From positions 248,001 through 312,000 of the forward strand of contig JAEUTO010000010.1 in NCBI GenBank assembly GCA_016787785.1: a DNA stretch of 64,000 nt, given 5' to 3'. Of the stretch, positions 1-64,000 are shown in pieces. The position numbers were made by a program, and so were the translations under genes. Numbering within the stretch: position 1 is the first letter of the stretch; each line of letters opens with the position of its first letter. A model generated the notes under the pieces. That model had not been told where the DNA came from, searched no databases, and saw only the letters and a program-made list of their open reading frames with translations. This stretch comes from Bacteroidia bacterium. GTDB lineage: Bacteria; Bacteroidota; Bacteroidia; B-17B0; Aurantibacillaceae.

Positions 1-1499
1 GTTTATTTTTTTATTTTAAAACGAGCGGTGTTTTTGTTGTTTTATTGTTGTTTACTATTTGCAGCGATTATTATTGGGGCGGACAAATAAATAAAACAAC
101 CTCACACCTTAAACGAAAATTATTTTTAACGGTTAGTGTTATTTTAAATTTAACACTTTTGTGTTATTTTAAATACGCTTATTTTTTTGTTGACAGTTAC
201 AATCAGATAACTGATGAACATATAAAATTCTTTAATCACTTTGCACAATTCTCAAATACGTTTTTCTCTACCGGGTTTAGTGTAGATAAGTTATTGTTGC
301 CCGTTGGTGTTTCGTTCTTTACGTTCCAATCACTTTCTTATACGATCGATCTTTATCGTGATAAAATAAAACCTGTTAATAGTATCTTTGATTACGGTTT
401 CTTTGTTTGTTTCTTTCCACATCTTGTTGCAGGACCAATTGTAAAAGCACACGACTTTGTTCACCAGATCTATCAGCCGTATAAACTCACAAAGTTTGAA
501 TTTGGTATGGCAGCCTTTTGGATCATAAATGGTTTTTGTAAAAAAATTGTGGCCGATTATTTAGCGGTTAATTTTATTGATAGGATCTTTGATAGCCCAA
601 CGTACTATAGCGGTATAGAGATGGTGTTTGGGATCTTTGGCTATTCATTACAGATCTATATGGATTTTAGTGGCTATACGGATATGGCTATTGGCTTGGC
701 ATTGATATTGGGCTATCGGTTAAAAACAAATTTTAATTCGCCATACAAAGCAACAAGCACAAGTGAGTTTTGGAAACGTTGGCACATTTCTTTGTCTACC
801 TGGTTGCAGGAATACTTATATATTCCTTTAGGTGGAAACAGAAAGGGAACTATCGGTTCTTACATTGCCATTTCCATTTTGGCGTTGTTTATGGTGTTAT
901 TAAGCGGTAAACTTTGGTTGGTTTTGGTTTTAATGTTAATGGCGGTTATGTTGTTGGTGCTGGCTTATTTCTTTCCTAAAATTAAAGACAGTTTAAATAC
1001 CAATATTAATTTAATGGTTACCATGTTACTTGGTGGGCTTTGGCATGGCAGCAGCTGGTTATTTTTGATCTGGGGTGGATTGAATGGATTAGGTTTAATT
1101 ATTCATAAGCAATGGAAAAAGATCTCGCCATTTAAAAATGCCGACCATGTTGGATATAAGATTGCCTGTGTGCTCATAACGTTAACGTTTATAAGTTTTA
1201 CGCGTATTTTTTTTAGAAGTAGTAGTTTGCAAACAGTTGACACTATTTTTTACAGGATAGGTAATCATTTTGGATTAGACCTTATCTTTCAGGTAATTTA
1301 TGGGTATAGAGCGGTTTTTGCTTTAATGATAATAGGTTATTTGATCCATTGGATCCCCGAAAGACATAAAGAGGTATACCGTAATTGGTTTGCTTGTCAA
1401 TCCTATTATTCAATGGGTGCAATGATTATATTTGCCGTTTTTATGATGTATCAGCTAATGAGTGGCGAGATGCAACCCTTTATTTATTTTCAGTTTTAG
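1..1499 (+). CDS. MBOAT family O-acyltransferase (AlgI-like), 5' partial
   Basis: Membrane-bound O-acyltransferase that probably moves acetyl groups onto a surface polysaccharide or other envelope acceptor. The reading frame is open to the left edge, so the true start lies outside the window; the TTG at 45 is only the first start-like codon inside it. Visible are repeated hydrophobic segments, the family motifs SDYYWGG near the left, FWKRWHISLSTWLQEYLY, and GLWHGSSW containing the conserved catalytic His of AlgI/DltB-type enzymes. The stop is immediately followed by the GTG of the next acyltransferase, so the two are surely cotranscribed. The family call is firm; the acceptor is unknown. Confidence 0.9.
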   Translation, partial: LFFYFKTSGVFVVLLLFTICSDYYWGGQINKTTSHLKRKLFLTVSVILNLTLLCYFKYAYFFVDSYNQITDEHIKFFNHFAQFSNTFFSTGFSVDKLLLPVGVSFFTFQSLSYTIDLYRDKIKPVNSIFDYGFFVCFFPHLVAGPIVKAHDFVHQIYQPYKLTKFEFGMAAFWIINGFCKKIVADYLAVNFIDRIFDSPTYYSGIEMVFGIFGYSLQIYMDFSGYTDMAIGLALILGYRLKTNFNSPYKATSTSEFWKRWHISLSTWLQEYLYIPLGGNRKGTIGSYIAISILALFMVLLSGKLWLVLVLMLMAVMLLVLAYFFPKIKDSLNTNINLMVTMLLGGLWHGSSWLFLIWGGLNGLGLIIHKQWKKISPFKNADHVGYKIACVLITLTFISFTRIFFRSSSLQTVDTIFYRIGNHFGLDLIFQVIYGYRAVFALMIIGYLIHWIPERHKEVYRNWFACQSYYSMGAMIIFAVFMMYQLMSGEMQPFIYFQF

Positions 1500-2645
1500 G
1501 TGGAAGGAAGTAAACATATTTATTTTAAAGGATTGAATGGCTTGCGTTTTTTTGCGGCCTTTGCAGTTATTATTACGCATATTGAATTGATTAAAGGACA
1601 AATGAATTGCCCAAACCTTCACGCTTCCAATAAAGTGATATTTGAATTGGGTGGGCTTGGTGTGGTTTTCTTTTTTGTGTTAAGTGGCTTTTTAATTACG
1701 TATTTACTCCTCAAAGAAAAAGAACTAACAGATACAATTAATGTAAAAAAATTCTACATCAGAAGGATACTACGCATCTGGCCATTATATTTTTTAGTTG
1801 TTATTCTTGGTTTTTTTGTGCTGCCACATTTTCATTTTATGGAAATTCGTTTCTTTTCAAAGTTTAATGCGCACCTCTCTATCTTAAATCTGGTTTTGTT
1901 TTTAGTTATGTTACCAAATTTGGCGTTTGCGATCTTCAGGCCTTTGCCGCACATTGGCCAATCATGGAGTATTGGTGTTGAGGAACAATTTTACCTTTTG
2001 TGGCCATGGGTAGTAAAAAATTCTAAGAATATTTTAAGAACTTTATGCATTATAGTTTTAATATTATTTATTGTAAAGGTTGTTGTTTTGTTCTTATATC
2101 TCGCTGATCCAACAAACCCCACTTTATTGGTAATTAAAAACTTTGTAGCCATGTTAAAGATAGAAAGCATGGCTATCGGTGGTGCAGGGGCCTGGATGGT
2201 GTTTGAAAAAAAATATTTTTACAAATTGTTAAGTAATTATTTTTTATTCGGGGCAATCTTATCTGTTCTTTTTTTGATCTATTTTACACCAGCAATGTTG
2301 CAGGATGCTTCCTTTTTGGTCTATTCCTTCCTTTTCCTCATCATTATTTTGAACGTTTCTTTGCATGAAAATTCCGCAATTAAAATAGAGAATAAACTCT
2401 TTGTGTTTTTAGGTACAATTTCATACGGTCTTTATATGTATCATTTAATGATAGTAGCTGCTTTTATTGGCGCATTAAAGTACTATGGTTTTGTGGTAGA
2501 TAATTCCATCGGTTCCCAGCTTATTGTATACACAGGGGTAACTGGCTCAACAATTTTAATTGCATGGCTGTCCTACAGGTATTTCGAGAACTGGTTTCTA
2601 AAGCTAAAACATAGGTTCACTATTGTGAAGAGTGGCAGCATTTAA
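1500..2645 (+). CDS. Acyltransferase 3 family protein (OafA/YrhL-like)
   Basis: Integral membrane acyltransferase of the acyltransferase-3 family, which O-acetylates LPS, capsule or other envelope sugars. It begins with GTG directly after the preceding TAG (zero spacing), which fixes the start. The N-terminal GLNGLRFFAAFAVIITHI carries the conserved RxxAAxxVxxxH signature with the essential His, and SWSIGVEEQFYLLWP is the second signature. About ten hydrophobic segments follow through residue 365. At 381 aa it is the usual length for a stand-alone domain without a SGNH extension. Together with the MBOAT gene upstream it forms a glycan-modification pair. Confidence 0.9.
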   Translation: MEGSKHIYFKGLNGLRFFAAFAVIITHIELIKGQMNCPNLHASNKVIFELGGLGVVFFFVLSGFLITYLLLKEKELTDTINVKKFYIRRILRIWPLYFLVVILGFFVLPHFHFMEIRFFSKFNAHLSILNLVLFLVMLPNLAFAIFRPLPHIGQSWSIGVEEQFYLLWPWVVKNSKNILRTLCIIVLILFIVKVVVLFLYLADPTNPTLLVIKNFVAMLKIESMAIGGAGAWMVFEKKYFYKLLSNYFLFGAILSVLFLIYFTPAMLQDASFLVYSFLFLIIILNVSLHENSAIKIENKLFVFLGTISYGLYMYHLMIVAAFIGALKYYGFVVDNSIGSQLIVYTGVTGSTILIAWLSYRYFENWFLKLKHRFTIVKSGSI

Positions 2646-2718
2646 TTCCATTATTTACCGATTATTTACCGTTCTTACCTATTAACACGCTTTAACTTAT
2701 GGGTTTTTATTTGTTTTG

Positions 2719-2726
2719 TAAGTTTG
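2719..2726 (+). promoter_or_regulatory. Candidate Bacteroidota -7 box (TAAGTTTG)
   Basis: TAAGTTTG fits the TAnnTTTG -7 element and lies 6 bases before the ATG at 2733. No clear TTTG -33 element is seen at the expected distance (TTTA at 2691 is the closest), so support is partial. Confidence 0.35.
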
Positions 2727-2732
2727 TAGTTA

Positions 2733-3116
2733 ATGGAAAAGACCGTAACACGCACTGGCGAATTTTATGTAGATAAACATGGTATTTTGCATGCCATAAT
2801 GCATCCCAATGTTGTTGTTGATTATGAAGATGCCCTTGATAATTTTTTGGTAATAAAAACCTTAACCAATAGCAAACCAGCACTAAGGTTGTTGGATCTA
2901 ACGAATAATCCAAAATTTGTAAGCAAGGCCAAAAAATTTCTCGAGAATAAAGAAGTTAATAGCATGGCTTTAGCTCGCGCTATTTTAACAACTAACTCCG
3001 TTAAAAAGGTTTCTTTCAATTTTTTCATAAAATTAAATCCCAATAAAATACCTACTAAATTTTTTACGGATTACGACCTGGCTATTATCTGGCTGCGCTC
3101 TTTTAAAGACAAATAG
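2733..3116 (+). CDS. Hypothetical protein, possible STAS/SpoIIAA-like fold
   Basis: A 127-aa soluble protein with no signal peptide. It begins with an extended stretch (residues 8-28, alternating polar and hydrophobic), followed by a helix around DYEDALDNFL and a strand ALRLLDLTN. It ends in the pattern FTDYDLAIIWLRSF, seen in small Bacteroidota proteins annotated as STAS/SEC14-like. That resemblance is from memory and is weak. It stands alone between the acyltransferases and the arsenic cluster. Its function cannot be stated. Confidence 0.65.
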   Translation: MEKTVTRTGEFYVDKHGILHAIMHPNVVVDYEDALDNFLVIKTLTNSKPALRLLDLTNNPKFVSKAKKFLENKEVNSMALARAILTTNSVKKVSFNFFIKLNPNKIPTKFFTDYDLAIIWLRSFKDK

Positions 3117-3207
3117 GCTTGTTCCCTTTTAACGTTATCCTGGTACCAAACTCAAATTTCTAATTTAAAAGAATTTTTTCCCTATTATTTTTCTATTTCA
3201 GATATTA

Positions 3208-3223
3208 ATCGTAATTTTACGAT
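3208..3223. promoter_or_regulatory. Probable ArsR operator (ATCGTAA-N2-TTACGAT)
   Basis: A perfect 7-bp inverted repeat with a 2-base spacer ends 13 bases before the arsR ATG. Its position and symmetry are those of an autoregulatory ArsR/SmtB-type operator. Binding by the adjacent ArsR is inferred. Confidence 0.6.
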
Positions 3224-3236
3224 ATAATAGAGAATA

Positions 3237-3566
3237 ATGGGAATTACGAAATCGGAAGAATTTACAGTTAAGGAGAATAAGATCGCAAAATACGCAAAAG
3301 CGTTAGCGCATCCGGCCCGTATAGCTATTTTGCAATTGTTGATCAAAAAACAGGCGTGTATATGTGGTGATATTGTTGAAGATCTTCCTCTCTCACAAAG
3401 TACAGTATCACAGCATTTGAAAGAACTAAAAGAAGCTGGGTTGATCAAAGGTGATACCGAAGGAGCAAAGGTTTGTTATTGTATTGATGAAAAAGAGTGG
3501 GAAGTAGCAAAAACATATTTGAGCACTTTTTTTGCCTCGTACACGGGTAAGAACAATTGCTGTTAA
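3237..3566 (+). CDS. arsR: ArsR/SmtB family metalloregulator
   Basis: A 109-aa winged-helix repressor. HPARIAILQLL and the recognition region LSQSTVSQHLKELKEAGLI are typical of the family. The pair CIC at residues 41-43, at the start of a DNA-binding helix (QACICGDIV), corresponds to the CxC arsenite site of E. coli-type ArsR. The protein ends in a further CC. A short dyad lies just upstream. It heads the cluster DUF6428-arsC-aquaporin-sigZ, so As(III)-dependent derepression of that set is the likely role. Confidence 0.92.
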   Translation: MGITKSEEFTVKENKIAKYAKALAHPARIAILQLLIKKQACICGDIVEDLPLSQSTVSQHLKELKEAGLIKGDTEGAKVCYCIDEKEWEVAKTYLSTFFASYTGKNNCC

Positions 3567-3621
3567 AAGACAGAGCTATATCGGTAAATAACGATTTAAT
3601 AATAATAAAAAACAAATAACT

Positions 3622-4095
3622 ATGAAATTATCTGAATTTAAAGAAAGTCTTGCAAAGGTAAATGACTTGACCTTTGAGTTGCCCAACGGAAGTCTTGTAC
3701 CGCAGCATTTTCATGTAACAGAAGTTGGTCAGGTTACAAAAAACTTTATTGATTGTGGAGGTAAAGTTAGAAAAGAGAAAACGGTAAGTTTTCAATTATG
3801 GGAAGCGGGAGATTTCGACCATCGCTTGGCTCCTAAAAAACTAACGGATATTATTTTATTATCAGAAAAAACACTTTCTGTTGAAGACGCGGAAATTGAA
3901 GTTGAATACCAGAGCGACACTATTGGTAAATACGGTCTTGATTTTAATGGTAAGAACTTTTTGCTTACGCAAAAGCAAACTGCTTGCCTCGCTGATGATA
4001 AATGCGGTATTCCCGAAAATAAACTAAAAGTAAAACTTTCCGATCTTCAGGCTAAGTCAGATTCATGCTGTACTCCCGGCAGTAAATGTTGTTAA
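3622..4095 (+). CDS. DUF6428 family protein (arsenic-cluster associated)
   Basis: A 157-aa soluble protein of a family that, in Bacteroidota, usually lies between arsR and the arsenate reductase gene (known from memory). Seen here: QHFHVTEVGQV near residues 28-38 and a clustered Cys tail, SCCTPGSKCC, at the very end. His, Cys and acidic residues suggest metal or metalloid binding, but no activity is established. It lies 55 bases after arsR and just before arsC, so it is presumably in the same operon. Confidence 0.8.
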   Translation: MKLSEFKESLAKVNDLTFELPNGSLVPQHFHVTEVGQVTKNFIDCGGKVRKEKTVSFQLWEAGDFDHRLAPKKLTDIILLSEKTLSVEDAEIEVEYQSDTIGKYGLDFNGKNFLLTQKQTACLADDKCGIPENKLKVKLSDLQAKSDSCCTPGSKCC

Positions 4096-4103
4096 CTGGT
4101 AAA

Positions 4104-4517
4104 ATGAAAAATATACTTGTATTATGCACAGGCAATAGTTGCCGAAGTCAGATGGCTCACGGATACCTAAATAGTTTTGTAGGTAACAAAGCTAAAATTT
4201 ACAGTGCTGGTATCGAAACGCATGGTGTAAATCCAAAAGCAATTGCTATTATGAACGAGGACGGAATAGATATTTCTCATCATACCTCAAATAATGTAGA
4301 TGAATATAAAAATATTGATTTTGATTTTGTGATCACTGTGTGCGATAACGCAAAAGAAAATTGCCCTTACTTTCCGTCAAATGCAAAAAAATTACATTTC
4401 AATTTCCCTGACCCTGCAAAAGCGACGGGAACAGAGAAAGAAATAATGAAAGAGTTTGAAAGGGTAAGGGATATGATAAAAGGATATTGTGAGAATTTTG
4501 TGAAGGACCATCTATGA
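4104..4517 (+). CDS. arsC: Arsenate reductase, low-molecular-weight phosphatase type
   Basis: Cytoplasmic reductase of the thioredoxin-coupled ArsC / LMW protein tyrosine phosphatase family, converting arsenate to arsenite. The N-terminal P-loop is CTGNSCRSQMAHG; the redox cysteines lie in VCDNAKENCPYFP, and the DP motif (FPDPAKATG) closes the active site. An in-frame ATG exists at 4086, but it overlaps the preceding gene; the ATG at 4104 gives the standard start (MKNILVLCTGNSC) and a normal length of 137 aa. It overlaps the aquaporin gene by four bases (ATGA), so translation is coupled. Confidence 0.92.
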   Translation: MKNILVLCTGNSCRSQMAHGYLNSFVGNKAKIYSAGIETHGVNPKAIAIMNEDGIDISHHTSNNVDEYKNIDFDFVITVCDNAKENCPYFPSNAKKLHFNFPDPAKATGTEKEIMKEFERVRDMIKGYCENFVKDHL

Positions 4518-5146
4518 AAAAGTATTTGGCCGAATTTGCAGGAACATTTTTGTTGGTGTTCTTTGGTACAGGTTCAATTGTGTTGTCGCAATCAGGCTTT
4601 ACTTTCTTTGATCACACTATGATCTCAATTACATTTGGCATTTCTGTTTTTACAATGATCCTGTTATTTGGAAAGTTATCCGGTGCTCACATTAACCCGG
4701 CCGTTACTATTTGTTTAGCAATAGATAAAAAATTCCGGTGGAAAGATGTTTTACCTTATTGTTTTTCTCAAATACTGGGAGCGCTGTTGGCAAGCTACAC
4801 TTTGCAAAGTTTATTTCCGCATAATGAGTTGCTTGGTGCATCTCTTCCCTCCGGAAGCTCTATTCAATCATTTTTACTTGAAATTTTATTGATGTTTTTT
4901 TTAATGCTGGCCATAGTAAACGGTTCGATAAATATTGTATTTGCTGCTTCGGTAATTGGCATAATTGTTGGGCTAGAAGCTTTTTTTGCTGGCCCTATTT
5001 GTGGAGCGTCTATGAATCCCGCCCGTTCTATTGGCCCAGCATTAGTTTCTGGTCATCCAGAACATTTGTGGATCTACATTTTTGCACCTTTAATAGGTGG
5101 TCTTTTAGCAATTACAGCAGATAAACTAGTAAAAAAACTAAGATGA
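4514..5146 (+). CDS. MIP family aquaporin-like channel (AqpS-like)
   Basis: A 210-aa six-helix channel of the major intrinsic protein family. Both hallmark half-helix motifs are present: SGAHINPAVT near residue 57 and GASMNPARSIGP near residue 163. Its position directly after arsC and before sigZ, with 4-bp overlaps on both sides, implies that it carries arsenite. In Sinorhizobium meliloti an aquaglyceroporin (AqpS) in an ars operon lets arsenite leave down its gradient after arsenate reduction. No ArsB or Acr3 pump gene is present nearby, which fits that route. The substrate is inferred from context. Confidence 0.88.
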   Translation: MKKYLAEFAGTFLLVFFGTGSIVLSQSGFTFFDHTMISITFGISVFTMILLFGKLSGAHINPAVTICLAIDKKFRWKDVLPYCFSQILGALLASYTLQSLFPHNELLGASLPSGSSIQSFLLEILLMFFLMLAIVNGSINIVFAASVIGIIVGLEAFFAGPICGASMNPARSIGPALVSGHPEHLWIYIFAPLIGGLLAITADKLVKKLR

Positions 5147-5691
5147 GTTTAAGTAGTGAAAAAATATGGCTTGACCATAATAAGGAATTGAGGAGCTTTA
5201 TTCTCTCAAAAATAAAGGATAAAGACGTTAGCAATGATATTTTACAAGATGTTTTTGTTAAAGTGCATACCAACATTGGCACACTTAAAGACGAAGAAGT
5301 TGTTAAACAATGGGTCTATCAAATTACCCGGAATATGATCAATGATCACTTTAGGAAAAATAAATTTATGTTAGACGCTAATGAAATTGATCTGCCGGAA
5401 ATAAAGAGTGAAAGTAATAACATGCAGTTTGAAAAATGTCTTGGTTCATTTGTGAAAGAGCTACCAGTAATTTATAAAGAAGCAATCACACAAATAGAGT
5501 TGCGTAATAGAAGTCAATTAGATCTTTCAAAAGAGCTTAAGCTTTCATATTCTGCTACCAAAAGTCGCGTTCAAAGAGCAAGAGAGCTTTTGAAGAAAAA
5601 ATTTCTGGAATGCTGTAACGTTTCTACAGATAAATATGGAAATGTTATTTCCTTCCTTGAAAAGAATACCTGCAGCACTTGCAGCATTTAA
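5143..5691 (+). CDS. sigZ: RNA polymerase sigma factor, SigZ type
   Basis: A 182-aa ECF-like sigma-70 factor. Region 2 covers about residues 10-75 (DILQDVFVKVH, VYQITRNMINDHFRK). Region 4 covers about residues 105-155, including the helix-turn-helix LDLSKELKLSYSATKSRVQRAR. The C-terminus has CC and CSTCSI cysteine pairs after DKYGNVISF, like other SigZ proteins. The cysteines could sense thiol-reactive metals, but this is not shown. No anti-sigma gene is adjacent. It overlaps the aquaporin gene by four bases and is the last gene of the ars operon. Confidence 0.85.
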   Translation: MSLSSEKIWLDHNKELRSFILSKIKDKDVSNDILQDVFVKVHTNIGTLKDEEVVKQWVYQITRNMINDHFRKNKFMLDANEIDLPEIKSESNNMQFEKCLGSFVKELPVIYKEAITQIELRNRSQLDLSKELKLSYSATKSRVQRARELLKKKFLECCNVSTDKYGNVISFLEKNTCSTCSI

Positions 5692-5695
5692 AAGA

Positions 5696-5724
5696 AAAAG
5701 GGCGGTGATAGCCGCCCTTTTGGT
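5696..5724 (+). terminator. Rho-independent terminator, bidirectional
   Basis: A 10-bp stem AAAAGGGCGG / CCGCCCTTTT with a TGATAG loop follows sigZ. The A-run on the left means that it also works as a terminator for the convergent Cys-rich ORF. Confidence 0.9.
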
Positions 5725-5853
5725 TTAACAACATTTTTTTTGCTCGCAGTTGCAGCTGCAATTGCAGTTACAGGAATTGGTTCCACAGCAAGTGTTGTTA
5801 ATGTTGTTGCAACTACAATTATTGCAACAGTCCTGGTTTTTGCTCTCGTTCAT
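5725..5853 (-). CDS. Very Cys-rich 42-aa peptide, metallothionein-like
   Basis: A short ORF starting MNESKNQDCCNNC and ending in EQKKCC. It has 13 cysteines in 42 residues, arranged as CC, CxC and a run of alternating Cys (CNCNCSCNC). The frame stays open upstream to 5943, but this ATG begins the compositionally distinct part. It faces the sigZ terminator and lies within the arsenic cluster. The pattern resembles metallothioneins and other thiolate-cluster peptides. Binding of As(III) or another soft metal is an inference. A repeat-rich non-coding stretch is the main alternative. Confidence 0.5.
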   Translation of the reverse strand: MNESKNQDCCNNCSCNNINNTCCGTNSCNCNCSCNCEQKKCC

Positions 5854-5974
5854 TTTTTTTATTTTTAAATTACAATCAATAGCGACTGCATTAGATAGAC
5901 GGAATACTTGTAAAAAAGACGCAGAAATTAATTGCCAACACATGTTAAAAAATAAAAATTAATAATTCATTTTG

Positions 5975-5982
5975 TATATTTG
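5975..5982 (+). promoter_or_regulatory. Candidate -7 box (TATATTTG)
   Basis: TATATTTG matches the Bacteroidota -7 element and lies 5 bases before the ATG at 5988. The -33 element is not clear. Confidence 0.35.
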
Positions 5983-5987
5983 ATATA

Positions 5988-6320
5988 ATGAAGCAGGTTG
6001 CTCATATCTTATTCCTTACCTTTTTTATTTTAACGGTTTGCCCAAGCGTAAAGGCAATTAGTTGCAATAAAAGAACAAAGTGTTTTGCGCAACAGCAAAA
6101 TTCTGAAAACAAAGGATCGTGTGAGAATGAAAACGCTAATGAATGCCCACTTAAAATGTGTAACGCGTGCCAATGTTGTATTTGTTTTTCAGTTTGCCCT
6201 ATTGGCGATAAATTAGAAATACGTGTTTTTCAAACCCAAATAAAAAATACTTCAGCAACAGATCAATTTATTCTTTCTGATTTTGTTGCCGATTGTTGGC
6301 AGCCACCAAAAACTGTTTAA
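5988..6320 (+). CDS. Small secreted Cys-rich protein, DUF6660-like
   Basis: A 110-aa protein with a signal peptide (MKQVAHILFLTFFILTVC, cleavage near residue 23). A Cys-rich centre, CPLKMCNACQCCICFSVCP, is followed by a hydrophilic tail ending WQPPKTV. That layout (signal, CxxxCxCC core, C-terminal QPP) resembles DUF6660 proteins that accompany metal-efflux genes in Bacteroidota; the match is from memory and moderate. It is probably exported to the periplasm and metal-related, in keeping with the ars cluster next door. Confidence 0.65.
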   Translation: MKQVAHILFLTFFILTVCPSVKAISCNKRTKCFAQQQNSENKGSCENENANECPLKMCNACQCCICFSVCPIGDKLEIRVFQTQIKNTSATDQFILSDFVADCWQPPKTV

Positions 6321-6370
6321 TTGCTCAAATAGTTAATTAATTACAGTTTAATTTTTAAAAATTTATAATT

Positions 6371-6529
6371 ATGAAAAAAATAATTTTAATTGGCGCAACC
6401 ATTTTAGTTGCCTCAACAGCCGTATTTTTGGCAGTAAATAGTAATTGTTCTGCGGGATGTGATGATTGTCCAATAGGTATTTGTAAGCCTGGCGGGGATT
6501 GTAACGGTACCGACTGCTGCAAAAAATAA
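6371..6529 (+). CDS. 52-aa membrane-anchored Cys-rich peptide
   Basis: A short ORF just after the previous gene. A hydrophobic N-terminus (MKKIILIGATILVASTAV) is followed by about 30 residues with seven cysteines, among them CSAGCDDC and a terminal DCCKK. It starts with ATG, ends TAA and is followed within ten bases by a strong terminator, which supports it as the last gene of a transcript. It is probably an exported or anchored metal-binding peptide. The function is not known. Confidence 0.6.
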   Translation: MKKIILIGATILVASTAVFLAVNSNCSAGCDDCPIGICKPGGDCNGTDCCKK

Positions 6530-6535
6530 ATAACA

Positions 6536-6563
6536 AAAAAGCTCCCGGAAACGGGAGCTTTTT
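6536..6563 (+). terminator. Rho-independent terminator
   Basis: The stem AAAAAGCTCCCG / CGGGAGCTTTTT with a GAAA tetraloop lies 7 bases after the 52-aa ORF and closes the metal-related cluster. Confidence 0.92.
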
Positions 6564-6596
6564 GTATTTTTAGGCTACTTAATAAAAACACAAAAA

Positions 6597-8924
6597 ATGA
6601 AGATAGGGTTAAAACTGGCAATTACTTTTTTTTTAATTGCTTTTTTGTCAATGTCGGTTATTGGCATAATTAGCTATCTAAGAGCCAAACATTCTCTCGA
6701 AAAACAATCGTTCGACAGGCTTACTGCTTTTAGGGAGTTAAAATCAGGTCAGATCGAGGATTATTTTCAATTAATAAATGATCAAATTGTTACGTTGGCC
6801 GAAAATCCAACGGTTATTAGCGCTATGAAGGAATTTGAGAGTGGTTTTAATAAAGTAGCAAACGAAATAAACTTATCCGATAGAGAATTCAATGCGATTA
6901 AAGAGCGCGGCGATGAGTATCTTAAAAAAGAATTTCTTCCAAGATTAAATAAGAATCTACAGGTAAAAGCAACATTAAATGACGAGGTTACCTATGATAA
7001 GAATAGTGTTATTTTAACTGATCTCTATTATGTAAATAATCCCAATCCTATTGGCGAAAAGCATATTCTTATGAGTGCCCATGATCAGAGCTCTTACACA
7101 AAGGCTCATGAAAAATACCACAAGATCCTAAAGGATTTTGCGGAAAAGTTTGGTTATTACGATATTTTTTTAATTGATCCTGCAACAGGAAATATCGTTT
7201 ACACGGTTTATAAAGAAGTTGATTTTGCCACATCTTTAATTGATGGCCCGTATAAGAATACTAACCTTGCTAACGCGTTTAATGCAGTTGCGAAAAGCGA
7301 GAATGAACATTTTGTTAATCAGGTTGATTTTATGCCCTATCATCCTTCTTATAATGCGCCGTCTGCATTTATCGCTTGTCCTATTTATGACAATGGAGAA
7401 AAGATAGGTGTGCTCGCTTTTCAAATGCCAATTGATAAGATCAATGATATAATGACCAATAAACAAAATTGGAATAACGTTGGCCTTGGAAACACAGGAG
7501 AGACCTACATCGTTGGTGAAGATTACAAAATAAGGAACCAATCACGCTTTTTAATAGAAGACAGTGTGGATTATTTTAAAATGTTAAGTGATATTGGTGA
7601 GGATAAAAAAGTAATAGCCCAAATTAAAAATTATCATAGTTCTATTGGTTTGCAAACAGTAAAAACAACTGGCACGGAGGAAGCACTTAAAGGCGTAAAT
7701 GATACAAAAATCTTTCCGGATTATAGAGGGGTTTCGGTTCTGTCGGCTTATAAACCTCTAAGCATACCGGATATGCATTGGGTATTAATGAGCGAGATAG
7801 ATGAAGAAGAAGCTTTTGAACAGGTAACAGCTTTGCGCAATAATATAGTCGTTGGATTTATCTGTTTATTATTGGTAGTATTTGCTGTTTCTTATGTTGT
7901 TTCAAAACAAATAACCAAACCGCTTAATGAATTAACTTTTGAAGCGCTTGAATTGGCAAACGGAAATCTTGAAGTAGAGGTAAAGACAGCTGGTAAAGAT
8001 GAGATTGGGATGCTTGCCAGTAGTTTCAAAAAAATGCAGGCTTCTATCAATAAATTGATTCTCGACCTTAAGGATATCAACCATAGTTTGGAAGATAAAG
8101 TTAAAGAACGAACCGAAGAGGTAATGAAACAAAAAGACCTTATTGAAGAAAAACAAAAAGAGATTGTTGATTCTATTCATTACGCCCGCAGGATACAAAC
8201 CACCATTTTACCTGGTAACGAATATCTTGGGAAAAACTTACCTGATTTTTTTGTGTTATTTAAACCACAATCTATTGTATCAGGTGATTTTTATTGGGCC
8301 ACGCGCGTTGTAAAAAAAGTGGATGATAAAGTGGTAGGCGAACGGTTTTACCTGGCTGTTTGCGATAGCACAGGCCATGGTGTGCCGGGCGCATTTATGA
8401 GCATATTAAATATTTCGTTCTTAAATGAGGCCATTAATGAAAAACAAATAGAGGCACCGAACGAAATTTTAGACTATGTAAGAAAACGCCTGATAAAAAA
8501 CCTATCGCACGAGGGCGGGCAGGATGGAATGGATGGAACGGTGATTTGTTTTGATAAGATGAAGAATACTATTACGTATGCTTCTGCACATAATGCGCCA
8601 ATTATGGTGAGGGATAAAAGTATTATTGAGCTAAAAGCCGATAAAATGCCAATTGGCAAGGGTATTAAAACAGAGCCTTTTACTCTACACGAAATAGATC
8701 ATAAAAAAGGAGACACGATCTATTTCTATACAGATGGATTTGCCGATCAGTTTGGCGGGCCAAAAGGTAAAAAATTTAAATACAAAACCCTTAATGCTTT
8801 ATTGCTTGAGAACAGTGAATTGCCGCTAAATGAGCAGGCAGAAATGTTATTAAATGCTTTTACAGACTGGAAAGGGCAATTAGAGCAAATAGATGATGTG
8901 TGTGTGTTTGCTGTAAGATTATAA
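6597..8924 (+). CDS. Membrane sensor with Cache, HAMP and SpoIIE-type PP2C phosphatase domains
   Basis: A 775-aa signalling phosphatase. TM1 is at residues 8-28. A periplasmic sensor covers about 30-410 and includes GNTGETYIVGEDYKIR, a dCache-type motif. TM2 is at about 418-438 and HAMP at about 438-490. A coiled linker (EEKQKEIVDSIHYARRIQ) lies at about 517-535. The PP2C/SpoIIE domain (about 550-775) shows SGDFYWA, DSTGHGVPGAFMS, GMDGT and FYTDGFADQ, which hold the metal-binding Asp residues. It likely dephosphorylates an anti-sigma-factor antagonist or similar phosphoserine target in response to a periplasmic ligand. No anti-sigma antagonist gene is adjacent. Confidence 0.92.
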   Translation: MKIGLKLAITFFLIAFLSMSVIGIISYLRAKHSLEKQSFDRLTAFRELKSGQIEDYFQLINDQIVTLAENPTVISAMKEFESGFNKVANEINLSDREFNAIKERGDEYLKKEFLPRLNKNLQVKATLNDEVTYDKNSVILTDLYYVNNPNPIGEKHILMSAHDQSSYTKAHEKYHKILKDFAEKFGYYDIFLIDPATGNIVYTVYKEVDFATSLIDGPYKNTNLANAFNAVAKSENEHFVNQVDFMPYHPSYNAPSAFIACPIYDNGEKIGVLAFQMPIDKINDIMTNKQNWNNVGLGNTGETYIVGEDYKIRNQSRFLIEDSVDYFKMLSDIGEDKKVIAQIKNYHSSIGLQTVKTTGTEEALKGVNDTKIFPDYRGVSVLSAYKPLSIPDMHWVLMSEIDEEEAFEQVTALRNNIVVGFICLLLVVFAVSYVVSKQITKPLNELTFEALELANGNLEVEVKTAGKDEIGMLASSFKKMQASINKLILDLKDINHSLEDKVKERTEEVMKQKDLIEEKQKEIVDSIHYARRIQTTILPGNEYLGKNLPDFFVLFKPQSIVSGDFYWATRVVKKVDDKVVGERFYLAVCDSTGHGVPGAFMSILNISFLNEAINEKQIEAPNEILDYVRKRLIKNLSHEGGQDGMDGTVICFDKMKNTITYASAHNAPIMVRDKSIIELKADKMPIGKGIKTEPFTLHEIDHKKGDTIYFYTDGFADQFGGPKGKKFKYKTLNALLLENSELPLNEQAEMLLNAFTDWKGQLEQIDDVCVFAVRL

Positions 8925-9019
8925 ACAAAACTTCCACTTCGTAATTGCTGTTACAAAATCCCCGCTTTTATGCAGATAACTTATTTATCAATAATCTTGT
9001 AAATAAAAAACTAAAGTAG

Positions 9020-9220
9020 ATGAATAACTTTGATGGCTATACCGGAAATTCTTTTGTAATTTTTGAACTATGTCTAAAAACCGAAAAAACAAAATTAAAA
9101 TTTACACCTGCAAGCATCGAGAGTTTTGCCTTGAGCAAAAATCCAGATCTTGCTGCGAAAAATTTTCCGGACGCTTGTTATCATAGTATTGGTATCGCTT
9201 TGAGGGAAATTGTAAAATAG
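9020..9220 (+). CDS. Small hypothetical protein (66 aa)
   Basis: A short ORF ending 5 bases before the MATE gene on the same strand, so possibly the first gene of a two-gene unit. Composition is ordinary (LKFTPASIESFALSKNPDL), with no signal peptide or known motif. It could be real, but length and lack of recognisable homology leave it uncertain. Confidence 0.35.
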   Translation: MNNFDGYTGNSFVIFELCLKTEKTKLKFTPASIESFALSKNPDLAAKNFPDACYHSIGIALREIVK

Positions 9221-9225
9221 ATTTT

Positions 9226-10623
9226 ATGACCACACTGGATCAAAATAAAAAAGGAAACAAATATTTCAACGCCATTAAGCTCTCGCTAAACGGACAAGAA
9301 CAGGATTATACTCAGGGAAGTATTCGCAAAGCTGTATTCTTACTTGCAATACCAATGATATTAGAGTTGAGTTTAGAAAGTGTTTTTGCAGTAGTGGATA
9401 TGTTCTTTGTTGGTAAACTCGGTCAAAATGCCATAGCTACTGTAGGATTAACAGAATCGGTTATTACAATTGTGTATTCCATTGCTATTGGTTTAAGTAC
9501 TGGTGCAACCGCAATTGTTGCCAGAAGGATCGGCGAAAAAGATCCCGAAGCTGCAGCTCATGCTGGCGCGCAATCGCTGATCATTTGTTTAATAGCCACG
9601 TTAATCGTAAGTGTTTTTGGGGCCATCTTTGCGGGAGATATCTTAAGCATAATGGGTGCAAGCAAAGAAGTAGTGAGGGATGGAACTACATTTGCGCGAA
9701 TAATGCTTGGCGGCAGCATGGCTATTATGTTGTTGTTTTTAATAAATGGAATTTTTCGTGGGGCGGGTAATGCTGCTATGGCAATGAAAAGTTTATGGAT
9801 AGCCAGTATTATTAACATTATTTTGTGCCCCGTGTTTATACACTTTTTTGGATTGAAAGGTGCAGCCATTGCTACGGTTATAGGCAGAAGCACGGGTGTT
9901 TTGTATCAATGCTATCATTTATTTAAAGGAAGCGGAATTTTAAAGATCCATGCGTCGAGCTTTAAGATCGACCCTGCAATAATCAAATCAGTTATCGCTG
10001 TTGCCTGGCCTGCAACTTTTCAATTTATTATTGCTAGTGGCAGTTGGATAGTATTGGCACGTATAGTTGCCGAAACAGGCGGCACTACCGCTTCTGCAGG
10101 ATATCAGATCGCTATGCGAAATGTTGTGTTCTTTATTCTTCCCGCCTGGGGCTTAAGTAACGCAGCTGCAACACTTGTTGGACAAAATCTTGGAGCAAAC
10201 GAAATAAGCAGAGCTGAAAAAAGTGTGATGCTTACCACAAAATACAACGCCGTTTTTATGGCATTTGTAGCGGTTTTATTTATACTAATACCTAGACCTA
10301 TCATTTACATTTTCACTCAGGAAGAGGCCATTATTGCTTATGGCGTAGAAGCCTTAAGAATCATAGGCGCAGGTTTCATGTTTTACGGTATTGGTATGGT
10401 AATGACACAGGCGTTAAATGGCGCAGGTGATACAAAGGCGCCAACCATAATATATTTTATTTGTTTCTGGTTATTCCAGGTGCCGCTTGCATATTTTTTA
10501 TCAAAAACCCTTGATATGAAAGCTACAGGTGCTTTCATCGCTATACCTGTGGCAGAATCGATGATCGCTTTGGTTGCGTGGTTTTATTTCAAAAAAGGTA
10601 AATGGAAAGAAGTGAAGGTCTGA
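9226..10623 (+). CDS. MATE family multidrug/cation efflux transporter
   Basis: A 465-aa polytopic antiporter of the MOP/MATE superfamily (DinF/NorM type), with about 12 membrane helices in two matching halves. Recognisable stretches are AIPMILELSLESVFAVVDMFFVG, split here as AIPMILELSLE and VVDMFFVGKLGQNA in helix 1, and NGIFRGAGNAAMAMK. In the second half GWGxxxAAATLVGQNLGA appears as GLSNAAATLVGQNLGA, and TQALNGAGDTKAPT mirrors the first-half motif. It exports organic cations or drugs in exchange for H+ or Na+; the substrate cannot be told. The ATG at 9226 follows the small ORF closely. Confidence 0.95.
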   Translation: MTTLDQNKKGNKYFNAIKLSLNGQEQDYTQGSIRKAVFLLAIPMILELSLESVFAVVDMFFVGKLGQNAIATVGLTESVITIVYSIAIGLSTGATAIVARRIGEKDPEAAAHAGAQSLIICLIATLIVSVFGAIFAGDILSIMGASKEVVRDGTTFARIMLGGSMAIMLLFLINGIFRGAGNAAMAMKSLWIASIINIILCPVFIHFFGLKGAAIATVIGRSTGVLYQCYHLFKGSGILKIHASSFKIDPAIIKSVIAVAWPATFQFIIASGSWIVLARIVAETGGTTASAGYQIAMRNVVFFILPAWGLSNAAATLVGQNLGANEISRAEKSVMLTTKYNAVFMAFVAVLFILIPRPIIYIFTQEEAIIAYGVEALRIIGAGFMFYGIGMVMTQALNGAGDTKAPTIIYFICFWLFQVPLAYFLSKTLDMKATGAFIAIPVAESMIALVAWFYFKKGKWKEVKV

Positions 10624-10685
10624 CATTTCTAACTCAAACGTATTCTGTAATTGTACATTAAATTATTTTTGCTTATAATTACTTA

Positions 10686-12020
10686 ATGATATTGCGCTGT
10701 TATAAAATATTTTTTCTAATAGTATTCTACTTTATTTCAAGTGTAATTTATGGCCAAAGTTTATCCAAAGTAGATAGTATGGTTAACCTGCTTCGTCAGG
10801 CAAATGATACAAATTATATCAAACTATGTATTAAGATCTCAGGAGAATATAGTAACCTAAAGAAACTAAATTTAGGCTTTAATTATGCCGACTCTGCTTT
10901 GATAAGAGCAAAAACGATAAAAATACCTACTATGGAGGCAAAGGCATATAGCCACATGGGAGGTTTGTATAATTATATAAACGACGCCAATAAAGCAATT
11001 GATAATTTTGATGCAGCGCTTGCTATTTATAAAAAAACGGGTTTTATATGGGGCGAAGTAAGTGTTTATATCAATAAAGGTAATGCCTATTATTTTTGCA
11101 ACGAAACAAATAAAGCTGAAAAGCTTTACAGAAAGGCCTTAGCACTTTATAAAACTATGACGCCGGATAAAGCCACAGAAGCTGATATTTATAATAATCT
11201 AGGCAGTGCTTGTAGTTCTCAAGGCAAGCATGATGAGGCGCTTCCATGGTTCTTTAAGGCGCTTGAGCTCTGTAAAGAAAATAAAGACTCTATAAGTATG
11301 GCGTATGCCTACAATAATATCGGAAGCACTTATAGTGCGCAACAAATGTATAAGGAAGGGTTACCATATTTGCAAAAAGCACTGGAGCTAAAACTAAAAC
11401 ATGGCGATAACTCAGAAAAAGCAGATGGCTTTGTGAATGTTTCTACTATTTATTATTCCACTGAAGATTATAAAACATCGGTTTCTTATCTTGATAAAGC
11501 TCTAAAATACATTGACACTGCGGTATACAATAACGATCTAAAAAAACTGTATGAAAGCTACGCGGATAATTATGAGAAATTGAATAATCCAAAAGAAGCC
11601 AACAAGTATTATAAATTACTAAGACATATGAACGCCACCTTATTTGATAAGGAAATGGCCGAAAAGATAGAACAAAAGGAACTTATGATCGATTTTTCTA
11701 CCGCGCATTTAAAAGACAGTATAATGCAGGCTAGCCGAATAGAGAAACAAAAAGTTGAAATAAATCGTAGCAATACTTTTCGTACATTCTTAATAGTTAT
11801 TGTAGTATGCATTGTTATTTTTTTACTTATTCTTTACAAGCGTTATAGAGTTAGTCAGGCACAAAAAGAAGAAATATATAAGCAAAAACTATTGGTAGAA
11901 GAAAAACAAACAGAGATAATGGATAGTATAAAATATGCCCGTAGAATACAAAATTCTCTAATGCCAACTGAAAAGTACATAAGCAGGATCTTTAATAACG
12001 TTAAAGATAACAAAGACTAA
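10686..12020 (+). CDS. TPR sensor-like membrane protein ending in a phosphatase linker, no PP2C domain
   Basis: A 444-aa protein with a signal peptide or N-terminal anchor (residues 1-24). About six tetratricopeptide repeats cover residues 55-300 (YNNLGSACSSQGKHDEALPWF, shown in part), with one TM helix at about 360-378. A coiled-coil linker then reads VEEKQTEIMDSIKYARRIQ and the protein stops after LMPTEKYISRIF. In Bacteroidota the same TPR-TM-linker arrangement usually leads into a SpoIIE phosphatase; here it ends where that domain would begin. No continuation is seen in any frame in the next 150 bases. It may be an adaptor or receptor. Confidence 0.85.
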   Translation: MILRCYKIFFLIVFYFISSVIYGQSLSKVDSMVNLLRQANDTNYIKLCIKISGEYSNLKKLNLGFNYADSALIRAKTIKIPTMEAKAYSHMGGLYNYINDANKAIDNFDAALAIYKKTGFIWGEVSVYINKGNAYYFCNETNKAEKLYRKALALYKTMTPDKATEADIYNNLGSACSSQGKHDEALPWFFKALELCKENKDSISMAYAYNNIGSTYSAQQMYKEGLPYLQKALELKLKHGDNSEKADGFVNVSTIYYSTEDYKTSVSYLDKALKYIDTAVYNNDLKKLYESYADNYEKLNNPKEANKYYKLLRHMNATLFDKEMAEKIEQKELMIDFSTAHLKDSIMQASRIEKQKVEINRSNTFRTFLIVIVVCIVIFLLILYKRYRVSQAQKEEIYKQKLLVEEKQTEIMDSIKYARRIQNSLMPTEKYISRIFNNVKDNKD

Positions 12021-12130
12021 AGTCCCGTTTCGGGTAGAAATTTTCTCATTCCTTATCATAAACTGTGTAATAAAATGCCACAAACGGGAGCTAAAGAGCC
12101 GTTAACGTATACTTTACATTTTTTTAATTT

Positions 12131-12148
12131 TTAGGTATTGGTTTTGCT
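12131..12148 (+). promoter_or_regulatory. Possible sigma-54 -24/-12 element
   Basis: TTAGGTATTGGTTTTGCT has GG and GC exactly ten bases apart and an intact TTGC -12 block, but the -24 block is AGGTAT instead of TGGCAC. It lies 26 bases before the receiver gene at 12174. It is a weak candidate on its own, considered because an NtrC-type activator is encoded nearby. Confidence 0.3.
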
Positions 12149-12173
12149 GTTTAAAAAAGACTAACTTGAACGT

Positions 12174-12590
12174 ATGAAAAAGGATATTTATTGTTTTCTT
12201 ATTGACGATGATGACGATGATAGGAAAATTTTTGGCATCGCCCTCCAAAAAATAGATAAAGACATAGAATTTGGTTATGCTTCTAATGGTATTGATGCCA
12301 TAGAAGATTTGAGGTGTGCTAAACGAGTTCCTGATTATATTTTTTTGGATCTTAATATGCCTAAAATGACAGGCGTTGAATGTTTAATTGAATTAAAAAA
12401 AATTTCAAATATAGTAGATGTACCCATCATCATCTATTCCACTACCATTAACGAAAGTATAATATATGATACCCTCCGTGATGGCGCTTTTGATCATATT
12501 GAAAAGCCTCATAAAATAGAAACTCTTGTCCTGTATTTAAAAAGGGTTTTGCAGATCAAAAATCACGAAATAGATATAAAGGTTGATTAG
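12174..12590 (+). CDS. Stand-alone response regulator receiver protein
   Basis: A 138-aa single-domain CheY-like receiver. The acidic pocket is in FLIDDDDDDRK. The phosphoacceptor Asp is in YIFLDLNMPKMTGVE (about residue 61). The switch Thr/Ser is in IIYSTT and the conserved Lys in HIEKPHK. There is no output domain, so it acts by protein interaction or as a phosphorelay intermediate. It lies between a TPR/linker protein and a TerB/DnaJ protein and has no kinase in its own transcript; the large hybrid kinase at 14961 is the nearest candidate. Confidence 0.9.
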   Translation: MKKDIYCFLIDDDDDDRKIFGIALQKIDKDIEFGYASNGIDAIEDLRCAKRVPDYIFLDLNMPKMTGVECLIELKKISNIVDVPIIIYSTTINESIIYDTLRDGAFDHIEKPHKIETLVLYLKRVLQIKNHEIDIKVD

Positions 12591-12616
12591 TAGATTTTAG
12601 AATAATCTTATATTTG
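12583..12616 (+). promoter_or_regulatory. Bacteroidota-type promoter for the TerB/DnaJ gene
   Basis: TTG at 12583-12585 and TATATTTG at 12609-12616 are separated by 23 bases, at the long end of the accepted spacing. The -7 box is 26 bases before the TTG start at 12643. Confidence 0.5.
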
Positions 12617-12642
12617 TAGTCAATCATTTAAAAAGTAAGAAT

Positions 12643-13398
12643 TTGTTTAAGTTCATAGGTGCCGCGATAGGATTTTTCTTTCTCGGCAGAAATTTTTTTG
12701 GTGCCATTCTTGGCTTTGTTATTGGGTCTGTAATAGATAATTTTATAACTGTTAAGGCGAGTGCAGGTAAGGGGCAAAATATTTTTGATTATTATCGCGA
12801 GCAAGCCTCTCAGCCTCATGAGGATTTTGCGACGATGCTAATGGCGCTTTCTGCCGCAGTAATGAAAGCAGATGGAAAGACCTTAAAAGTTGAGTTAGAT
12901 TACATAAAAAGTTTTTTCTCTCAACAATTTGGACCGCAATTTACCGGTCCGCATTTACAAACCTTAAAACAATTTTTAGATGCGCCGAGTATCCCTTTAG
13001 ATCAGATATGCAGAGATATTAACCAACGTACCAATGTAGAAGTGCGTATACAGTTAATACATTATTTATTTGGTATTGCTAAAGCGGATGGACATGTTGC
13101 CGATACAGAAGTTAAAGTAATAAGACATATTTCTCAATTATTACAAATAGCCGGTACTGATTTTGAAAGCGTGAAGAATATGTTTTACCGCGATGTGAAT
13201 TCGGATTATCATGTTTTAGGCATTGAACCAACCGCGAGTGAAGAAGAAATTAAAAAGGCCTACCGTCAAATGGTTGTGCGTTATCATCCCGATAAGGTAA
13301 TTCACATGGGCGAAGAATATCAAAAGGGCGCAAAAGAAAAGTTCCAAAAGATCCAGGAAGCTTACGAGAATATCAAAAAGAGCAGAGGAATCGCATAG
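12643..13398 (+). CDS. TerB-like / DnaJ domain protein (DjlA-like)
   Basis: A 251-aa co-chaperone-like protein. A Gly/Phe-rich hydrophobic N-terminus (about residues 1-28) may anchor it to the membrane. A TerB-type helical domain covers about 60-175 (AVMKADGKTLKVEL, GIAKADGHVADTEV). A C-terminal J domain covers about 188-251 with the essential HPD in VRYHPDKV. This is the DjlA/TerB-DnaJ arrangement; it should stimulate DnaK. No ATG is available in frame near the start, so the TTG at 12643, placed just after a good -7 box, is used. Confidence 0.88.
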   Translation: MFKFIGAAIGFFFLGRNFFGAILGFVIGSVIDNFITVKASAGKGQNIFDYYREQASQPHEDFATMLMALSAAVMKADGKTLKVELDYIKSFFSQQFGPQFTGPHLQTLKQFLDAPSIPLDQICRDINQRTNVEVRIQLIHYLFGIAKADGHVADTEVKVIRHISQLLQIAGTDFESVKNMFYRDVNSDYHVLGIEPTASEEEIKKAYRQMVVRYHPDKVIHMGEEYQKGAKEKFQKIQEAYENIKKSRGIA

Positions 13399-13547
13399 AC
13401 CCTCAAAACCCTTGTAAACAGGACAATCATTTCTTTTTTTTACCATTTACAGCGCTAAACATATTTAGGCGTGAGTTACATATGTAAGAAATTATCATTT
13501 TTTGCACGTTTTTTCCTTTCCAGGCCATCTACCTTTATTCCCATTAT

Positions 13548-13560
13548 TGGAATAATTCCA
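13548..13560. promoter_or_regulatory. Dyad TGGAAT-A-ATTCCA upstream of the NtrC-type gene
   Basis: A 6-bp perfect inverted repeat with a 1-base spacer lies 31 bases before the ATG at 13592. It may be an operator. A related dyad (TTTCCAG-TTT-CTGGAAA) lies downstream of the same operon at 18276. Confidence 0.3.
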
Positions 13561-13591
13561 TAAAGTAGAAAAAAAATTAAACAGCAAAAAC

Positions 13592-14944
13592 ATGAGCGCG
13601 TTAAAAATATTTATCGTAGAAGATGATGCCTGGTTTGGCGAATTGCTTAAACATCATTTGTCATTGAATCCTGATTATCAATTGTATTTATATAAAACGG
13701 CAAAAGACTGTTTAGGTAATTTGCATTTACGACCAGATATTATTTGCGTAGATTTTGGTTTACCTGATATGAATGGCGATCTGCTTTTGGAAAGGATCAG
13801 AGAATATTCAAAAAGTATTCCTGTAATTGTTATAAGCGGTCAGGAAGATATCTCTGTAGCAGTTAATTTTCTTAAGGCTGGCGCCAGAGATTATATTATC
13901 AAAGATGAGAATACAAAAGATATGCTTTGGAATTCTATTCTAAAGATCTCTGAGAATATTGAATTAAAAAAAGAAGTTGAAGAGTTAAAAGAAAAATTGG
14001 AACAAAAATTTAGTTTCGAGAAAACAATTGTTGGACAAAGTGAGGCGCTTAAAAAAACATTTGTACTTATTGAAAAAGCAATTAGATCCAATATCAATGT
14101 ATCTGTTACGGGCGAGACCGGCACCGGTAAAGAGGTTATTGCAAAGGCCATTCATTACAACGGTGATAGAAGGAAAAAACCGTTTGTGGCCGTTAATATG
14201 GCTGCAATTCCAACAGAGTTAATTGAAAGCGAATTATTTGGTTACGAAAAAGGTGCCTTTACAGGGGCACAAAATAAAAGGATCGGGAAATTTGAAGAAG
14301 CCAATGGTGGTACCATTTTTTTAGACGAGATCGCCGAACTTGATCTTAATTTGCAAAGTAAAATTTTACGTGTATTGCAAGAAAGAGAAATTGTGCGGGT
14401 AGGTGGTAACGAACGGGTTAAAATTGACGCAAGAATAATTACAGCAACACACAAAAATTTATTGGCAGAAGTAAAAAAAGGGAAATTTAGGGAGGATCTT
14501 TTTTACAGGATAATTGGTTTGCCAATTGAGCTACCGCCATTGCGGAATAGGGGAAATGATGTTTTGATCCTTGCAAAACACTTTGCGGATGAATTTAGCA
14601 AGGAAAATAAAGTAAAAGCATTAAGTATTTCTGGCCCCGCAAAAGATAAACTATTAAAATACAATTATCCTGGAAATGTTCGTGAGTTAAAATCCATGAT
14701 AGACCTTGCCTGTGTCATGAGCGATGGTAAAGAAATAACAGAAAACGACATCAATTTTAATGATCTTAAAGGCGATGAATTATTTACTACGGAAGAAAAA
14801 AGCCTGAAAGAGTATAACAACGAAATTATCCGCTTTTTTCTTAAAAAATATGGTCATGATGTTTTGGAAGTGGCAAAAAGACTGGATATCGGCAAATCAA
14901 CTATTTACAATCTTCTTCAAAAAAGAGAGATATCAATTGATTAA
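13592..14944 (+). CDS. NtrC-family sigma-54-dependent response regulator
   Basis: A 450-aa three-domain activator. The receiver is at 1-120, with phosphoacceptor Asp in IICVDFGLPDMNG and Lys in YIIKDEN. The AAA+ domain is at about 145-380, with Walker A GETGTGKE, the sigma-54-contacting GAFTGA loop in YEKGAFTGAQ and Walker B FLDEIAEL. The Fis-type helix-turn-helix is at about 405-450 (VAKRLDIGKSTIYNLL). It activates sigma-54 promoters after phosphorylation. The hybrid kinase gene starts 16 bases downstream and is the likely partner. A near-perfect sigma-54 promoter lies at 19317. Confidence 0.96.
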   Translation: MSALKIFIVEDDAWFGELLKHHLSLNPDYQLYLYKTAKDCLGNLHLRPDIICVDFGLPDMNGDLLLERIREYSKSIPVIVISGQEDISVAVNFLKAGARDYIIKDENTKDMLWNSILKISENIELKKEVEELKEKLEQKFSFEKTIVGQSEALKKTFVLIEKAIRSNINVSVTGETGTGKEVIAKAIHYNGDRRKKPFVAVNMAAIPTELIESELFGYEKGAFTGAQNKRIGKFEEANGGTIFLDEIAELDLNLQSKILRVLQEREIVRVGGNERVKIDARIITATHKNLLAEVKKGKFREDLFYRIIGLPIELPPLRNRGNDVLILAKHFADEFSKENKVKALSISGPAKDKLLKYNYPGNVRELKSMIDLACVMSDGKEITENDINFNDLKGDELFTTEEKSLKEYNNEIIRFFLKKYGHDVLEVAKRLDIGKSTIYNLLQKREISID

Positions 14945-14960
14945 TATAAAATTTTAAACA

Positions 14961-17900
14961 ATGGAATTAAATTCTACACTTCAAAAGCACGTTACACAAT
15001 TTTTAACGGCCGATCAGGTTAATGACCCTTCGTTTAAAGAATTCATAAATGAAGTTAATAAGTCTTACGCTGCGTTTGAAGGCGATCAAAGCCACGTAAA
15101 CATCGCATTTAAGCACAGCGAAAAGGTTTTTGAGCGAACCAACGAAACAGAAACTGAATTAAATACCACGCTTCAATTATTAACCACACTGTTATCAAAT
15201 ATCCATTCCGGCATATTAGCTGAGGATGAGAATCGCAAAGTTATTTTTACTAACCAGATGTTTTGCGATATTTTTTCAATTCCACTTAAACCTGGTCAAT
15301 TAATAGGAATGGACTGTAGTAATGCTGCAGAACAAACAAAGGAATTGTTTAAAAAGCCGGTTTCGTATGTTTCGGAAATAAATAAACTTTTACATTTTAA
15401 AAAGCCCGCTGTTGGGCAGTTGTTGGAAATGGAGGACGATAGATTTTTTGAACGGAATTTTATGCCAATATATATTAATGAAGAATTTAAAGGATGCTTA
15501 TGGAAATATACCGATGTTACAGAAAAAATAGCAACTGAAAGAGAACTTAAGAAATCAGAAGAAAATTATAGGAACATGATCGAACATGCTTCGGATATTA
15601 TTTATAAAACAGATCATATGGGTTTATTTATTTTTGCAAACCCCGTTGCTGAGCGCATAACAGGGTATAAAATAGATGAATTGTATAAAATGAATTTTTC
15701 AGACCTTATCAAAAAGGAGTACAAACTTAAAGCTATAAAATTTTATTTAAATCAGATAAGAAAGAAGATCTCATCCACCTATTTCGAATTCCCCATAATA
15801 ACAAAAAAGGGAAAAGAAGTATGGATAGGGCAAAGCGTTCAATTTTCTATGCTAAACGTTAATTCCGACGAGTTTGAGTTAATTGCACTGGCAATTGATA
15901 TAACAAAGCAAAAAAAATCAGAGAGTGAATTGAAAGAATCAAACCAAAAGCTAACCTTATTACAAAATCTCATTGATAATTCATCCGACAGCATACAGGT
16001 TGCAACTGAAGATGGAGAACTTTTTTATTACAATAAGGAGGCGAAAAAAAGATTAGGACTTTCAGACGAAAACCTTAGCAAATTTTCGGTAATTGATATT
16101 GAAGAGAGTTTTAAGAACCTGGAAGATTGGAAAGCGCACATTGCTGAACTGAAAGAAAAAAACGTGCTTACTATTGAAGGTAATAATGTGAATCAAAGCG
16201 ATGGAAAAATGTTTCCAGTGGAAATCACTGCAAGATTCGTCAAAATAAACGACATAGGTTACGTAATTGCAAATGCAAGGGATATTACTGCCCGAAAGCA
16301 AATCGAAAAATTGCTGAAAAAGCAGGAAGAAAAATATAGAAACATTATTGCTAATATGAATCTGGGATTGATAGAAGTGAATTTGAAAGAAGAAATACTT
16401 TATGTGAATCAGAGCTTTTGTAATATGTCAGGTTATAGTGCAGCTGATTTAATAGGAAAAAACGCAAAAGGACTTTTTGCTCGGGAAGAAAACTCTAATT
16501 TAATAGAAAGCAAACTTAAATTACGCGCTAAAAGTATTTCCGATATGTATCAGTTGCTTGTTAAAGATAAAAATGGCCGTCCACGCTGGTGGTCAATAAG
16601 CGGGGCGCCAAATTATGACGACTCCGGTGAGCTTATTGGATCGATAGGTATTCATTTGGATATTACTGATCAAAAATTACTCGAAAAAGACTTGGAGGCT
16701 GCTTTATTAAAGGCAGAGTTAGGGTCAAAAGCCAAAGAAGCTTTTTTGGCAAATATGAGTCACGAAATAAGAACACCTTTAAACGCTATTATTGGCATGA
16801 TCAGGGAATTAAGTAAGGAAGAACTTAGTGTAACACAAAAAATTTGTGTAGAGAATAGTTCTATTGCTTCAAAACATTTGCTTTCTGTTATTAACAATGT
16901 TTTGGATATATCTAAGATCGAAGCCGGCGAATTGACACTCGAAAGTGAGCATTTTATGGTTGATCAATCAATTAATAATATTATGTCAATCATGTCTTCA
17001 CGCGCTGAAGAAAAAGGCATCTATCTCAAATCAGAATTCTCTCCTCAAATTCATAAAACGCTGGTGGGCGATCCGCTCCGCCTCGAACAGATCTTATTGA
17101 ACCTTGTTGGTAATGCTGTTAAGTTTACAAACAAAGGCGGCATAACTATTAAATGCGAACCGCTTAAAGAGACTGCGCTTGAACAAACAATTCGGATAGA
17201 GGTATCGGATACCGGTGTTGGTATGGATGAACATTATTTAAAAAATATATTTAAAAAATTCTCACAAGAAGATAGATCAGTTTCAAGAAAGTATGGCGGT
17301 ACAGGTCTTGGTCTTGCCATCACGTTTGAACTCATGCAACTAATGAATGGCTCTATTGATGTAAAAAGCGAAAAAAAGGTTGGTACAACATTTAGTTTAA
17401 ACATTACACTAAAAAAGGGTGAAGCTGTTCAAGTTAAAAGCTCATTTAAATCAAATGAGAAGGTCGATCTTGATGGTTTAAAGATATTGCTTGTTGAAGA
17501 CAACGAAATAAACAGACTGGTAGCACAAAATACATTTAAATATTATAATTGTGTTGTTGAAGAAGCAGTAAATGGATTAGATGCACTTGAAAAATTAAAA
17601 CAAACTACATACGATATAATTTTGATGGATATTCAAATGCCTGAAATGGACGGACTGCAGGCAACTCAAAAGATCAGACATGAATTAAATATTAAAACAC
17701 CGATCTTAGCTTTAACAGCTAACGCGTTTAAAAGTGAAATTGAAAAATGCAAACACGCTGGCATGAACGATTATATTACAAAACCTTTTGAAGAAATTGA
17801 ACTCATAAAACTTATTTCAAAATATACTAAAAAGAAAACTTCTGATAAAGAGATAACGGAAATAGCAGTAGCAAAGGAAAACGGTAAGAACTTATACGAT

Positions 17901-18224
17901 CTGGGCCCATTAAAAGAAATGAGCCGCGGTAATAGCGAATTTATGAACAAGATGATCACTTTATTTATAGAGCAGGCTAATATCTCTTTAAATGAGATAA
18001 ACGCAGCGCATGGTATTAAGGATTACGACACGGTTTGCAAAGTAGCACATCGTTTAAAATCCAGTATCGATAGCATGGGTATAACCTCTCTTAAAAAAGA
18101 GATAAGGGAATTAGAAAAGCTGTCTAAAGAGCCTGTTCTATTATCTGAGATAGCAGCGCTGGTGATGCTCATTAACGCCACCTTATTAAAGGTACTACAG
18201 TGTTTACCTTCCGAAATTATTTAA
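14961..18224 (+). CDS. PAS-rich hybrid histidine kinase with receiver and Hpt domains
   Basis: A 1087-aa cytoplasmic hybrid kinase; no membrane helix is seen. It has about four PAS modules (about 60-190, 198-320, 330-450, 455-575), each ending in a DIT/DVT-type boundary such as YTDVTEK, AIDITKQK and ARDITARK. HisKA has the phosphorylated His in MSHEIRTPLN (about 600). HATPase is at about 700-815 (GTGLGLAI). The receiver is at about 835-955 (LLVEDNEINR, LMDIQMPEMDG). A C-terminal Hpt domain has the transfer His in AHRLKSS (about 1029). The His-Asp-His chain allows relay to the NtrC-type regulator encoded immediately upstream or to the single receivers nearby. Confidence 0.95.
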   Translation: MELNSTLQKHVTQFLTADQVNDPSFKEFINEVNKSYAAFEGDQSHVNIAFKHSEKVFERTNETETELNTTLQLLTTLLSNIHSGILAEDENRKVIFTNQMFCDIFSIPLKPGQLIGMDCSNAAEQTKELFKKPVSYVSEINKLLHFKKPAVGQLLEMEDDRFFERNFMPIYINEEFKGCLWKYTDVTEKIATERELKKSEENYRNMIEHASDIIYKTDHMGLFIFANPVAERITGYKIDELYKMNFSDLIKKEYKLKAIKFYLNQIRKKISSTYFEFPIITKKGKEVWIGQSVQFSMLNVNSDEFELIALAIDITKQKKSESELKESNQKLTLLQNLIDNSSDSIQVATEDGELFYYNKEAKKRLGLSDENLSKFSVIDIEESFKNLEDWKAHIAELKEKNVLTIEGNNVNQSDGKMFPVEITARFVKINDIGYVIANARDITARKQIEKLLKKQEEKYRNIIANMNLGLIEVNLKEEILYVNQSFCNMSGYSAADLIGKNAKGLFAREENSNLIESKLKLRAKSISDMYQLLVKDKNGRPRWWSISGAPNYDDSGELIGSIGIHLDITDQKLLEKDLEAALLKAELGSKAKEAFLANMSHEIRTPLNAIIGMIRELSKEELSVTQKICVENSSIASKHLLSVINNVLDISKIEAGELTLESEHFMVDQSINNIMSIMSSRAEEKGIYLKSEFSPQIHKTLVGDPLRLEQILLNLVGNAVKFTNKGGITIKCEPLKETALEQTIRIEVSDTGVGMDEHYLKNIFKKFSQEDRSVSRKYGGTGLGLAITFELMQLMNGSIDVKSEKKVGTTFSLNITLKKGEAVQVKSSFKSNEKVDLDGLKILLVEDNEINRLVAQNTFKYYNCVVEEAVNGLDALEKLKQTTYDIILMDIQMPEMDGLQATQKIRHELNIKTPILALTANAFKSEIEKCKHAGMNDYITKPFEEIELIKLISKYTKKKTSDKEITEIAVAKENGKNLYDLGPLKEMSRGNSEFMNKMITLFIEQANISLNEINAAHGIKDYDTVCKVAHRLKSSIDSMGITSLKKEIRELEKLSKEPVLLSEIAALVMLINATLLKVLQCLPSEII

Positions 18225-18247
18225 AGGCCCATTAGGGCCTTTTTTTT
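18223..18247 (+). terminator. Rho-independent terminator
   Basis: The stem AGGCCC / GGGCCT with an ATTA loop and seven trailing T directly follows the kinase stop codon. Confidence 0.88.
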
Positions 18248-18275
18248 AACCAGGCCAATATGAGTTTTGGACAAT

Positions 18276-18292
18276 TTTCCAGTTTCTGGAAA
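18276..18292. promoter_or_regulatory. Dyad TTTCCAG-TTT-CTGGAAA
   Basis: A perfect 7-bp inverted repeat lies in the intergenic stretch between the kinase terminator and the degenerate receiver gene. It could be an enhancer or operator site; the binding protein is not known. Confidence 0.35.
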
Positions 18293-18384
18293 TAATGAAA
18301 ACACTTCGCTTCTTTAAAGTTATGATCGTCAGTTGTTTATGATTCGGCATGATTGTAGGAATGCACTGTGTAAATCTACAGATC

Positions 18385-18801
18385 ATGAAAACAACAACAG
18401 ACATTAAGATCTTTTTGGTAAACTCTAATTTATTTTACCTTAATATCTACGAGCAAAGTTTTAAAAAACTTGGCTATAACAACGTAACTATTTTTTTAAA
18501 TGGAACCGATTGCATTAATGAACTAGTGCAAAAACCGGATATTATTTTTATGGACGATACCCTGATTGACATGAGTGGTTCCGAACTTCTTAAACAAGTA
18601 AAATCACTTAATCCAAATATTTATGTGGTATTGGGTATTGATCCTGTAGAGATCAAAACAGCGGTTAATACTTTAAACTATGGCGTTTTTGACTACATAA
18701 TCAAAGGTGAAGATGAAATGGCTAAAGCAGAAGGTATTCTTTTAAGGATAAGTAAACTGCGCGATATTATAAAAAGAAAGTCGTTAATTTTTTCCTTTTA
18801 A
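18385..18801 (+). CDS. Degenerate receiver-domain protein
   Basis: A 138-aa CheY-like domain starting MKTTTDIKIFLVNSNLFY. The phosphoacceptor region is kept (IIFMDDTLIDMSG) and a Lys is present in DYIIKGEDE. The acidic pair that normally follows strand 1 is replaced by NSN (FLVNSN), so Mg-dependent phosphorylation is probably impaired. An upstream in-frame ATG at 18349 is possible, but the later ATG gives a standard receiver start. It follows the NtrC/kinase operon after a terminator. It may act as a phosphorylation-independent binding partner. Confidence 0.75.
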   Translation: MKTTTDIKIFLVNSNLFYLNIYEQSFKKLGYNNVTIFLNGTDCINELVQKPDIIFMDDTLIDMSGSELLKQVKSLNPNIYVVLGIDPVEIKTAVNTLNYGVFDYIIKGEDEMAKAEGILLRISKLRDIIKRKSLIFSF

Positions 18802-18838
18802 ATTTTTAAAATCATTAACAATCAAAAAACTATTAATT

Positions 18839-19267
18839 ATGAAAACAGTTATAATATTATTAATCGTGTCCATTAAACTTTGTGCTCAATCAAGCTTGTC
18901 TTTGGCAAAAAAAGATGGAGGCGTGTTACATGTTTATTCCGGCATGGCAATTAGTGCTGGTGTTGGAGCAAAAGTTTATTCGGTTACAAAAAGACCAATG
19001 TTGGCAGCTACAGTAGGTTTTTTAACTGGTAGCATAATTGGCGTTGGTAAAGAAGCTATATACGATAAAGTATTAAAAAAAGGTGTATGTGATAATTCTG
19101 ATGCGTTTAAAACAATTTGGGGCTCCGCAATTGGAAGTCTTTGCTTAAGGATAGGGATTGATGTTAAACAAAAGAATGATATTGAAAAAGAAAACTACCA
19201 GGACCTTAACAGATCAATTCCGGAAAGCAGTCTGAAAGACGGAATATCTTTCCAGAATATGGAATAA
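18839..19267 (+). CDS. Small exported protein, possibly YfiM/DUF2279-like
   Basis: A 142-aa protein with a short signal peptide (MKTVIILLIVSIKLCAQ). A glycine-rich, two-segment hydrophobic middle part contains HVYSGMAISAGVGAKVYS and GFLTGSIIGVGKEAIYD, and a polar tail ends the protein. The order His-x-Tyr/Phe-x-Gly, Gly-rich helix, KE-x-YD, then a second Gly-rich helix recalls YfiM-type proteins (DKxxHFxxG...GxxKExxD). The assignment is tentative. It sits on the same strand as the next small exported protein, whose leader is very similar. Confidence 0.6.
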   Translation: MKTVIILLIVSIKLCAQSSLSLAKKDGGVLHVYSGMAISAGVGAKVYSVTKRPMLAATVGFLTGSIIGVGKEAIYDKVLKKGVCDNSDAFKTIWGSAIGSLCLRIGIDVKQKNDIEKENYQDLNRSIPESSLKDGISFQNME

Positions 19268-19316
19268 TGGCAAGCCCTAATTTTTATAAACCCTTGATTT
19301 TACTGGGCTACAGGTT

Positions 19317-19333
19317 TTGGCACAGATTTTGCA
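19317..19333 (+). promoter_or_regulatory. Sigma-54 promoter (-24/-12)
   Basis: TTGGCACAGATTTTGCA matches the consensus TTGGCACGNNNNTTGCW at all but one position. The invariant GG (19319-19320) and GC (19331-19332) are exactly ten bases apart. The transcript would begin about 12 bases later and read into the gene at 19394. An NtrC-type activator is encoded 4-5 kb upstream. Confidence 0.75.
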
Positions 19334-19393
19334 ATACTATATACAACAGCACAACAATAAGAAATTAAAAACTAACCTTTAAAAATAGAAACC

Positions 19394-19729
19394 ATGAAAA
19401 CCATCATCTTAATCTTAATCGTATCAGTAAAAGTTTACTCACAGTCAGGTTTAAACTTTAAAAGCGAGTTCAATACTCCAAACTTATTCTCAGGAATGTC
19501 AACAGGTTCTGGTAAAACAAGTAAAGAAAATAACTACGACAGAATGATGAATGTTATTTTTTATGGTAACGAAATAGTTTCTGAAGTAAATTCAGGTTCA
19601 ACTATTACTCGCACTTTTACAGAATCAAACAAAAGAAACATTCTTGAAAAACAATATTTTCAAAAAAACAATACTACAGTTGAATTGGAAAAAACTGAGA
19701 CCTTAGTAAGTATCAACGAAAAATTCTAG
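19394..19729 (+). CDS. Small exported protein under a sigma-54-type promoter
   Basis: A 111-aa protein with a signal peptide (MKTIILILIVSVKVYSQ) and a polar, Ser/Thr/Asn-rich mature part with no known motif (SGMSTGSGKTSKENNYDR). The leader closely resembles that of the upstream gene at 18839, but the mature parts differ. The -24/-12 element 61 bases upstream and the terminator-like hairpin after it define a single-gene transcript. It is probably the output of the NtrC-type two-component system. The function is not known. Confidence 0.7.
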   Translation: MKTIILILIVSVKVYSQSGLNFKSEFNTPNLFSGMSTGSGKTSKENNYDRMMNVIFYGNEIVSEVNSGSTITRTFTESNKRNILEKQYFQKNNTTVELEKTETLVSINEKF

Positions 19730-19754
19730 ACCATAGTTATTAAAAATATTAATG

Positions 19755-19797
19755 ATCCCGTCTTCTTTGTTCATGGCAAAAGGGCGGGATTTTTTTA
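19755..19797 (+). terminator. Probable terminator
   Basis: ATCCCG pairs with CGGGAT, followed by seven T. The 24-base loop contains a further CTTTG/CAAAAG pairing. It lies 25 bases after the small exported protein gene. Confidence 0.6.
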
Positions 19798-19929
19798 TGG
19801 ATATAACGAAGATTACATAGGTTTAACGGGTTTTCGTTAATGTTGATCATTTTGATCCTATTAATCAGCTTCATCTGCTTTCCATTTTTAATACTTTCCT
19901 TATCTTTAACACAAAGATATAATAGAAAA

Positions 19930-22413
19930 TTGTCCTTCAACCCATTTAAAATAAACTTACCTGTTACAGAAATTATCTCTTTTGTTCGGGAGCAATTGAC
20001 GCAGCAAAATACCTTAATTGTAAATGCCCCTCCGGGTGCCGGTAAAAGTACTTTACTACCCTTAGCATTAATGGAAGAGACATGGCTGAACGGAAAGAAA
20101 ATAATTATGTTAGAGCCCCGTCGTTTAGCAGCAAAAACTATTGCAATACGCATGGCTTCTTTGTTGGAGGATGAAGTAGGTAAAAAAGTTGGTTATCGTG
20201 TAAGGTTCGACAATCGGGTAAGTGTAAATACAAAAATTGAAGTTGTTACGGAAGGAATTCTTACACGCATGTTACAAAGCGATAATGCACTAGAAGATGT
20301 TGGTCTGGTTATTTTTGATGAATTTCATGAGCGTAGTTTAAATGCTGATATAGCTATGGCCCTGTGTCGTGAGTCGCAACAAGTGTTACGGCCCGATCTC
20401 CGGATCATGATCATGAGCGCCACGTTAAACATGCCTCAGCTAACTGCACTTTTAAAAGCACCTGTTGCCGTTAGCGAGGGAAAACAATATCCGGTAGAGA
20501 TCAAATACACTAACGATGCTGATGAAAAATTATTACCGGAGCTAACAGCCAGAACCGTTATGGTAGCTGCTAAAGAACACGAAGGTGACGTTTTGGTTTT
20601 TCTTCCGGGTGAAGGAGAGATAAAAAAGTGTGAGGAACTTTTAAGAACGCAACTTTCGGAATTTTCCATTCATCCATTGTATGGGCAGTTACCACAGGCA
20701 GAGCAACAATATGCAATTGTGCCAAATAAATTCGGTAAGCGTAAAATTGTTTTGGCGACATCAATTGCAGAAACAAGCTTAACGATAGAAGGAGTGAGAA
20801 TAGTAGTTGATTCAGGTTTTGGAAAAAGTTCGCGTTTTGATACACGTTCTGGTTTATCGCGTTTAGAAACATTAAGGATATCAAAAGATTCGGCCGATCA
20901 ACGTGCTGGTAGAGCTGGGCGCTTAAGCTCCGGTGTTTGTTACCGCATGTGGACAAAAGCCACACACGACCGTTTAGCCCAGCATCGTGTGCCCGAAATT
21001 ATGGAAGCCGATCTTGCTTCCTTGGCTTTAGATATGGCAACCTGGGGTGTTAGTAATGTTTTATCATTAACCTGGTTAACGCCTCCGCCAAAAGCAGCTT
21101 TATCGCAAGCTACAGAACTATTACATCAATTAAATGCTTTAGAGACTAATAAAATTACCGAACACGGAAAAAAGATCCATCAGCTTGCTTGTCACCCGCG
21201 TATTGCGCACATGTTATTAATGGCTAAAGAGGCACAAGAAATAAAACTGGCTACAGATATTGCAGCTGTATTGGAAGAACGTGATCCTTTACCAAGAGAA
21301 ACTGGGATAGATATTAATTTACGAATTGAAGCATTGCGACGCGCAAGAAGTAATAATAGTATTGGGCGTTTTGCGCGAATAGAAAAAGTAGCAGCGTCTT
21401 ACAGAAAGATGTTGAATGTAGAAGTTGACAACGGTGCAGTGGATGTTTTTGAAACAGGTTTATTATTGGCTTTTGCTTATCCTGAACGTATTGCTTTTGC
21501 AAGACCGGGGAATAATGCACAGTTTCAACTGGCAAATGGTAAGTATGCTATGATCGGGCATCAAGACGATCTTGCGCATGAGCCGTGGTTAGCAGTTGCT
21601 CATATGGACCTGCGTGACGGATTAGGAAAAATATTTATGGCAGCGCCTTTAAATCCAAAAGATCTTTTGCCAATGGTAAAAGAGCAGGAAGTGATTTTAT
21701 GGGATACACGTAAAGGTGGAATTATTGCAACAAAGGAATTGAAGATCGGTGCTTTGGTATTGCAAAGTAAAGTTTTAGCAAATCCAAACGAAGAACAAAT
21801 TACAGAAGCTATTTCAAATGCTATTAAAACAGAAGGGGAGAACCTTTTAAATTTTGATGAAAGCATGTTGCAATTGCAGAATAGAATTTTGAGTCTGCGT
21901 AGTTGGAATCCAGATGAAAATTGGCCGGATGTAAGCACAACCACTTTGTTGGAGAGTAATAAAATTTGGTTAGTTCCTTATTTAAAAAATATAAAAAAGC
22001 CGGAAGATCTTGAAAAAGTAAATTTAAGCGAAGCTTTGTTCCATTCGTTGGATTGGGAAAAACAACAGGCATTAAATAAACTGGCACCGCAAAAGTTGGA
22101 GGTACCAAGCGGTTCAACTATTCCAATTCAGTATTTTGCAAACGGTGGCGTGCCGGTTCTTTCGGTGCGTTTACAGGAGGTATTTGGTTTGGCAGATACG
22201 CCGGTAATTAATAATGGTAAAACAAAAGTTGTGATGCATCTACTTTCGCCGGGTTATAAACCTGTGCAGGTTACCGGCGACCTAAAAAGTTTTTGGAATA
22301 ATTTATATTTTGAAGTAAAAAAAGAATTACAACGCCGTTATCCTAAACATGCCTGGCCCGAAGATCCTTGGACAGCACCCGCAGTTGCCAAAGGTAAGAG
22401 TTGGAAGAAGTGA
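19930..22413 (+). CDS. hrpB: ATP-dependent helicase HrpB
   Basis: An 827-aa DEAH/RHA-type helicase. Walker A is APPGAGKST near residue 35. Motif II is DEFHERSL, motif III SATLN, motif VI QRAGRAGR. After the HA2/ratchet region comes the HrpB C-terminal domain ending WPEDPWTAPA. The open frame extends to an ATG at 19840, but those 30 residues are a hydrophobic run foreign to the family. The TTG at 19930 gives MSFNPFKINLPVTEII, a normal HrpB start. In other bacteria HrpB is an RNA helicase of uncertain target. It stands alone here. Confidence 0.9.
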   Translation: MSFNPFKINLPVTEIISFVREQLTQQNTLIVNAPPGAGKSTLLPLALMEETWLNGKKIIMLEPRRLAAKTIAIRMASLLEDEVGKKVGYRVRFDNRVSVNTKIEVVTEGILTRMLQSDNALEDVGLVIFDEFHERSLNADIAMALCRESQQVLRPDLRIMIMSATLNMPQLTALLKAPVAVSEGKQYPVEIKYTNDADEKLLPELTARTVMVAAKEHEGDVLVFLPGEGEIKKCEELLRTQLSEFSIHPLYGQLPQAEQQYAIVPNKFGKRKIVLATSIAETSLTIEGVRIVVDSGFGKSSRFDTRSGLSRLETLRISKDSADQRAGRAGRLSSGVCYRMWTKATHDRLAQHRVPEIMEADLASLALDMATWGVSNVLSLTWLTPPPKAALSQATELLHQLNALETNKITEHGKKIHQLACHPRIAHMLLMAKEAQEIKLATDIAAVLEERDPLPRETGIDINLRIEALRRARSNNSIGRFARIEKVAASYRKMLNVEVDNGAVDVFETGLLLAFAYPERIAFARPGNNAQFQLANGKYAMIGHQDDLAHEPWLAVAHMDLRDGLGKIFMAAPLNPKDLLPMVKEQEVILWDTRKGGIIATKELKIGALVLQSKVLANPNEEQITEAISNAIKTEGENLLNFDESMLQLQNRILSLRSWNPDENWPDVSTTTLLESNKIWLVPYLKNIKKPEDLEKVNLSEALFHSLDWEKQQALNKLAPQKLEVPSGSTIPIQYFANGGVPVLSVRLQEVFGLADTPVINNGKTKVVMHLLSPGYKPVQVTGDLKSFWNNLYFEVKKELQRRYPKHAWPEDPWTAPAVAKGKSWKK

Positions 22414-22487
22414 TTTGTTAATTCATGCGGATCATAAATCTGTGCGAATTGGTTTTTTCATTAATTTAATATAAAAAATTCTTCTAA

Positions 22488-23162
22488 TTATTCTACTAAA
22501 GTGCCCTCGAGTTCTTTTTTTGTTGGGACTTTTGAGCAATCCATTTCAAAAAGAAAGTTTTGTTCTTCAGGAAGTCTCATATTCAAATTGGCGATCACCG
22601 AATCTAAATGCGTGGCTCTGTATTTGTGTATATTTATCAAATAGCCGTAGGTTTCGTATTGCATTTTATTAAAGGTTTTAAATCTATCGAGATTCTTTGC
22701 TGTATTTTCTGTGTTCTTAAAAACCTTCGGCGCTACACTCGTAAAAGTTGTAATTAACGAAAAAGTTAGAAATGTAACTTTTAAGAACGGCAATGAATTG
22801 TCCCACCCTTTTTTTGCTAAAAGAAATGCTAATATAAAGGTAAAAACTGAAGACAAGCAAAGCACTAAAGCAAAACTGGAGCCGTAACTAAAATAGTTAT
22901 TTGCCAGGTACATGTAGGGTTTTTTAATTATGGATACTTGTTTATAGATGGACAATAATTGAATTACAGCAGTATCTGTAGATAATTTTTTGTGGAGCGT
23001 GTTTGCCTGTATAGAATCAAGTTTTTTAATATCAGCTGAAAAACTTAAACCTTCGCCATAAAATACATCCTGAGAATAAAAGAACATAAAAGAGAAGACA
23101 GATAAAATAAGTACCGGAGTAACTATTTCTTTTTTACTCAAAATTGTAAGTAGTTTTTTCAT
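22488..23162 (-). CDS. Unknown membrane protein (gene D of unknown operon)
   Basis: A 224-aa protein. An N-terminal TM helix (about 13-30) is followed by a roughly 60-residue exposed segment, two TM helices (about 92-114 and 125-145), and a charged, helical C-terminal domain of about 80 residues (KHATHLDSV-like pattern HKYRATHLDSVIANLN) ending in CSKVPTKKELEGTLVE. No family is recognised. It lies 43 bases after gene C and is the last gene of a four-gene minus-strand set; it is convergent with hrpB. Confidence 0.7.
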   Translation of the reverse strand: MKKLLTILSKKEIVTPVLILSVFSFMFFYSQDVFYGEGLSFSADIKKLDSIQANTLHKKLSTDTAVIQLLSIYKQVSIIKKPYMYLANNYFSYGSSFALVLCLSSVFTFILAFLLAKKGWDNSLPFLKVTFLTFSLITTFTSVAPKVFKNTENTAKNLDRFKTFNKMQYETYGYLINIHKYRATHLDSVIANLNMRLPEEQNFLFEMDCSKVPTKKELEGTLVE

Positions 23163-23205
23163 GATAATTTATTTATTTGTGGTGAGTAAATAACATTAAG
23201 TGAAA

Positions 23206-24447
23206 TTATTTTGTTGGCCTGCTACTGCCAATGCCAATTGCATAACTCAAAAAAGCTATCAGGCTATTTTTGCCCTCGAATTTATTATCGAAATTTTTTC
23301 CAAATGTGAAGCTTACGTTTTGGTTATTTGCAACATTATAATTTAAAGCAACAGTCCATCTTTCTGTGTTTTTTTGATATGAAATCTGATTAGCTTCAAA
23401 TATTTTTTTGTTTGGAACAATGGGATTTCTTATAATAAGTTCGGTGGAAATATAGAACTTCTCTGAGAGATTGTAAATAAGTTTTAGCCCTGCGTCGAAA
23501 TTTAGTAAACTTGAATTAATGAATGGAATTACTTGCCCCGAATCATTAATCATACTTGTATAATAGTCTGAATTAAGTCTTATAGTGCCAAAAAAACTTG
23601 CTTTAGTAGGATCATCATAGCCGCCGGTAACCCAAAGAGCAGCTTTGGAAGTCCTTCCATAGTAATAATCACTTTTTGGAAAATCCAAAACGCAACCGCC
23701 GGCAAAATCAAGTTTCCAACCAACTCTGGTAAAATTAGTTGATTTAGCTAATTTAGTGATATAGTTATTTTTGACAGAATCGGTTTTTAAATATAGAATA
23801 CTTCTTGCTTTTGGTTCAATTGTTTCTCTTCGGAATTTTTTGGCAATCTCCTCAATTTTTTGCTTCGTTTCAAAATCCTTGGTACTATCCATTACTGATT
23901 TCATTAGTTCTTGATAAACTTTATCTTTCTTAATAAGTGAATCTAAAATGCTCTGATAGCTTATGTTTATTTGATTAAGAATTTTGTCAACTGAGTCTTT
24001 CCATGTTTTATACTCATCGTTGGTTTTACCCCTCAATAATGAAATTTTGAATCCAATAGCAATTTGACTGATTTTTGAAGAGTCAATTTTCGATAGTGTA
24101 GTAGTGGTTCCCACTGAAACTATCGAAGATTGTTGAATATTATCGCCAAATTTTGTGCCAATAAAATTTTCCCATCTCATTTTTTTTGCATTTAACAGCC
24201 AAAATGGAGCTACCTCCATAGCATAATTGGATGGAATTGTTGATAGATTTTGCGATGCATTATTCAAAGACAGTGCAAAGTCGGTTGGATTTGTTGGACG
24301 TTCTATAGTCTCCGGAGAGATACCAAGTAAATTAAATGCCGGCGAAGAAGGTGCAAGCAATTGATTTAAATTAACTTCTTTTTCCTGACCATTCAAAAGC
24401 CCGCAGATTAAAGTGGATGCAATAAAAATTATCGTTTTAAGATTCAT
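23206..24447 (-). CDS. Unknown exported beta-rich protein, probably outer-membrane (gene C of unknown operon)
   Basis: A 413-aa protein with a signal peptide (MNLKTIIFIASTLICGLLNG). The N-terminal block contains SSPAFNLLGISPETIERP and IPSNYAMEVAPFWLL. A charged helical middle covers about residues 150-225 (coiled, Lys/Glu/Asp-rich). The C-terminal half consists of alternating strands (KAALWVTGGYDDP, NFDAGLKLIYNLSEKFYI) ending FLSYAIGIGSS, like an outer-membrane beta barrel. The PAFxxLGISPxxIxRP pattern seems to recur in unannotated Bacteroidota proteins (memory only). It starts 9 bases after gene B, so the two are cotranscribed. Confidence 0.75.
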   Translation of the reverse strand: MNLKTIIFIASTLICGLLNGQEKEVNLNQLLAPSSPAFNLLGISPETIERPTNPTDFALSLNNASQNLSTIPSNYAMEVAPFWLLNAKKMRWENFIGTKFGDNIQQSSIVSVGTTTTLSKIDSSKISQIAIGFKISLLRGKTNDEYKTWKDSVDKILNQINISYQSILDSLIKKDKVYQELMKSVMDSTKDFETKQKIEEIAKKFRRETIEPKARSILYLKTDSVKNNYITKLAKSTNFTRVGWKLDFAGGCVLDFPKSDYYYGRTSKAALWVTGGYDDPTKASFFGTIRLNSDYYTSMINDSGQVIPFINSSLLNFDAGLKLIYNLSEKFYISTELIIRNPIVPNKKIFEANQISYQKNTERWTVALNYNVANNQNVSFTFGKNFDNKFEGKNSLIAFLSYAIGIGSSRPTK

Positions 24448-24456
24448 AATGAGGTG

Positions 24457-24792
24457 TTAAATGAAAGTATAACCGTTATAGTGTGGTACATAATTTACAT
24501 TGTTGTCTGCTTTAATATTCGAGGTGTCTTTATCAGAATTTTCTCCACCAACAACATCAAATTCAACTTCAGTATTCAATTCCGCGTTTGTAACCAAAAC
24601 AGATGTGACCACTGATATTGTGTTATGTTTTAAACTATTATTTGTTCCTAAAACAAAATCTTTGAAGTTTCCTCCAATTGTTTTTATTGGATTTCCATTC
24701 AGGTTAATTGTGGTAGTACCGTAGTGCCCATATTTAATAGTAACACTAAGTGTTATTGGGCTGTTATCTTTTTTTGTCTTTATAAGTGCCAT
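24457..24792 (-). CDS. Small beta-rich unknown protein (gene B of unknown operon)
   Basis: A 111-aa soluble protein without a signal peptide. The first 80 residues alternate hydrophobic and polar residues (ITLSVTIKYGHYGTTTI, HNTISVVTSVLV), as in a beta sandwich. The last 30 are Asp/Asn-rich and end YVPHYNGYTFI. It has no cysteine and no known motif. It sits between a membrane protein gene and a barrel-like protein gene, so it could be a soluble partner or an exported subunit. No family is recognised. Confidence 0.65.
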   Translation of the reverse strand: MALIKTKKDNSPITLSVTIKYGHYGTTTINLNGNPIKTIGGNFKDFVLGTNNSLKHNTISVVTSVLVTNAELNTEVEFDVVGGENSDKDTSNIKADNNVNYVPHYNGYTFI

Positions 24793-24853
24793 AGTTGTTT
24801 ATTTAAGCTTACTCTTTATTGGATTTTCAGCATTCTCCCTTTTTTTAACTGTT

Positions 24854-25486
24854 TTATTCTGCAGAATTCATGTTTTTTGCTACTTCGTCTTTGAACTTAC
24901 TTTCATCATAACTTTTTTTGAAAAACATACTTGATAGATTCACGCGTGTGTATACATAGAATGCTAAAAAACCTAATAAAATACTTATAATAGCAAGTGA
25001 GGTTAAGTATATTCCCCATTCATGACAGTGATTATTGCACGAAACATTATTGCAAAAAAAATAGTACAATTTTTTTATTAAAGAAAATACTTCTCTGATT
25101 TCTATTAGACCCACTCCAACAATTATTTTAGTAAGCCAATCAGATATCTGTTCAAGACTTGTATTAGTAACAAATTTTGCAGACGAATCACCGTTGGGAT
25201 TTGCATTTTGAAGTGATTTCGGAATACCAAAAATGAAACCAATTATGCCACCAATAAATACAAAAGAGAGAGTAATTCCTAGCCCGTCAAGAAAAAAAGT
25301 AAAACCTTGGTAAATGTCTTGTCCGGTAAATGCAAAAATTATAATTGAAACTAAAAGTGTAAGTGCCATTAATTTCATGAACCAGTAATTAACTATATCC
25401 GTTGCGTCAGCAATTTGATCTAAGTAGGTGGGCTCCGAGCCAGGAGTGTAAGTTTTTTGGGATGTATTTTTATTGTCTTTTGCCAT
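24854..25486 (-). CDS. Unknown four-TM-type membrane protein (gene A of unknown operon)
   Basis: A 210-aa membrane protein. A polar N-terminus is followed by TM segments at about 36-55 and 68-92, an amphipathic stretch, a TM at about 128-145 and one at about 160-182, then a charged tail. Two striking patterns are GGIIGFIFGIPKSLQ and NTSLEQISDWLTKIIVGVGL. From memory, similar GFxFGIPxxLQ plus NTxLEQISDWLTKxxVGVGL segments occur in membrane modules next to predicted bacterial conflict or signalling proteins. This was not verified. It is the first gene of the operon and divergent from a NarL-type regulator. Confidence 0.7.
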   Translation of the reverse strand: MAKDNKNTSQKTYTPGSEPTYLDQIADATDIVNYWFMKLMALTLLVSIIIFAFTGQDIYQGFTFFLDGLGITLSFVFIGGIIGFIFGIPKSLQNANPNGDSSAKFVTNTSLEQISDWLTKIIVGVGLIEIREVFSLIKKLYYFFCNNVSCNNHCHEWGIYLTSLAIISILLGFLAFYVYTRVNLSSMFFKKSYDESKFKDEVAKNMNSAE

Positions 25487-25513
25487 GAATCAATCAAAAA
25501 AATAATTTAAATT

Positions 25514-25572
25514 GGTAGGTGTGGATCATCACGCTCTAAATATATTACATCCCAAACCCAAAAACACCTACC
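25514..25572. promoter_or_regulatory. Spaced inverted repeat GGTAGGTGT ... ACACCTACC
   Basis: Two 9-bp arms (25514-25522 and 25564-25572) are perfect inverted copies 41 bases apart, in the divergent region between the unknown operon and the response regulator gene. They may be two binding sites of one regulator in opposite orientation. Confidence 0.4.
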
Positions 25573-25585
25573 TCCAGCAGTAGGT

Positions 25586-25605
25586 AAAATTTTAGTTAAA
25601 ATTTT
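25586..25605. promoter_or_regulatory. Palindrome AAAATTTTA-GT-TAAAATTTT
   Basis: A perfect 9-bp inverted repeat with a 2-base spacer lies 74 bases before the response regulator start. It is a possible operator; being purely AT in an AT-rich spacer, it could also be chance. Confidence 0.35.
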
Positions 25606-25679
25606 GCTGTATCCATTATTAATACTAAGTTTATGTAGTGTTTTAACCCATTTTTATTGATTTAAGATCTTAACCCTTT

Positions 25680-26342
25680 TTGAAAGATAAAGGACAAATA
25701 TCTATTATGATAGCCGACGACCACAATCTGGGCCGTCAGGCTTTTGCCGATTTTCTTGAAAGTAATTGTGATAATGTAAAAGTTATTGGCCAGGCTGCTA
25801 ACGGCCAGGAGTTATTAGAATTGGTGAAGCGCAAAAAGCCGGATATTGTAATACTTGATCTTGAAATGCCGGTTTTAAACGGGCACCAAACGCTGGCAAT
25901 TTTGACGAAAAGATATCCCAAAATTAAAACCATTATTTTTAGCACGCATTATAACGAATTTTTTATTTCGGAATTAATGATCGCCGGCGCTTGCGGCTAT
26001 TTATCCAAAAGCTGTATGGCCGAAGAAATGTTTGAAACCATAAACAGAGTATACAGCGATGGCTTTTATTTTAATAATTCAGTATCGCGCCAGGTTGTTA
26101 CAACATTGATCGACGACAAAAAACTACAGTATCTTGTGTCAGAAAAAATATTATCAGAACGCGAAATAGAAGTACTGCAGCAGATCTGCAGCGAAAAGCA
26201 AGGAAAAGAAATTGCCGATGCGTTACAAATAAGCGAGAATACAGTGCAATACCACAAAAAAAACATCTACAATAAAACCCAGGCCGATTCGTTGGTGGGG
26301 CTTGTAAAATATGCCATACGCACAGGAATTGTAAGGCCGTGA
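25680..26342 (+). CDS. NarL/LuxR-family response regulator
   Basis: A 220-aa regulator. The receiver covers about 5-125, with acidic pair MIADDHN, phosphoacceptor in IVILDLEMPVLNG, Thr/Ser in FSTHYNE and Lys in YLSKS. The GerE/LuxR helix-turn-helix covers about 155-215 (LSEREIEVLQQI, GKEIADALQISENTVQYHKKNI). The start is TTG at 25680; an ATG ten codons in (25707) is an alternative and would still leave the whole receiver except its first residues. No kinase is adjacent. It is transcribed away from the unknown four-gene operon and converges closely on the ECF42 sigma gene. Confidence 0.92.
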   Translation: MKDKGQISIMIADDHNLGRQAFADFLESNCDNVKVIGQAANGQELLELVKRKKPDIVILDLEMPVLNGHQTLAILTKRYPKIKTIIFSTHYNEFFISELMIAGACGYLSKSCMAEEMFETINRVYSDGFYFNNSVSRQVVTTLIDDKKLQYLVSEKILSEREIEVLQQICSEKQGKEIADALQISENTVQYHKKNIYNKTQADSLVGLVKYAIRTGIVRP

Positions 26343-26351
26343 ACGTTATTT

Positions 26352-27623
26352 TCAGTTAAGATTTTTGATCTTGTTCTTCAACATTCTTTTTTCAGGGTCA
26401 GATCTGGTTAAACCCAGCGCTTTTTCAAATTCTTCTTTAGCTTCTTTTAATTTATATTGTCTTGCGTAAATTTCTCCCAATAAACTATAATACAAATAGT
26501 ACGAAGCAAGTTTGTTTTTTTCTTTGATGCCATTTAATTCATTTAAAGCTTTTGCCGGACCCTGTGCCTGCAAAACGGCTACCACTTTATTTAGTTCACT
26601 AATGGGCGAGGGAGCAATTTCGCAAAGTAATTCGTAATAGTTTAAAATAAGTTTCCAGTTAGTTGTTTCAAAGCTCTGGGCTGTGCAATGTTCAAATGCA
26701 ATGGCAGCCTCTAAATGATAAGAACTTATGGTTTCTCCTGATGCAGCTATGTTAAAATACTTGCTTCCTTCTTCGATCAATGCGCGGTTCCATTTTGTAC
26801 GATCTTGGTCGGGTAATAAAATTATTTCTCCCTCGCGCGATAAACGGCTATCGCTTCTCGCCGCATGAAGACACATTAATGCCATTAACGCGTTTACCTC
26901 AGGTAGTTGCGTATGATCGTTCTCCGTTAAAAGTTTACAAATTATAACAGCTTCTTCTAAAAGATCTTTACGTATAAGGTCTTCTGAATGCGTTGAATTA
27001 TATCCTTCGTTAAATAATAAATAAATTGCATTTAACACAGCACTGGTGCGAGCTTTTATTTCTTCAACGTTCGGAATAACAAATTCAATTTTATTTTCCC
27101 GAAAAAATTCTTTTGTGCGATACAAACGTTTAGAGATCGTATCTTCAGAAGTTAAAAATGCTTTTGCAATTTCGGCAGTGCTAAAACCGCAAAGGGTTTT
27201 AAGTATAAGTGTAATTTGATTTTCTTCTGATATTTGCGGATGACAGCAGGCAAACATCATTCTTAACTGATCATCTTTTATTAAAGAATCATCTGCCAAC
27301 TGATTAAAAGTTGTTTCAACTGTGTAACCCGAGTTAAGTAGCACTTTGGTTTCATCATCACCAAATAAAACCTGGTTGCGTTGTTTTTTAATAAGGTTAA
27401 GGGCTTTATTTTTTGCAACAATAAATAACCAGGCCTCGGGATTTTGGGGCAGCCCTTTAATTTTCCACTGTTCAAGAGCGCTTATTAAAGTTTCCTGAAC
27501 AACATCTTCGGCCAGTTCTAAATTATGTGCACCAAATATACGAGTAAGCACCGCCACCATTTTACCTGACTGATGTCGGAATAAATGATTAACGGTGCTT
27601 TCTATTTGAAGTGAATCTGACAT
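26352..27623 (-). CDS. ECF42-type RNA polymerase sigma factor with DUF6596/TPR-like C-terminus
   Basis: A 423-aa sigma factor. Region 2 covers about residues 10-80 (LELAEDVVQETLISALEQW). Region 4 covers about 115-170 (FSTAEIAKAFLTSEDTISKRLYR). A long helical C-terminal domain of about 240 residues (AIYLLFNEGYNSTHSEDLIR, shown within limits, and KLKEAKEEFEKALGLT near the end) replaces an anti-sigma factor. This length and the neighbouring DGPF-motif protein are the hallmarks of group ECF42. It is the third gene of the DGPF-VOC-sigma set, and the two upstream genes carry matching promoter elements. Confidence 0.92.
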   Translation of the reverse strand: MSDSLQIESTVNHLFRHQSGKMVAVLTRIFGAHNLELAEDVVQETLISALEQWKIKGLPQNPEAWLFIVAKNKALNLIKKQRNQVLFGDDETKVLLNSGYTVETTFNQLADDSLIKDDQLRMMFACCHPQISEENQITLILKTLCGFSTAEIAKAFLTSEDTISKRLYRTKEFFRENKIEFVIPNVEEIKARTSAVLNAIYLLFNEGYNSTHSEDLIRKDLLEEAVIICKLLTENDHTQLPEVNALMALMCLHAARSDSRLSREGEIILLPDQDRTKWNRALIEEGSKYFNIAASGETISSYHLEAAIAFEHCTAQSFETTNWKLILNYYELLCEIAPSPISELNKVVAVLQAQGPAKALNELNGIKEKNKLASYYLYYSLLGEIYARQYKLKEAKEEFEKALGLTRSDPEKRMLKNKIKNLN

Positions 27624-27675
27624 TAGTCTATGTCAAATTTAAACTATCCCTTTGTAAAAAAGGAGTTTTTGGATC

Positions 27676-28059
27676 TTAATTGTTTGAATGTAAAGCAACT
27701 TTATTGCCTTCGCTATCAATGAAAAAAGCCATGTGGCCAATTTCAGGACTGATATGCGTTTTAGGCATTGTAATTTTTCCGCCTGCTTTTTCAATTTTGC
27801 CGAGCGCTACATTTAGATCAGGGTTAGCATTTAAATATATTACAGCGCCATCCTGACTAGGTTTGTGCATTGGTCCTTGCACAAGGCCACCAGATACTTT
27901 TCCGTTCATATCTTCTGAGGGGAAAAATGCCATTTTCATTCCCATCATTTCCTGTTCGGTCATTTTAATTGTAAAAACTGATTCGTAGAATTTTTTGGCT
28001 CTGGCCATATCGTTTACAGATATTTCAAACCAGTTTAAGGCGTTTACTTTTTCGTTCAT
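27676..28059 (-). CDS. VOC family (glyoxalase/bleomycin-resistance fold) protein
   Basis: A 127-aa vicinal-oxygen-chelate protein with two beta-alpha-beta-beta-beta units. NWFEISVNDMARAKKFYE opens it and MAFFIDSEGNKVALHSNN closes it. It is of the small stand-alone type often fused or linked to ECF sigma genes; substrate unknown. It has its own ECF-like promoter (28109-28135) and lies 52 bases before the sigma factor gene. A close paralogue is encoded at 39067. Confidence 0.92.
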   Translation of the reverse strand: MNEKVNALNWFEISVNDMARAKKFYESVFTIKMTEQEMMGMKMAFFPSEDMNGKVSGGLVQGPMHKPSQDGAVIYLNANPDLNVALGKIEKAGGKITMPKTHISPEIGHMAFFIDSEGNKVALHSNN

Positions 28060-28108
28060 GTTTTCTTTGTGTTTTTAAGGTTTATATAAATATGTTATCT
28101 ATATTAAA

Positions 28109-28135
28109 GACAAAGTGCCTGTCCATATTTGGACA
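28109..28135 (-). promoter_or_regulatory. ECF42-type promoter upstream of the VOC gene
   Basis: On the minus strand TGTCCA (28130-28135) and TGTC (28109-28112) are 17 bases apart. The same hexamer, tetramer and spacing occur upstream of the DGPF gene, and the flanking bases TGTCCAAATA and TTGTCTTTA are also shared. The likely reader is the ECF42 factor encoded downstream. Confidence 0.7.
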
Positions 28136-28152
28136 AACAATTGAAAATATTT

Positions 28153-28506
28153 TTACATGGCTGTCATAGTGCTTATTTCACGGATCTCCACCGATCCACT
28201 TTCAGTCAAAAGATTAGGGCAACCTTTGCCTATTTCAGTAGCTTCTTCAATGGTATTGGCTTTTAAAAGCACATAGCCACCTAATATTTCTTTACCTTCC
28301 ATAAAAGGCCCGTCGGTTAGCTTTTTAGCAGTTCCCTTCAAAACTTTACCGCCACTTTCTAATGGTTGGGCACCAACTAAGATGCCTTTTTGAGCAATAC
28401 TGCCTATCCAATCCTGCCAGTGCTTCATATGAGCTTGTATTTGTTCTGGCGATAATTGCTTGCGTTCGGCATCTCCACCGCGAAATAAGAGAAGAAATTC
28501 TTTCAT
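28153..28506 (-). CDS. YCII/DGPF-domain protein
   Basis: A 117-aa ferredoxin-fold protein of the YCII family. It carries the eponymous DGPF in LTDGPFMEGKEILGGYVLL, starts MKEFLLLFRGGD and includes HMKHWQDWIGSI. DGPF proteins are the conserved genomic partners of ECF42 sigma factors; their biochemical role is not settled. It is the first gene of the three-gene set, preceded by the same ECF-type promoter motif as the VOC gene. Confidence 0.93.
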   Translation of the reverse strand: MKEFLLLFRGGDAERKQLSPEQIQAHMKHWQDWIGSIAQKGILVGAQPLESGGKVLKGTAKKLTDGPFMEGKEILGGYVLLKANTIEEATEIGKGCPNLLTESGSVEIREISTMTAM

Positions 28507-28539
28507 GCTATTTAATTTTTTTAAGGTTTATATACTAAA

Positions 28540-28566
28540 GACAAACAAGTTTAAGGTATTTGGACA
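28540..28566 (-). promoter_or_regulatory. ECF42-type promoter upstream of the DGPF gene
   Basis: On the minus strand TGTCCA (28561-28566), 17 bases, then TGTC (28540-28543), about 34 bases before the start codon. It is identical in layout to the element upstream of the VOC gene, and both leaders continue with the block TATATAAACCTTAAAAA or close to it. Confidence 0.7.
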
Positions 28567-28623
28567 TAAAAAAAAATAATTTAGTAAGAAATAGCAATAA
28601 TTTGACTTTAAATTAAAATGATA

Positions 28624-28658
28624 GGGCCTTATTGAGAGACAATAATTAAAAAGGCCTT
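28624..28658. other. Bulged hairpin, possible terminator or attenuator
   Basis: TTATTG (28629) pairs with CAATAA (28640) around an AGAGA loop, and GGCC at 28625 can pair with GGCC at 28653 outside a small bulge. A T-rich stretch follows. It lies in the 226-base spacer between two divergent genes, so its role is unclear. Confidence 0.3.
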
Positions 28659-28732
28659 GTTAATTTATTTTTAAATGGGCTCAAATTTTTTGGAATATAT
28701 TTTATATATTACATCATAAAAAATTAAGAATA

Positions 28733-29866
28733 ATGAGATCACTTCTGGTTATAATCCTTTTTGTAATGTGCGCGCCAATATTTGGCCAGGCACCGGTTTA
28801 CGACGATTTGTTTTTTGATGAAGAAGAAGGAAAAACCTATAAACCAATAGGTAAGAATTACGTGTTTTTGCGTTCCAAAAAAGGAACAGGTGGTATGCCA
28901 ACCACAAGTAGTGGCGATTCTATCAAAAAAATGAATATCTCTGATATTATTCTTGTGTTTACTGAAACGAACGAAGCGGCTGCAGAGACCCGCGAAGATG
29001 GTAATAAAGAGCGTTGGGAAAACCTGTTAGCAACCTACCCGCAATTTTTTCAATTCAATACAAATTACAAAAATGTTTGCCAATGTGTAATGGGCGGTGA
29101 TGCAGAAGCATTAAAACAAACGCAGGGTTTTTATGTATACATTAAAAAGGAAGAGCCGAAGCCTGTTGAAATGAAGGTTGAGCCTACTGTTGCAAAGACC
29201 GAAGATAAAAAGGAAACGAAGAAAGAAGAAGCCAAGAAGGAAGAGAAAAAAGAAATCAAAAAAGAGGAAAAGAAAGAGGAGAAAAAGGAAGAGGTAGCTG
29301 TTGAGAAAAAAGAGAAGAAAGTAAAAGAGAAGAAAGAAGAAAAAAAGGAAGAGGAGAAAAAGGAAGAAGAAGAAACATCTACTGCTGTTGAAGGTGCCGA
29401 AGAAACGGTAGCTGTTGAAGTGAAGCCAAAGAGAACGGGGTACAAAAAACCAAAAGTATCTAAAGATAAAAAAGCTTGTCGTCCGCCATGTTACGGTTAT
29501 GGAGACGAAGATCTAAACACATTTTTTAAGGAGCAAATAATACTAAGCAAAAAACAAAGACGTGCTGTTAAAGGCTCTTTATCGATCGTTAAACTTTCAT
29601 TGAATTTTGATGGTTCTGTAAAAAAGGCTTTGGTGAACGGCACTAATGCACAGCTAAACGAATTGGTAACTGTTGCGCTTAAAGGCATGGACCTTTGGAA
29701 TCCCGCAGTAAAAGCAGGTGTTACCGTAAAATCGGAAGTAAAGATCACATTAAAATACGACAAGAGTACAAAGGCCATAAAGCCTTTTGAGATCATGATC
29801 ACACCACGCCCAAATCCAAAGTGTACTGAGTGTAAAACAGATCAGGAAATTTTCGGGAAGGAATAG
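28733..29866 (+). CDS. Exported protein with Lys/Glu-rich linker and TonB-like C-terminal domain
   Basis: A 377-aa protein. A signal peptide (MRSLLVIILFVMCAPIFG, residues 1-18) is followed by a compact N-terminal domain to about 135. Then come about 110 residues made almost entirely of Lys, Glu, Val and Ala (about 137-245). The C-terminal domain (about 275-365) has the pattern LSLNFDGSVKKALVNG ... LWNPAVKAGVTVKSEVKITL. That pattern resembles the TonB C-terminal fold (growth of WxPA.xxGxxV). The charged linker could span the periplasm. It is not a canonical TonB, since it has a cleavable leader rather than an anchor. It ends in a strong bidirectional terminator. Confidence 0.75.
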   Translation: MRSLLVIILFVMCAPIFGQAPVYDDLFFDEEEGKTYKPIGKNYVFLRSKKGTGGMPTTSSGDSIKKMNISDIILVFTETNEAAAETREDGNKERWENLLATYPQFFQFNTNYKNVCQCVMGGDAEALKQTQGFYVYIKKEEPKPVEMKVEPTVAKTEDKKETKKEEAKKEEKKEIKKEEKKEEKKEEVAVEKKEKKVKEKKEEKKEEEKKEEEETSTAVEGAEETVAVEVKPKRTGYKKPKVSKDKKACRPPCYGYGDEDLNTFFKEQIILSKKQRRAVKGSLSIVKLSLNFDGSVKKALVNGTNAQLNELVTVALKGMDLWNPAVKAGVTVKSEVKITLKYDKSTKAIKPFEIMITPRPNPKCTECKTDQEIFGKE

Positions 29867-29871
29867 AAATT

Positions 29872-29903
29872 AAAAAAGCAGAGAATTTTCTCTGCTTTTT
29901 TTT
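29872..29903 (+). terminator. Rho-independent terminator, bidirectional
   Basis: A 14-bp perfect stem AAAAAAGCAGAGAA / TTCTCTGCTTTTTT with a TT loop separates convergent genes. The same stem recurs at 38042. Confidence 0.93.
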
Positions 29904-29907
29904 GATG

Positions 29908-30411
29908 TTATTTTTTAAATGAGGGTAATAACTCGTCTAAATTTTCCATGGCCATTAATAAACCTTCTTTAAAGCCCATTGCAATGGTTGCTTCTAATTG
30001 TGCAAGATCGGGATAGGTGATCTTTAATTCAACAAGCGTGTTGTTACCTTTAGGTGTAAACGATGCATCCCATTTTGATTGCGGCATTTCTTTATTAATG
30101 TTGCCGTTTGCATCTGCGAAGGCATCGTGCCCCGTAAATTTTTTTTGAGTTACAATGTTATTATAAGTTGCAACCGCCCAATGTTCTTCGCCGTTTGGGC
30201 CAACCATGGCGTAATGCCATGTTCCACCTTCTTTAAATTCTAGGCTTTTTGTTCTTGCTTTCCATGGTTTTGGTGCCCACCATTTATCAAGGATCTCACT
30301 TTTTGTATATGCATCCCATACTAAAGGAAGTCCTGCCTCGAATTCTCTTTTTACTGTAATTGTTTTATTTTCCTTGTCTACAGAAAAATCAACTGCTAAG
30401 TTTTTGTTCAT
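29908..30411 (-). CDS. SRPBCC domain protein (AHSA1-like), second copy
   Basis: A 167-aa START-like/AHSA1-type hydrophobic-pocket protein. FEAGLPLVWDAYTKSEILDKWW and the conserved WWAPKPW motif are visible, as is KEGGTWHYAMVGPNG. The frame is open to 30465, but the ATG at 30411 (MNKNLAVDFSVDK) matches the start of its paralogue. It is the third gene of an ArsR-SRPBCC-SRPBCC set; such pairs are common and probably respond to or bind small hydrophobic molecules. Confidence 0.9.
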   Translation of the reverse strand: MNKNLAVDFSVDKENKTITVKREFEAGLPLVWDAYTKSEILDKWWAPKPWKARTKSLEFKEGGTWHYAMVGPNGEEHWAVATYNNIVTQKKFTGHDAFADANGNINKEMPQSKWDASFTPKGNNTLVELKITYPDLAQLEATIAMGFKEGLLMAMENLDELLPSFKK

Positions 30412-30445
30412 TTTTGTTCTTTTAATGGTTAATAGTATGTTTTTT

Positions 30446-30949
30446 TTATTTTTTTGATAGCGCAACCAGTACTTCGTCTAAATAGTTCAAGGTTGCTTTA
30501 AATCCTTCGGTGAAGCCCATTTCTATCATTTTCTCCATGCGTTCAAGAGAATCATTTTTAATAGTGATGCTCACTTTTGTTTTTTCATTTGCTTCGCTAA
30601 AGGTGAAATCCCAATCAGAGCCAGGCAAGAATAGATTTTCATCTTTGTCGGCAAAGGCGCTAAAGTATTTGAAATTGGTTTTTGGGCTAATGGATGTGTA
30701 TTTCTGGATCTGCCAACCCATCTCCTGTCCGTCGGCACTAACCATCGCATAAAATCTTTGTCCACCTATCGTAAAGTTCATATATTTTGTTTTTGACAGA
30801 TAGGGTTTAGGCGCCCACCATTGGTCCAAAATTTCTTGTTTGGTAAACGCGTCCCACACAAGTGAAAGCTCTGCATCAAATTCTTTTGTTACAAGTACCG
30901 TTTTGGATCCTTTGTCAACAGTAAAATCAAATAATAAGTTGTTTTTCAT
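30446..30949 (-). CDS. SRPBCC domain protein (AHSA1-like), first copy
   Basis: A 167-aa protein, paralogous to the next gene in the operon: same length, same opening ([20 protein letters not shown]) and the same [12 protein letters not shown] core. The start ATG overlaps the ArsR-type regulator's stop by four bases, which fixes it and shows coupling. It is presumably regulated by that repressor. Confidence 0.9.
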
Positions 30950-31266
30950 TTTTTATTTTTTTTCATGGTTAATAATACTTCGTCAAGTTGGTTAAAGCGT
31001 GTTTCCCAGATCTTTTTATATTGTTCGAGCCACTTATCAATTTCTTCCATTTTTGCGCCATTTAGCTGATAGTAAATTTCTCTTCCTTCAGGTTTTTGTT
31101 TTAATAGTTTGCACTCTGTTAATATCTGCAGGTGCTTTGAAACGGCCTGCCTGCTGGTTTTAAAATGTTCGGCAATTGCGTTTGGTGTCATTGCCTGCAT
31201 GGCAATTAGCAATATAATGGCCCTGCGGGTAGGGTCGGCAATACCTTGAAAAACGTCTCTTCTCAT
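30946..31266 (-). CDS. ArsR-type HTH repressor, SRPBCC-associated
   Basis: A 106-aa winged-helix regulator of the metal-independent ArsR subgroup that pairs with AHSA1 genes. It starts [20 protein letters not shown], and the recognition helix region is [13 protein letters not shown]-like ([13 protein letters not shown]). It has no metal-binding Cys pair. The frame extends upstream to 31314, but that segment contains the promoter and operators, so the ATG at 31266 is the start. It overlaps the downstream SRPBCC gene by four bases. Confidence 0.92.
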
Positions 31267-31280
31267 ATATCTAATTTTAA

Positions 31281-31326
31281 ATTTGCAACTGATCGATTGC
31301 AAATATATGTGCAATTGTTCGGTTGC
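31281..31326. promoter_or_regulatory. Tandem operators GCAA-N8-TTGC
   Basis: Two related 16-base dyads, GCAACTGATCGATTGC (31285-31300) and GCAATTGTTCGGTTGC (31311-31326), have centres 26 bases apart. The first extends to ATTTGCAA/TTGCAAAT (31281-31304). They overlie the promoter of the ArsR-type gene and are presumably its autoregulatory sites. Confidence 0.65.
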
Positions 31327-31331
31327 GCAAA
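31300..31331 (-). promoter_or_regulatory. Bacteroidota promoter of the ArsR-SRPBCC operon
   Basis: On the minus strand TTTG (31328-31331) and TATATTTG (31300-31307) are 20 bases apart, a full match to the TTTG-N19/20-TAnnTTTG consensus. The -7 box is 33 bases before the ATG at 31266 and overlaps an operator arm. Confidence 0.8.
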
Positions 31332-31398
31332 TTTATTTTCAATTATTGTACTTTATTCAACAATGGCAGGGCAAAGAGAGAGGTAGGATCAAAAAAGG

Positions 31399-32937
31399 CT
31401 ATTTTATAACAACAATTTTTTGTTTAGCGAATTTATTTCCGACAAAATAAAGGCCACTGCTAAGGTCTATTATTTTATAAGAAAAATTATTTTCCGCATT
31501 TAAATTTACTGTAGTTATCGTCTGGCCTAATTCGTTTGAAATATAAATAGTTTCTTCTTTTATTCCTTTTATTTCAAACTCGCCGGAATTTGGGTTTGGG
31601 AATATCTGCAAGTATTCGTTTTCTTTTTTTATTTCCTTTATGCCAACGCAAGCAGAAAGACTAACATTTTGAGTAAAACTGGCAGTGCTGGATTGACAAC
31701 TCCCAGTCGCAAATGCGCCAATAACAGAATAAGTAGTGTTTACTGTAGGTGTAACAGTAATGCTTTGACTTGTTGAACCTGTACTCCAGGTATAATTTGA
31801 TACACCATTGGCGGCAAGGGTAACAGGCTGACCAGGACAACTTGAATTCGTAAAAGAAGATGTTATGGTAATACTTGGCCCAGTAACAACATTGATATTT
31901 AATGTAATTGTATTTGAACAGCCAATACTATTTGTATCAGAATAACTGATTGTTTTTGGCCCAATGCCTGTAACAGAAGAATGAAAAATATTTCCGGTAA
32001 TACCAGGTCCAAAAAATGTTCCACTGGCGGGCAAGCCATTCAAGACAATGGAGTCACCGTAACAAACGGAAGTTAGCGAATTCGTTATTGCAAGTGTTGG
32101 AATAGGATTAGAACTAACTGTGACGTTCAATGATGAGGTACTACAATTTTTTGAGTAATAAACCGTATGAACTCCAGCACCTGTAAGTGAGGAGTTAAAT
32201 GTATTGCCTGAAACTCCGTTACCAAAAAAAGATCCTCCTGAAGGACTGGCGGTAAAAGATAATGAAGCCCCAAGGCATATGCTTGTTGTAGCACTTGTGA
32301 AAACAGGAGTCACTGTATTAGCATTTATAGTATGTCGGAATCCATAGGAAACAACTTCATCATGTTGGCTTGCTGTTTTTAAATAAAGCCAACCGTAAAT
32401 AGTATCATTTGTTAAAATTTTGCGAAAACCTATTCGAAGGTTAGTGGGACCGTATGGAAAATAATAACCGCAACCAACACCTTGACAGCCATTGGCAAAG
32501 CCCAGGCAGTAAGAGTAGATCAGTTTATTAACTGTTATTAAACTCCAATTAAGGTTAGACGATATAGCGGAAAAATTGGCTAAATTTTCTACCTGTAATG
32601 AGTTGCAATTAGAAGGTGTGGTTAAACATACAAATTCGTAATTGGAAGGAGAGGTCAATTTTAAATTACAAGTATGATTGGTTCCTGAGCCTCCATTGTA
32701 ACCGTTGACATCCCAATTAAACTTAAAGTCACTGGTAAGATCGCCATCCACATCAACAGTATAGGTTGTTGTATAAGTGAACCCTCCAGATGTTTGTGGA
32801 ATATTAGAAAATGGATTAATTTGGTAATGAAGGGGAACGAAGTTACAACTGGTATCCCCCACTAAAAAAGCTTGGGCCTTTGTTCTTTCAAACGCGATCA
32901 AGCAAAATATAAATGCAAATAGCTTTACTATTTTCAT
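31399..32937 (-). CDS. T9SS-secreted cell-surface protein with Ig-like repeats
   Basis: A 512-aa secreted protein with a signal peptide (MKIVKLFAFIFCLIAFERTKA). An N-terminal domain of about 200 residues contains FRKILTNDTIYGWLYLKT. About three beta-sandwich repeats of the type SGGSFFGNGVSGNTF / ASGTFFGPGITGNIF follow. The C-terminal sorting domain (about 435-512) shows FPNPNSGEFEIKG and a final GLYFVGNKFAKQKIVVIK. The type A sorting signal means export through the T9SS and surface anchoring. It is paralogous to the next upstream gene. Confidence 0.92.
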   Translation of the reverse strand: MKIVKLFAFIFCLIAFERTKAQAFLVGDTSCNFVPLHYQINPFSNIPQTSGGFTYTTTYTVDVDGDLTSDFKFNWDVNGYNGGSGTNHTCNLKLTSPSNYEFVCLTTPSNCNSLQVENLANFSAISSNLNWSLITVNKLIYSYCLGFANGCQGVGCGYYFPYGPTNLRIGFRKILTNDTIYGWLYLKTASQHDEVVSYGFRHTINANTVTPVFTSATTSICLGASLSFTASPSGGSFFGNGVSGNTFNSSLTGAGVHTVYYSKNCSTSSLNVTVSSNPIPTLAITNSLTSVCYGDSIVLNGLPASGTFFGPGITGNIFHSSVTGIGPKTISYSDTNSIGCSNTITLNINVVTGPSITITSSFTNSSCPGQPVTLAANGVSNYTWSTGSTSQSITVTPTVNTTYSVIGAFATGSCQSSTASFTQNVSLSACVGIKEIKKENEYLQIFPNPNSGEFEIKGIKEETIYISNELGQTITTVNLNAENNFSYKIIDLSSGLYFVGNKFAKQKIVVIK

Positions 32938-33003
32938 ATTATAAAGATACTAAAAAAAATGGAAAGCGTTGTAAATGCAAGATCGAGCGACTTCCCTTAA
33001 AAA

Positions 33004-35019
33004 TTATTTTATAACAACAATTTTTTGTTTAGCGAATTTATTTCCGACAAAATAAATACCACCGTTAAGGCCGTTAAGCTTTGCGGAAAAATTATTTTCT
33101 TCATTTAAGTTTTTAGTTGTTATTAATTGTCCAAGCTCATTTGAAATATAAATAGTTTCTTCACTAACGCCCATTATTTCGAATTCGCCGGAATTTGGAT
33201 TTGGGAATATTTTTAAGTGATCTCTATTATTGGTATCGTGTTCTTCTATGCCAACACAAACAGTACGGATACTTAAATTTGCAAGCGCATAACAATTTGG
33301 TTTTACTGTTGAATAATAATTGTGTAATTCAAAAAAATTCGTGCCCGTGTAGCTATAATTAAGATAAGTTAAATAAAAAGAAGGTGGCGATACCGGCATC
33401 ACAAGAAAACCGCCACCCGTATATAACTCGAATATTCCCGTTCCGCCCGTAAAAGAAAATTTGGCGGTATCACCCTGACAGATGCCCACCGAACTGGGTG
33501 TAACACTAATCATCGGAGGTACGAGCACATTTAATGTATGATAAGCTGTATCCTTGCAGCCATTAGCATTGGTTCCTACCAGTGTAAAGGTCGTTGTAAC
33601 ATTTGGACAATAAACAGTAGATGAATAGGTTGAACTTGGGAGCCATAAATAATTTGCCGCACCATTTGCAGTCAAGGTCGCGCACTCGGTTGGGTATTGG
33701 CAGAATGGCCCGTTTGGACCCGTAATAGTTACTGTAGGATTATTGTCAGTTGCAAGAGAAAAACTAGTTGTACCTGCAGGGCAGTTGCCGCTTGCAAACG
33801 AACCACTGACTGAATAAACTGTGAATGCTGTTGGCATAACAACAATACTTTGGTTGGTCGATCCTGTGCTCCAAGTATAATTTGATGCACCTGTTGCAGT
33901 TAATGTTACGGGTTGAGCTGAACAGGAAATTGAAGAGGTAGAGGATATGCTCAGATTAGGAACGGTTACAACATTTAAGTTTAAAGTTGTGGTGTTAGAA
34001 CAACCGTTAGATCCTGTATAAAAATAATTTACGGGAGTAATTCCAAGCCCTGTTATTGAGGAATGGAACGTGTTTCCCGAAACTCCCAGTCCACCGAATA
34101 TTCCGCCGGATGGGGTTGCTGCCAGAACAAGCGAATCGCCATTACATAGCGAAGTAAATGTATTAGTAAATGCTACCGTTGGAAGAGGGTTGACCAACAA
34201 AGTAAGCGCCGTTGCAGAGCAATTCTTTGAGTAATAAACAGTGTATGTGCCTGGCGGAGTATTAGTAGAATTGAATGTATTTCCGGTTACACCAGGGCCA
34301 AAAAAAGCTCCTCCGGAGGGGCTGGCAGTTAAAGGTAACGAAGTGCCCATGCAGATACTTGTTGCGGTATTTGTAAAAACAGGCGTTATAGAACTACTAT
34401 TTAAAGTATGTTTAAATCCGTAAGAAACAATTTCATCTGAGCCAATGCTAGTAACTGGCGCCGACACGTGCGTTTTTAGAAAAAGCCAACCATAAATTGT
34501 ATCATTGGTCAAAACTTTTCTGAAGCCTATATAAACATTTGTAACACTGTTTTGTAGATAATAACCACAATGGTAACCAGCAAAATATTGAGGCATATTG
34601 TAATCATAAATATAGGAATTAGGAACATTCGCATTCCAGTTTAAATTCTGGTTTAAGCTGGTATACAATAACAAATTAGCAGGAAGGGTTACTGACGGAC
34701 TAAGACAACCGCTTGCTGTTTGTTGAAATACAAACTCATAATTTGAAGGTGAGCTGCATGTTAATCTACATTTTGAATAAGCGCTTGAGCCTACCGACGA
34801 ACCTTGACTTGCCCAATTAAATACAATATCATTGCTAAGGTCACCATCAACATCAATCGAATAACTTGTTGTGGATGGTATTTGGCCCATATAAGGGTTA
34901 ACAACATGATGAAGAGGAACATAGTTACAGCCAGTATCACCAACTAAATAGGTTTGGGCGTTTGTCTTTTCAAACAATACGAAACAAATTATAATAACAA
35001 GTAGCTTTACTATTTTCAT
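33004..35019 (-). CDS. T9SS-secreted cell-surface protein with Ig-like repeats (longer paralogue)
   Basis: A 671-aa paralogue of the neighbouring 512-aa protein. Shared are the leader MKIVKLLVIIICFVLFEKTNA, an N-terminal domain with FRKVLTNDTIYGWLFLKT, repeats such as SGGAFFGPGVTGNTF and SGGIFGGLGVSGNTF, and a near-identical sorting domain (FPNPNSGEFEIMG ... KFAKQKIVVIK). It carries extra repeats around residues 430-600 (TITGPNGPFCQYP). Several paired cysteines per repeat are likely disulphides. The upstream sequence TnCTTTATAATATGAAAATAG is also shared with the paralogue, in all but a base or two. Confidence 0.92.
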   Translation of the reverse strand: MKIVKLLVIIICFVLFEKTNAQTYLVGDTGCNYVPLHHVVNPYMGQIPSTTSYSIDVDGDLSNDIVFNWASQGSSVGSSAYSKCRLTCSSPSNYEFVFQQTASGCLSPSVTLPANLLLYTSLNQNLNWNANVPNSYIYDYNMPQYFAGYHCGYYLQNSVTNVYIGFRKVLTNDTIYGWLFLKTHVSAPVTSIGSDEIVSYGFKHTLNSSSITPVFTNTATSICMGTSLPLTASPSGGAFFGPGVTGNTFNSTNTPPGTYTVYYSKNCSATALTLLVNPLPTVAFTNTFTSLCNGDSLVLAATPSGGIFGGLGVSGNTFHSSITGLGITPVNYFYTGSNGCSNTTTLNLNVVTVPNLSISSTSSISCSAQPVTLTATGASNYTWSTGSTNQSIVVMPTAFTVYSVSGSFASGNCPAGTTSFSLATDNNPTVTITGPNGPFCQYPTECATLTANGAANYLWLPSSTYSSTVYCPNVTTTFTLVGTNANGCKDTAYHTLNVLVPPMISVTPSSVGICQGDTAKFSFTGGTGIFELYTGGGFLVMPVSPPSFYLTYLNYSYTGTNFFELHNYYSTVKPNCYALANLSIRTVCVGIEEHDTNNRDHLKIFPNPNSGEFEIMGVSEETIYISNELGQLITTKNLNEENNFSAKLNGLNGGIYFVGNKFAKQKIVVIK

Positions 35020-35093
35020 ATTATAAAGTTAGTAAAAAAAAACAAAAAATTCTTTAAATATGATATCATTTGAAATGCAATTCTCTATAAAAT

Positions 35094-35135
35094 AAAACCC
35101 CCTCTCCCGATATTTACAGGGGCAGAGGAGGTTTT
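35094..35135 (-). terminator. Rho-independent terminator
   Basis: AAAACCCCCTCT pairs with AGAGGAGGTTTT with one mismatch, and CCC/GGGG extends the stem inside. Reading on the minus strand it ends in TTTTATTTT. It lies 32 bases after the M56 gene. Confidence 0.8.
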
Positions 35136-35166
35136 GTGCGTTACCTATACAAATTAGAATTACAGA

Positions 35167-37482
35167 CTATTTTTCTTTAGTAAGTTTATATGTACTCTCA
35201 AACCTTTTTAAGATACACCCTGTTACTTGTTTTTTATCATCCACAATAAATTCCAGACTTCTGCCCGTATTGTCGGGGTAATAGAAAAGATTACCTGTTA
35301 CAAATTGTAATTCTAATGTTCCGTTAGGACCTTTTGGATCTTTTTCTATGACCCTTGACAATTTACTACCGTCATTAATTATTGCCATACTGCTAAGAAT
35401 AGTATCGTTTTTAGCAGGAAGGTAACGCCCATTATATTCTTTTAAAGGCAGAGCTGGTTCTTTTGATAGCGTGGCTTTTTTTAAATTGATCGTTCCAAAA
35501 AGCAACATGTTTATCGCAGTCTTATCTTTTGTATCAAATACTAACGACTCTCCATCATCCGGATTAATGAATTTTCCGTTGCCCATTGGGATCAGTTTAT
35601 AATGATAGCCATTATCTTCACCTGTCAATGTTTCTTTCTCAACTTTAATGGTGATCTTTCTCATCAAATTAGGCTGGTCAGTTGAAAGGTAAACACCTTC
35701 TAAAAGTTTTAATTCTTCAAGTGAAATTTTTACTGGTTTTATCACTTCATCGATATTAACGCCTAACTCTTTCAATCTGTTCAGGCCATTTTGACTGCCC
35801 GGATTTAATTGTACAGATCTCTTAAAATTCTCTTTTGCATTTGTTTTGTCGCCTGCAAGTAAAAGTGCCTCTGCATAACTATCATAAGCGTTATAATTAT
35901 CTTTAAATAGTTCAATATCTAATTTAAGAAGTGCTACTGCTTCTTTTGTTTTACCATTATCTAGCAGCTGGTACCCCGCATAACTCATTTCACGTTCTGA
36001 GTTGGTATAATTGCTGGAATCTTTTGCTTTTTGATAGTATGAAAGTGCTGCAGGAATACCGTTTTTAACCATCACATTCGCCAATGTAAATGGCAATGAT
36101 CTGTTCTGAACATTCTTTCCTTTCGCTAAGTCTATCTTATTTAAATCTATTTTCGCTATGTAGTCCACCTTATTTAAATTTATCTTTCCAAAAAGTAATA
36201 ATTTTATGGCAGTCTTGTCTTTGCTGTTAAACTCTAACGTAGCTTTGTCATCCGGGTTAATGAATTTTTCGCCACCAACGGGAATAATTCTGTATGTATA
36301 GCCATTATCGTTTCCAAATAAAGTTCCCAGTAACTCTGTAAAAATAATTCTCCTTACAGCCCCACCGGGTTGGTTGGTAGATTCATATTCGCCCTGCAGT
36401 AGTCTTAAATACTCTACCGGCACATTTACTTTTTTAATAGAGGAATCATTAACCACCAGTAATTTTGATTCGATGGTCTTTACTGAAATATTTGTATTAA
36501 AAGCGAAAGCGCTAAGTAAAAATATAAGTATTGGGAAGGCAACTACTAATTTTAGCGCGGCTATTTTTGCTGATCTTTTTTTCATCATCATTTCAATTCT
36601 TTTTTTAATGGAAAAATTATAACTGTTTGCAATTTCAAAATTATTTTCGCTGAGGGCCTGGTTCAGCAGTGAGTATTGGTATCCCGACATTTCTATTCCT
36701 GAATTTAAAGTTCCTTCGTCTGCCAAATACTCATGTGTAATTCTTATGGCGCGTTTATTTAACCATGCAAAAGGATTAAACCATTGCAAAACCAATAACA
36801 ATTCAAAAAAGATAATATCTATTGAATGTTTTTGTTGAATGTGTACTTTTTCGTGAGAGATTATTTTGCTAAGCTCTGCTTCGGGATAATCTTTATTACT
36901 AATGAACATAAAATTTAAAAAAGAAAAAGGGGAGATGTTCTTTTCAATTCTAATTACCTTCATTCCGAAAAGTTCTTGAGGTTTGTTTTTTAAAACGTAA
37001 CCAAAGATCCAAATACAATTAGCGAGAAAGCGAAGTAAGAAAAGCCCAACACCGATAAAATAGATAGTTAAAATTATTCTTAACCAACTTGTTTTTTTTG
37101 CAGGAATAGTTATTTCGTTTGAATTTACTTGACCAAATTGCTTCTGGCCTGAATAATTATTACCCGAATTCTTGGCTATCGTAAATCCGCTACCCGTTTT
37201 ATTTATGTAGTCCACGGGATGGTTCATAACATTTCTTATAGGTCTGTTTCCAACTATGCTTTGCTCGTATTGGTCAATTGGCAATAATAGCTTATTTACA
37301 AATGAGTCTTGTTCAACATTAATATTCAATAAAGGAGTAAGCAGTGATATGATCACCGAGGCAATTAAGTAAATTCTGTTTAATTTAAAGAATGTTTCGT
37401 TCTTTAAGAAAACCCAGTATGCTGTATAAAACAAAGCAAGACTGATCGCTATCTCTATCGAGTAAATAATAAAATTATTCAT
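35167..37482 (-). CDS. M56 (BlaR1-type) membrane metallopeptidase with TPR and repeated DUF3471-like domains
   Basis: A 771-aa membrane sensor-protease. TM helices lie at about 1-22, 37-55, 133-160 and 305-325. The zinc motif HEKVH (about residue 212, in ISHEKVHIQQKHS) is followed by EYLADEG. Instead of a penicillin-binding sensor, the periplasmic part has a roughly 95-residue domain (about 352-450: LQGEYESTNQPGG, FINPDDKATLEF), a TPR segment (about 460-575), a second copy of the same domain (LEGVYLSTDQPN, FINPDDGESLVF) and a third, diverged one at the end. It overlaps the BlaI-type repressor gene by eight bases; signal-dependent cleavage of the repressor is the expected mechanism. Confidence 0.88.
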   Translation of the reverse strand: MNNFIIYSIEIAISLALFYTAYWVFLKNETFFKLNRIYLIASVIISLLTPLLNINVEQDSFVNKLLLPIDQYEQSIVGNRPIRNVMNHPVDYINKTGSGFTIAKNSGNNYSGQKQFGQVNSNEITIPAKKTSWLRIILTIYFIGVGLFLLRFLANCIWIFGYVLKNKPQELFGMKVIRIEKNISPFSFLNFMFISNKDYPEAELSKIISHEKVHIQQKHSIDIIFFELLLVLQWFNPFAWLNKRAIRITHEYLADEGTLNSGIEMSGYQYSLLNQALSENNFEIANSYNFSIKKRIEMMMKKRSAKIAALKLVVAFPILIFLLSAFAFNTNISVKTIESKLLVVNDSSIKKVNVPVEYLRLLQGEYESTNQPGGAVRRIIFTELLGTLFGNDNGYTYRIIPVGGEKFINPDDKATLEFNSKDKTAIKLLLFGKINLNKVDYIAKIDLNKIDLAKGKNVQNRSLPFTLANVMVKNGIPAALSYYQKAKDSSNYTNSEREMSYAGYQLLDNGKTKEAVALLKLDIELFKDNYNAYDSYAEALLLAGDKTNAKENFKRSVQLNPGSQNGLNRLKELGVNIDEVIKPVKISLEELKLLEGVYLSTDQPNLMRKITIKVEKETLTGEDNGYHYKLIPMGNGKFINPDDGESLVFDTKDKTAINMLLFGTINLKKATLSKEPALPLKEYNGRYLPAKNDTILSSMAIINDGSKLSRVIEKDPKGPNGTLELQFVTGNLFYYPDNTGRSLEFIVDDKKQVTGCILKRFESTYKLTKEK

Positions 37483-37852
37483 GTTTTTTTTGTTTTTTAA
37501 TTTCCTGCATTAACTTAATAGCTTCGTCAAGTTCATTAATATTCATATCATTCTCTTTCGAAAAAAATGAAACCATTTGCTGAAGCGAATTATCAAAGTA
37601 ATTATTGATAACACGTTTCATAAATAATTTAGTGTATTCGCTTTTTTCAACAGTTGGATAATACTGATGTGAGCCACCATAACTTTTATGGTTAACGAAT
37701 TTTTTTCGCTCCAATGTTCTAATAATTGTTGAAACAGTATTGTATGCAGGTTTAGGTTTTGGTATCTCGTCAATAATATCTTTGACAAAAGCTTTTTCCT
37801 TTTCCCACAAAATTTGCATGATCTGTTCTTCTGCTTTGGTTAATTCGTTCAT
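37475..37852 (-). CDS. BlaI/MecI family transcriptional repressor
   Basis: A 125-aa winged-helix repressor. It shows LTKAEEQIMQILWEKEKAFV and the recognition segment PAYNTVSTIIRTLERKKFV, then the C-terminal dimerisation helices. It overlaps the M56 protease gene by eight bases, the standard BlaI-BlaR order. A strong tandem palindrome upstream overlaps its -33 element and is the probable operator. Confidence 0.94.
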   Translation of the reverse strand: MNELTKAEEQIMQILWEKEKAFVKDIIDEIPKPKPAYNTVSTIIRTLERKKFVNHKSYGGSHQYYPTVEKSEYTKLFMKRVINNYFDNSLQQMVSFFSKENDMNINELDEAIKLMQEIKKQKKHE

Positions 37853-37871
37853 GATCTTTAATTATTTTAAT

Positions 37872-37902
37872 CAAAGGTAAACGATTAAATTAGTCCATGC
37901 AA
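37872..37902 (-). promoter_or_regulatory. Bacteroidota promoter of the blaI-M56 operon
   Basis: On the minus strand TTG (37900-37902), 20 bases, then TACCTTTG (37872-37879), 20 bases before the start codon. The -33 element falls on the edge of the operator palindrome. Confidence 0.8.
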
Positions 37903-37936
37903 CTATATTTATAGTTTAATAACTATAAATATAGTT
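37901..37936. promoter_or_regulatory. Tandem palindromic operator for the BlaI-type repressor
   Basis: AACTATATTTATAGTT and AACTATAAATATAGTT (16 bases each, separated by TAAT) are perfect reverse complements of each other. Each is itself a 7-bp dyad AACTATA-N2-TATAGTT. Their position over the -33 element indicates repression of the operon. Confidence 0.8.
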
Positions 37937-38041
37937 TTATTAGTTTAAATTGTTGAAAATCAAATAGTTTAATTTTTAATAGAGATTGACTTTGGCGTTG
38001 ATATTTTTCAAAATGGAAAGTATTTCAAAAAAAATCAAAAT

Positions 38042-38072
38042 AAAAAAGCAGAGAATTTTTCTCTGCTTTTTT
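38042..38072 (-). terminator. Rho-independent terminator
   Basis: The same 14-bp stem AAAAAAGCAGAGAA / TTCTCTGCTTTTTT as at 29872, with a TTT loop. Here it serves the minus-strand VOC-SRPBCC-TfoX operon, about 170 bases after its last stop; the symmetric stem would work either way. Confidence 0.8.
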
Positions 38073-38240
38073 ATTTATTTGCTGGAGGAAGATTAGAATT
38101 TTTTGTACTCCCAGCCAAAACAAATTTTATCCAACTCTTTAAAGATCCAAGTGCGTTAGCTAAAATTTCAGGTCGGCTGGCTAACTGCTAAATGAGGTGT
38201 AAGTTATTTATTCAGAACAAAGGCTGAAAATTTTAAGACG

Positions 38241-38597
38241 CTATTTTTTACTATTCTTCAACTTTTTTTTACTGGCTTTTGCAATTGCGTTAAATTCTAA
38301 GCAAAGGTTTATCCAATAGTCAAATTGTTTTTTTGTTTTCATTCCTTCTTTACTTACAAAAACATAGCCCTTCATAGGCTTTCCAGTAAATATCATTTCT
38401 CGGCAGCCGGGTTTTTCAAGCGTTTTTTCATAAATATCGTGATCAATTCTACACATCATTTCATCCTTCACAACACCAATGCACATTTTGCCATTTACCA
38501 TATAGCAACTTCCACCAAACATATATTTTTCCTCCACTTCAGCTATGTGTTCAAGTGATTCCCTTATTCTGTCGTTTAATTTTTCGTCAAAGGCCAT
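38241..38597 (-). CDS. TfoX/Sxy N-terminal domain protein
   Basis: A 118-aa protein with the TfoX-N fold: KYMFGGSCYMVNGKMCIGVVKDEMMCRI and CREMIFTGKPMKGYVFV (quoted in pieces) are characteristic. It has no C-terminal TfoX domain. In Bacteroidota such stand-alone forms are common next to SRPBCC and VOC genes and are not known to control competence. It lies 6 bases after the SRPBCC gene in a three-gene operon. Confidence 0.9.
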   Translation of the reverse strand: MAFDEKLNDRIRESLEHIAEVEEKYMFGGSCYMVNGKMCIGVVKDEMMCRIDHDIYEKTLEKPGCREMIFTGKPMKGYVFVSKEGMKTKKQFDYWINLCLEFNAIAKASKKKLKNSKK

Positions 38598-38603
38598 CGT
38601 AAA

Positions 38604-39062
38604 TTATTTTTCAGCGATAGATTTTATGTTAGAAAGAATTTGACCTTGCATTTTACCCATCATTTTTTTCATCATTAAAACATTCATTATTTTTGCCATT
38701 AATGTTGCTGGTTCATAATAAGACTCGTTCACTAATTTTGTTTTATTATCCTTAAGTTTTTCAAGATAGAAACAAAAGCGTGGGTCTTTAAGCATTTTGC
38801 TCATTCCCATTGTGTCGCTTTCTATTGCCCAAACGGTTTTCTGTTCAGGAACGAGTTCGATGAGTTTTTCAGTCATTGTTCCTTTTCTTCCTTTATTATC
38901 CATTTCACAGGTTCTTGTTTCACCCTGTTTGTCCATTCGCCCTGTAGCTTTAATAACTCCGGGATTTATTTTATGAAGAATGTTTATGTCGGTAATGATT
39001 GCCCAAACACTGCTCACAGGAGCATTTATAATTGCTTCGTTTCTTGCTTGTAATCTGCTCAT
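38604..39062 (-). CDS. SRPBCC family protein (polyketide cyclase/START-like)
   Basis: A 152-aa hydrophobic-pocket protein. It has INAPVSSVWAIITDINILHK at the start, ECDMD-type strand ETRTCEMDNKGRKG in the middle and a long C-terminal helix. The ligand is unknown. It begins 4 bases after the VOC gene, so it is part of the same operon. Confidence 0.88.
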   Translation of the reverse strand: MSRLQARNEAIINAPVSSVWAIITDINILHKINPGVIKATGRMDKQGETRTCEMDNKGRKGTMTEKLIELVPEQKTVWAIESDTMGMSKMLKDPRFCFYLEKLKDNKTKLVNESYYEPATLMAKIMNVLMMKKMMGKMQGQILSNIKSIAEK

Positions 39063-39066
39063 GCTT

Positions 39067-39435
39067 TTATTTCATTGAATGAAGTGCTACTTTGTTTCCT
39101 TCTGTATCAGCTATGTGAGCCATAAATCCATTTCCGCCAATTGAAGTTTTTGGTAATAATATTTTACCACCAGCCTTTTCAACTTTTGCCAGGGCAACGC
39201 TTAGATCATCGCCGCCATTTAAATAAATTAATGAGCCTTTGTCTGAAGGTTCATAACCCGGCCCTTCAACTATTCCACCTCCAATACCATTTTGCATATC
39301 TGCTGGCAACATACCGTATTTAAATTCAGGATGTGGCATCACTTGAATTTCACCATTCATAATTTGTTCATAGAACTTTTTAGCCCTGTCGAAATTTTTA
39401 ACTGGTATTTCAAACCAATTGATTGCATTTTTCAT
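39067..39435 (-). CDS. VOC family protein
   Basis: A 122-aa glyoxalase-fold protein, clearly paralogous to the one at 27676: NWFEIPVKNFDRAKKFYEQI, LIYLNGGDDLSVALAKVEKAG (shown in part) and a final ADTEGNKVALHS. It is the first gene of the VOC-SRPBCC-TfoX operon. Upstream lie a hairpin at 39444 and an ECF42-like promoter at 39507, which suggests control by the sigma factor encoded 12 kb away. Confidence 0.92.
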   Translation of the reverse strand: MKNAINWFEIPVKNFDRAKKFYEQIMNGEIQVMPHPEFKYGMLPADMQNGIGGGIVEGPGYEPSDKGSLIYLNGGDDLSVALAKVEKAGGKILLPKTSIGGNGFMAHIADTEGNKVALHSMK

Positions 39436-39443
39436 TTTCTTGT

Positions 39444-39470
39444 TTTTTGTCAGTTAGAGTCTGACAAAAA
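39444..39470. promoter_or_regulatory. Inverted repeat TTTTTGTCAG-N7-CTGACAAAAA
   Basis: A perfect 10-bp inverted repeat begins 8 bases upstream of the VOC start codon. It could be an operator or a leader hairpin affecting translation. Confidence 0.5.
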
Positions 39471-39506
39471 TAGTGTCTATATTAATAAACGATGGTGTGT
39501 AAAATA

Positions 39507-39532
39507 GACAATGATAGGGGTTGATATGGACA
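39507..39532 (-). promoter_or_regulatory. ECF42-like promoter upstream of the second VOC gene
   Basis: On the minus strand TGTCCA (39527-39532) and TGTC (39507-39510) are 16 bases apart. The hexamer and the TTGTCT context match the two ECF42-type elements at 28109 and 28540; the spacer is one base shorter. It lies about 72 bases before the start codon. Confidence 0.5.
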
Positions 39533-39551
39533 GCCTGTTTTATTACCTTTG
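39521..39551 (+). promoter_or_regulatory. Bacteroidota promoter for the GlxA-type regulator
   Basis: TTG (39521-39523), 20 bases, then TACCTTTG (39544-39551), 14 bases before the ATG at 39566. It overlaps the divergent ECF-like promoter. Confidence 0.78.
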
Positions 39552-39565
39552 TCCAAAATATACAC

Positions 39566-40564
39566 ATGAAACATCTTACCATATTGGTTCCCGATGGCCA
39601 CCCAAACCCTATAACTATTATAAGTACATTTATGGCATTTACGCAGGCTGAAAAGAATCATGTAATGAAATGGAATAAGCCCGTATTTGAAACAATTGTT
39701 ATTGCAGGAATTACAAAGAAGGTTAATGTTTACAATGGATTATTTTCAGTTACTCCTATCGAAGATATTTCTAGAATAAAAAAAACAGATTTTGTAATTA
39801 TACCTGCATTTTTGCCACAAACGAGTCCGGAACAGAACATCAAGCTGAACAAAAAAACAATTGAGTGGATCGTATCACAATATAAAAATGGCGCAGAAGT
39901 AGCGAGCCTTTGCACAGGCGCTTATGTTCTTGCAGCAAGCGGTTTGGTTGATAATAAAAAATGCTCTATACATTGGAATGATGCTGAAAAATTTAGAAGC
40001 ATGTTTCCTCAAGTTAATTTAGTTGCGGATCAGGTAATAACACATGAACATGGCTTATACACCTGTGGCGGTGCATTTTCGTTTATGAATTTGATACTCC
40101 ATTTGTTGGAAAAGTATTATGGAAGAGAGATGGCAATTTTATGCGCTAAGCTATTTCAAGTTGACATAGATAGGAGTAGCCAGTCGCCTTATATTGTTTT
40201 TAACGGACAAAAATCACATGATGACGATGTTGTTCTTAAAGCCCAGGAGTTTATTGAGAAAAATTCAAATGATAAACTATCTATTGAAAAACTTGCGAAG
40301 AAACTTGCTGTAAGCAGAAGAAGTTTGGATAGACGTTTTACTAAAGCTACTGGAAATACACCCATCGAGTACATGCAACGGGTAAAAATAGAACTTGCAA
40401 AAAAGCAGCTTGAGACGTCCAGAAAAACTATTCAGGAAGTGATGTATCAAGCCGGGTATTCTGATTTGAAAGCATTTCGCGATGTATTCAAAAAGGTTAC
40501 TGGACTTTCACCTTTAGAATACAAAGCAAAATATCACAAAGAAGCTGTGGCTTTACCTCGCTAG
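39566..40564 (+). CDS. GlxA-type transcriptional regulator (DJ-1/PfpI + AraC HTH)
   Basis: A 332-aa regulator. The N-terminal DJ-1/PfpI domain (about 1-185) has the nucleophile-elbow Cys in SLCTGAYVLAASGL. The C-terminal AraC domain (about 225-330) has two helix-turn-helix units (LAKKLAVSRRSLDRRF and YQAGYSDLKAFRDVFKK). The upstream frame to 39521 crosses its promoter, so the ATG at 39566 is the start. It is divergent from the VOC-SRPBCC-TfoX operon with a shared 130-base control region, so regulation of that operon is plausible. Confidence 0.92.
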   Translation: MKHLTILVPDGHPNPITIISTFMAFTQAEKNHVMKWNKPVFETIVIAGITKKVNVYNGLFSVTPIEDISRIKKTDFVIIPAFLPQTSPEQNIKLNKKTIEWIVSQYKNGAEVASLCTGAYVLAASGLVDNKKCSIHWNDAEKFRSMFPQVNLVADQVITHEHGLYTCGGAFSFMNLILHLLEKYYGREMAILCAKLFQVDIDRSSQSPYIVFNGQKSHDDDVVLKAQEFIEKNSNDKLSIEKLAKKLAVSRRSLDRRFTKATGNTPIEYMQRVKIELAKKQLETSRKTIQEVMYQAGYSDLKAFRDVFKKVTGLSPLEYKAKYHKEAVALPR

Positions 40565-40794
40565 CTTTTTTCCGCGTAAGACTTAAGTCCATCAAAGAAC
40601 TTTTTTATTCCATTATCAAATTGTTTTCTAATCATCATCGTGTCCATCAATTTTCCAAGGATTCCGAATTTCACTTCGTACTCCATAGCTTGTTGCACTT
40701 TCACATTGTTACCGTCAACCTTAAAGGAATAGGTATGTTTTAATCCTTTTATAGGAAAGGTACAATTCGTTAATTGACACGAAAGCCTTTTCAT
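40561..40794 (-). pseudogene. SRPBCC family gene, N-terminally truncated
   Basis: The 77 codons encode only the second half of an SRPBCC/polyketide-cyclase-like domain: strand FPIKGLKHTYSFKVDG, then a strand around AMEYEVKFGIL and the long C-terminal helix FDNGIKKFFDGLKSYAEKS. Family members are about 140-150 aa, and no N-terminal half is seen in any minus-strand frame before tRNA-Leu, 134 bases upstream. The stop overlaps the end of the GlxA-type gene by four bases. It is probably a decayed gene, though a short functional form cannot be excluded. Confidence 0.6.
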
Positions 40795-40928
40795 CGGTTC
40801 AAAATCGGCAATTTTTTCGTCAAACCCGTTCGCGCGGATCTATAATCCGTGCTTTTTCTAAAACCAACTTATTCTTCTTTTAATTTTGTAGAATTTAAAC
40901 AAAAACGTAGCTTTGTCTTCCATAAAAT

Positions 40929-41012
40929 GCCTTTGTGGCGGAATTGGTAGACGCGCTGGTCTCAAACACCAGTAACTTCACTGTTGTGTCGGTTCGAGTC
41001 CGACCGGAGGTA
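40929..41012 (+). tRNA. tRNA-Leu (anticodon CAA)
   Basis: 84 bases that fold as a class II tRNA. Acceptor GCCTTTG pairs with CGGAGGT (wobble pairs accepted), the D arm has GGCGGAATTGGTAGACGCG, and the anticodon arm is CTGGT-CTCAAAC-ACCAG with CAA. A variable arm follows, and the T arm is GTCGG-TTCGAGT-CCGAC. CCA is not encoded. A terminator follows. Confidence 0.95.
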
Positions 41013-41021
41013 CGATAGCTG

Positions 41022-41051
41022 AAAGGGAGCAATTTTGCTCCCTTTTGCTTT
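41022..41051 (+). terminator. Rho-independent terminator after tRNA-Leu
   Basis: The stem AAAGGGAGCAA / TTGCTCCCTTT with a TT loop is followed by a T-rich tract. It begins 9 bases after the tRNA. Confidence 0.9.
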
Positions 41052-41085
41052 TTATCAACGATACAAGAATATTAAAACAGTTAAC

Positions 41086-41616
41086 ATGCAGGAACAGAAA
41101 ACATGGAACATGCTTATAAAACATTTAAGCCAAGAAGATTCAAATGCAGAGAAAGAACTATTCTCAAAATGGATAGAAAAGGATGAAAAGAACAAAGTGC
41201 TTTTTGATAAAGTAAAAGCTTTGTGGAATGATGAAAATAATAGTGGTGGATCCTTAAATCCCACAGCAGCACCAACTTTTTTTGGGCGTTTCACCAAAGA
41301 GAAAATGAAAGGCTTTCTATTTAATCAGACCATTGGTAATCTTGTAGGTTTTGTAATTGGAATGTGGGTGACGACTATGTTTTCCCATCATGTTTTAGAA
41401 AGAAGAGGACTTAAAAATCTTTTTGGATTAACAGGGCGTAAAAAAGTGGCTGTTAATGAAATTCCGGAATGGCTACAAAGTGGAATAGCCATTTTGGTTG
41501 GATTTATTACACTTGAATTAATTAACCATTTTTTTCAAACTAAAAAGCACTTGATAGTATGGGACTATATTAAAAGATCATTCATAGGAATGAAGGGTGG
41601 TAATAAAAATAGTTAG
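41086..41616 (+). CDS. Membrane protein with FecR-like N-terminal helical domain
   Basis: A 176-aa protein. The first 50 residues (NMLIKHLSQEDSNAEKEL, then KWIEKDEKNKVLFDKVKALW) match the cytoplasmic anti-sigma portion at the start of Bacteroidota FecR proteins. There is no FecR periplasmic domain; instead two hydrophobic segments follow (about 80-105 and 128-150) and a basic tail. An earlier ATG at 41035 lies in the tRNA terminator, so 41086 is preferred. It may be an anti-sigma-like membrane protein, but no FecI-type gene is adjacent. Confidence 0.65.
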   Translation: MQEQKTWNMLIKHLSQEDSNAEKELFSKWIEKDEKNKVLFDKVKALWNDENNSGGSLNPTAAPTFFGRFTKEKMKGFLFNQTIGNLVGFVIGMWVTTMFSHHVLERRGLKNLFGLTGRKKVAVNEIPEWLQSGIAILVGFITLELINHFFQTKKHLIVWDYIKRSFIGMKGGNKNS

Positions 41617-41664
41617 AATTGGGTCTCGCATTTGTCCCTTTAAATAAAAACTGTATTTTAGAGC

Positions 41665-43122
41665 ATGAGAAACTTTTATATATTCTCGATCCTACTGGTA
41701 TTATCCTTACAGGTATGTCTTGCTCAAAATGCAAAGATCGACTCTCTCAGAACGGTTGCTGCCAATCAAAAAGCCGACACCAACAAAGTAAAAACATGGA
41801 ATAGTTTAAGTGCTAAATTCAAATCTGCATCCCTTTTTGACAGCGCAATTGTTTATTCTGAGAAGGCCATTTTGCTCGGACATCAACTCGGTTTTAAAAT
41901 GGGTGAAGCAGAGGCTATGACGCTTAAAGGACAAGCGATTGCTTTTGCAGGCGATTTTAAGAAAGCATTGGCTATTCATTTCGAATCTCTTAAAATTCGT
42001 CAGGTGATAGGCGATAGCATCGGACTGGCACAGGGTTACAACAGTATTGGTGGTTGTTATTATGATCAGGGAAACCTGAGTGAGGGCATGAATTATTATT
42101 TAAAAGCCATGCGGATCTACGAAGGAGTAAAAGATGAAGCAAAGGTGGCCATTATTCTCAATAACGTAGGGCGGATCTATGAAGATATGAAGCAATATGA
42201 CAAATCTCTTGAATGTCATTTTAAAGCTTTGGAAAAACGGAAAAAGATCGGAGATAAGTATAGAATAGGAGCGAGCTTAACAAATATAGGCAACGTGTAT
42301 TTTTATAAAGAAGATTATAAAACCAGTCTCGAATATCATTTAGCTGCATTAAACATTCGTGAAGAATCGCAGGACAAACGGGGCTTGGCAATTAGTAATC
42401 TTAACGTCGGAAATATTTTTTCAGTACTAAAAGATTACCCAAAAGCAATTGGTCACCTGGAAAAAGCTTTAAAAATAGCCGAAGAGATTAAAGCAAAAGA
42501 TCAAATTGCCGCAGCTACAAATGGGCTCGGTGAAACTTATCGTAAACTTAAAAATTATCCTAAGGCAATAAAATATAGCGAACTCAGTTTCAAATTCGCA
42601 GAAGAATCTGGTTCTAAAAAAGACATGAAATGGGCTCTTTTAAATCTTTCTGATACGTATAATGAAGCTGGCGATCCGGCCAAAGCCCTTCTTTACTATA
42701 AGCAAGCTGTTGTAATGAAAGACAGTATTCTTAATGAAGAAAGTACGAAGCAAATTAATGAATTGCAGACGTTATACGAAACTGAAAAAAAGGAATCACA
42801 AATTAAACTTCTGTCGAAAGACAAAACGATAAACGAAAAAGAACTTGAACGACAAAAAGTGTTTAGAAATGCTATTCTTGCCGGCGCTATTCTTTTTCTT
42901 TTGCTTTTAATTGTGATATTTAAAAGGTATCGCGAAAAACAAAAGGCTAATTTAATACTTGATGAAAAAAATAAAACCATTGAGATGCAAAAACGTGCAG
43001 TTGAGGAAAAGCAGAAAGAAATATTAGACAGCATCAAATACGCTAAACGAATACAAACAGCATTACTTCCAACCGAGAAATATATTGCCCGAAAACTAGG
43101 GCCCGGTAAGGAAGATCAATGA
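41665..43122 (+). CDS. TPR sensor-like membrane protein ending in a phosphatase linker, no PP2C domain
   Basis: A 485-aa protein. A signal peptide (MRNFYIFSILLVLSLQVCLA) is followed by about seven TPRs across residues 45-340 (NNVGRIYEDMKQYDKSLECH), one TM helix at about 394-411, then a coiled linker VEEKQKEILDSIKYAKRIQ, and the end at LLPTEKYIARKLGPGKEDQ. It has the same overall plan as the protein at 10686 and likewise stops where a SpoIIE phosphatase domain would start. The next gene is on the opposite strand 20 bases away, so no detached domain follows. It may be an adaptor for the phosphatases or kinases that share the linker. Confidence 0.85.
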   Translation: MRNFYIFSILLVLSLQVCLAQNAKIDSLRTVAANQKADTNKVKTWNSLSAKFKSASLFDSAIVYSEKAILLGHQLGFKMGEAEAMTLKGQAIAFAGDFKKALAIHFESLKIRQVIGDSIGLAQGYNSIGGCYYDQGNLSEGMNYYLKAMRIYEGVKDEAKVAIILNNVGRIYEDMKQYDKSLECHFKALEKRKKIGDKYRIGASLTNIGNVYFYKEDYKTSLEYHLAALNIREESQDKRGLAISNLNVGNIFSVLKDYPKAIGHLEKALKIAEEIKAKDQIAAATNGLGETYRKLKNYPKAIKYSELSFKFAEESGSKKDMKWALLNLSDTYNEAGDPAKALLYYKQAVVMKDSILNEESTKQINELQTLYETEKKESQIKLLSKDKTINEKELERQKVFRNAILAGAILFLLLLIVIFKRYREKQKANLILDEKNKTIEMQKRAVEEKQKEILDSIKYAKRIQTALLPTEKYIARKLGPGKEDQ

Positions 43123-43142
43123 AGTGAAGGTAGATGATCTGA

Positions 43143-44165
43143 TCAATATCTTCTTCCACAAATTCTTTCCCACAGATCTTCAAAATTCTTTTTAAAATCT
43201 ACATTTTTATCGTTGGCATCTTCCATGCCCATTATTTCTTTTCCGTTTTTTTGATACAGTTTGTAATGAAAAACAAATGTTTTTTTTAATTCATTTTCCA
43301 TCATGTTAGTTCTGCCAAATTTTACGGCATACATGTTAAGTGTGTCGCCATTGGTCTGCGCAATTGTGTAAGGGTCGCTAAACCATTTAAGAACTGCAAC
43401 ATCTTTTGTGCTTTTGCAGTGCTGCATTAACTGTTGATTGCGTGGATAACTGTGCCATGTTATTGGATTTTGTTTATGCAATAAACTAAACTCTCCTATA
43501 AAAATAGCGCTGTCGTTACTGCCAACCGAATACCACAACACATTATTAAGCATGGTTGGATTGGTCATATATTCTGTTACAGGGATATTATTTTTTTTGA
43601 TCGATGCATCAACAATACGCTCGGCCTGCGCTTTATTAATAAAGGTTAGTCCCAGATAAACAAAGCAATAAATTAACGAGGCTTTTGCAAGGTTGTTCCT
43701 TCGCACGGCATTTTTTCGGTAAAAAACGGCTGTTAAAACCAGTATAAACATAGGTATGGTAAATAACAGGTCAACAATGGCAAGATTGTTTAACGAATAG
43801 TTTTCGTTGGTAAAAGGCAGTAATAACTGGGTGCCAAAGTTAGTACACCAGTCAAGCAGCGAATGTCCCCATAAACATGTCAACATAAAGGATAACATTA
43901 ATGTAAACGAAACTTTATCTTTAAACAGCTTAACCATTAACCAGGCTATGGGTATAGCGTAAAGTGCCTCAATAAATAAAGAGTGTGTATGAGCTCTATG
44001 CTCGCACATATAGGCGCGCGGATCGGTGAGCCCGGTATAGAAAAGATCAAAATCGGGTACGCTTTTAGCGATCGCGCCTAGTAGCATACCCCAGCGCCCT
44101 ATTTTTTTTCCAAGAAAGGTTTCGCCAATTGCAGCGCCAATAACAATGTGTGATAACGAATCCAT
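43143..44165 (-). CDS. Membrane-bound metal-dependent hydrolase family protein (YdjM/DUF457-like)
   Basis: A 340-aa protein starting MDSLSHIVIGAAIGETFLG. It has the conserved early His, PDFDLF, and HRAHTHSLF characteristic of the YdjM family, and HSLLDWCTNFGTQLLLPF in the next helix. About five TM helices fill residues 1-180; the rest is a soluble domain of about 150 residues. His/Asp residues in the membrane part suggest a metal site. The substrate is unknown. Confidence 0.88.
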   Translation of the reverse strand: MDSLSHIVIGAAIGETFLGKKIGRWGMLLGAIAKSVPDFDLFYTGLTDPRAYMCEHRAHTHSLFIEALYAIPIAWLMVKLFKDKVSFTLMLSFMLTCLWGHSLLDWCTNFGTQLLLPFTNENYSLNNLAIVDLLFTIPMFILVLTAVFYRKNAVRRNNLAKASLIYCFVYLGLTFINKAQAERIVDASIKKNNIPVTEYMTNPTMLNNVLWYSVGSNDSAIFIGEFSLLHKQNPITWHSYPRNQQLMQHCKSTKDVAVLKWFSDPYTIAQTNGDTLNMYAVKFGRTNMMENELKKTFVFHYKLYQKNGKEIMGMEDANDKNVDFKKNFEDLWERICGRRY

Positions 44166-44275
44166 TTGATCTATTAATAAAGGTCAAATATGCAAAAATC
44201 CCCTTAACAATAGAGGCAAATGGCTTAAAAAGCGATCAAAGGCCTCTCTAATAGGATCAGAAAAACAGCTATTTT

Positions 44276-44307
44276 ATTGCCCAAATCCATAAAATTACCT
44301 ATATTTG
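44276..44307 (+). promoter_or_regulatory. Bacteroidota promoter for prs
   Basis: ATTG (44276-44279), 20 bases, then TATATTTG (44300-44307), 14 bases before the ATG at 44322. It covers the alternative TTG start at 44277 and so excludes it. Confidence 0.8.
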
Positions 44308-44321
44308 CCCTCCGTAAAAAA

Positions 44322-45254
44322 ATGGAATCACAGGTAAAAATATTCTCAGGTATTGCAACAGAGGTCTTGGCCGCAAAAATAGCCAATTCTTATGGGCAAG
44401 CCCTTGGTAAAGTAGAGCACTACCGCTTTAGCGATGGCGAATTACAGGCTTCTTACGAAGAAAGTATTCGTGGGCAAAGCGTTTTTGTAATACAAAGCAC
44501 TATGCCACCTGCTGATAATTTAATGGAAATGTTATTGCTTATTGACGCTGCAAAACGCGCCAGTGCAAGACACATTGTGGCTGTTATTCCTTATTTTGGA
44601 TATGCCCGCCAGGACCGTAAAGATAAACCCCGCGTGGCTATTGGCGCTAAATTAGTAGCCGATATGCTTGCTGTTGCAGGCGCTACAAGGGTTATGACGA
44701 TGGACCTTCACGCAGACCAGATCCAGGGATTTTTTAACGTACCGGTAGATCACCTGTATGCGTCTACTATTTTCCTTCCTTACATAAAATCTTTAAACCT
44801 TGATAACCTTACCATTGCAGCACCTGATATGGGTGGTAGTAAGCGTGCTAATGGTTATGCCAAATTCTTAAAGGCTGAAATGGTAATTTGCTACAAACAA
44901 CGTTCTAAAGCGAATGTGGTAGATAGCATGACCGCCATTGGTGAAATTGAAGGCAGAAATATTGTGTTGGTGGATGACCTGGTTGATACCGGCGGAACGC
45001 TGTGTAAAGCGGCTGATATGATGATGGAACGTGGCGCTTTAAGCGTTAGAGCTATTTGTACACATCCGGTTCTTTCGGGTAAAGCATATGAAAATATTGC
45101 CAACTCAAAATTAACAGAATTAATAGTAACAGATACTATTCCTTTAAAACAGGAAAGTGCTAAAATTAAAGTAATAAGTGTTGCCGATCTTTTCGCAAAA
45201 GTGATCAATAGTGTTCACAATTACGAATCGATAAGTGGAAATTTTATAATGTAA
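44322..45254 (+). CDS. prs: Ribose-phosphate pyrophosphokinase
   Basis: A 310-aa cytoplasmic enzyme making PRPP from ribose 5-phosphate and ATP, for nucleotides, His and Trp. Diagnostic stretches are YRFSDGELQ, IPYFGYARQDRK and MDLHADQIQGFF. The PRPP-binding loop is in IVLVDDLVDTGGTL. The ATG at 44322 (MESQVKIFSG) gives the normal length; it lies just after a full promoter. rplY/ctc follows 78 bases later on the same strand and may be cotranscribed, as it often is in bacteria. Confidence 0.97.
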   Translation: MESQVKIFSGIATEVLAAKIANSYGQALGKVEHYRFSDGELQASYEESIRGQSVFVIQSTMPPADNLMEMLLLIDAAKRASARHIVAVIPYFGYARQDRKDKPRVAIGAKLVADMLAVAGATRVMTMDLHADQIQGFFNVPVDHLYASTIFLPYIKSLNLDNLTIAAPDMGGSKRANGYAKFLKAEMVICYKQRSKANVVDSMTAIGEIEGRNIVLVDDLVDTGGTLCKAADMMMERGALSVRAICTHPVLSGKAYENIANSKLTELIVTDTIPLKQESAKIKVISVADLFAKVINSVHNYESISGNFIM

Positions 45255-45332
45255 TTACCCGTAAATAAAAAAACGAGAGAAGAGATCTTGAAACGGGCAG
45301 GATCTTAACTCTAAAACTAAAAAAACAAAAAA

Positions 45333-45983
45333 ATGAAAACAGTATCTTTGAGCGGTTCGCTTCGTGCGAACGTAGGGAAGGTGGATGCTACGGCTGTAAG
45401 AGCTAAGGGCCATGTTCCATGTGTAATTTATGGTGGAGGTGAGCAAATTCACTTTAGCGCTGACATTCGCGATTTTAAAAACATTATTTTTACACCAGAA
45501 ACAAATTTGGTAGAAGTGAACATTGATGGTAAAAAATACAATACCATTTTACAAGAAGCGCAATACCATAAAATTAACGACAGGTTAATTCACGCAGATT
45601 TTTTATTGGTTACAAACGATAAACCGGTTTCGGTTAGTTTGCCTGTAAAAGCTGTTGGTCAGGCCGAAGGTGTTAAAGCCGGCGGACGTATGGTCTTAAA
45701 ACTTCGTAAATTAAGAGTAAGAGGTTTAATTGCAAAATTACCTGAAAGCATTAATCTTAACGTAGATAAATTGTCAATAGGTAAATCAATTTCGGTTGGT
45801 GATATCAATATTGATGGTATAACAGTGTTACACCCAAAAAACATCTCGGTTATCAGTGTTGAAACTACACGTGCCGTTGTTGCTGAAGAGCCCGCAAAAG
45901 TAGCTACAACTGCTGCTGCTACAACTGCAACTCCTGCGGCGGCTGCAAAAACAGCAGCACCAGCTAAAAAAGATAAAAAATAA
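45333..45983 (+). CDS. rplY: 50S ribosomal protein L25 / general stress protein Ctc
   Basis: A 216-aa long-form (CTC) L25, which binds 5S rRNA. The N-terminal L25 domain covers about 1-92 (LRANVGKVDATAVRAKGHVPCVIYGG quoted in part, and EAQYHKINDRLIHADFL). The C-terminal beta domain covers about 95-180 and is followed by an Ala/Thr/Lys-rich tail of about 35 residues, usual in this phylum. It follows prs and ends in a strong terminator. Confidence 0.95.
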   Translation: MKTVSLSGSLRANVGKVDATAVRAKGHVPCVIYGGGEQIHFSADIRDFKNIIFTPETNLVEVNIDGKKYNTILQEAQYHKINDRLIHADFLLVTNDKPVSVSLPVKAVGQAEGVKAGGRMVLKLRKLRVRGLIAKLPESINLNVDKLSIGKSISVGDINIDGITVLHPKNISVISVETTRAVVAEEPAKVATTAAATTATPAAAAKTAAPAKKDKK

Positions 45984-46000
45984 TCGAAGCCTCTAATTTT

Positions 46001-46036
46001 AAAAGCCCTTTCGTTATTACGAAAGGGCTTTTTTGT
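46001..46036 (+). terminator. Rho-independent terminator
   Basis: A 14-bp perfect stem AAAAGCCCTTTCGT / ACGAAAGGGCTTTT with a TATT loop and trailing T lies 17 bases after rplY. Confidence 0.95.
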
Positions 46037-46124
46037 TTAATAACCCGGTTAAAAACATTTTTTCAGGCGCCGGTAACTTTTAGCTTTATAACCGTTATTT
46101 GTAAGAGATAATTAATCTGTTGTA

Positions 46125-46403
46125 ATGAAAAAGATCGTTTTTAGTATTCTACTTTTTTTATTTGTTTTTTCTTTTAACGAAGTCTTTTCACAAGATATGT
46201 TCAAAGAAAAAAGAGAACGTAAGCGCATTTGGCGAAAACACCGCACCTCGAAAGACGCCTACAATCCTTATCTCAAGAAAAAAGGCAAAGATAAACCCAG
46301 CGCTAAAGTTAGAAGTGGAAACAAAAGAGAAGAGCGACGCCAGAAACGAGAATTTAAAAAACAGTTGAAACGAAATAAGAAAAGACTGAATACGGGATCT
46401 TAA
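46125..46403 (+). CDS. Small exported, very basic protein
   Basis: A 92-aa protein. The signal peptide MKKIVFSILLFLFVFSFNEVF (shown without its last residues) is cleaved near residue 23, and a mature part of about 70 residues is roughly 45 % Lys/Arg (REERRQKREFKKQLKRNKKR). No motif is recognised. Such basic periplasmic or surface peptides are frequent in Bacteroidota and could bind polyanions. Its stop codon overlaps the stop of the convergent gene by three bases. Confidence 0.65.
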   Translation: MKKIVFSILLFLFVFSFNEVFSQDMFKEKRERKRIWRKHRTSKDAYNPYLKKKGKDKPSAKVRSGNKREERRQKREFKKQLKRNKKRLNTGS

Positions 46404-47065
46404 TTCTTCTTTTTCTTTTTATTGCTGAATTTTCCTTTACGCCATGCATCAATGAATTGCGCCCATGCAACAGGATTAAGAAGGGTCATACTTGGCGCCT
46501 GGCCCGTAGTATATACTTTAGTATAATAAGCCTGCATTACGTATTTATAATTTTCAGAAGCGCTTGCGGTTTGGTTTCTTTCCAAATAGGTTAAAGCTTC
46601 TTTTTGCAGATTTTTATCAGCTCTATCCATATCCGAATCGCTTAGATCCAAAGCCAAAAATGCGCGTTTAAAATCTTCTTTACTTGGCCAAGGGTAAATG
46701 TCTACAACGTCTAATAGAAAAGTATCCTTCGTTAAGATCTGTATCGCGTAATAATATTTTTGTGTAATGGTATCTGCTATTTTGTAACTTCTCAGTTTAT
46801 GGCTAACAGAGTGAAACTCTAATTCATCCCCTGCATTTACAATAAGGCTAAAAAAGCCCTGAAAATTACAAATGGTGCCACGGTTAGTGCCTTTTATTAA
46901 AATAGAAACAAAGGGAATTGGTGTAAGGCTATCCTGATCTAGTACTACACCAGAGAATTGGATCAATGCCGGATTTTGGGGTTTAGCAGTTACTGTTTGG
47001 GCTTTTAATGAGTTAAAAGTTACCAAAACCGCCAATATTAAGCCTGCAATAGTTTTCATTGCCAT
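46400..47065 (-). CDS. Exported protein with carboxypeptidase-regulatory-like domain
   Basis: A 221-aa protein. The signal peptide (second Met preferred: MKTIAGLILAVLVTFNSLKA) is followed by a CarboxypepD_reg-like beta domain (about 33-115) with FSGVVLDQDSLTPIPFVSILIKG in pieces and the usual GTICNFQGFFSL. A helical, charged C-terminal part ends in KGKFSNKKKKKN. This is the fold found at the N-terminus of TonB-dependent receptors but here as a small free protein. Its role is not known. Confidence 0.8.
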   Translation of the reverse strand: MAMKTIAGLILAVLVTFNSLKAQTVTAKPQNPALIQFSGVVLDQDSLTPIPFVSILIKGTNRGTICNFQGFFSLIVNAGDELEFHSVSHKLRSYKIADTITQKYYYAIQILTKDTFLLDVVDIYPWPSKEDFKRAFLALDLSDSDMDRADKNLQKEALTYLERNQTASASENYKYVMQAYYTKVYTTGQAPSMTLLNPVAWAQFIDAWRKGKFSNKKKKKN

Positions 47066-47145
47066 AAATTTACCTATTCTTTTTGGTTTTGTGTAAGTGG
47101 TTTAACAAATTTTACATTTGGCTGGGTTTAAATTATTTTTTGGCT

Positions 47146-47153
47146 TAACTTTG
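47146..47153 (+). promoter_or_regulatory. Candidate -7 box (TAACTTTG)
   Basis: TAACTTTG lies 7 bases before the ATG at 47161. TTTG at 47117 is 25 bases upstream, slightly too far for an ideal -33 element. Confidence 0.35.
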
Positions 47154-47160
47154 TTATATC

Positions 47161-47853
47161 ATGTTCAGGCTAATTTTAAATATAAGCTTTGCTCTTCTTT
47201 TTTTACAAAATGCTTTTTGTCAGGTTAGAACTGTTAAACCCGTTAAAACTCATTCAAAGCAAACCAATTTTGGAGTTGGCGGTGGCGTTACAAAAAGCTT
47301 TTTATTTCTATCTCGAAACGTTAAGGACAATAATGACGCGTTGGGTTTTCATGGCTCGCTTATTTATGGTGGCGAAAAAATTTTCAGAGCAAATTTGGAA
47401 TATACCTATTACAGAAAAATAAATATTGAACCAACCTGGTACGATATTAAAGCTTATACCATTGAAATGAACATGCAAGCCGTTGCGCGTTTTCAAAAAA
47501 CAAAAACTTATTTTTATCCTATTTTTGGCCTAAGCTATAATTCATTCAAAGGTTATTTTACCGGACTTGATGATTTTTTAAACCTGAGTAAAAAATACAG
47601 GAAAAACGAAACAGCCGTTACAAAATGGGTTGGTTTTAATGTAGGTTCGGGTTTTGAGCAGTATTTTAAACAGTTCAGCATTTATGGCGAATACAAAATG
47701 CGCATAGGTAATTCAGGAGAAAGGAAATTGAATATTATGGATGTTTGTTTTACGGCAGGCGCAAGGTATTATATCAGGGTACCATCTATTTATAAGTTAT
47801 TTAGTGGAACAAAGAGTAGATACTTATTAGAATCCAAAGAGCCGGAGGATTAA
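47161..47853 (+). CDS. Exported beta-barrel-like protein, function unknown
   Basis: A 230-aa protein with a signal peptide (MFRLILNISFALLFLQNAFC). The rest alternates short amphipathic strands and turns (FRANLEYTYYRKINIEP, YFYPIFGLSYNSFKGYF, AGARYYIRV), as in small outer-membrane barrels. No family is recognised. It ends 9 bases before the antiporter gene, so the two may be cotranscribed. Confidence 0.72.
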   Translation: MFRLILNISFALLFLQNAFCQVRTVKPVKTHSKQTNFGVGGGVTKSFLFLSRNVKDNNDALGFHGSLIYGGEKIFRANLEYTYYRKINIEPTWYDIKAYTIEMNMQAVARFQKTKTYFYPIFGLSYNSFKGYFTGLDDFLNLSKKYRKNETAVTKWVGFNVGSGFEQYFKQFSIYGEYKMRIGNSGERKLNIMDVCFTAGARYYIRVPSIYKLFSGTKSRYLLESKEPED

Positions 47854-47862
47854 AAAATAAAC

Positions 47863-50019
47863 ATGAGTACTATTCAAAATTATCTTTTAAACTTTAACCA
47901 GTTTTTTAGCCATTACCTGCCATTAAAAAACTCTGTATTAATTCTTGCGATCACGTTATTGATAATTTTATTTTCTCCACTTTTATTTCGTCGCTTCAAG
48001 ATTCCGGGCATTATTGGTTTGATCTTAGCCGGTGTTTTTATTGGCCCTCATTCGTTTCATATCATTGAATCAACCAACAGTTTTGAATTGCTTTCAAAAA
48101 CAGGTTTGCTTTACATTATGTTCCTTGCCGGTCTTGAAATTGATATGCAGGAATTTCGTCAAAACAGAAGTAAGAGTATTGTTTTTGGTGCCTTAACTTT
48201 TTTTATTCCAATTACCATTGGTTATTTTGTTTGCATTTATGTTTTTCATTTTTCATTATGGTCGTCTGTGCTATTGGCAAGTATGTTTAGTACACATACT
48301 TTATTGAGTTACCCAATTGTAAGCAACATGGGTATAGTAAAGAACCGCGCTGTGCAAATTGCTTTTGGAGGAACAATTATTACCGACTCTGCCGTGCTTA
48401 TACTTTTAGGTATAATAACCAATGTAGTAACGGGCGACATGAATTCTTCCTTTTGGATACGAATAGTTGTTTCTTTAAGCTTGTTATTTTTCTCAACACT
48501 TTATTTATTACCAAAGATCAGTCGATGGTTCTTTAGAAATATTGAAGCGCAGGCAAGTTCACACTATATCTATGTATTGGCCGTTGTTTTTATTTCTGGT
48601 TTCTTAAGCGAGCTGGCGGGTGTTGAGCCTATTATTGGTGCCTTTTTAGCGGGCTTAGGATTAAATAAGGTTATTCCACACAACAGTATTTTAATGAACA
48701 GGATCGTGTTTATTGGTAATACGTTATTTATTCCTTTCTTTTTAATTAGCGCGGGTATGCTTGTTGACCTTAGATTGTTTTTTAAGGGAACTGAAGCATT
48801 GATATTTGCCGGCGTATTGTGTTTAGTAGGGTTACTTACAAAGTATTTTGCGGCATGGCTAACCGGTTTTATTTATAAATTTAGTAAACCCGAAAGAAAT
48901 ATTCTATTTGGATTAAGTGTTTCGCATGCCGCAGCAACTTTAGCAATTATTAAAGTAGGTTTTGATATTGGTTTGTTCGATCAGAATATAATTAATGCTA
49001 CCATTATTTTAATTTTAATTTCGTGCCTTGTAAGTTCATTTGTAAGTGAGAAGGCAGCCAGAAAAATAGCCATATTAGAAAAGGATGTAACCAGAAAATC
49101 GGGTGATAAGATCGAGCGTATTTTAATTCCGGTTAGTAACCCCGAGAACATACAACGGTTAATTGATTTTGCACTTTTAATCAAGGATCAAAAATCTACC
49201 GAGGCCATCTATCCTTTATCGATCGTAGAAGATGATGCAGACGCAGATGAAAAATTAAATATTGTAAGAAAAGTAATTGAAGGGGCTGTAGAACAAATAT
49301 CAAGCAGCGACAAAAAAGTTGAGGTATTAAAAAAAGTAGACTTAAGTATTGTTGATGGAATTATTAGAACTTCAAAAGCCTACAACATAACAGATATTTT
49401 AATTAGTTACAGGGCGCAACAAGGTGCTTCTAATTTAATATTTGGTAATATCTCCGAAAATTTATTGGCAAAATCAAAACAGGCTATCATCATTTCTAAA
49501 ATATTGCAGCCTTTAAATACATTTAAACGCATTGTGGTTGTTTTAACACCAAATGCTGAATTGGAGAATGGCTTTTTAAGAGTGGTTGGAAAATTAAATA
49601 GTTTGTTGAAACAGATCGGCAACGAGTCGCACATATACGGATTTGAAAGTACCTTGAATTATTTCTCTTCAGAAATAGGCGATAGAAAAAAGGTATTCTA
49701 TAAATATAATGTTATTGTGAATTTTGAAGATTTTGATCATCATAGTAATCCCAAAGAAGACGACCTTTTTCTTTTGGTAAGCGCCAGAAAACAAACGGTG
49801 AGTTACGATTTTCACGTGGATGATATGGCAAAAAAATTGAATAAGAACCATGAATTTACCAGCTTTGCAGTTTTCTATCCGGAAATATCAAAAACCTTGC
49901 AGGATGGGCGAATAAGCGATATAACCAGTTCATCACTTGATCATAAGATCGAACAGGTAAAACAATTTACAGAAAAAATTACCGGGATCTTTAAAAAAGA
50001 AGAAGACAACGAAACATAG
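47863..50019 (+). CDS. CPA2-type cation:proton antiporter with C-terminal UspA-like region
   Basis: A 718-aa transporter. About 12 TM helices fill residues 1-400: RFKIPGIIGLILAGVFIGP is the usual start, and the ion site lies near LAGVEPIIGAFLAGLGL. The cytoplasmic C-terminal part (about 415-715) has two alpha/beta units resembling universal stress protein domains (ERILIPVSNPENIQRLIDFA, KRIVVVLTPNAELENGFLR in part). It exchanges Na+ or K+ for H+. The ion and regulation cannot be told from sequence. Confidence 0.93.
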   Translation: MSTIQNYLLNFNQFFSHYLPLKNSVLILAITLLIILFSPLLFRRFKIPGIIGLILAGVFIGPHSFHIIESTNSFELLSKTGLLYIMFLAGLEIDMQEFRQNRSKSIVFGALTFFIPITIGYFVCIYVFHFSLWSSVLLASMFSTHTLLSYPIVSNMGIVKNRAVQIAFGGTIITDSAVLILLGIITNVVTGDMNSSFWIRIVVSLSLLFFSTLYLLPKISRWFFRNIEAQASSHYIYVLAVVFISGFLSELAGVEPIIGAFLAGLGLNKVIPHNSILMNRIVFIGNTLFIPFFLISAGMLVDLRLFFKGTEALIFAGVLCLVGLLTKYFAAWLTGFIYKFSKPERNILFGLSVSHAAATLAIIKVGFDIGLFDQNIINATIILILISCLVSSFVSEKAARKIAILEKDVTRKSGDKIERILIPVSNPENIQRLIDFALLIKDQKSTEAIYPLSIVEDDADADEKLNIVRKVIEGAVEQISSSDKKVEVLKKVDLSIVDGIIRTSKAYNITDILISYRAQQGASNLIFGNISENLLAKSKQAIIISKILQPLNTFKRIVVVLTPNAELENGFLRVVGKLNSLLKQIGNESHIYGFESTLNYFSSEIGDRKKVFYKYNVIVNFEDFDHHSNPKEDDLFLLVSARKQTVSYDFHVDDMAKKLNKNHEFTSFAVFYPEISKTLQDGRISDITSSSLDHKIEQVKQFTEKITGIFKKEEDNET

Positions 50020-50058
50020 TCGGATTTTTGTTGTTTAATTATTAAATTTGCACCCGGT

Positions 50059-50739
50059 TTGAACTTTGATTACACATATATTACGTTGTTTGGTTACATT
50101 ATTTTTGAACCAATGACGATCGTAACTAATCTGCTGATCTTCATCTTTAGTATTTTTTGTTTTATTAAACTTTCCAAATACGAGCACTCTTATCCCCGAT
50201 CGTGGGGTTGGTTTGTATTGCTTGTAGGTATTAGTAGTTGTTTTGGTTCTACAGCTCACGCTGTACACTATCAATTAGGAAAAACTTTCTTTGATGTTGT
50301 TTTTTATATCATGAATGCGTTCAGTTTGATCTCTATTTACTTTTGTTTTAAATCGCCATATCTATATTACACACAATTTAAAGCCAACCCTCACAAGAAA
50401 ATAATTTATTTTGTAATAGCGTGGATAGCTTTTTTGCTGATCTTTACCTTGTTTAGAAATAACTTCTTAATTGTTAAGGTGCATGCCGGTATCGTTCTTT
50501 TGTATTCTTTTGGTGTTCATCTTGTGGTTTATAGCAGAACAAAAGAAAAGGGTAGTGGATTAGTTGTTCTTGGTATTGGCATTTCATTTCTCTCAATAAT
50601 TGTTCATTCTTTGAAATTCTCAATTCATGAGTGGTTCAATTATAAAGATCTTGCACACGTTATCATTTTGTGTTCACTTTTTGTAATTTATACTGGTGTA
50701 ACAACAAACGCTAAAAAGCAGGAATTAAATAAGCAATGA
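50059..50739 (+). CDS. Seven-TM protein, DUF6962-type, CREST hydrolase-like pattern
   Basis: A 226-aa membrane protein with about seven hydrophobic helices. Helix 2 contains SSCFGSTAHAVHY, the start of helix 3 has an Asp (TFFDVVFYIMN), and the last helix region has HEWFNYKDLAHVII. The Ser/His - Asp - His...His order is that of the CREST superfamily (alkaline ceramidases, PAQR receptors, Per1, TMEM8), whose members are metal-dependent amide hydrolases or receptors. Assignment is by pattern only. The start is TTG at 50059; the ATG at 50113 is possible but would cut helix 1. A TAAATTTG box lies at 50043. Confidence 0.7.
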   Translation: MNFDYTYITLFGYIIFEPMTIVTNLLIFIFSIFCFIKLSKYEHSYPRSWGWFVLLVGISSCFGSTAHAVHYQLGKTFFDVVFYIMNAFSLISIYFCFKSPYLYYTQFKANPHKKIIYFVIAWIAFLLIFTLFRNNFLIVKVHAGIVLLYSFGVHLVVYSRTKEKGSGLVVLGIGISFLSIIVHSLKFSIHEWFNYKDLAHVIILCSLFVIYTGVTTNAKKQELNKQ

Positions 50740-50746
50740 GCTTTTT

Positions 50747-53700
50747 TTAATTAGAAGCAGAGGTCTTTTCGTCTTTTGGTTTTTCTTTTTTCTTTACTTT
50801 TTCAAGATAACGTTTAAAGAGCTGATTAAAGGTCTCAAAATCCTCTCTATAAAAGAAGCCAACACCTTGTGTGTATGGTCCGCCTGATGTAGCTATTTGT
50901 GTATTATCATTGCTTCGGTTAAAGCCTTTTACTCTATAACGTCCGTCTTCAGAGAGTTTATATTCCACGTTCACATCTCCAATTAAACCATTACCCTGCG
51001 AACGTGATTGATTGTTCACTCCAAAATTTCCATCAACCGTAACTTTATTATTTAAGAATTGTTTACTTAATGCAAGATCAACTTCCTGACTATTTTGGTT
51101 GCCCGCGCGATAGTTTACACCAACCTGCAGGTCTTTTATACCTGTTAAATTTCCAAAATAAGTATTTAAGAACTCGCTCATACGGTTACTTAATAATTCG
51201 CTGCCAGTGGAAGCCGCCGCACCACCAGCTGTTACACCACCGCCATTGCTATTATATATTTGAGGCGTAACAAAACTTCTAAACAATAAAAAAGAGAATA
51301 CCTGCCGGTTCAATTCAGCTTCGTCACTTAAAACATTTTTGATCCGCGATTTTGCTGTTGCATCTAAACTTGGAAAATCGATGGCAAAATTAATATTTGG
51401 TGTAAATAATTTATTTGTGATCAGTAATTTACAATTTACCGGGAATCTGCCTTTGTAATTTGCGGTTGTATCATTCAGTAAGGGCGCAACCGAGGCTCGT
51501 TGTTTGTAGCTGGTTGTTATGTCTATATCCGCGTTCAAAGGATCGCCACTCCAGGAAATGGTGCTACCTGCATCGATCTCAAATTTTTTATTGATCACAT
51601 TCTCGAGTGTAAATAAATAGTCACCCCCGGTAATAATATAATCGCCTATCATTTCAAATTTGCCAAGTGTACTAATATTTAATGCAAGATCGCCTTCGCC
51701 CTGCACGTGCAAGGCATCACCATTCGCATTATCTAATATTATATTCACCATCAGATCAGATGTTGTTTTAATTTTCATATCAAGACTAAAACCGGTAAAT
51801 GTATTCGCTGCCTTTTTAGTAATAGTATCCTTTTTTACAAAATGAATAAAATCAGATTCTGCCACATCTGCCGGACCATCTAACGGAAGAACGAATTTTG
51901 AATTTTTATTTGTTGCAGCAGTAACTTCCATGTGAAGGTTGTTTAAGAAGCCATAAATACCCATATTTCCGGTTGCATATACTTTACCATAAAAAGTATT
52001 GTTTTGAGTAACGTTAGTGTTTAGAACGAGCATGTTCTTGTAACTAACATCGTAATCCAATTGTATTCTTGTAAAATTAGAGTGGAAGATATTTCCGTTT
52101 ACCGTTCCCTGTGGTACGGATTTTACTCTTTTCTCTTTTAACGACGCATCGGCCAGTGTTTTTTCGCTCATTAATAATTCACTAAAACGTATTTGATCCG
52201 GCATGATCTCAAGATCGCCAGACATGTAATATGTTACATTAGTATAATCTACTTTTATCTCTGCATTAAATAATTTAAAATTTCCATCAATTTTTAAATT
52301 ATCGGGTGTACCGTGAATTTTTCCACTACCGGATATTGGCCCATTATTAATAGTTAGAATGCCTTCCAGTAAAGGATTAAGTATTTTTAAATTGGCGGGT
52401 GCTGCTTTTATATCCAGATCAATACTTTCCTCTTTTTTATCCATGTAATAATAACCCCTGAAAGCAATGTTCTTCATCTTAGCGCCGTCAAAGGTTGGCA
52501 ATCCAAGCGAGGTATAACCATCTGTAAAAATCGTCTTTGTTTTTGCATTGTAGTCTGTTTTAACTACCATTTCGCCCAGCGTATTATTATTTACTTTAAG
52601 GTTAGCAAAACTAAGGTCACTTCCAAAGGCGAAGTTCTTTGGATCATGAATAGTAACTCTGCCATTCATTACCCCATCCAGTTTTAATTTTATGCTTCGC
52701 AAAAGAGGATTAAATTGTTCAAGTACCACACTCGCTGTATTAATAACTAGGCTATCTCCGGCCTTATCAGTAAGGGCGCCTGCAATACCAATATTTTGAT
52801 CTTTATTCGCGAATAGTAAAGGATTTATTAGAACATTACCGCTGCTATCAATAACAGTGGGGTTGGAGGAGACTAAATTCCATGTACTGCTATCGGATGG
52901 TGTAATAAAGAATTTATCAAATGTAAGTGTAGCAAGGTGACCGGCAAAATTAACTTTTCCGGCAAGCCTTCCTGCATTTTTAGGGCTGATCTTATTATCC
53001 CATTCTAAATTATATTTTGTATCCAGATCTTTTGAAACCATGTACATAAAATAATTTTTCAAAACCAAACTATCCGTTAAGCGAATATCACTGGCTTTAT
53101 AAACAAGATTTACCTTGTTGTTTTTTGAATAAGATTCAATAACGTTATTGTTGAACTTAACTTGTCCATAACTGATCGAATCTGATTTCATATTAATATT
53201 TAAAATGTTTTTCGAGGCGTCAAAATCACCGCTAATAATAGTATTTGGACTAACGGCTAAACCGTCTAAAAATAATTCTCTAACGATCTTGAATTTTTTA
53301 ACCGTGAGTTCAAATTTAAATGCGTCGGTGTAAATGGTTTTTGTTTTGATCTTTGGTACAAAGGTTGGGTAATACGAATTAAGCACCTGGTTAAATGCCA
53401 TGCCAAGATTATTTGCATCAAACCTGCCATCAACCGTTAGATTAAAGTAGTTTGAATTGATGACCATATGTTTATCCGCGGTTCCCTGATCCAGTTTAAG
53501 ATCAAAGGTACTTATGTTAAATGTTCTTTTATCAGTTGTGTACTTTGTGTCATCAAAATTAATTGTACCTGTAAGGTTATTAAGATTATCACCTTTTAAA
53601 TTGATAAGGATCTGTGTAGAGATCTTCGCCTCCTGTTTAGTGAAATTTAATTTTTTTAGATCTAAATTGTTAACTGTAGAAATAAAATCCATTTCAGGAA

Positions 53701-55261
53701 CTTTATTTTTAAAATTGATATTGCCATTAAAATCAAGATCTGCGTTAGGGTCTTTACTCACCAGTAATCCGTTAAATACTTTTTCCTTAATATTTCCATT
53801 CAATTTTAAATTTTTATAAGCGTAATTGTTATAACTTACATTTAAAACTGTGCCTTCCACATCCGCATCAAGTGATTTTAGCGAAACACCTTTGCCTTTT
53901 ACTTCGCCATTTAAGGTCAAAGAATTAAAATTTGAGATCCCAAATAGTGTTCCTATATCAAAATTATCTGTTTGTAATTTTCCATGATAAGCAACGTCAT
54001 CTGCTTTCTTTCCGATCTTAACACTTAATTGTGTAGCAAAGTTACCAAGGCCTGTTTTAAATTTACCGTAGGTTGTAAAGTCGGTAACAAAGCCATCAAA
54101 TTTTCCTTTATAAGAAATCGTGCCAAGGCGTTGTAGCTCTATTGGTAACTCTAGTTTTTTATTTTCTGAAAAAGGATAATTTGGGATCTTGATAAGGTCT
54201 GTGTAATTGGTTGCTAACTGTTCTACATCAAAATGCAAAAAACTAGTGCTAAAATCCGGTAAGCCAGTTATCGTTAAATTACCATCAAAGCGTGTATGCC
54301 TGCCATACTTTAATTTAAATGTTTTTAAATTAAGATCGTTCACGTAACCTCTTATCTTTCCCGAAAAATAAACCGTTTGATTTAATCCGTTCAGTTCGCT
54401 TGTAAATCGTGCAATATCTTCTGATGCAAGTTGCGTACCCTCTTTAAGTTCAGCATTTATTTTTACTTTATTTATAAAATCCGAATAATCATTCCATTCC
54501 GCATAATATAAATTTACATTACCCCTGATATCCGTCTTCGGTGTTTTGATGGTGAGTTTATTTAATAATAACTCACGACTACTGATTTTGGCTTCTGTTG
54601 TAAGATTCTTTAATATAAAACCACATTGCTCAGTAGTTCTAAAATCGGTAAGCTTAGCGTAGATCGTGTCCTTATCAAATCTTATTCCCGAGAGTTTACC
54701 ATTCGTTTTTGTAAAATCAAGATTATTAAAATTCATATTTTGCGTAACGGTTGTGTTCTTTCCCTCATCGCGGTAAACAAAGTGCACATTGTCTAAGTAG
54801 ATATCGCCGAGTTTAACTTGCCATTCTTTTTTTGGTGTAGTATCGGCCACACCTGAATCGAAATAATCTACTAAGAATTGAAAATTTAAAAGAGAGTCTC
54901 CTTTATAAGCAATAAGTTTTGTTGTCGTGTTCATTAAGGTTATCCTTTTAAACGCTATTTTCTGATTTTTGTAATCCAGTTTGCTGATATAAACTAAGAG
55001 ATCACCGCTAAAAAGAGTGTCGTTTTTTTTATCGCTTATAAAAACCCCTCTTAAATTGGCTTTCGAAAAGAATTCAAGATCAACTTTTTTTATTGTAACA
55101 GTGTTACCAAATTCAGAACTTAAGTATGTGCCGGCTTTTTGACCCAACCAGGTTTGAAAGGTAGGTGATTGTACGGCAAAGAAGAGTAGAACCCCTAATA
55201 AAAGTACCAGGATAGTAAGGATCCCAAGGGATTTAAAAAATATTCTTATAACTTTGCGCAA
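50747..55261 (-). CDS. tamB: Translocation/assembly module TamB-domain protein
   Basis: A 1504-aa envelope protein. A single N-terminal TM anchor (about 10-30, SLGILTILVLLLGVLLFFAV in part) is followed by a very long series of repeated beta-strand segments with AsmA-like spacing, and the TamB C-terminal domain (about 1080-1480). That domain shows SGDPLNADIDITTSYK, FPVNCKLLITNKL and RQVFSFLLFRSF, then GSELLSNRMSEF and a Lys-rich end. TamB-type proteins form a periplasm-spanning groove involved in outer-membrane protein assembly or lipid transfer. It is in its usual Bacteroidota context, divergent from tsaD (54 bases). Confidence 0.93.
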   Translation of the reverse strand: MRKVIRIFFKSLGILTILVLLLGVLLFFAVQSPTFQTWLGQKAGTYLSSEFGNTVTIKKVDLEFFSKANLRGVFISDKKNDTLFSGDLLVYISKLDYKNQKIAFKRITLMNTTTKLIAYKGDSLLNFQFLVDYFDSGVADTTPKKEWQVKLGDIYLDNVHFVYRDEGKNTTVTQNMNFNNLDFTKTNGKLSGIRFDKDTIYAKLTDFRTTEQCGFILKNLTTEAKISSRELLLNKLTIKTPKTDIRGNVNLYYAEWNDYSDFINKVKINAELKEGTQLASEDIARFTSELNGLNQTVYFSGKIRGYVNDLNLKTFKLKYGRHTRFDGNLTITGLPDFSTSFLHFDVEQLATNYTDLIKIPNYPFSENKKLELPIELQRLGTISYKGKFDGFVTDFTTYGKFKTGLGNFATQLSVKIGKKADDVAYHGKLQTDNFDIGTLFGISNFNSLTLNGEVKGKGVSLKSLDADVEGTVLNVSYNNYAYKNLKLNGNIKEKVFNGLLVSKDPNADLDFNGNINFKNKVPEMDFISTVNNLDLKKLNFTKQEAKISTQILINLKGDNLNNLTGTINFDDTKYTTDKRTFNISTFDLKLDQGTADKHMVINSNYFNLTVDGRFDANNLGMAFNQVLNSYYPTFVPKIKTKTIYTDAFKFELTVKKFKIVRELFLDGLAVSPNTIISGDFDASKNILNINMKSDSISYGQVKFNNNVIESYSKNNKVNLVYKASDIRLTDSLVLKNYFMYMVSKDLDTKYNLEWDNKISPKNAGRLAGKVNFAGHLATLTFDKFFITPSDSSTWNLVSSNPTVIDSSGNVLINPLLFANKDQNIGIAGALTDKAGDSLVINTASVVLEQFNPLLRSIKLKLDGVMNGRVTIHDPKNFAFGSDLSFANLKVNNNTLGEMVVKTDYNAKTKTIFTDGYTSLGLPTFDGAKMKNIAFRGYYYMDKKEESIDLDIKAAPANLKILNPLLEGILTINNGPISGSGKIHGTPDNLKIDGNFKLFNAEIKVDYTNVTYYMSGDLEIMPDQIRFSELLMSEKTLADASLKEKRVKSVPQGTVNGNIFHSNFTRIQLDYDVSYKNMLVLNTNVTQNNTFYGKVYATGNMGIYGFLNNLHMEVTAATNKNSKFVLPLDGPADVAESDFIHFVKKDTITKKAANTFTGFSLDMKIKTTSDLMVNIILDNANGDALHVQGEGDLALNISTLGKFEMIGDYIITGGDYLFTLENVINKKFEIDAGSTISWSGDPLNADIDITTSYKQRASVAPLLNDTTANYKGRFPVNCKLLITNKLFTPNINFAIDFPSLDATAKSRIKNVLSDEAELNRQVFSFLLFRSFVTPQIYNSNGGGVTAGGAAASTGSELLSNRMSEFLNTYFGNLTGIKDLQVGVNYRAGNQNSQEVDLALSKQFLNNKVTVDGNFGVNNQSRSQGNGLIGDVNVEYKLSEDGRYRVKGFNRSNDNTQIATSGGPYTQGVGFFYREDFETFNQLFKRYLEKVKKKEKPKDEKTSASN

Positions 55262-55315
55262 ATTAAGGCTTTGCTATAAAGATAAGCCAAAAATTGTTTT
55301 TAGATAACCAAAAAA

Positions 55316-56341
55316 ATGCAAAATTTAAACATCTATATTTTAGCTATAGAGAGCAGTTGCGACGATACGTCCTGCGCTATTTTGCATAATAATGTTGTGT
55401 TAGCAAATATCACAGCAAACCAAAAAATTCATGAGCAATATGGTGGGGTTATTCCCGAATTGGCCAGTCGCGATCATCAAAAGAACATTGTGCCGGTTAT
55501 AAATGAAGCATTAAAAAAAGCTAAAATAGAACTTAGCCAGTTAAGTGCAGTGGCTGTTACCATTGGTCCCGGACTGATGGGTAGCCTTTTGGTGGGATTA
55601 TCTTTTGCAAAATCACTTTCAATGGCCTTAAGTATTCCTTTAATTGAGGTAAACCATATGCAAGGTCATATTTTAGCACATTTTATCAATGAGAATGAGG
55701 CATATACAGCCCCTGTTTTTCCATTTTTATGCCTAACGGTTAGTGGTGGCCATACACAGTTGGTAAAAGCCAATGATCATTTAACCTTTGAGATTCTGGG
55801 TTCAACTATTGATGATGCGGTTGGAGAGGCCTTTGATAAAGCTGCGAAAATACTCGGGTTGCCATATCCCGGCGGACCATTAATTGATAAACTGGCAAAA
55901 GAAGGGGATAGCACTAAATTTAAGTTTGCCGTATCTAACGTGCCCGGCTTTGATTATAGTTTTAGTGGCATAAAAACTTCTTTTTTATATTTTATTCAAA
56001 ATGGTTTACAAAAAGATCCAGATTTCGTAACAGAAAATTTAAATGATATCTGCGCTTCGTATCAGGCACATTTAATAAAAGTACTGTTGAAGAATGCAAA
56101 AGCCCTTTTAAAGGAAACGGGTATTAAACAACTCGCCATTGCCGGCGGCGTTTCTGCTAACAGCGAATTGCGTAAACAAATAAAGGAATTAGAAACTGAA
56201 TTGAAGATAGAGACCTTTATTCCAAAATTTGAGTACTGCACCGATAACGCGGCCATGATAGGGATCGCAGCTTATTATAAATTTTTGAAAAAAGATTTTG
56301 GGAACTTAAGTTCTGTTCCGCAAGCCAGAATGAGTTTGTGA
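55316..56341 (+). CDS. tsaD: tRNA N6-adenosine threonylcarbamoyltransferase
   Basis: A 341-aa enzyme making t6A37 in ANN-decoding tRNAs with TsaB/C/E. ILAIESSCDDTSCAI is at the start; the metal-binding HMQGHILAH lies at about residues 112-120; SGGHTQLVK, DDAVGEAFDKAAKILGLPYPGG (in part) and the late DNAAMIG are all canonical. Length is standard. Its 3' end overlaps a convergent gene by 36 bases. Confidence 0.97.
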   Translation: MQNLNIYILAIESSCDDTSCAILHNNVVLANITANQKIHEQYGGVIPELASRDHQKNIVPVINEALKKAKIELSQLSAVAVTIGPGLMGSLLVGLSFAKSLSMALSIPLIEVNHMQGHILAHFINENEAYTAPVFPFLCLTVSGGHTQLVKANDHLTFEILGSTIDDAVGEAFDKAAKILGLPYPGGPLIDKLAKEGDSTKFKFAVSNVPGFDYSFSGIKTSFLYFIQNGLQKDPDFVTENLNDICASYQAHLIKVLLKNAKALLKETGIKQLAIAGGVSANSELRKQIKELETELKIETFIPKFEYCTDNAAMIGIAAYYKFLKKDFGNLSSVPQARMSL

Positions 56342-56977
56342 TTTCTTATTGTTTTTAAACTGCCAGTTTACTATTGGAAGGGCCCGTCTTCCGTTTCTAT
56401 TCCAGATCCCAAATTGGATACCTCTTAGGTCTTTTGATCGATTTACTAATCCTAACTGAAGCCCTCTTGTGTGATTACTTTCATTAACAGCTCCGATTTG
56501 CACACCATTGATCTTATTGTTGCTGGTACTTACAAAAGCAAATTGTATTCCATTACTTATGTGTACAAAGTTGAGAAACCCAATTGCAGATATGCCATTC
56601 ACTTTATAGATAATATTTCCAATTACTCCAATTGATAAGCCATTTACAACACAATCTGCAACAGTACCGCTTGAAGAAATATTTATTCCGTTTATTTTTT
56701 CTGATATTGGATAAAGATATTCCGACGAATCTGTTTCAGTAATTGGACTATAGGGTATTAAAGGGACCAGTATACCAGCTCCGACCAATTCAAGACGTAT
56801 ACCATTTGTCTTCGTATTTTTCAAATTATTTAAAGTGGAGCCAATACCAATAGATATACCATGAATGTTTGCATTCTTCTGATGAAAGCTCCAGCAAGGA
56901 AAATAATTTTTTCTTTGCTGTGCTTTACCAGATGTAACTATAAAAAGTATTAATAGAATTTTTAGAATTGATTTCAT
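56306..56977 (-). CDS. LA_2272-type surface repeat protein
   Basis: A 223-aa protein with a signal peptide (MKSILKILLILFIVTSGKA). Repeated units of about 20 residues of the type NGxxIG/GxxxGxxN follow (HGISIGIGSTLNN, NGLSIGVIGN, NGVQIGAVNESNHTRGLQLG, LRGIQFGIWNRNG). This is the pattern of the LA_2272 surface repeat family, likely a beta-solenoid or barrel. The last 12 codons run antisense over the end of tsaD. It lies 4 bases after the CsgG-like gene and is presumably in its operon. Confidence 0.78.
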   Translation of the reverse strand: MKSILKILLILFIVTSGKAQQRKNYFPCWSFHQKNANIHGISIGIGSTLNNLKNTKTNGIRLELVGAGILVPLIPYSPITETDSSEYLYPISEKINGINISSSGTVADCVVNGLSIGVIGNIIYKVNGISAIGFLNFVHISNGIQFAFVSTSNNKINGVQIGAVNESNHTRGLQLGLVNRSKDLRGIQFGIWNRNGRRALPIVNWQFKNNKKSQTHSGLRNRT

Positions 56978-56981
56978 TATA

Positions 56982-58256
56982 TCAATTTTTGCCGTTAAAA
57001 CCTACCGAAATACCAAAGCGCGAACCATGTTTACTTGGAATGGCAAATATGTTAACAGGAATATTTAATTTTCCTGATTTAAATGTGCGGCCCACAGCAA
57101 ATACAAAGCCAGTGTTAAGTGTATAATCACCGCGGCTATCCAAACGCTGTTTAATTTCGTAAGGATTGGCAACCGTTGCGTTATTGGGGTCTTTGGTCCA
57201 GGTACTTTCTAACTGCCATTTATTATCCTGATCGTAATAACCATTTGATGTTGTTACAAAATTTATGGTTGGCCCGAGTGCAAATTCCCAACCACTTACA
57301 TTACTACGTAAACCGTGTAAAATTGTAAAGCTCGGAATAAAATAACCTTGGTCAACACCCGTTATCATTGGAATAAATTCAAATAACGCTTGTAATTTAC
57401 CTTCGTTCAAATATTGTTTTTCAAATTGATAACCAAACTGAAACATAACAGGTACAGCGTCAAAACCACCACTCGATTTACCTTCCATTAAACGACTGGA
57501 TGTTTCGCCGGTATAAAATACACTTCCCAAACGTGGGCCATCCAATCTTAGTCTGTCGTGATGAGGATTATTTACTGCGTTATCAAATTCAAAACGCTCG
57601 GTTAATTTTGCAACAGTATTTTTATCGTTAGGGTAGTTGAACATCTCTCTAACAGCAATGTGAATAATGCCCTGGATCTCTTCCGGTAAATTTAAAAACT
57701 CCTTTACATACGTTCTTTCTATGCTTTTGCTTTTTACATCAATTAACCTAAGCGTTACAACAATCGTTCTTCCGTAACGCTCTATACTGCCACTAAACAT
57801 TTTTTCAGAACCAATAGACTCCCCAATTTCTACCAAACAGAGTTTACCAAAACAATTATTTACAAATTGTTTATTTCTTTCGGCCATTAAAACGCTGTTG
57901 TATTTATCAACCAACTCAAGCGTATCTTTTTTGTCAAATAAAGAATTTGAATTACCCGTAACACGAATTACTTTATAACGATTCTTTATTTTATTTGAAT
58001 CGGCATACGAAACCGATGAGAATCTGTTCTTTTCGAGAATGTAATTGATGTCGTATTTGTCTGTTACAGCAAAAGTATCCAGCTTTTCTATTTCGGTGCG
58101 TACAAGGCTTCCCATAGAGCTGGTGCTAATGTTCAGCCCCTGAACATCTACATTTAAGATGGTAAGACTTTGTTTTTTGTTAGCTGTTTGCGAAATACTA
58201 CTTAACGAACATGTCAGCAAGCAAAGTGCTGCAGTTTTTTTTATTAGTTTTTTCAT
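56982..58256 (-). CDS. Exported protein: CsgG/TolB-like N-terminus plus beta-barrel-like C-terminus
   Basis: A 424-aa protein with a signal peptide (residues 1-22). The region 28-210 resembles the periplasmic CsgG-type alpha/beta domain: SLTILNVDVQGLNIS, LVRTEIEKLDTFAVTDKYD, then GSIERYGRTIVVTLRLIDV. From about 235 on there are alternating strands typical of an outer-membrane barrel (MFQFGYQFEKQYL, EFALGPTINFVTTSNGYY, FGISVGFNG at the end). The family is not named here with certainty. It is first in a two-gene minus-strand set with the LA_2272-type gene. Confidence 0.72.
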   Translation of the reverse strand: MKKLIKKTAALCLLTCSLSSISQTANKKQSLTILNVDVQGLNISTSSMGSLVRTEIEKLDTFAVTDKYDINYILEKNRFSSVSYADSNKIKNRYKVIRVTGNSNSLFDKKDTLELVDKYNSVLMAERNKQFVNNCFGKLCLVEIGESIGSEKMFSGSIERYGRTIVVTLRLIDVKSKSIERTYVKEFLNLPEEIQGIIHIAVREMFNYPNDKNTVAKLTERFEFDNAVNNPHHDRLRLDGPRLGSVFYTGETSSRLMEGKSSGGFDAVPVMFQFGYQFEKQYLNEGKLQALFEFIPMITGVDQGYFIPSFTILHGLRSNVSGWEFALGPTINFVTTSNGYYDQDNKWQLESTWTKDPNNATVANPYEIKQRLDSRGDYTLNTGFVFAVGRTFKSGKLNIPVNIFAIPSKHGSRFGISVGFNGKN

Positions 58257-58487
58257 ACTATTTTGTTTTTAGTTAGTTGAAACAAAATTATTTTACTTAA
58301 GTCTTTTCGTCTAATTGATCTGCGTAAGCTATTAACAGGAAGTTGCGATTATTGCAGGTTTTCGGGATTTACTCAGGTAAAAGCTAAGAATTATTATTTT
58401 TTAATAATATTAATTTGTCTTTTGCGATTTTTGCTAATTTTAGTAGCTTTATAGACCGAATTTTTAACAAGTTTTTATACTTAGATC

Positions 58488-60176
58488 ATGGAACAATTAA
58501 TTGAATGCGTACCCAATTTTAGCGAAGGGGTTGATATGAACATCATTAAACAAATTACTAACGTAATTGAAAGTGTTGATGGTGTAAAATTGTTGAATGT
58601 TGATCCGGGAAAGGCAACTAACAGAACAGTGGTAACTTTTGTCGGTAATCCCAAAAGCGTTATAGAGGCAGCTTTTCTTGCAATTAAAAAAGCAGGAGAA
58701 TTAATTGACATGAGCAAACACAAAGGCGAACATCCGCGTATGGGCGCTACTGATGTTTGTCCCTTAATTCCAATAAGCAATATTACCATGCAGGAAACCG
58801 CAAAATATGCACAGCAATTGGCAAAAAGAGTAGGTGAAGAATTAAAACTTCCTGTGTATTTGTATGAAGAAGCACAAGTAGACAAAAAACGCAGTAATCT
58901 TTCTGTTATTAGAAATGGAGAATATGAAGGCTTTTTCAAAAAAATAAAATTACCAGAGTGGAAACCTGATTTTGGCCCGGCAGAGTACGACGCTTTGCGC
59001 GGTGCTACTGTTATTGGTGCGCGTGATTTTTTAGTGGCTTATAATATTAATTTAAATACAACATCTACCCGTCGCGCTAACTCAATTGCTTTTGATGTGC
59101 GTGAGGCAGGCCGTGTTGTGAGAGAAGGTAACTCATTAACGGGGAAAATTGTGTTGAACGCGGATGGAACTCCAAAATCTGTTCCCGGCACTTTAAAATC
59201 AGTTAAAGCTATTGGCTGGTACATTGAGGAATATGGCGTTTGCCAGATCTCTATGAACCTTACCAACATTAATATTACCCCTGTGCATATTGCATTTGAC
59301 GAGGTGTGTAAAAAAGCAACAGAGAGAGGGATGCGTGTTACAGGTTCTGAACTGGTAGGATTAATTCCTTTAAAGTCGTTATTGGATGCAGGAATTTATT
59401 TCCTTAAAAAACAACAGCGTTCTATCGGTGTTAGCGAAAGCGAATTGATCAAGATCGCTGTAAAATCAATGGGTCTGGATGAACTGGCACCTTTTAAACC
59501 TGAAGAAAGGATCATAGAGTATTTATTGAAAGACCCTGCCGATTCGAAATTAATAAGTATGAATTTGGCGGCTTTTGCAGATGAAACAGCAAGCGAAAGT
59601 CCAGCACCCGGTGGTGGTTCTATTTCTGCTTATGTAGGTAGTTTGGGAATTTCGTTAGCAACTATGGTGGCAAACTTAAGCTCACATAAAAAGGGTTGGG
59701 ACGACAAATGGGAAGAGTTTAGTGTGTGGGCAGAAAAAGGACAAAAAATTAAAAATGAATTATTACGTTTAGTTGATGCTGATACAGCAGCCTTCAATAA
59801 AATCATGACAGCTTTTGGTTTACCGAAAAGTACAGATGAAGAAAAGAAAATAAGAACAGATGCTATTCAAAGCGCGACCAAATTTGCAATTGAAGTGCCG
59901 TTTAAAGTAATGCAGTTAAGTTACGAGAGCTTAGAAATCATTAAGGCAATGGCAGAAATCGGAAATCCTAATTCTGTTAGTGATGCAGGCGTTGGTGCTT
60001 TGTGCGCGCGCAGCTCAGTAATGGGTGCTTTTATGAACGTAAGGATAAATGCAAGTGGTTATAACGACAAAACTTTTGTGAACGATATTTTAGCAAAAGG
60101 AAAAGATATAGAACAAAAAACTATTGCTACTGAAGCGGCTATTTTAAAAATTGTTGACGAGAAAATCGGCTTATAG
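58488..60176 (+). CDS. ftcD: Bifunctional glutamate formimidoyltransferase / formimidoyl-THF cyclodeaminase
   Basis: A 562-aa fusion enzyme of His degradation and one-carbon metabolism. The formiminotransferase part (about 1-330) starts LIECVPNFSEGVDM and has the catalytic His region KHKGEHPRMGATDVCPLIP. The cyclodeaminase part (about 350-555) has AFADETASESPAPGGGSISA and VSDAGVGALCARSSV. The two-domain form of about 540-560 aa is usual in animals and Bacteroidota. No other hut genes are nearby. The 231-base upstream spacer holds only AT-rich sequence with a weak TTATTA/TAATAA dyad near 58393. Confidence 0.95.
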   Translation: MEQLIECVPNFSEGVDMNIIKQITNVIESVDGVKLLNVDPGKATNRTVVTFVGNPKSVIEAAFLAIKKAGELIDMSKHKGEHPRMGATDVCPLIPISNITMQETAKYAQQLAKRVGEELKLPVYLYEEAQVDKKRSNLSVIRNGEYEGFFKKIKLPEWKPDFGPAEYDALRGATVIGARDFLVAYNINLNTTSTRRANSIAFDVREAGRVVREGNSLTGKIVLNADGTPKSVPGTLKSVKAIGWYIEEYGVCQISMNLTNINITPVHIAFDEVCKKATERGMRVTGSELVGLIPLKSLLDAGIYFLKKQQRSIGVSESELIKIAVKSMGLDELAPFKPEERIIEYLLKDPADSKLISMNLAAFADETASESPAPGGGSISAYVGSLGISLATMVANLSSHKKGWDDKWEEFSVWAEKGQKIKNELLRLVDADTAAFNKIMTAFGLPKSTDEEKKIRTDAIQSATKFAIEVPFKVMQLSYESLEIIKAMAEIGNPNSVSDAGVGALCARSSVMGAFMNVRINASGYNDKTFVNDILAKGKDIEQKTIATEAAILKIVDEKIGL

Positions 60177-60216
60177 TAGATAAAGGATTAATCCTAAATC
60201 ATTAATCTTTTATCAT

Positions 60217-61086
60217 TTACAAAACATTATTTGCTTGTTCTTTAATTTTTTCCAGTTCGTCTTTCATAATTACAACCAGTTTTTGCATTTGCGCGTCGTT
60301 GGCTTTAGAACCAATGGTATTTATTTCACGTCCAATTTCCTGGCTAATAAAATTTAGCTTTCTTCCCGGAGCCGCTTCCTTACAGGTTTCTATAAAATAA
60401 TCCAAATGTGTTTTTAAGCGTACCTTTTCTTCGTTGATGTCCAGTTTCTCAACGTAATAAATTAATTCCTGCTCAAAGCGGTTCTCGTCAATTTTTCCTT
60501 TTCCTAAAACGTCTTCAATGTTACCACGTATTCTGTCTTTTATTGCATTAATGCGAATAAGATCCAGTGTTTTTATTTCTTCGAGGCAAGTACCAATTTT
60601 ATTTAAACGTTCTTCAAAATCTTTTTGTAACGAAAGTCCTTCCATATCTCTGAATTTATTCAATTGAACAATGGCTTCGTTTACGCATTGTTTAATTTGT
60701 TTCCATTCGTTCTCGTCTGTTTCTTTACGTTCGCTTTTTAAAACATCCGGAAATTTTAAAACCTGGCTTAATGCATCTCCAATAGGCTCATTCAATTCAA
60801 GAGCAAGGTTTCTTAGCTGATCATGATAAGCTTTTGCAAGGTCAATATTTATTTCAACAGGTGTTTCGGCCTTTTTCGACTCTATGTAAATACTCAAGTC
60901 AATTTTACCGCGTTCTAATTGTTTAGAGATGTCGTTACGTAATTCTAACTCATAATTTCTTAAACCCGAAGATAAACGTAAGCTAATGTCTGCACCTTTA
61001 CTATTTAGCGAGCGGATCTCAACATTAATTGTTTTGTCCTCTAATTCTAAAGTGGCTTTTCCAAAGCCGGTCATTGATCTGATCAT
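60217..61086 (-). CDS. YicC/YloC family endoribonuclease
   Basis: A 289-aa protein with the family start MIRSMTGFGKA, SLNSKGADISLRL, and the C-terminal block LNFISQEIGREINTIGSKAND. YicC proteins are RNases linked to sRNA and stress turnover. The frame extends to 61131, but the ATG at 61086 is the canonical start and overlaps the transporter's stop by four bases, showing coupling to that gene. Confidence 0.95.
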   Translation of the reverse strand: MIRSMTGFGKATLELEDKTINVEIRSLNSKGADISLRLSSGLRNYELELRNDISKQLERGKIDLSIYIESKKAETPVEINIDLAKAYHDQLRNLALELNEPIGDALSQVLKFPDVLKSERKETDENEWKQIKQCVNEAIVQLNKFRDMEGLSLQKDFEERLNKIGTCLEEIKTLDLIRINAIKDRIRGNIEDVLGKGKIDENRFEQELIYYVEKLDINEEKVRLKTHLDYFIETCKEAAPGRKLNFISQEIGREINTIGSKANDAQMQKLVVIMKDELEKIKEQANNVL

Positions 61087-61976
61087 GTTGTAATTTTTTG
61101 AGTTTTTTTGTTCACCAGGTACAGCCCGCAAATTATTAAAAATCCTGAGAATATTTTAATAGGAGTTAATTTATCTTCTCCCATTATTATTGCAAATAGG
61201 GTAGCTAAAAAGGGTTGCAGATAAATATACATGCTTACAGTATTGGCGCTTAGAGATTGCAGACCGTATATGTTTAGTAAGTAAGCAAAAAATGTTGTGG
61301 CAATTATAACAAAACAAGTTGCAAATATGGCATGAGGTGTAAATAAGTGCCAATTGGTATGCATCATATCATTTAAACCAATAGGGATAATGTAAATACT
61401 GCCAAATAAGAACATCCAACGCATAACCGTTACCGTGTTATATTTTTGCATAATGGGCTTTACCAAAACTACAAAAATTGCCCAGGATGTGGAGTTAATA
61501 AGTGTCATAAGGTCGCCGGTCTTTGTTTCACTGCCAAAACTAAAATTGCCTTTAAATAATAAAAGTATCATGGCGCCAACAATAGCAAGGCTTAAACCGC
61601 TTACTTTTAAAATAGTGATACGTTCTTTTAAAATAATTAGCGTAAAAATAAATACGATAATGGGGTTGGATACCATGATGATGGCTGAATTAATAGGATG
61701 TGTTAAACTTAAGCCCCAGATAAAGAAAACCTGGTTGATTACTACACCAAACAGGGCCAGCCACAACATTTTTATCATGTCGGCTTTTTCAACCTTTTGT
61801 GTTTTTACAAATATAGAAAGGATCCAAAATAGCAAACCCGCGCCAATAATTCGTAAGAACACCAATGCAAGCGGACCAATAAAATTGGGCATTAAGCCCT
61901 TTGCAATAGAATAATTGAGCGCATACACAACTTGTGCAGCGAATAAAGCAATATGTCCTTTCAGGGCCTTCGTCAA
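61083..61976 (-). CDS. EamA/DMT family transporter
   Basis: A 297-aa membrane protein with ten helices in two EamA repeats. AQVVYALNYSIAKGLMPN opens the first; the second repeat starts near residue 150 and ends LFAIIMGEDKLTPIKIFSGFLII (in part) and a Lys-rich tail. It exports metabolites or amino-acid-like compounds; the substrate is unknown. It is upstream of and coupled with yicC. Confidence 0.93.
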   Translation of the reverse strand: MTKALKGHIALFAAQVVYALNYSIAKGLMPNFIGPLALVFLRIIGAGLLFWILSIFVKTQKVEKADMIKMLWLALFGVVINQVFFIWGLSLTHPINSAIIMVSNPIIVFIFTLIILKERITILKVSGLSLAIVGAMILLLFKGNFSFGSETKTGDLMTLINSTSWAIFVVLVKPIMQKYNTVTVMRWMFLFGSIYIIPIGLNDMMHTNWHLFTPHAIFATCFVIIATTFFAYLLNIYGLQSLSANTVSMYIYLQPFLATLFAIIMGEDKLTPIKIFSGFLIICGLYLVNKKTQKITT

Positions 61977-62039
61977 ACTGCCATAAATATACCATTTTTA
62001 AGAACTTTATTTTTTAAATAAAGCCTATTTTTGTTGGCG

Positions 62040-62828
62040 ATGTTGAAACACAAAGATCAGTTAGGAAATGTAATTACGCTTAAAAAAAAGCCAGCACGCA
62101 TTATTTCTATTGTGCCTTCGCAATCTGAATTTTTGTGGGACATCGGTTTGCGCGAAGAACTGGTTGGCATTACAAAATTTTGTGTTCATCCAGATGAAAT
62201 GTTCAAGACTATTGAAAGGGTTGGAGGAACAAAAAAATTGAATATAAACAAGATCCGCGCGTTAAAACCCGATATTATTATTGGTAATAAAGAAGAGAAT
62301 GAAAAGGCGGACATTGAATTGTTGCAAAAAGAATTTAATGTTTGGATGAGTGATATCTATACTTTTGAAGACGCTTTTGAAATGATGAATGATCTGGGAG
62401 TCATATTTGAAAAAAAAAGTGTAGCGAAGAAAATAGTTGGGGAGATAAAACGAACATTACCAGAGGTAAAGAATATTTTTAATGGGCAAACAACCGCTTA
62501 TTTTATTTGGTATAAGCCTTATATGTTTGCCGCTAAGAATACATTTATAGATCATGTTTTAAATTATATCGGACTAAAAAATGCAATTGGCAATTTTAAA
62601 CGTTATCCAAAACTCGATGACGAGCAACTAAAAAAAATTGATCCTCAAATTTGTCTTTTATCAAGCGAACCTTTCCCTTTTAGGGCAAAACATATAAAAG
62701 AATTAAAGGATAAATTGCCTAAAGCAAAAATTGGTATTGTAGATGGAGAGATCTTTAGTTGGTACGGCTCGCGCCTATTACATTTTGCAGATTATATAAA
62801 AGAGCTTAAAAAGTCAGTTAGGGTTTAG
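62040..62828 (+). CDS. BtuF-like helical-backbone metal receptor without signal peptide
   Basis: A 262-aa protein of the cobalamin/iron-siderophore binding-protein fold. ARIISIVPSQSEFLWDIGL starts lobe 1, then ERVGGTKKLNINKIRALKPD and, in lobe 2, KIGIVDGEIFSWYGSRLLHF. It lacks any signal peptide or lipobox, and no ABC permease genes are adjacent, so it probably works in the cytoplasm. The TTG at 62031 is an alternative start three codons earlier. Its 3' end overlaps the convergent DUF983 gene by 11 bases. Confidence 0.85.
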   Translation: MLKHKDQLGNVITLKKKPARIISIVPSQSEFLWDIGLREELVGITKFCVHPDEMFKTIERVGGTKKLNINKIRALKPDIIIGNKEENEKADIELLQKEFNVWMSDIYTFEDAFEMMNDLGVIFEKKSVAKKIVGEIKRTLPEVKNIFNGQTTAYFIWYKPYMFAAKNTFIDHVLNYIGLKNAIGNFKRYPKLDDEQLKKIDPQICLLSSEPFPFRAKHIKELKDKLPKAKIGIVDGEIFSWYGSRLLHFADYIKELKKSVRV

Positions 62829-63216
62829 CATCCAACTTTATTTTCGGATCGTAAGAAACAAACAGGTTGATCCAGATGGCCCTTGCAATTCTAAAATTTA
62901 CAGGAAATAAGCCAACAATAATTGTGATCAAAAAAATTAAATGTGGAGCAATTTCCCAACCCCAGAAATGAAAAACAGAGAAGTGTACTATTACAGCTAT
63001 AACTGTTGTAAGCGCATGGCTCATCATCATGGCACCATAATAAAAACCGGTTTCACGCACAAAATCAAGATTACAAACAGGGCAACGCGCAGGCATTTTA
63101 TCGAGTGTTCTTAATTTGTAGGGATTTTTAACGGTGAACAAGTTCCCTTCGTGACATCTTGGGCATTTGCACAAAAGAATACTATAAATTTTTCTGCCTT
63201 TTAATAAGGAACTCAT
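62818..63216 (-). CDS. DUF983 family membrane protein
   Basis: A 132-aa protein. Two CxxC zinc-ribbon-like pairs (CKCPRCHEGNLF and ARCPVCNLDF) precede ETGFYYGAMMMSHAL and two TM helices. It starts MSSLLKGRKIYS at 63216, since the upstream Met at 63234 precedes the -7 box at 63223. Function unknown. Confidence 0.9.
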   Translation of the reverse strand: MSSLLKGRKIYSILLCKCPRCHEGNLFTVKNPYKLRTLDKMPARCPVCNLDFVRETGFYYGAMMMSHALTTVIAVIVHFSVFHFWGWEIAPHLIFLITIIVGLFPVNFRIARAIWINLFVSYDPKIKLDAKP

Positions 63217-63222
63217 CTCTAA

Positions 63223-63230
63223 CAAAGGTA
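63223..63230 (-). promoter_or_regulatory. Candidate -7 box (TACCTTTG on the minus strand)
   Basis: TACCTTTG lies 6 bases before the DUF983 start at 63216. No clear TTG -33 element is seen. Confidence 0.35.
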
Positions 63231-63278
63231 TCAATTTATAGTGCGTATTAATATGATAATGCTCATTATAATCAATAA

Positions 63279-63312
63279 AAAAAGCCCTTTCAACTAGTTG
63301 AAAGGGCTTTTT
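63279..63312 (-). terminator. Rho-independent terminator for fumC
   Basis: A perfect 17-bp palindrome AAAAAGCCCTTTCAACT / AGTTGAAAGGGCTTTTT without a spacer lies 15 bases after the fumC stop. The flanking T-run works in both directions. Confidence 0.93.
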
Positions 63313-63327
63313 AAGTAAAAGAAGGTG

Positions 63328-64000
63328 TTATTTCATACTTCCCACCATATCCTCCGGTTTTACCCATTGGTCAAATTGTTCGTTGGTAACATAACCTAAT
63401 TCAATTGCAGCTTCACGCAGGGTCTTATTTCCTTTGTGCGCAGTTTTGGCAATTTTAGCAGCTTTTTCGTAACCAATATGCGTGTTTAAAGCAGTTACCA
63501 ACATAAGTGAATTCTCTAAATGTTGTTTAATAACCGGTAAATTTGGCTCAATACCAATTGCGCATTTATCATTAAAACTAACGCAAGCATCGCCAATTAA
63601 TCTGGCACTTTGCAAAACGTTAGAAGCAATTAAAGGTTTAAATACATTCAATTCAAAATGGCCATTCATGCCACCAATAGAAACCGCAACATCGTTACCA
63701 ATAACCTGAGCGCAAACCATGGTCATTGCTTCAGGCTGTGTAGGGTTTACTTTACCCGGCATGATAGAACTTCCTGGTTCGTTATCAGGAATTATTAATT
63801 CGCCAATGCCACAACGCGGGCCGGATGATAACATCCTTACATCGTTTGCTATTTTCATTAATGCAACTGCAGTACGTTTTAAAGCACCACTCATTTCAAC
63901 CATTGCATCATGTGCCGCTAAGGCTTCAAATTTATTTGGTGCAGTTACAAAAGGTAGTTTTGTTAATTCGGCAATTTTTTTAGCTACTAATACATCGTAC
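63328..64000 (-). CDS. fumC: Fumarate hydratase class II, 5' partial
   Basis: The C-terminal 220 or so residues of class II fumarase of the TCA cycle. It reads in from the right edge with [20 protein letters not shown] and carries the catalytic-Ser loop [16 protein letters not shown], then [31 protein letters not shown] (in part) and the canonical end PEDMVGSMK. The GSS signature also occurs in aspartate ammonia-lyase, but the C-terminal block is that of fumarase. The start is outside the window. Confidence 0.95.

Follow-up and report, generated by a model that had tools for sequence, protein, structure and literature searches.

Two copies of the element TGTCCA-N17-TGTC, referred to here as P1 and P2, are located on the minus strand of the window (the whole stretch of 64,000 nucleotides from a Bacteroidia bacterium that we analyzed) and are very probably promoters of the ECF42-type sigma factor whose gene belongs to the same set and lies 0.5 to 0.9 kb downstream. 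We base this reading on the sequence and on its comparison with related loci. Moreover, a survey of ECF42 loci suggests that three residues of the sigma factor (165 for base 5 of the -35 element, 164 for base 6, and 76 for base 1 of the -10 element) form an address that is likely to set the ECF42 promoter, such that one substitution would re-address it.

P1 occupies positions 28540..28566 of the minus strand (-35 TGTCCA at 28566-28561, N17, -10 TGTC at 28543-28540) and is assigned from its motif and its conservation in relatives as the putative promoter of the DGPF gene. P2, assigned on the same grounds as the putative promoter of the VOC and sigma genes, occupies positions 28109..28135 (-35 TGTCCA at 28135-28130, N17, -10 TGTC at 28112-28109), also on the minus strand. 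The two are identical over the extended form TGTCCAAATA-N12-TTGTCTTTA, and on that strand the -10 TGTC is directly followed by TTTAGTATA in P1 and by TTTAATATA in P2. The -10 box of P1 ends 33 nt ahead of the DGPF start codon (28506), and that of P2 ends 49 nt ahead of the VOC start codon (28059); P2 itself starts 17 nt past the DGPF stop codon. Judging from the last base of the SMc01149 sequence given in Table 1 of PMC6180224, transcription from P1 would start near 28531; the start at P2 would lie near 28100. The two leaders have TTTA in common, plus ATATAAACCTTAAAAA ahead of ATG. The first-pass annotation, made from the sequence of the window, had pointed out both the matched elements before the DGPF and VOC genes and the matching leaders, and we found both as described, though the A-rich part of the leader match adds little because an A-rich stretch ahead of ATG is usual in Bacteroidota. 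Note that a 10-pair inverted repeat (28116-28139, loop AATA) followed by T-rich sequence lies over the -35 element of P2 and could attenuate read-through from P1.

The genes that follow P1 are all on the minus strand. They encode a DGPF/YCII protein of 117 aa (28153..28506; PF03795, E 1.4e-11), a VOC (glyoxalase-fold) protein of 127 aa (27676..28059; PF00903, E 9.2e-9), and the ECF42-type sigma factor of 423 aa (26352..27623), in which sigma2 and sigma4 domains (PF04542, E 9.4e-10; PF08281, E 9.2e-7) are joined to a C-terminal extension that matches DUF6596 (E 2.1e-33) and is the sole match to DUF6596 in the genome. An AlphaFold2 model of the sigma factor, computed from 30 window and relative sequences, has a mean pLDDT of 86 and is helical through the extension (186-420); Pfam finds no TPR family there, and the first Foldseek matches in the PDB are mostly TPR proteins, none of which reaches an E value of 0.001. 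No anti-sigma gene was found among the immediate neighbours, which are the VOC and DGPF genes upstream and a convergent gene for a LuxR-type response regulator downstream. The presence of a DGPF/YCII gene beside the sigma gene is shared, as judged by profile, by 76 of 81 loci. The domains and neighbours thus agree with the earlier description of a sigma factor that has a C-terminal helical domain and no adjacent anti-sigma factor. There is no motif directly before the sigma gene, which is therefore likely to be read from P2 and P1. On the other side of P1, a divergent gene (28733-29866) encodes a protein with a long Lys/Glu-rich stretch and no Pfam family.

Comparison of the regions upstream of DGPF and VOC genes in relatives indicated that the motif is conserved. 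The relatives were the best 80 of 205 related loci, with titles that mostly name Bacteroidetes or subgroups; a few records are labelled Fibrobacteres, Chlorobiales, or only "bacterium". When all tetramer pairs 14 to 23 bases apart were counted with no motif assumed in the regions before 93 DGPF genes, TGTC-N19-CGTC and the same pair shifted by one base came out joint first, with 38 of 93 each. The corresponding regions of 17 VOC genes have TGTC-N19-TGTC among their frequent pairs (7 of 17), behind an A-rich top pair (9 of 17). Across 81 loci, TGTCC-N18-[CT]GTC occurs 77 times on the strand of the sigma gene versus twice on the other (58 of 81 loci), and other spacings from 8 to 29 gave 0 to 12 occurrences per strand. 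The element TGTCC-(AAAT/GGAT)-TT-[C/T]GT[C/T]-AT lies ahead of a gene start in 74 of the 81 loci, a count that admits CGTT as the -10 element and a spacing one base longer or shorter. These 74 loci contain 95 sites, 87 with the main spacing, 6 one base longer, and 2 one base shorter, and the median distance from the -10 element to the start codon is 41.5 nt for DGPF/VOC sites. Seven of 81 loci have no element near any gene start; one of these runs into a contig end (L077) and two carry one-base variants (L035 and L052). With regard to variation in the element, CGTT replaces CGTC as the -10 element in L034, L053, L063, L064, L067, L069, L070, and L072, and TGTCC-N19-CGTC, with the spacing longer by one, is seen in L020, L026, L041, L043, L048, and L051. 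L060, with a sigma2 domain very similar to that of a CGTT locus, carries CGTC, and no sigma column explains the difference. Twenty-seven first genes are other than DGPF or VOC; the 20 of these that were scanned comprise DinB_2 (7), AHSA1/SRPBCC-type (9), SnoaL (1), and DUF1761 (1) genes and two with no Pfam family.

In the window, TGTCCA-N17-TGTC is found twice versus 0.04 times expected, and two matches were reached in 0 of 100 shuffles. P1 and P2 are the only sites in the 4.6-Mb genome that match TGTCC-N18-TGTCWWTA (3 in the reversed control), and they are among three genome-wide sites for TGTCSA-N17-TGTC (9 in the reversed control). Over the genome as a whole, the bare core TGTCC-N18-TGTC shows no enrichment, with 9 sites compared with 25 in the reversed control; the signal is therefore a local one that rests on position and conservation. 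We considered the seven other core sites as a distant regulon. Five of them fall within open frames (244 to 789 codons), and the core sites L003 and L190 have no frame of at least 50 codons starting within 200 nt behind them. Given that these sites have no suitable gene, we claim no distant target, and the regulon in the source genome is probably just the DGPF-VOC-sigma locus. The genome has another YCII gene (C10, L006), with a product that looks secreted as judged by eye, and the core pattern was not found near it. An ArsR-type regulator gene and two AHSA1 genes (29908-31269) lie near the locus; AHSA1 genes are linked to the motif in relatives and not here, and this operon was rejected as a target on finding no site, allowing up to one mismatch, within the 500 nt before it. 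A scan of the locus for the sigma-70 consensus found 9 matches versus 8.6 expected.

Of the alternatives, the one that survives best, while still improbable, is that P1 is the sole working promoter and that P2 is a relic or belongs to a terminator lying between the DGPF and VOC genes. The short distance of P2 from the DGPF stop codon and its overlap with the 10-pair stem and the T-rich stretch would fit such a role, as would the fact that 53 of the 74 motif-bearing loci have a single site. Against it, both motifs are retained before the DGPF and VOC genes in the six relatives with the highest listed identities (72 to 90%; L007, L008, L009, L010, L011, and L044), with spacers that differ, and among these six the length of the stem that covers P2 ranges between 4 and 9 pairs. 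Moreover, terminator-like sites in the region show no excess (2 versus 2.1 in shuffles).

That P1 and P2 are both read by the ECF42-type sigma factor is a proposal that residue-to-base covariation supports. We assembled 182 ECF42 loci (155 from Bacteroidota searches and 27 others), to which a draw across the phylum contributed 74 (75 matches in 63 of 395 genomes, one of them the window's own), and called promoters upstream of DGPF/VOC genes with bases 5 and 6 of the -35 element and base 1 of the -10 element left free. A promoter was called in 120 of 182 loci, compared with 9 of 216 regions in the reversed control. For residue 165 (Lys165 in the sigma4 recognition helix of the window's factor, codon 27129..27131, minus strand) and base 5 of the -35 element, the calls comprise Lys-C 104, Gln-G 13, Ala-G 2, and Arg-C 1. 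For residue 164 (Ser164 in the same helix, codon 27132..27134, minus strand) and base 6, Lys is found with C in 22 of 22 calls and Glu with G in 11 of 11. The other residues at 164 are looser: Gln-G 8 and Gln-T 2; Ser-A 30, Ser-T 8, and Ser-G 3; Asn-A 8 and Asn-T 2; Thr-A 9 and Thr-G 1; Ala-A 8, with C, G, and T once each; Gly-A 2 and Gly-G 1; Tyr-A 1; and Arg-C 1. For residue 76 (Asn76 in a sigma2 helix, codon 27396..27398, minus strand) and base 1 of the -10 element, Asp accompanies C (89 calls, with Asp-A 1) and Asn accompanies T (28 calls), with Gly-C and a gap with T once each. In an information scan of columns 5 to 189, residues 165, 164, and 76 were the most informative columns for their respective bases; no sigma column stood out for base 4 (C/T) or base 3 (T/A) of the -10 element. 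CGTC is the commonest -10 element (68 of 120 calls), and TGTC is the form that goes with Asn76 sigma factors like that of the window. The address would accordingly read as follows: Lys165 for C and Gln or Ala165 for G; Lys164 for C, Glu164 for G, and small or polar residues at 164 mostly for A; Asp76 for C and Asn76 for T.

Four genomes have two paralogues with calls. In G099 the paralogues are 65% identical, one having Asp76 with CGTC and the other Asn76 with TGTT; in G139 Asn164 goes with TGTCCA and Lys164 with TGTCCC; in G208 Asn76 goes with TGTC, and Asp76 together with Glu164 goes with TGTCCG and CGAT; and in G254 base 6 is T with Asn164 and A with Tyr164. Note that these tables leave out the 62 of 182 loci that were uncalled directly upstream of DGPF/VOC (48 with Lys165, 12 of the 25 with Gln165, one with Ala, and one with Arg), and that L132 is without residue 76. 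Reduced at 80% identity, the set keeps 102 called loci and shows the same pattern; L034 and L177 are almost identical. L090 (Asp76) was called with AGTT, and an alternative calling rule gives CGAC there. Three of the seven Gln165 sigma factors from the Bacteroidota searches were called, all with TGTCG (L105, L107, and L176). A looser scan of the twelve uncalled Gln165 loci and three other loci found TGTCG in L096, L097, L101, L181, and L185 and no fitting TGTCG or TGTCC site in L089, L104, L108, L180, and L183; L095 (Arg165) has TGTCG at a spacing of 19. The same scan found TGTCC-N19-TGTT before an 83-codon frame in L106 and TGTCC-N19-TGAT within the sigma gene in L110, two sites that we take for chance and that, if real, contradict the code.

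TGTCGA near -35 is the consensus for actinobacterial ECF42 factors, and TGTCCA at both sites in the window does not match the TGTCG-type -35 element of ECF42. The first-pass annotation had regarded TGTCCA as a Bacteroidota version that differs at one base. The difference in base stands; its attribution to the phylum does not, because base 5 follows residue 165 (Lys with C, Gln or Ala with G), and TGTCC is thus no Bacteroidota trait. Since the base follows the residue within ECF42, we regard TGTCCA as a variant in specificity and do not count the base among the features that define the family.

We also placed these changes on a maximum-likelihood tree built without columns 165, 164, and 76. There are 7 changes of residue 76 (Asp/Asn) and 7 of the -10 base (C/T), and they coincide branch for branch; of 481 residue splits, this one fits best. 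Residue 165 shows 3 changes: in two of them the base changes as well, and in the other Lys gives way to Arg while C is kept. Lys164 has 4 origins, each with C at base 6, which changes to or from C 6 times in all. For Glu/Gln164 with G the agreement is weak: the base changes on the same branch for only 3 of the 8 changes in the residue, and the top column of the scan is not 164. Pair tests restricted to supported branches did not by themselves reach significance for residue 76 (4 of 4 pairs concordant, p 0.125), for residue 165 (2 pairs, 1.5 concordant on average), or for residue 164 (Lys, 2 pairs; Glu/Gln, 4 pairs, 2.9 concordant). Single substitutions may have re-addressed sigma factor and operon together several times, also between paralogues, as in G099.

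These observations bear on a second alternative, namely that TGTC-N19-TGTC is no sigma promoter but a direct repeat that serves a DNA-binding regulator as its operator, which we regard as very unlikely. In the window both boxes are alike, their 23-bp distance is near two helical turns, and an inverted repeat covers the first box of P2; however, elsewhere the second box is mostly CGTC, or else CGTT or CGAC, and so there is no repeat, and the orientation of the element is fixed, its distance to the start codon is narrow, and its bases track sigma residues on helices that contact DNA. It is scarcely credible that the motif match reflects functionless common descent or chance, since although much upstream sequence is common to the nearest relatives, the spacer is variable at positions 10 to 21, where no base exceeds 53 of 87, while T is kept outside the search pattern at 9 (72 of 87), 23 (73 of 87), and 29 (80 of 87), motif-bearing loci span sigma identities of 45 to 90% with different first genes, and the reversed-sequence control gave so few calls. 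Because residues 165, 164, and 76 covary with promoter bases, we take the ECF42-type sigma factor to be what reads P1 and P2.

For other phyla, 27 plasmid loci were examined, 16 of them with a promoter call; these were hand-picked among the matches listed (60 of 249 and 60 of 138 records) and are not a random sample. Loci of alpha- and gammaproteobacteria have TGTCG with CGTC or CGAC, three cyanobacteria have TGTCG-N18-CGAC, and Actinobacteria have TGTCG with CGAC, the spacing being 17 to 19 in the loci that showed a site (L090, L091, and L100). Four Burkholderiales loci, in which residue 165 is Lys, have TGTCC-N18-CGTC; C at base 5 of the -35 element is therefore not specific to Bacteroidota. 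L101 (Sinorhizobium sp. C101) contains two of the promoters found at RpoE10-induced genes in S. meliloti, with one base different in each, as judged by eye. Predictions for two further loci were examined after the residue-base table had been made, and both agree with the code: L186 (Nonomuraea, Lys165, uncalled) has, by eye, TGTCC-N18-CGTG before a YciI gene, and in L181 (Fuscovulum; Asn76, Ser164, Gln165) TGTCGA-N17-TGTC lies ahead of the gene located two positions upstream of the sigma gene. On many plasmids of Klebsiella, E. coli, and Acinetobacter, the match to the sigma factor is confined to its C-terminal part (from residue 241 or 250 as far as 369), for which some records give the annotation DUF6596; these are possibly truncated ECF42 genes. 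In L185, on a P. putida plasmid, the ECF42 sigma gene lies between two IS6100 copies with part of sul1 on the stretch and with no annotated YCII gene near the sigma gene.

We compared the three residues with those of B. subtilis SigW and M. tuberculosis sigma-H, which belong to other ECF groups with -35 elements of the GAAAC and GGAA type. By HMMER alignment, Ser164 and Lys165 correspond to K170 and T171 of SigW and to M181 and S182 of sigma-H, and Asn76 corresponds to N92 of sigma-H. With the G of TGTC set on G-35, base 6 becomes -31. SigW K170 contacts the template G at -31, opposite C-31 (PMC6713349), a position equivalent to base 6, and C is the base found there in the loci with Lys164; in sigma-H, M181 has an effect at -31 and -30 (PMC6411747). 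SigW T171 contacts A-34 (PMC6713349), and in the adopted register T171 and sigma-H S182 contact the base two places upstream of base 5, which the longer Lys165 might reach. N92 of sigma-H contacts the -11 pair, adjoining the base that varies here. Thus, the residues aligned with 165 and 76 lie in the same helices, but contact neighbouring bases and not the covarying ones.

We propose that the sigma4 recognition helix (Ser164, Lys165, and Arg169) would read TGTCCA and that the sigma2 helix with Asn72 and Asn76 would read TGTC. P1 would drive the DGPF gene and, via read-through, the remaining genes, and P2 would drive the VOC and sigma genes, giving positive feedback. The helical C-terminal extension is a likely gate for a signal, perhaps through binding a partner protein. 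Transcription starts at P1 and P2, feedback, and gating are all inferred.

ECF42 factors are widespread, and we know of no signal for them. In the literature searched, which had the main ECF42 and ECF classification papers outside its scope, we found no Bacteroidota ECF42 promoter. A promoter that can be read from sequence would yield candidate regulons genome by genome. The motif is also found before genes for DinB-fold (thiol-transferase-like), AHSA1/SRPBCC, SnoaL, and DUF1761 proteins, and the motif-linked genes appear to point to the handling of reactive small molecules. If the address is true, one substitution should shift a sigma factor to a new, orthogonal promoter; the residue-base pairs make promoter choice testable by single substitutions and could give orthogonal switches for Bacteroidota.

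The reading of P1 and P2 as ECF42-type promoters, already put forward in the first-pass annotation, gains from their conservation in relatives and from their match to TGTCGG-N17-CGTC, which Table 1 of PMC6180224 gives for genes that the ECF42 factor RpoE10 of S. meliloti induces. According to published accounts, RpoE10 and S. venezuelae Sven_0747, Sven_4377, and Sven_7131 share with the window's factor a YCII gene beside the sigma gene, a long C-terminal extension, and no identifiable anti-sigma factor; RpoE10 also induces genes with glyoxalase-like domains, and a glyoxalase-fold (VOC) gene lies behind P2 here. By the same accounts, the window differs in having C at base 5 of the -35 element (with Lys165) where the RpoE10 type has G, and TGTC (with Asn76) where that type has CGTC. 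Furthermore, overexpressed RpoE10 is described there as not raising SMc01151, the first gene of its own operon, whereas P2 would drive the sigma gene in the window. Reviews (PMC8999054 and PMC9023288) report that ECF42 factors depend for their activity on the C-terminal extension and, probably, on a partner protein, and suggest that the YCII protein takes part. A general ECF residue-to-base code has been published (Todor et al. 2020, as described in PMC8103513) and likewise matches sigma2 and sigma4 residues to promoter bases; unlike that code, as described there, the residue pairs reported here concern one family, with its own operon as internal standard.
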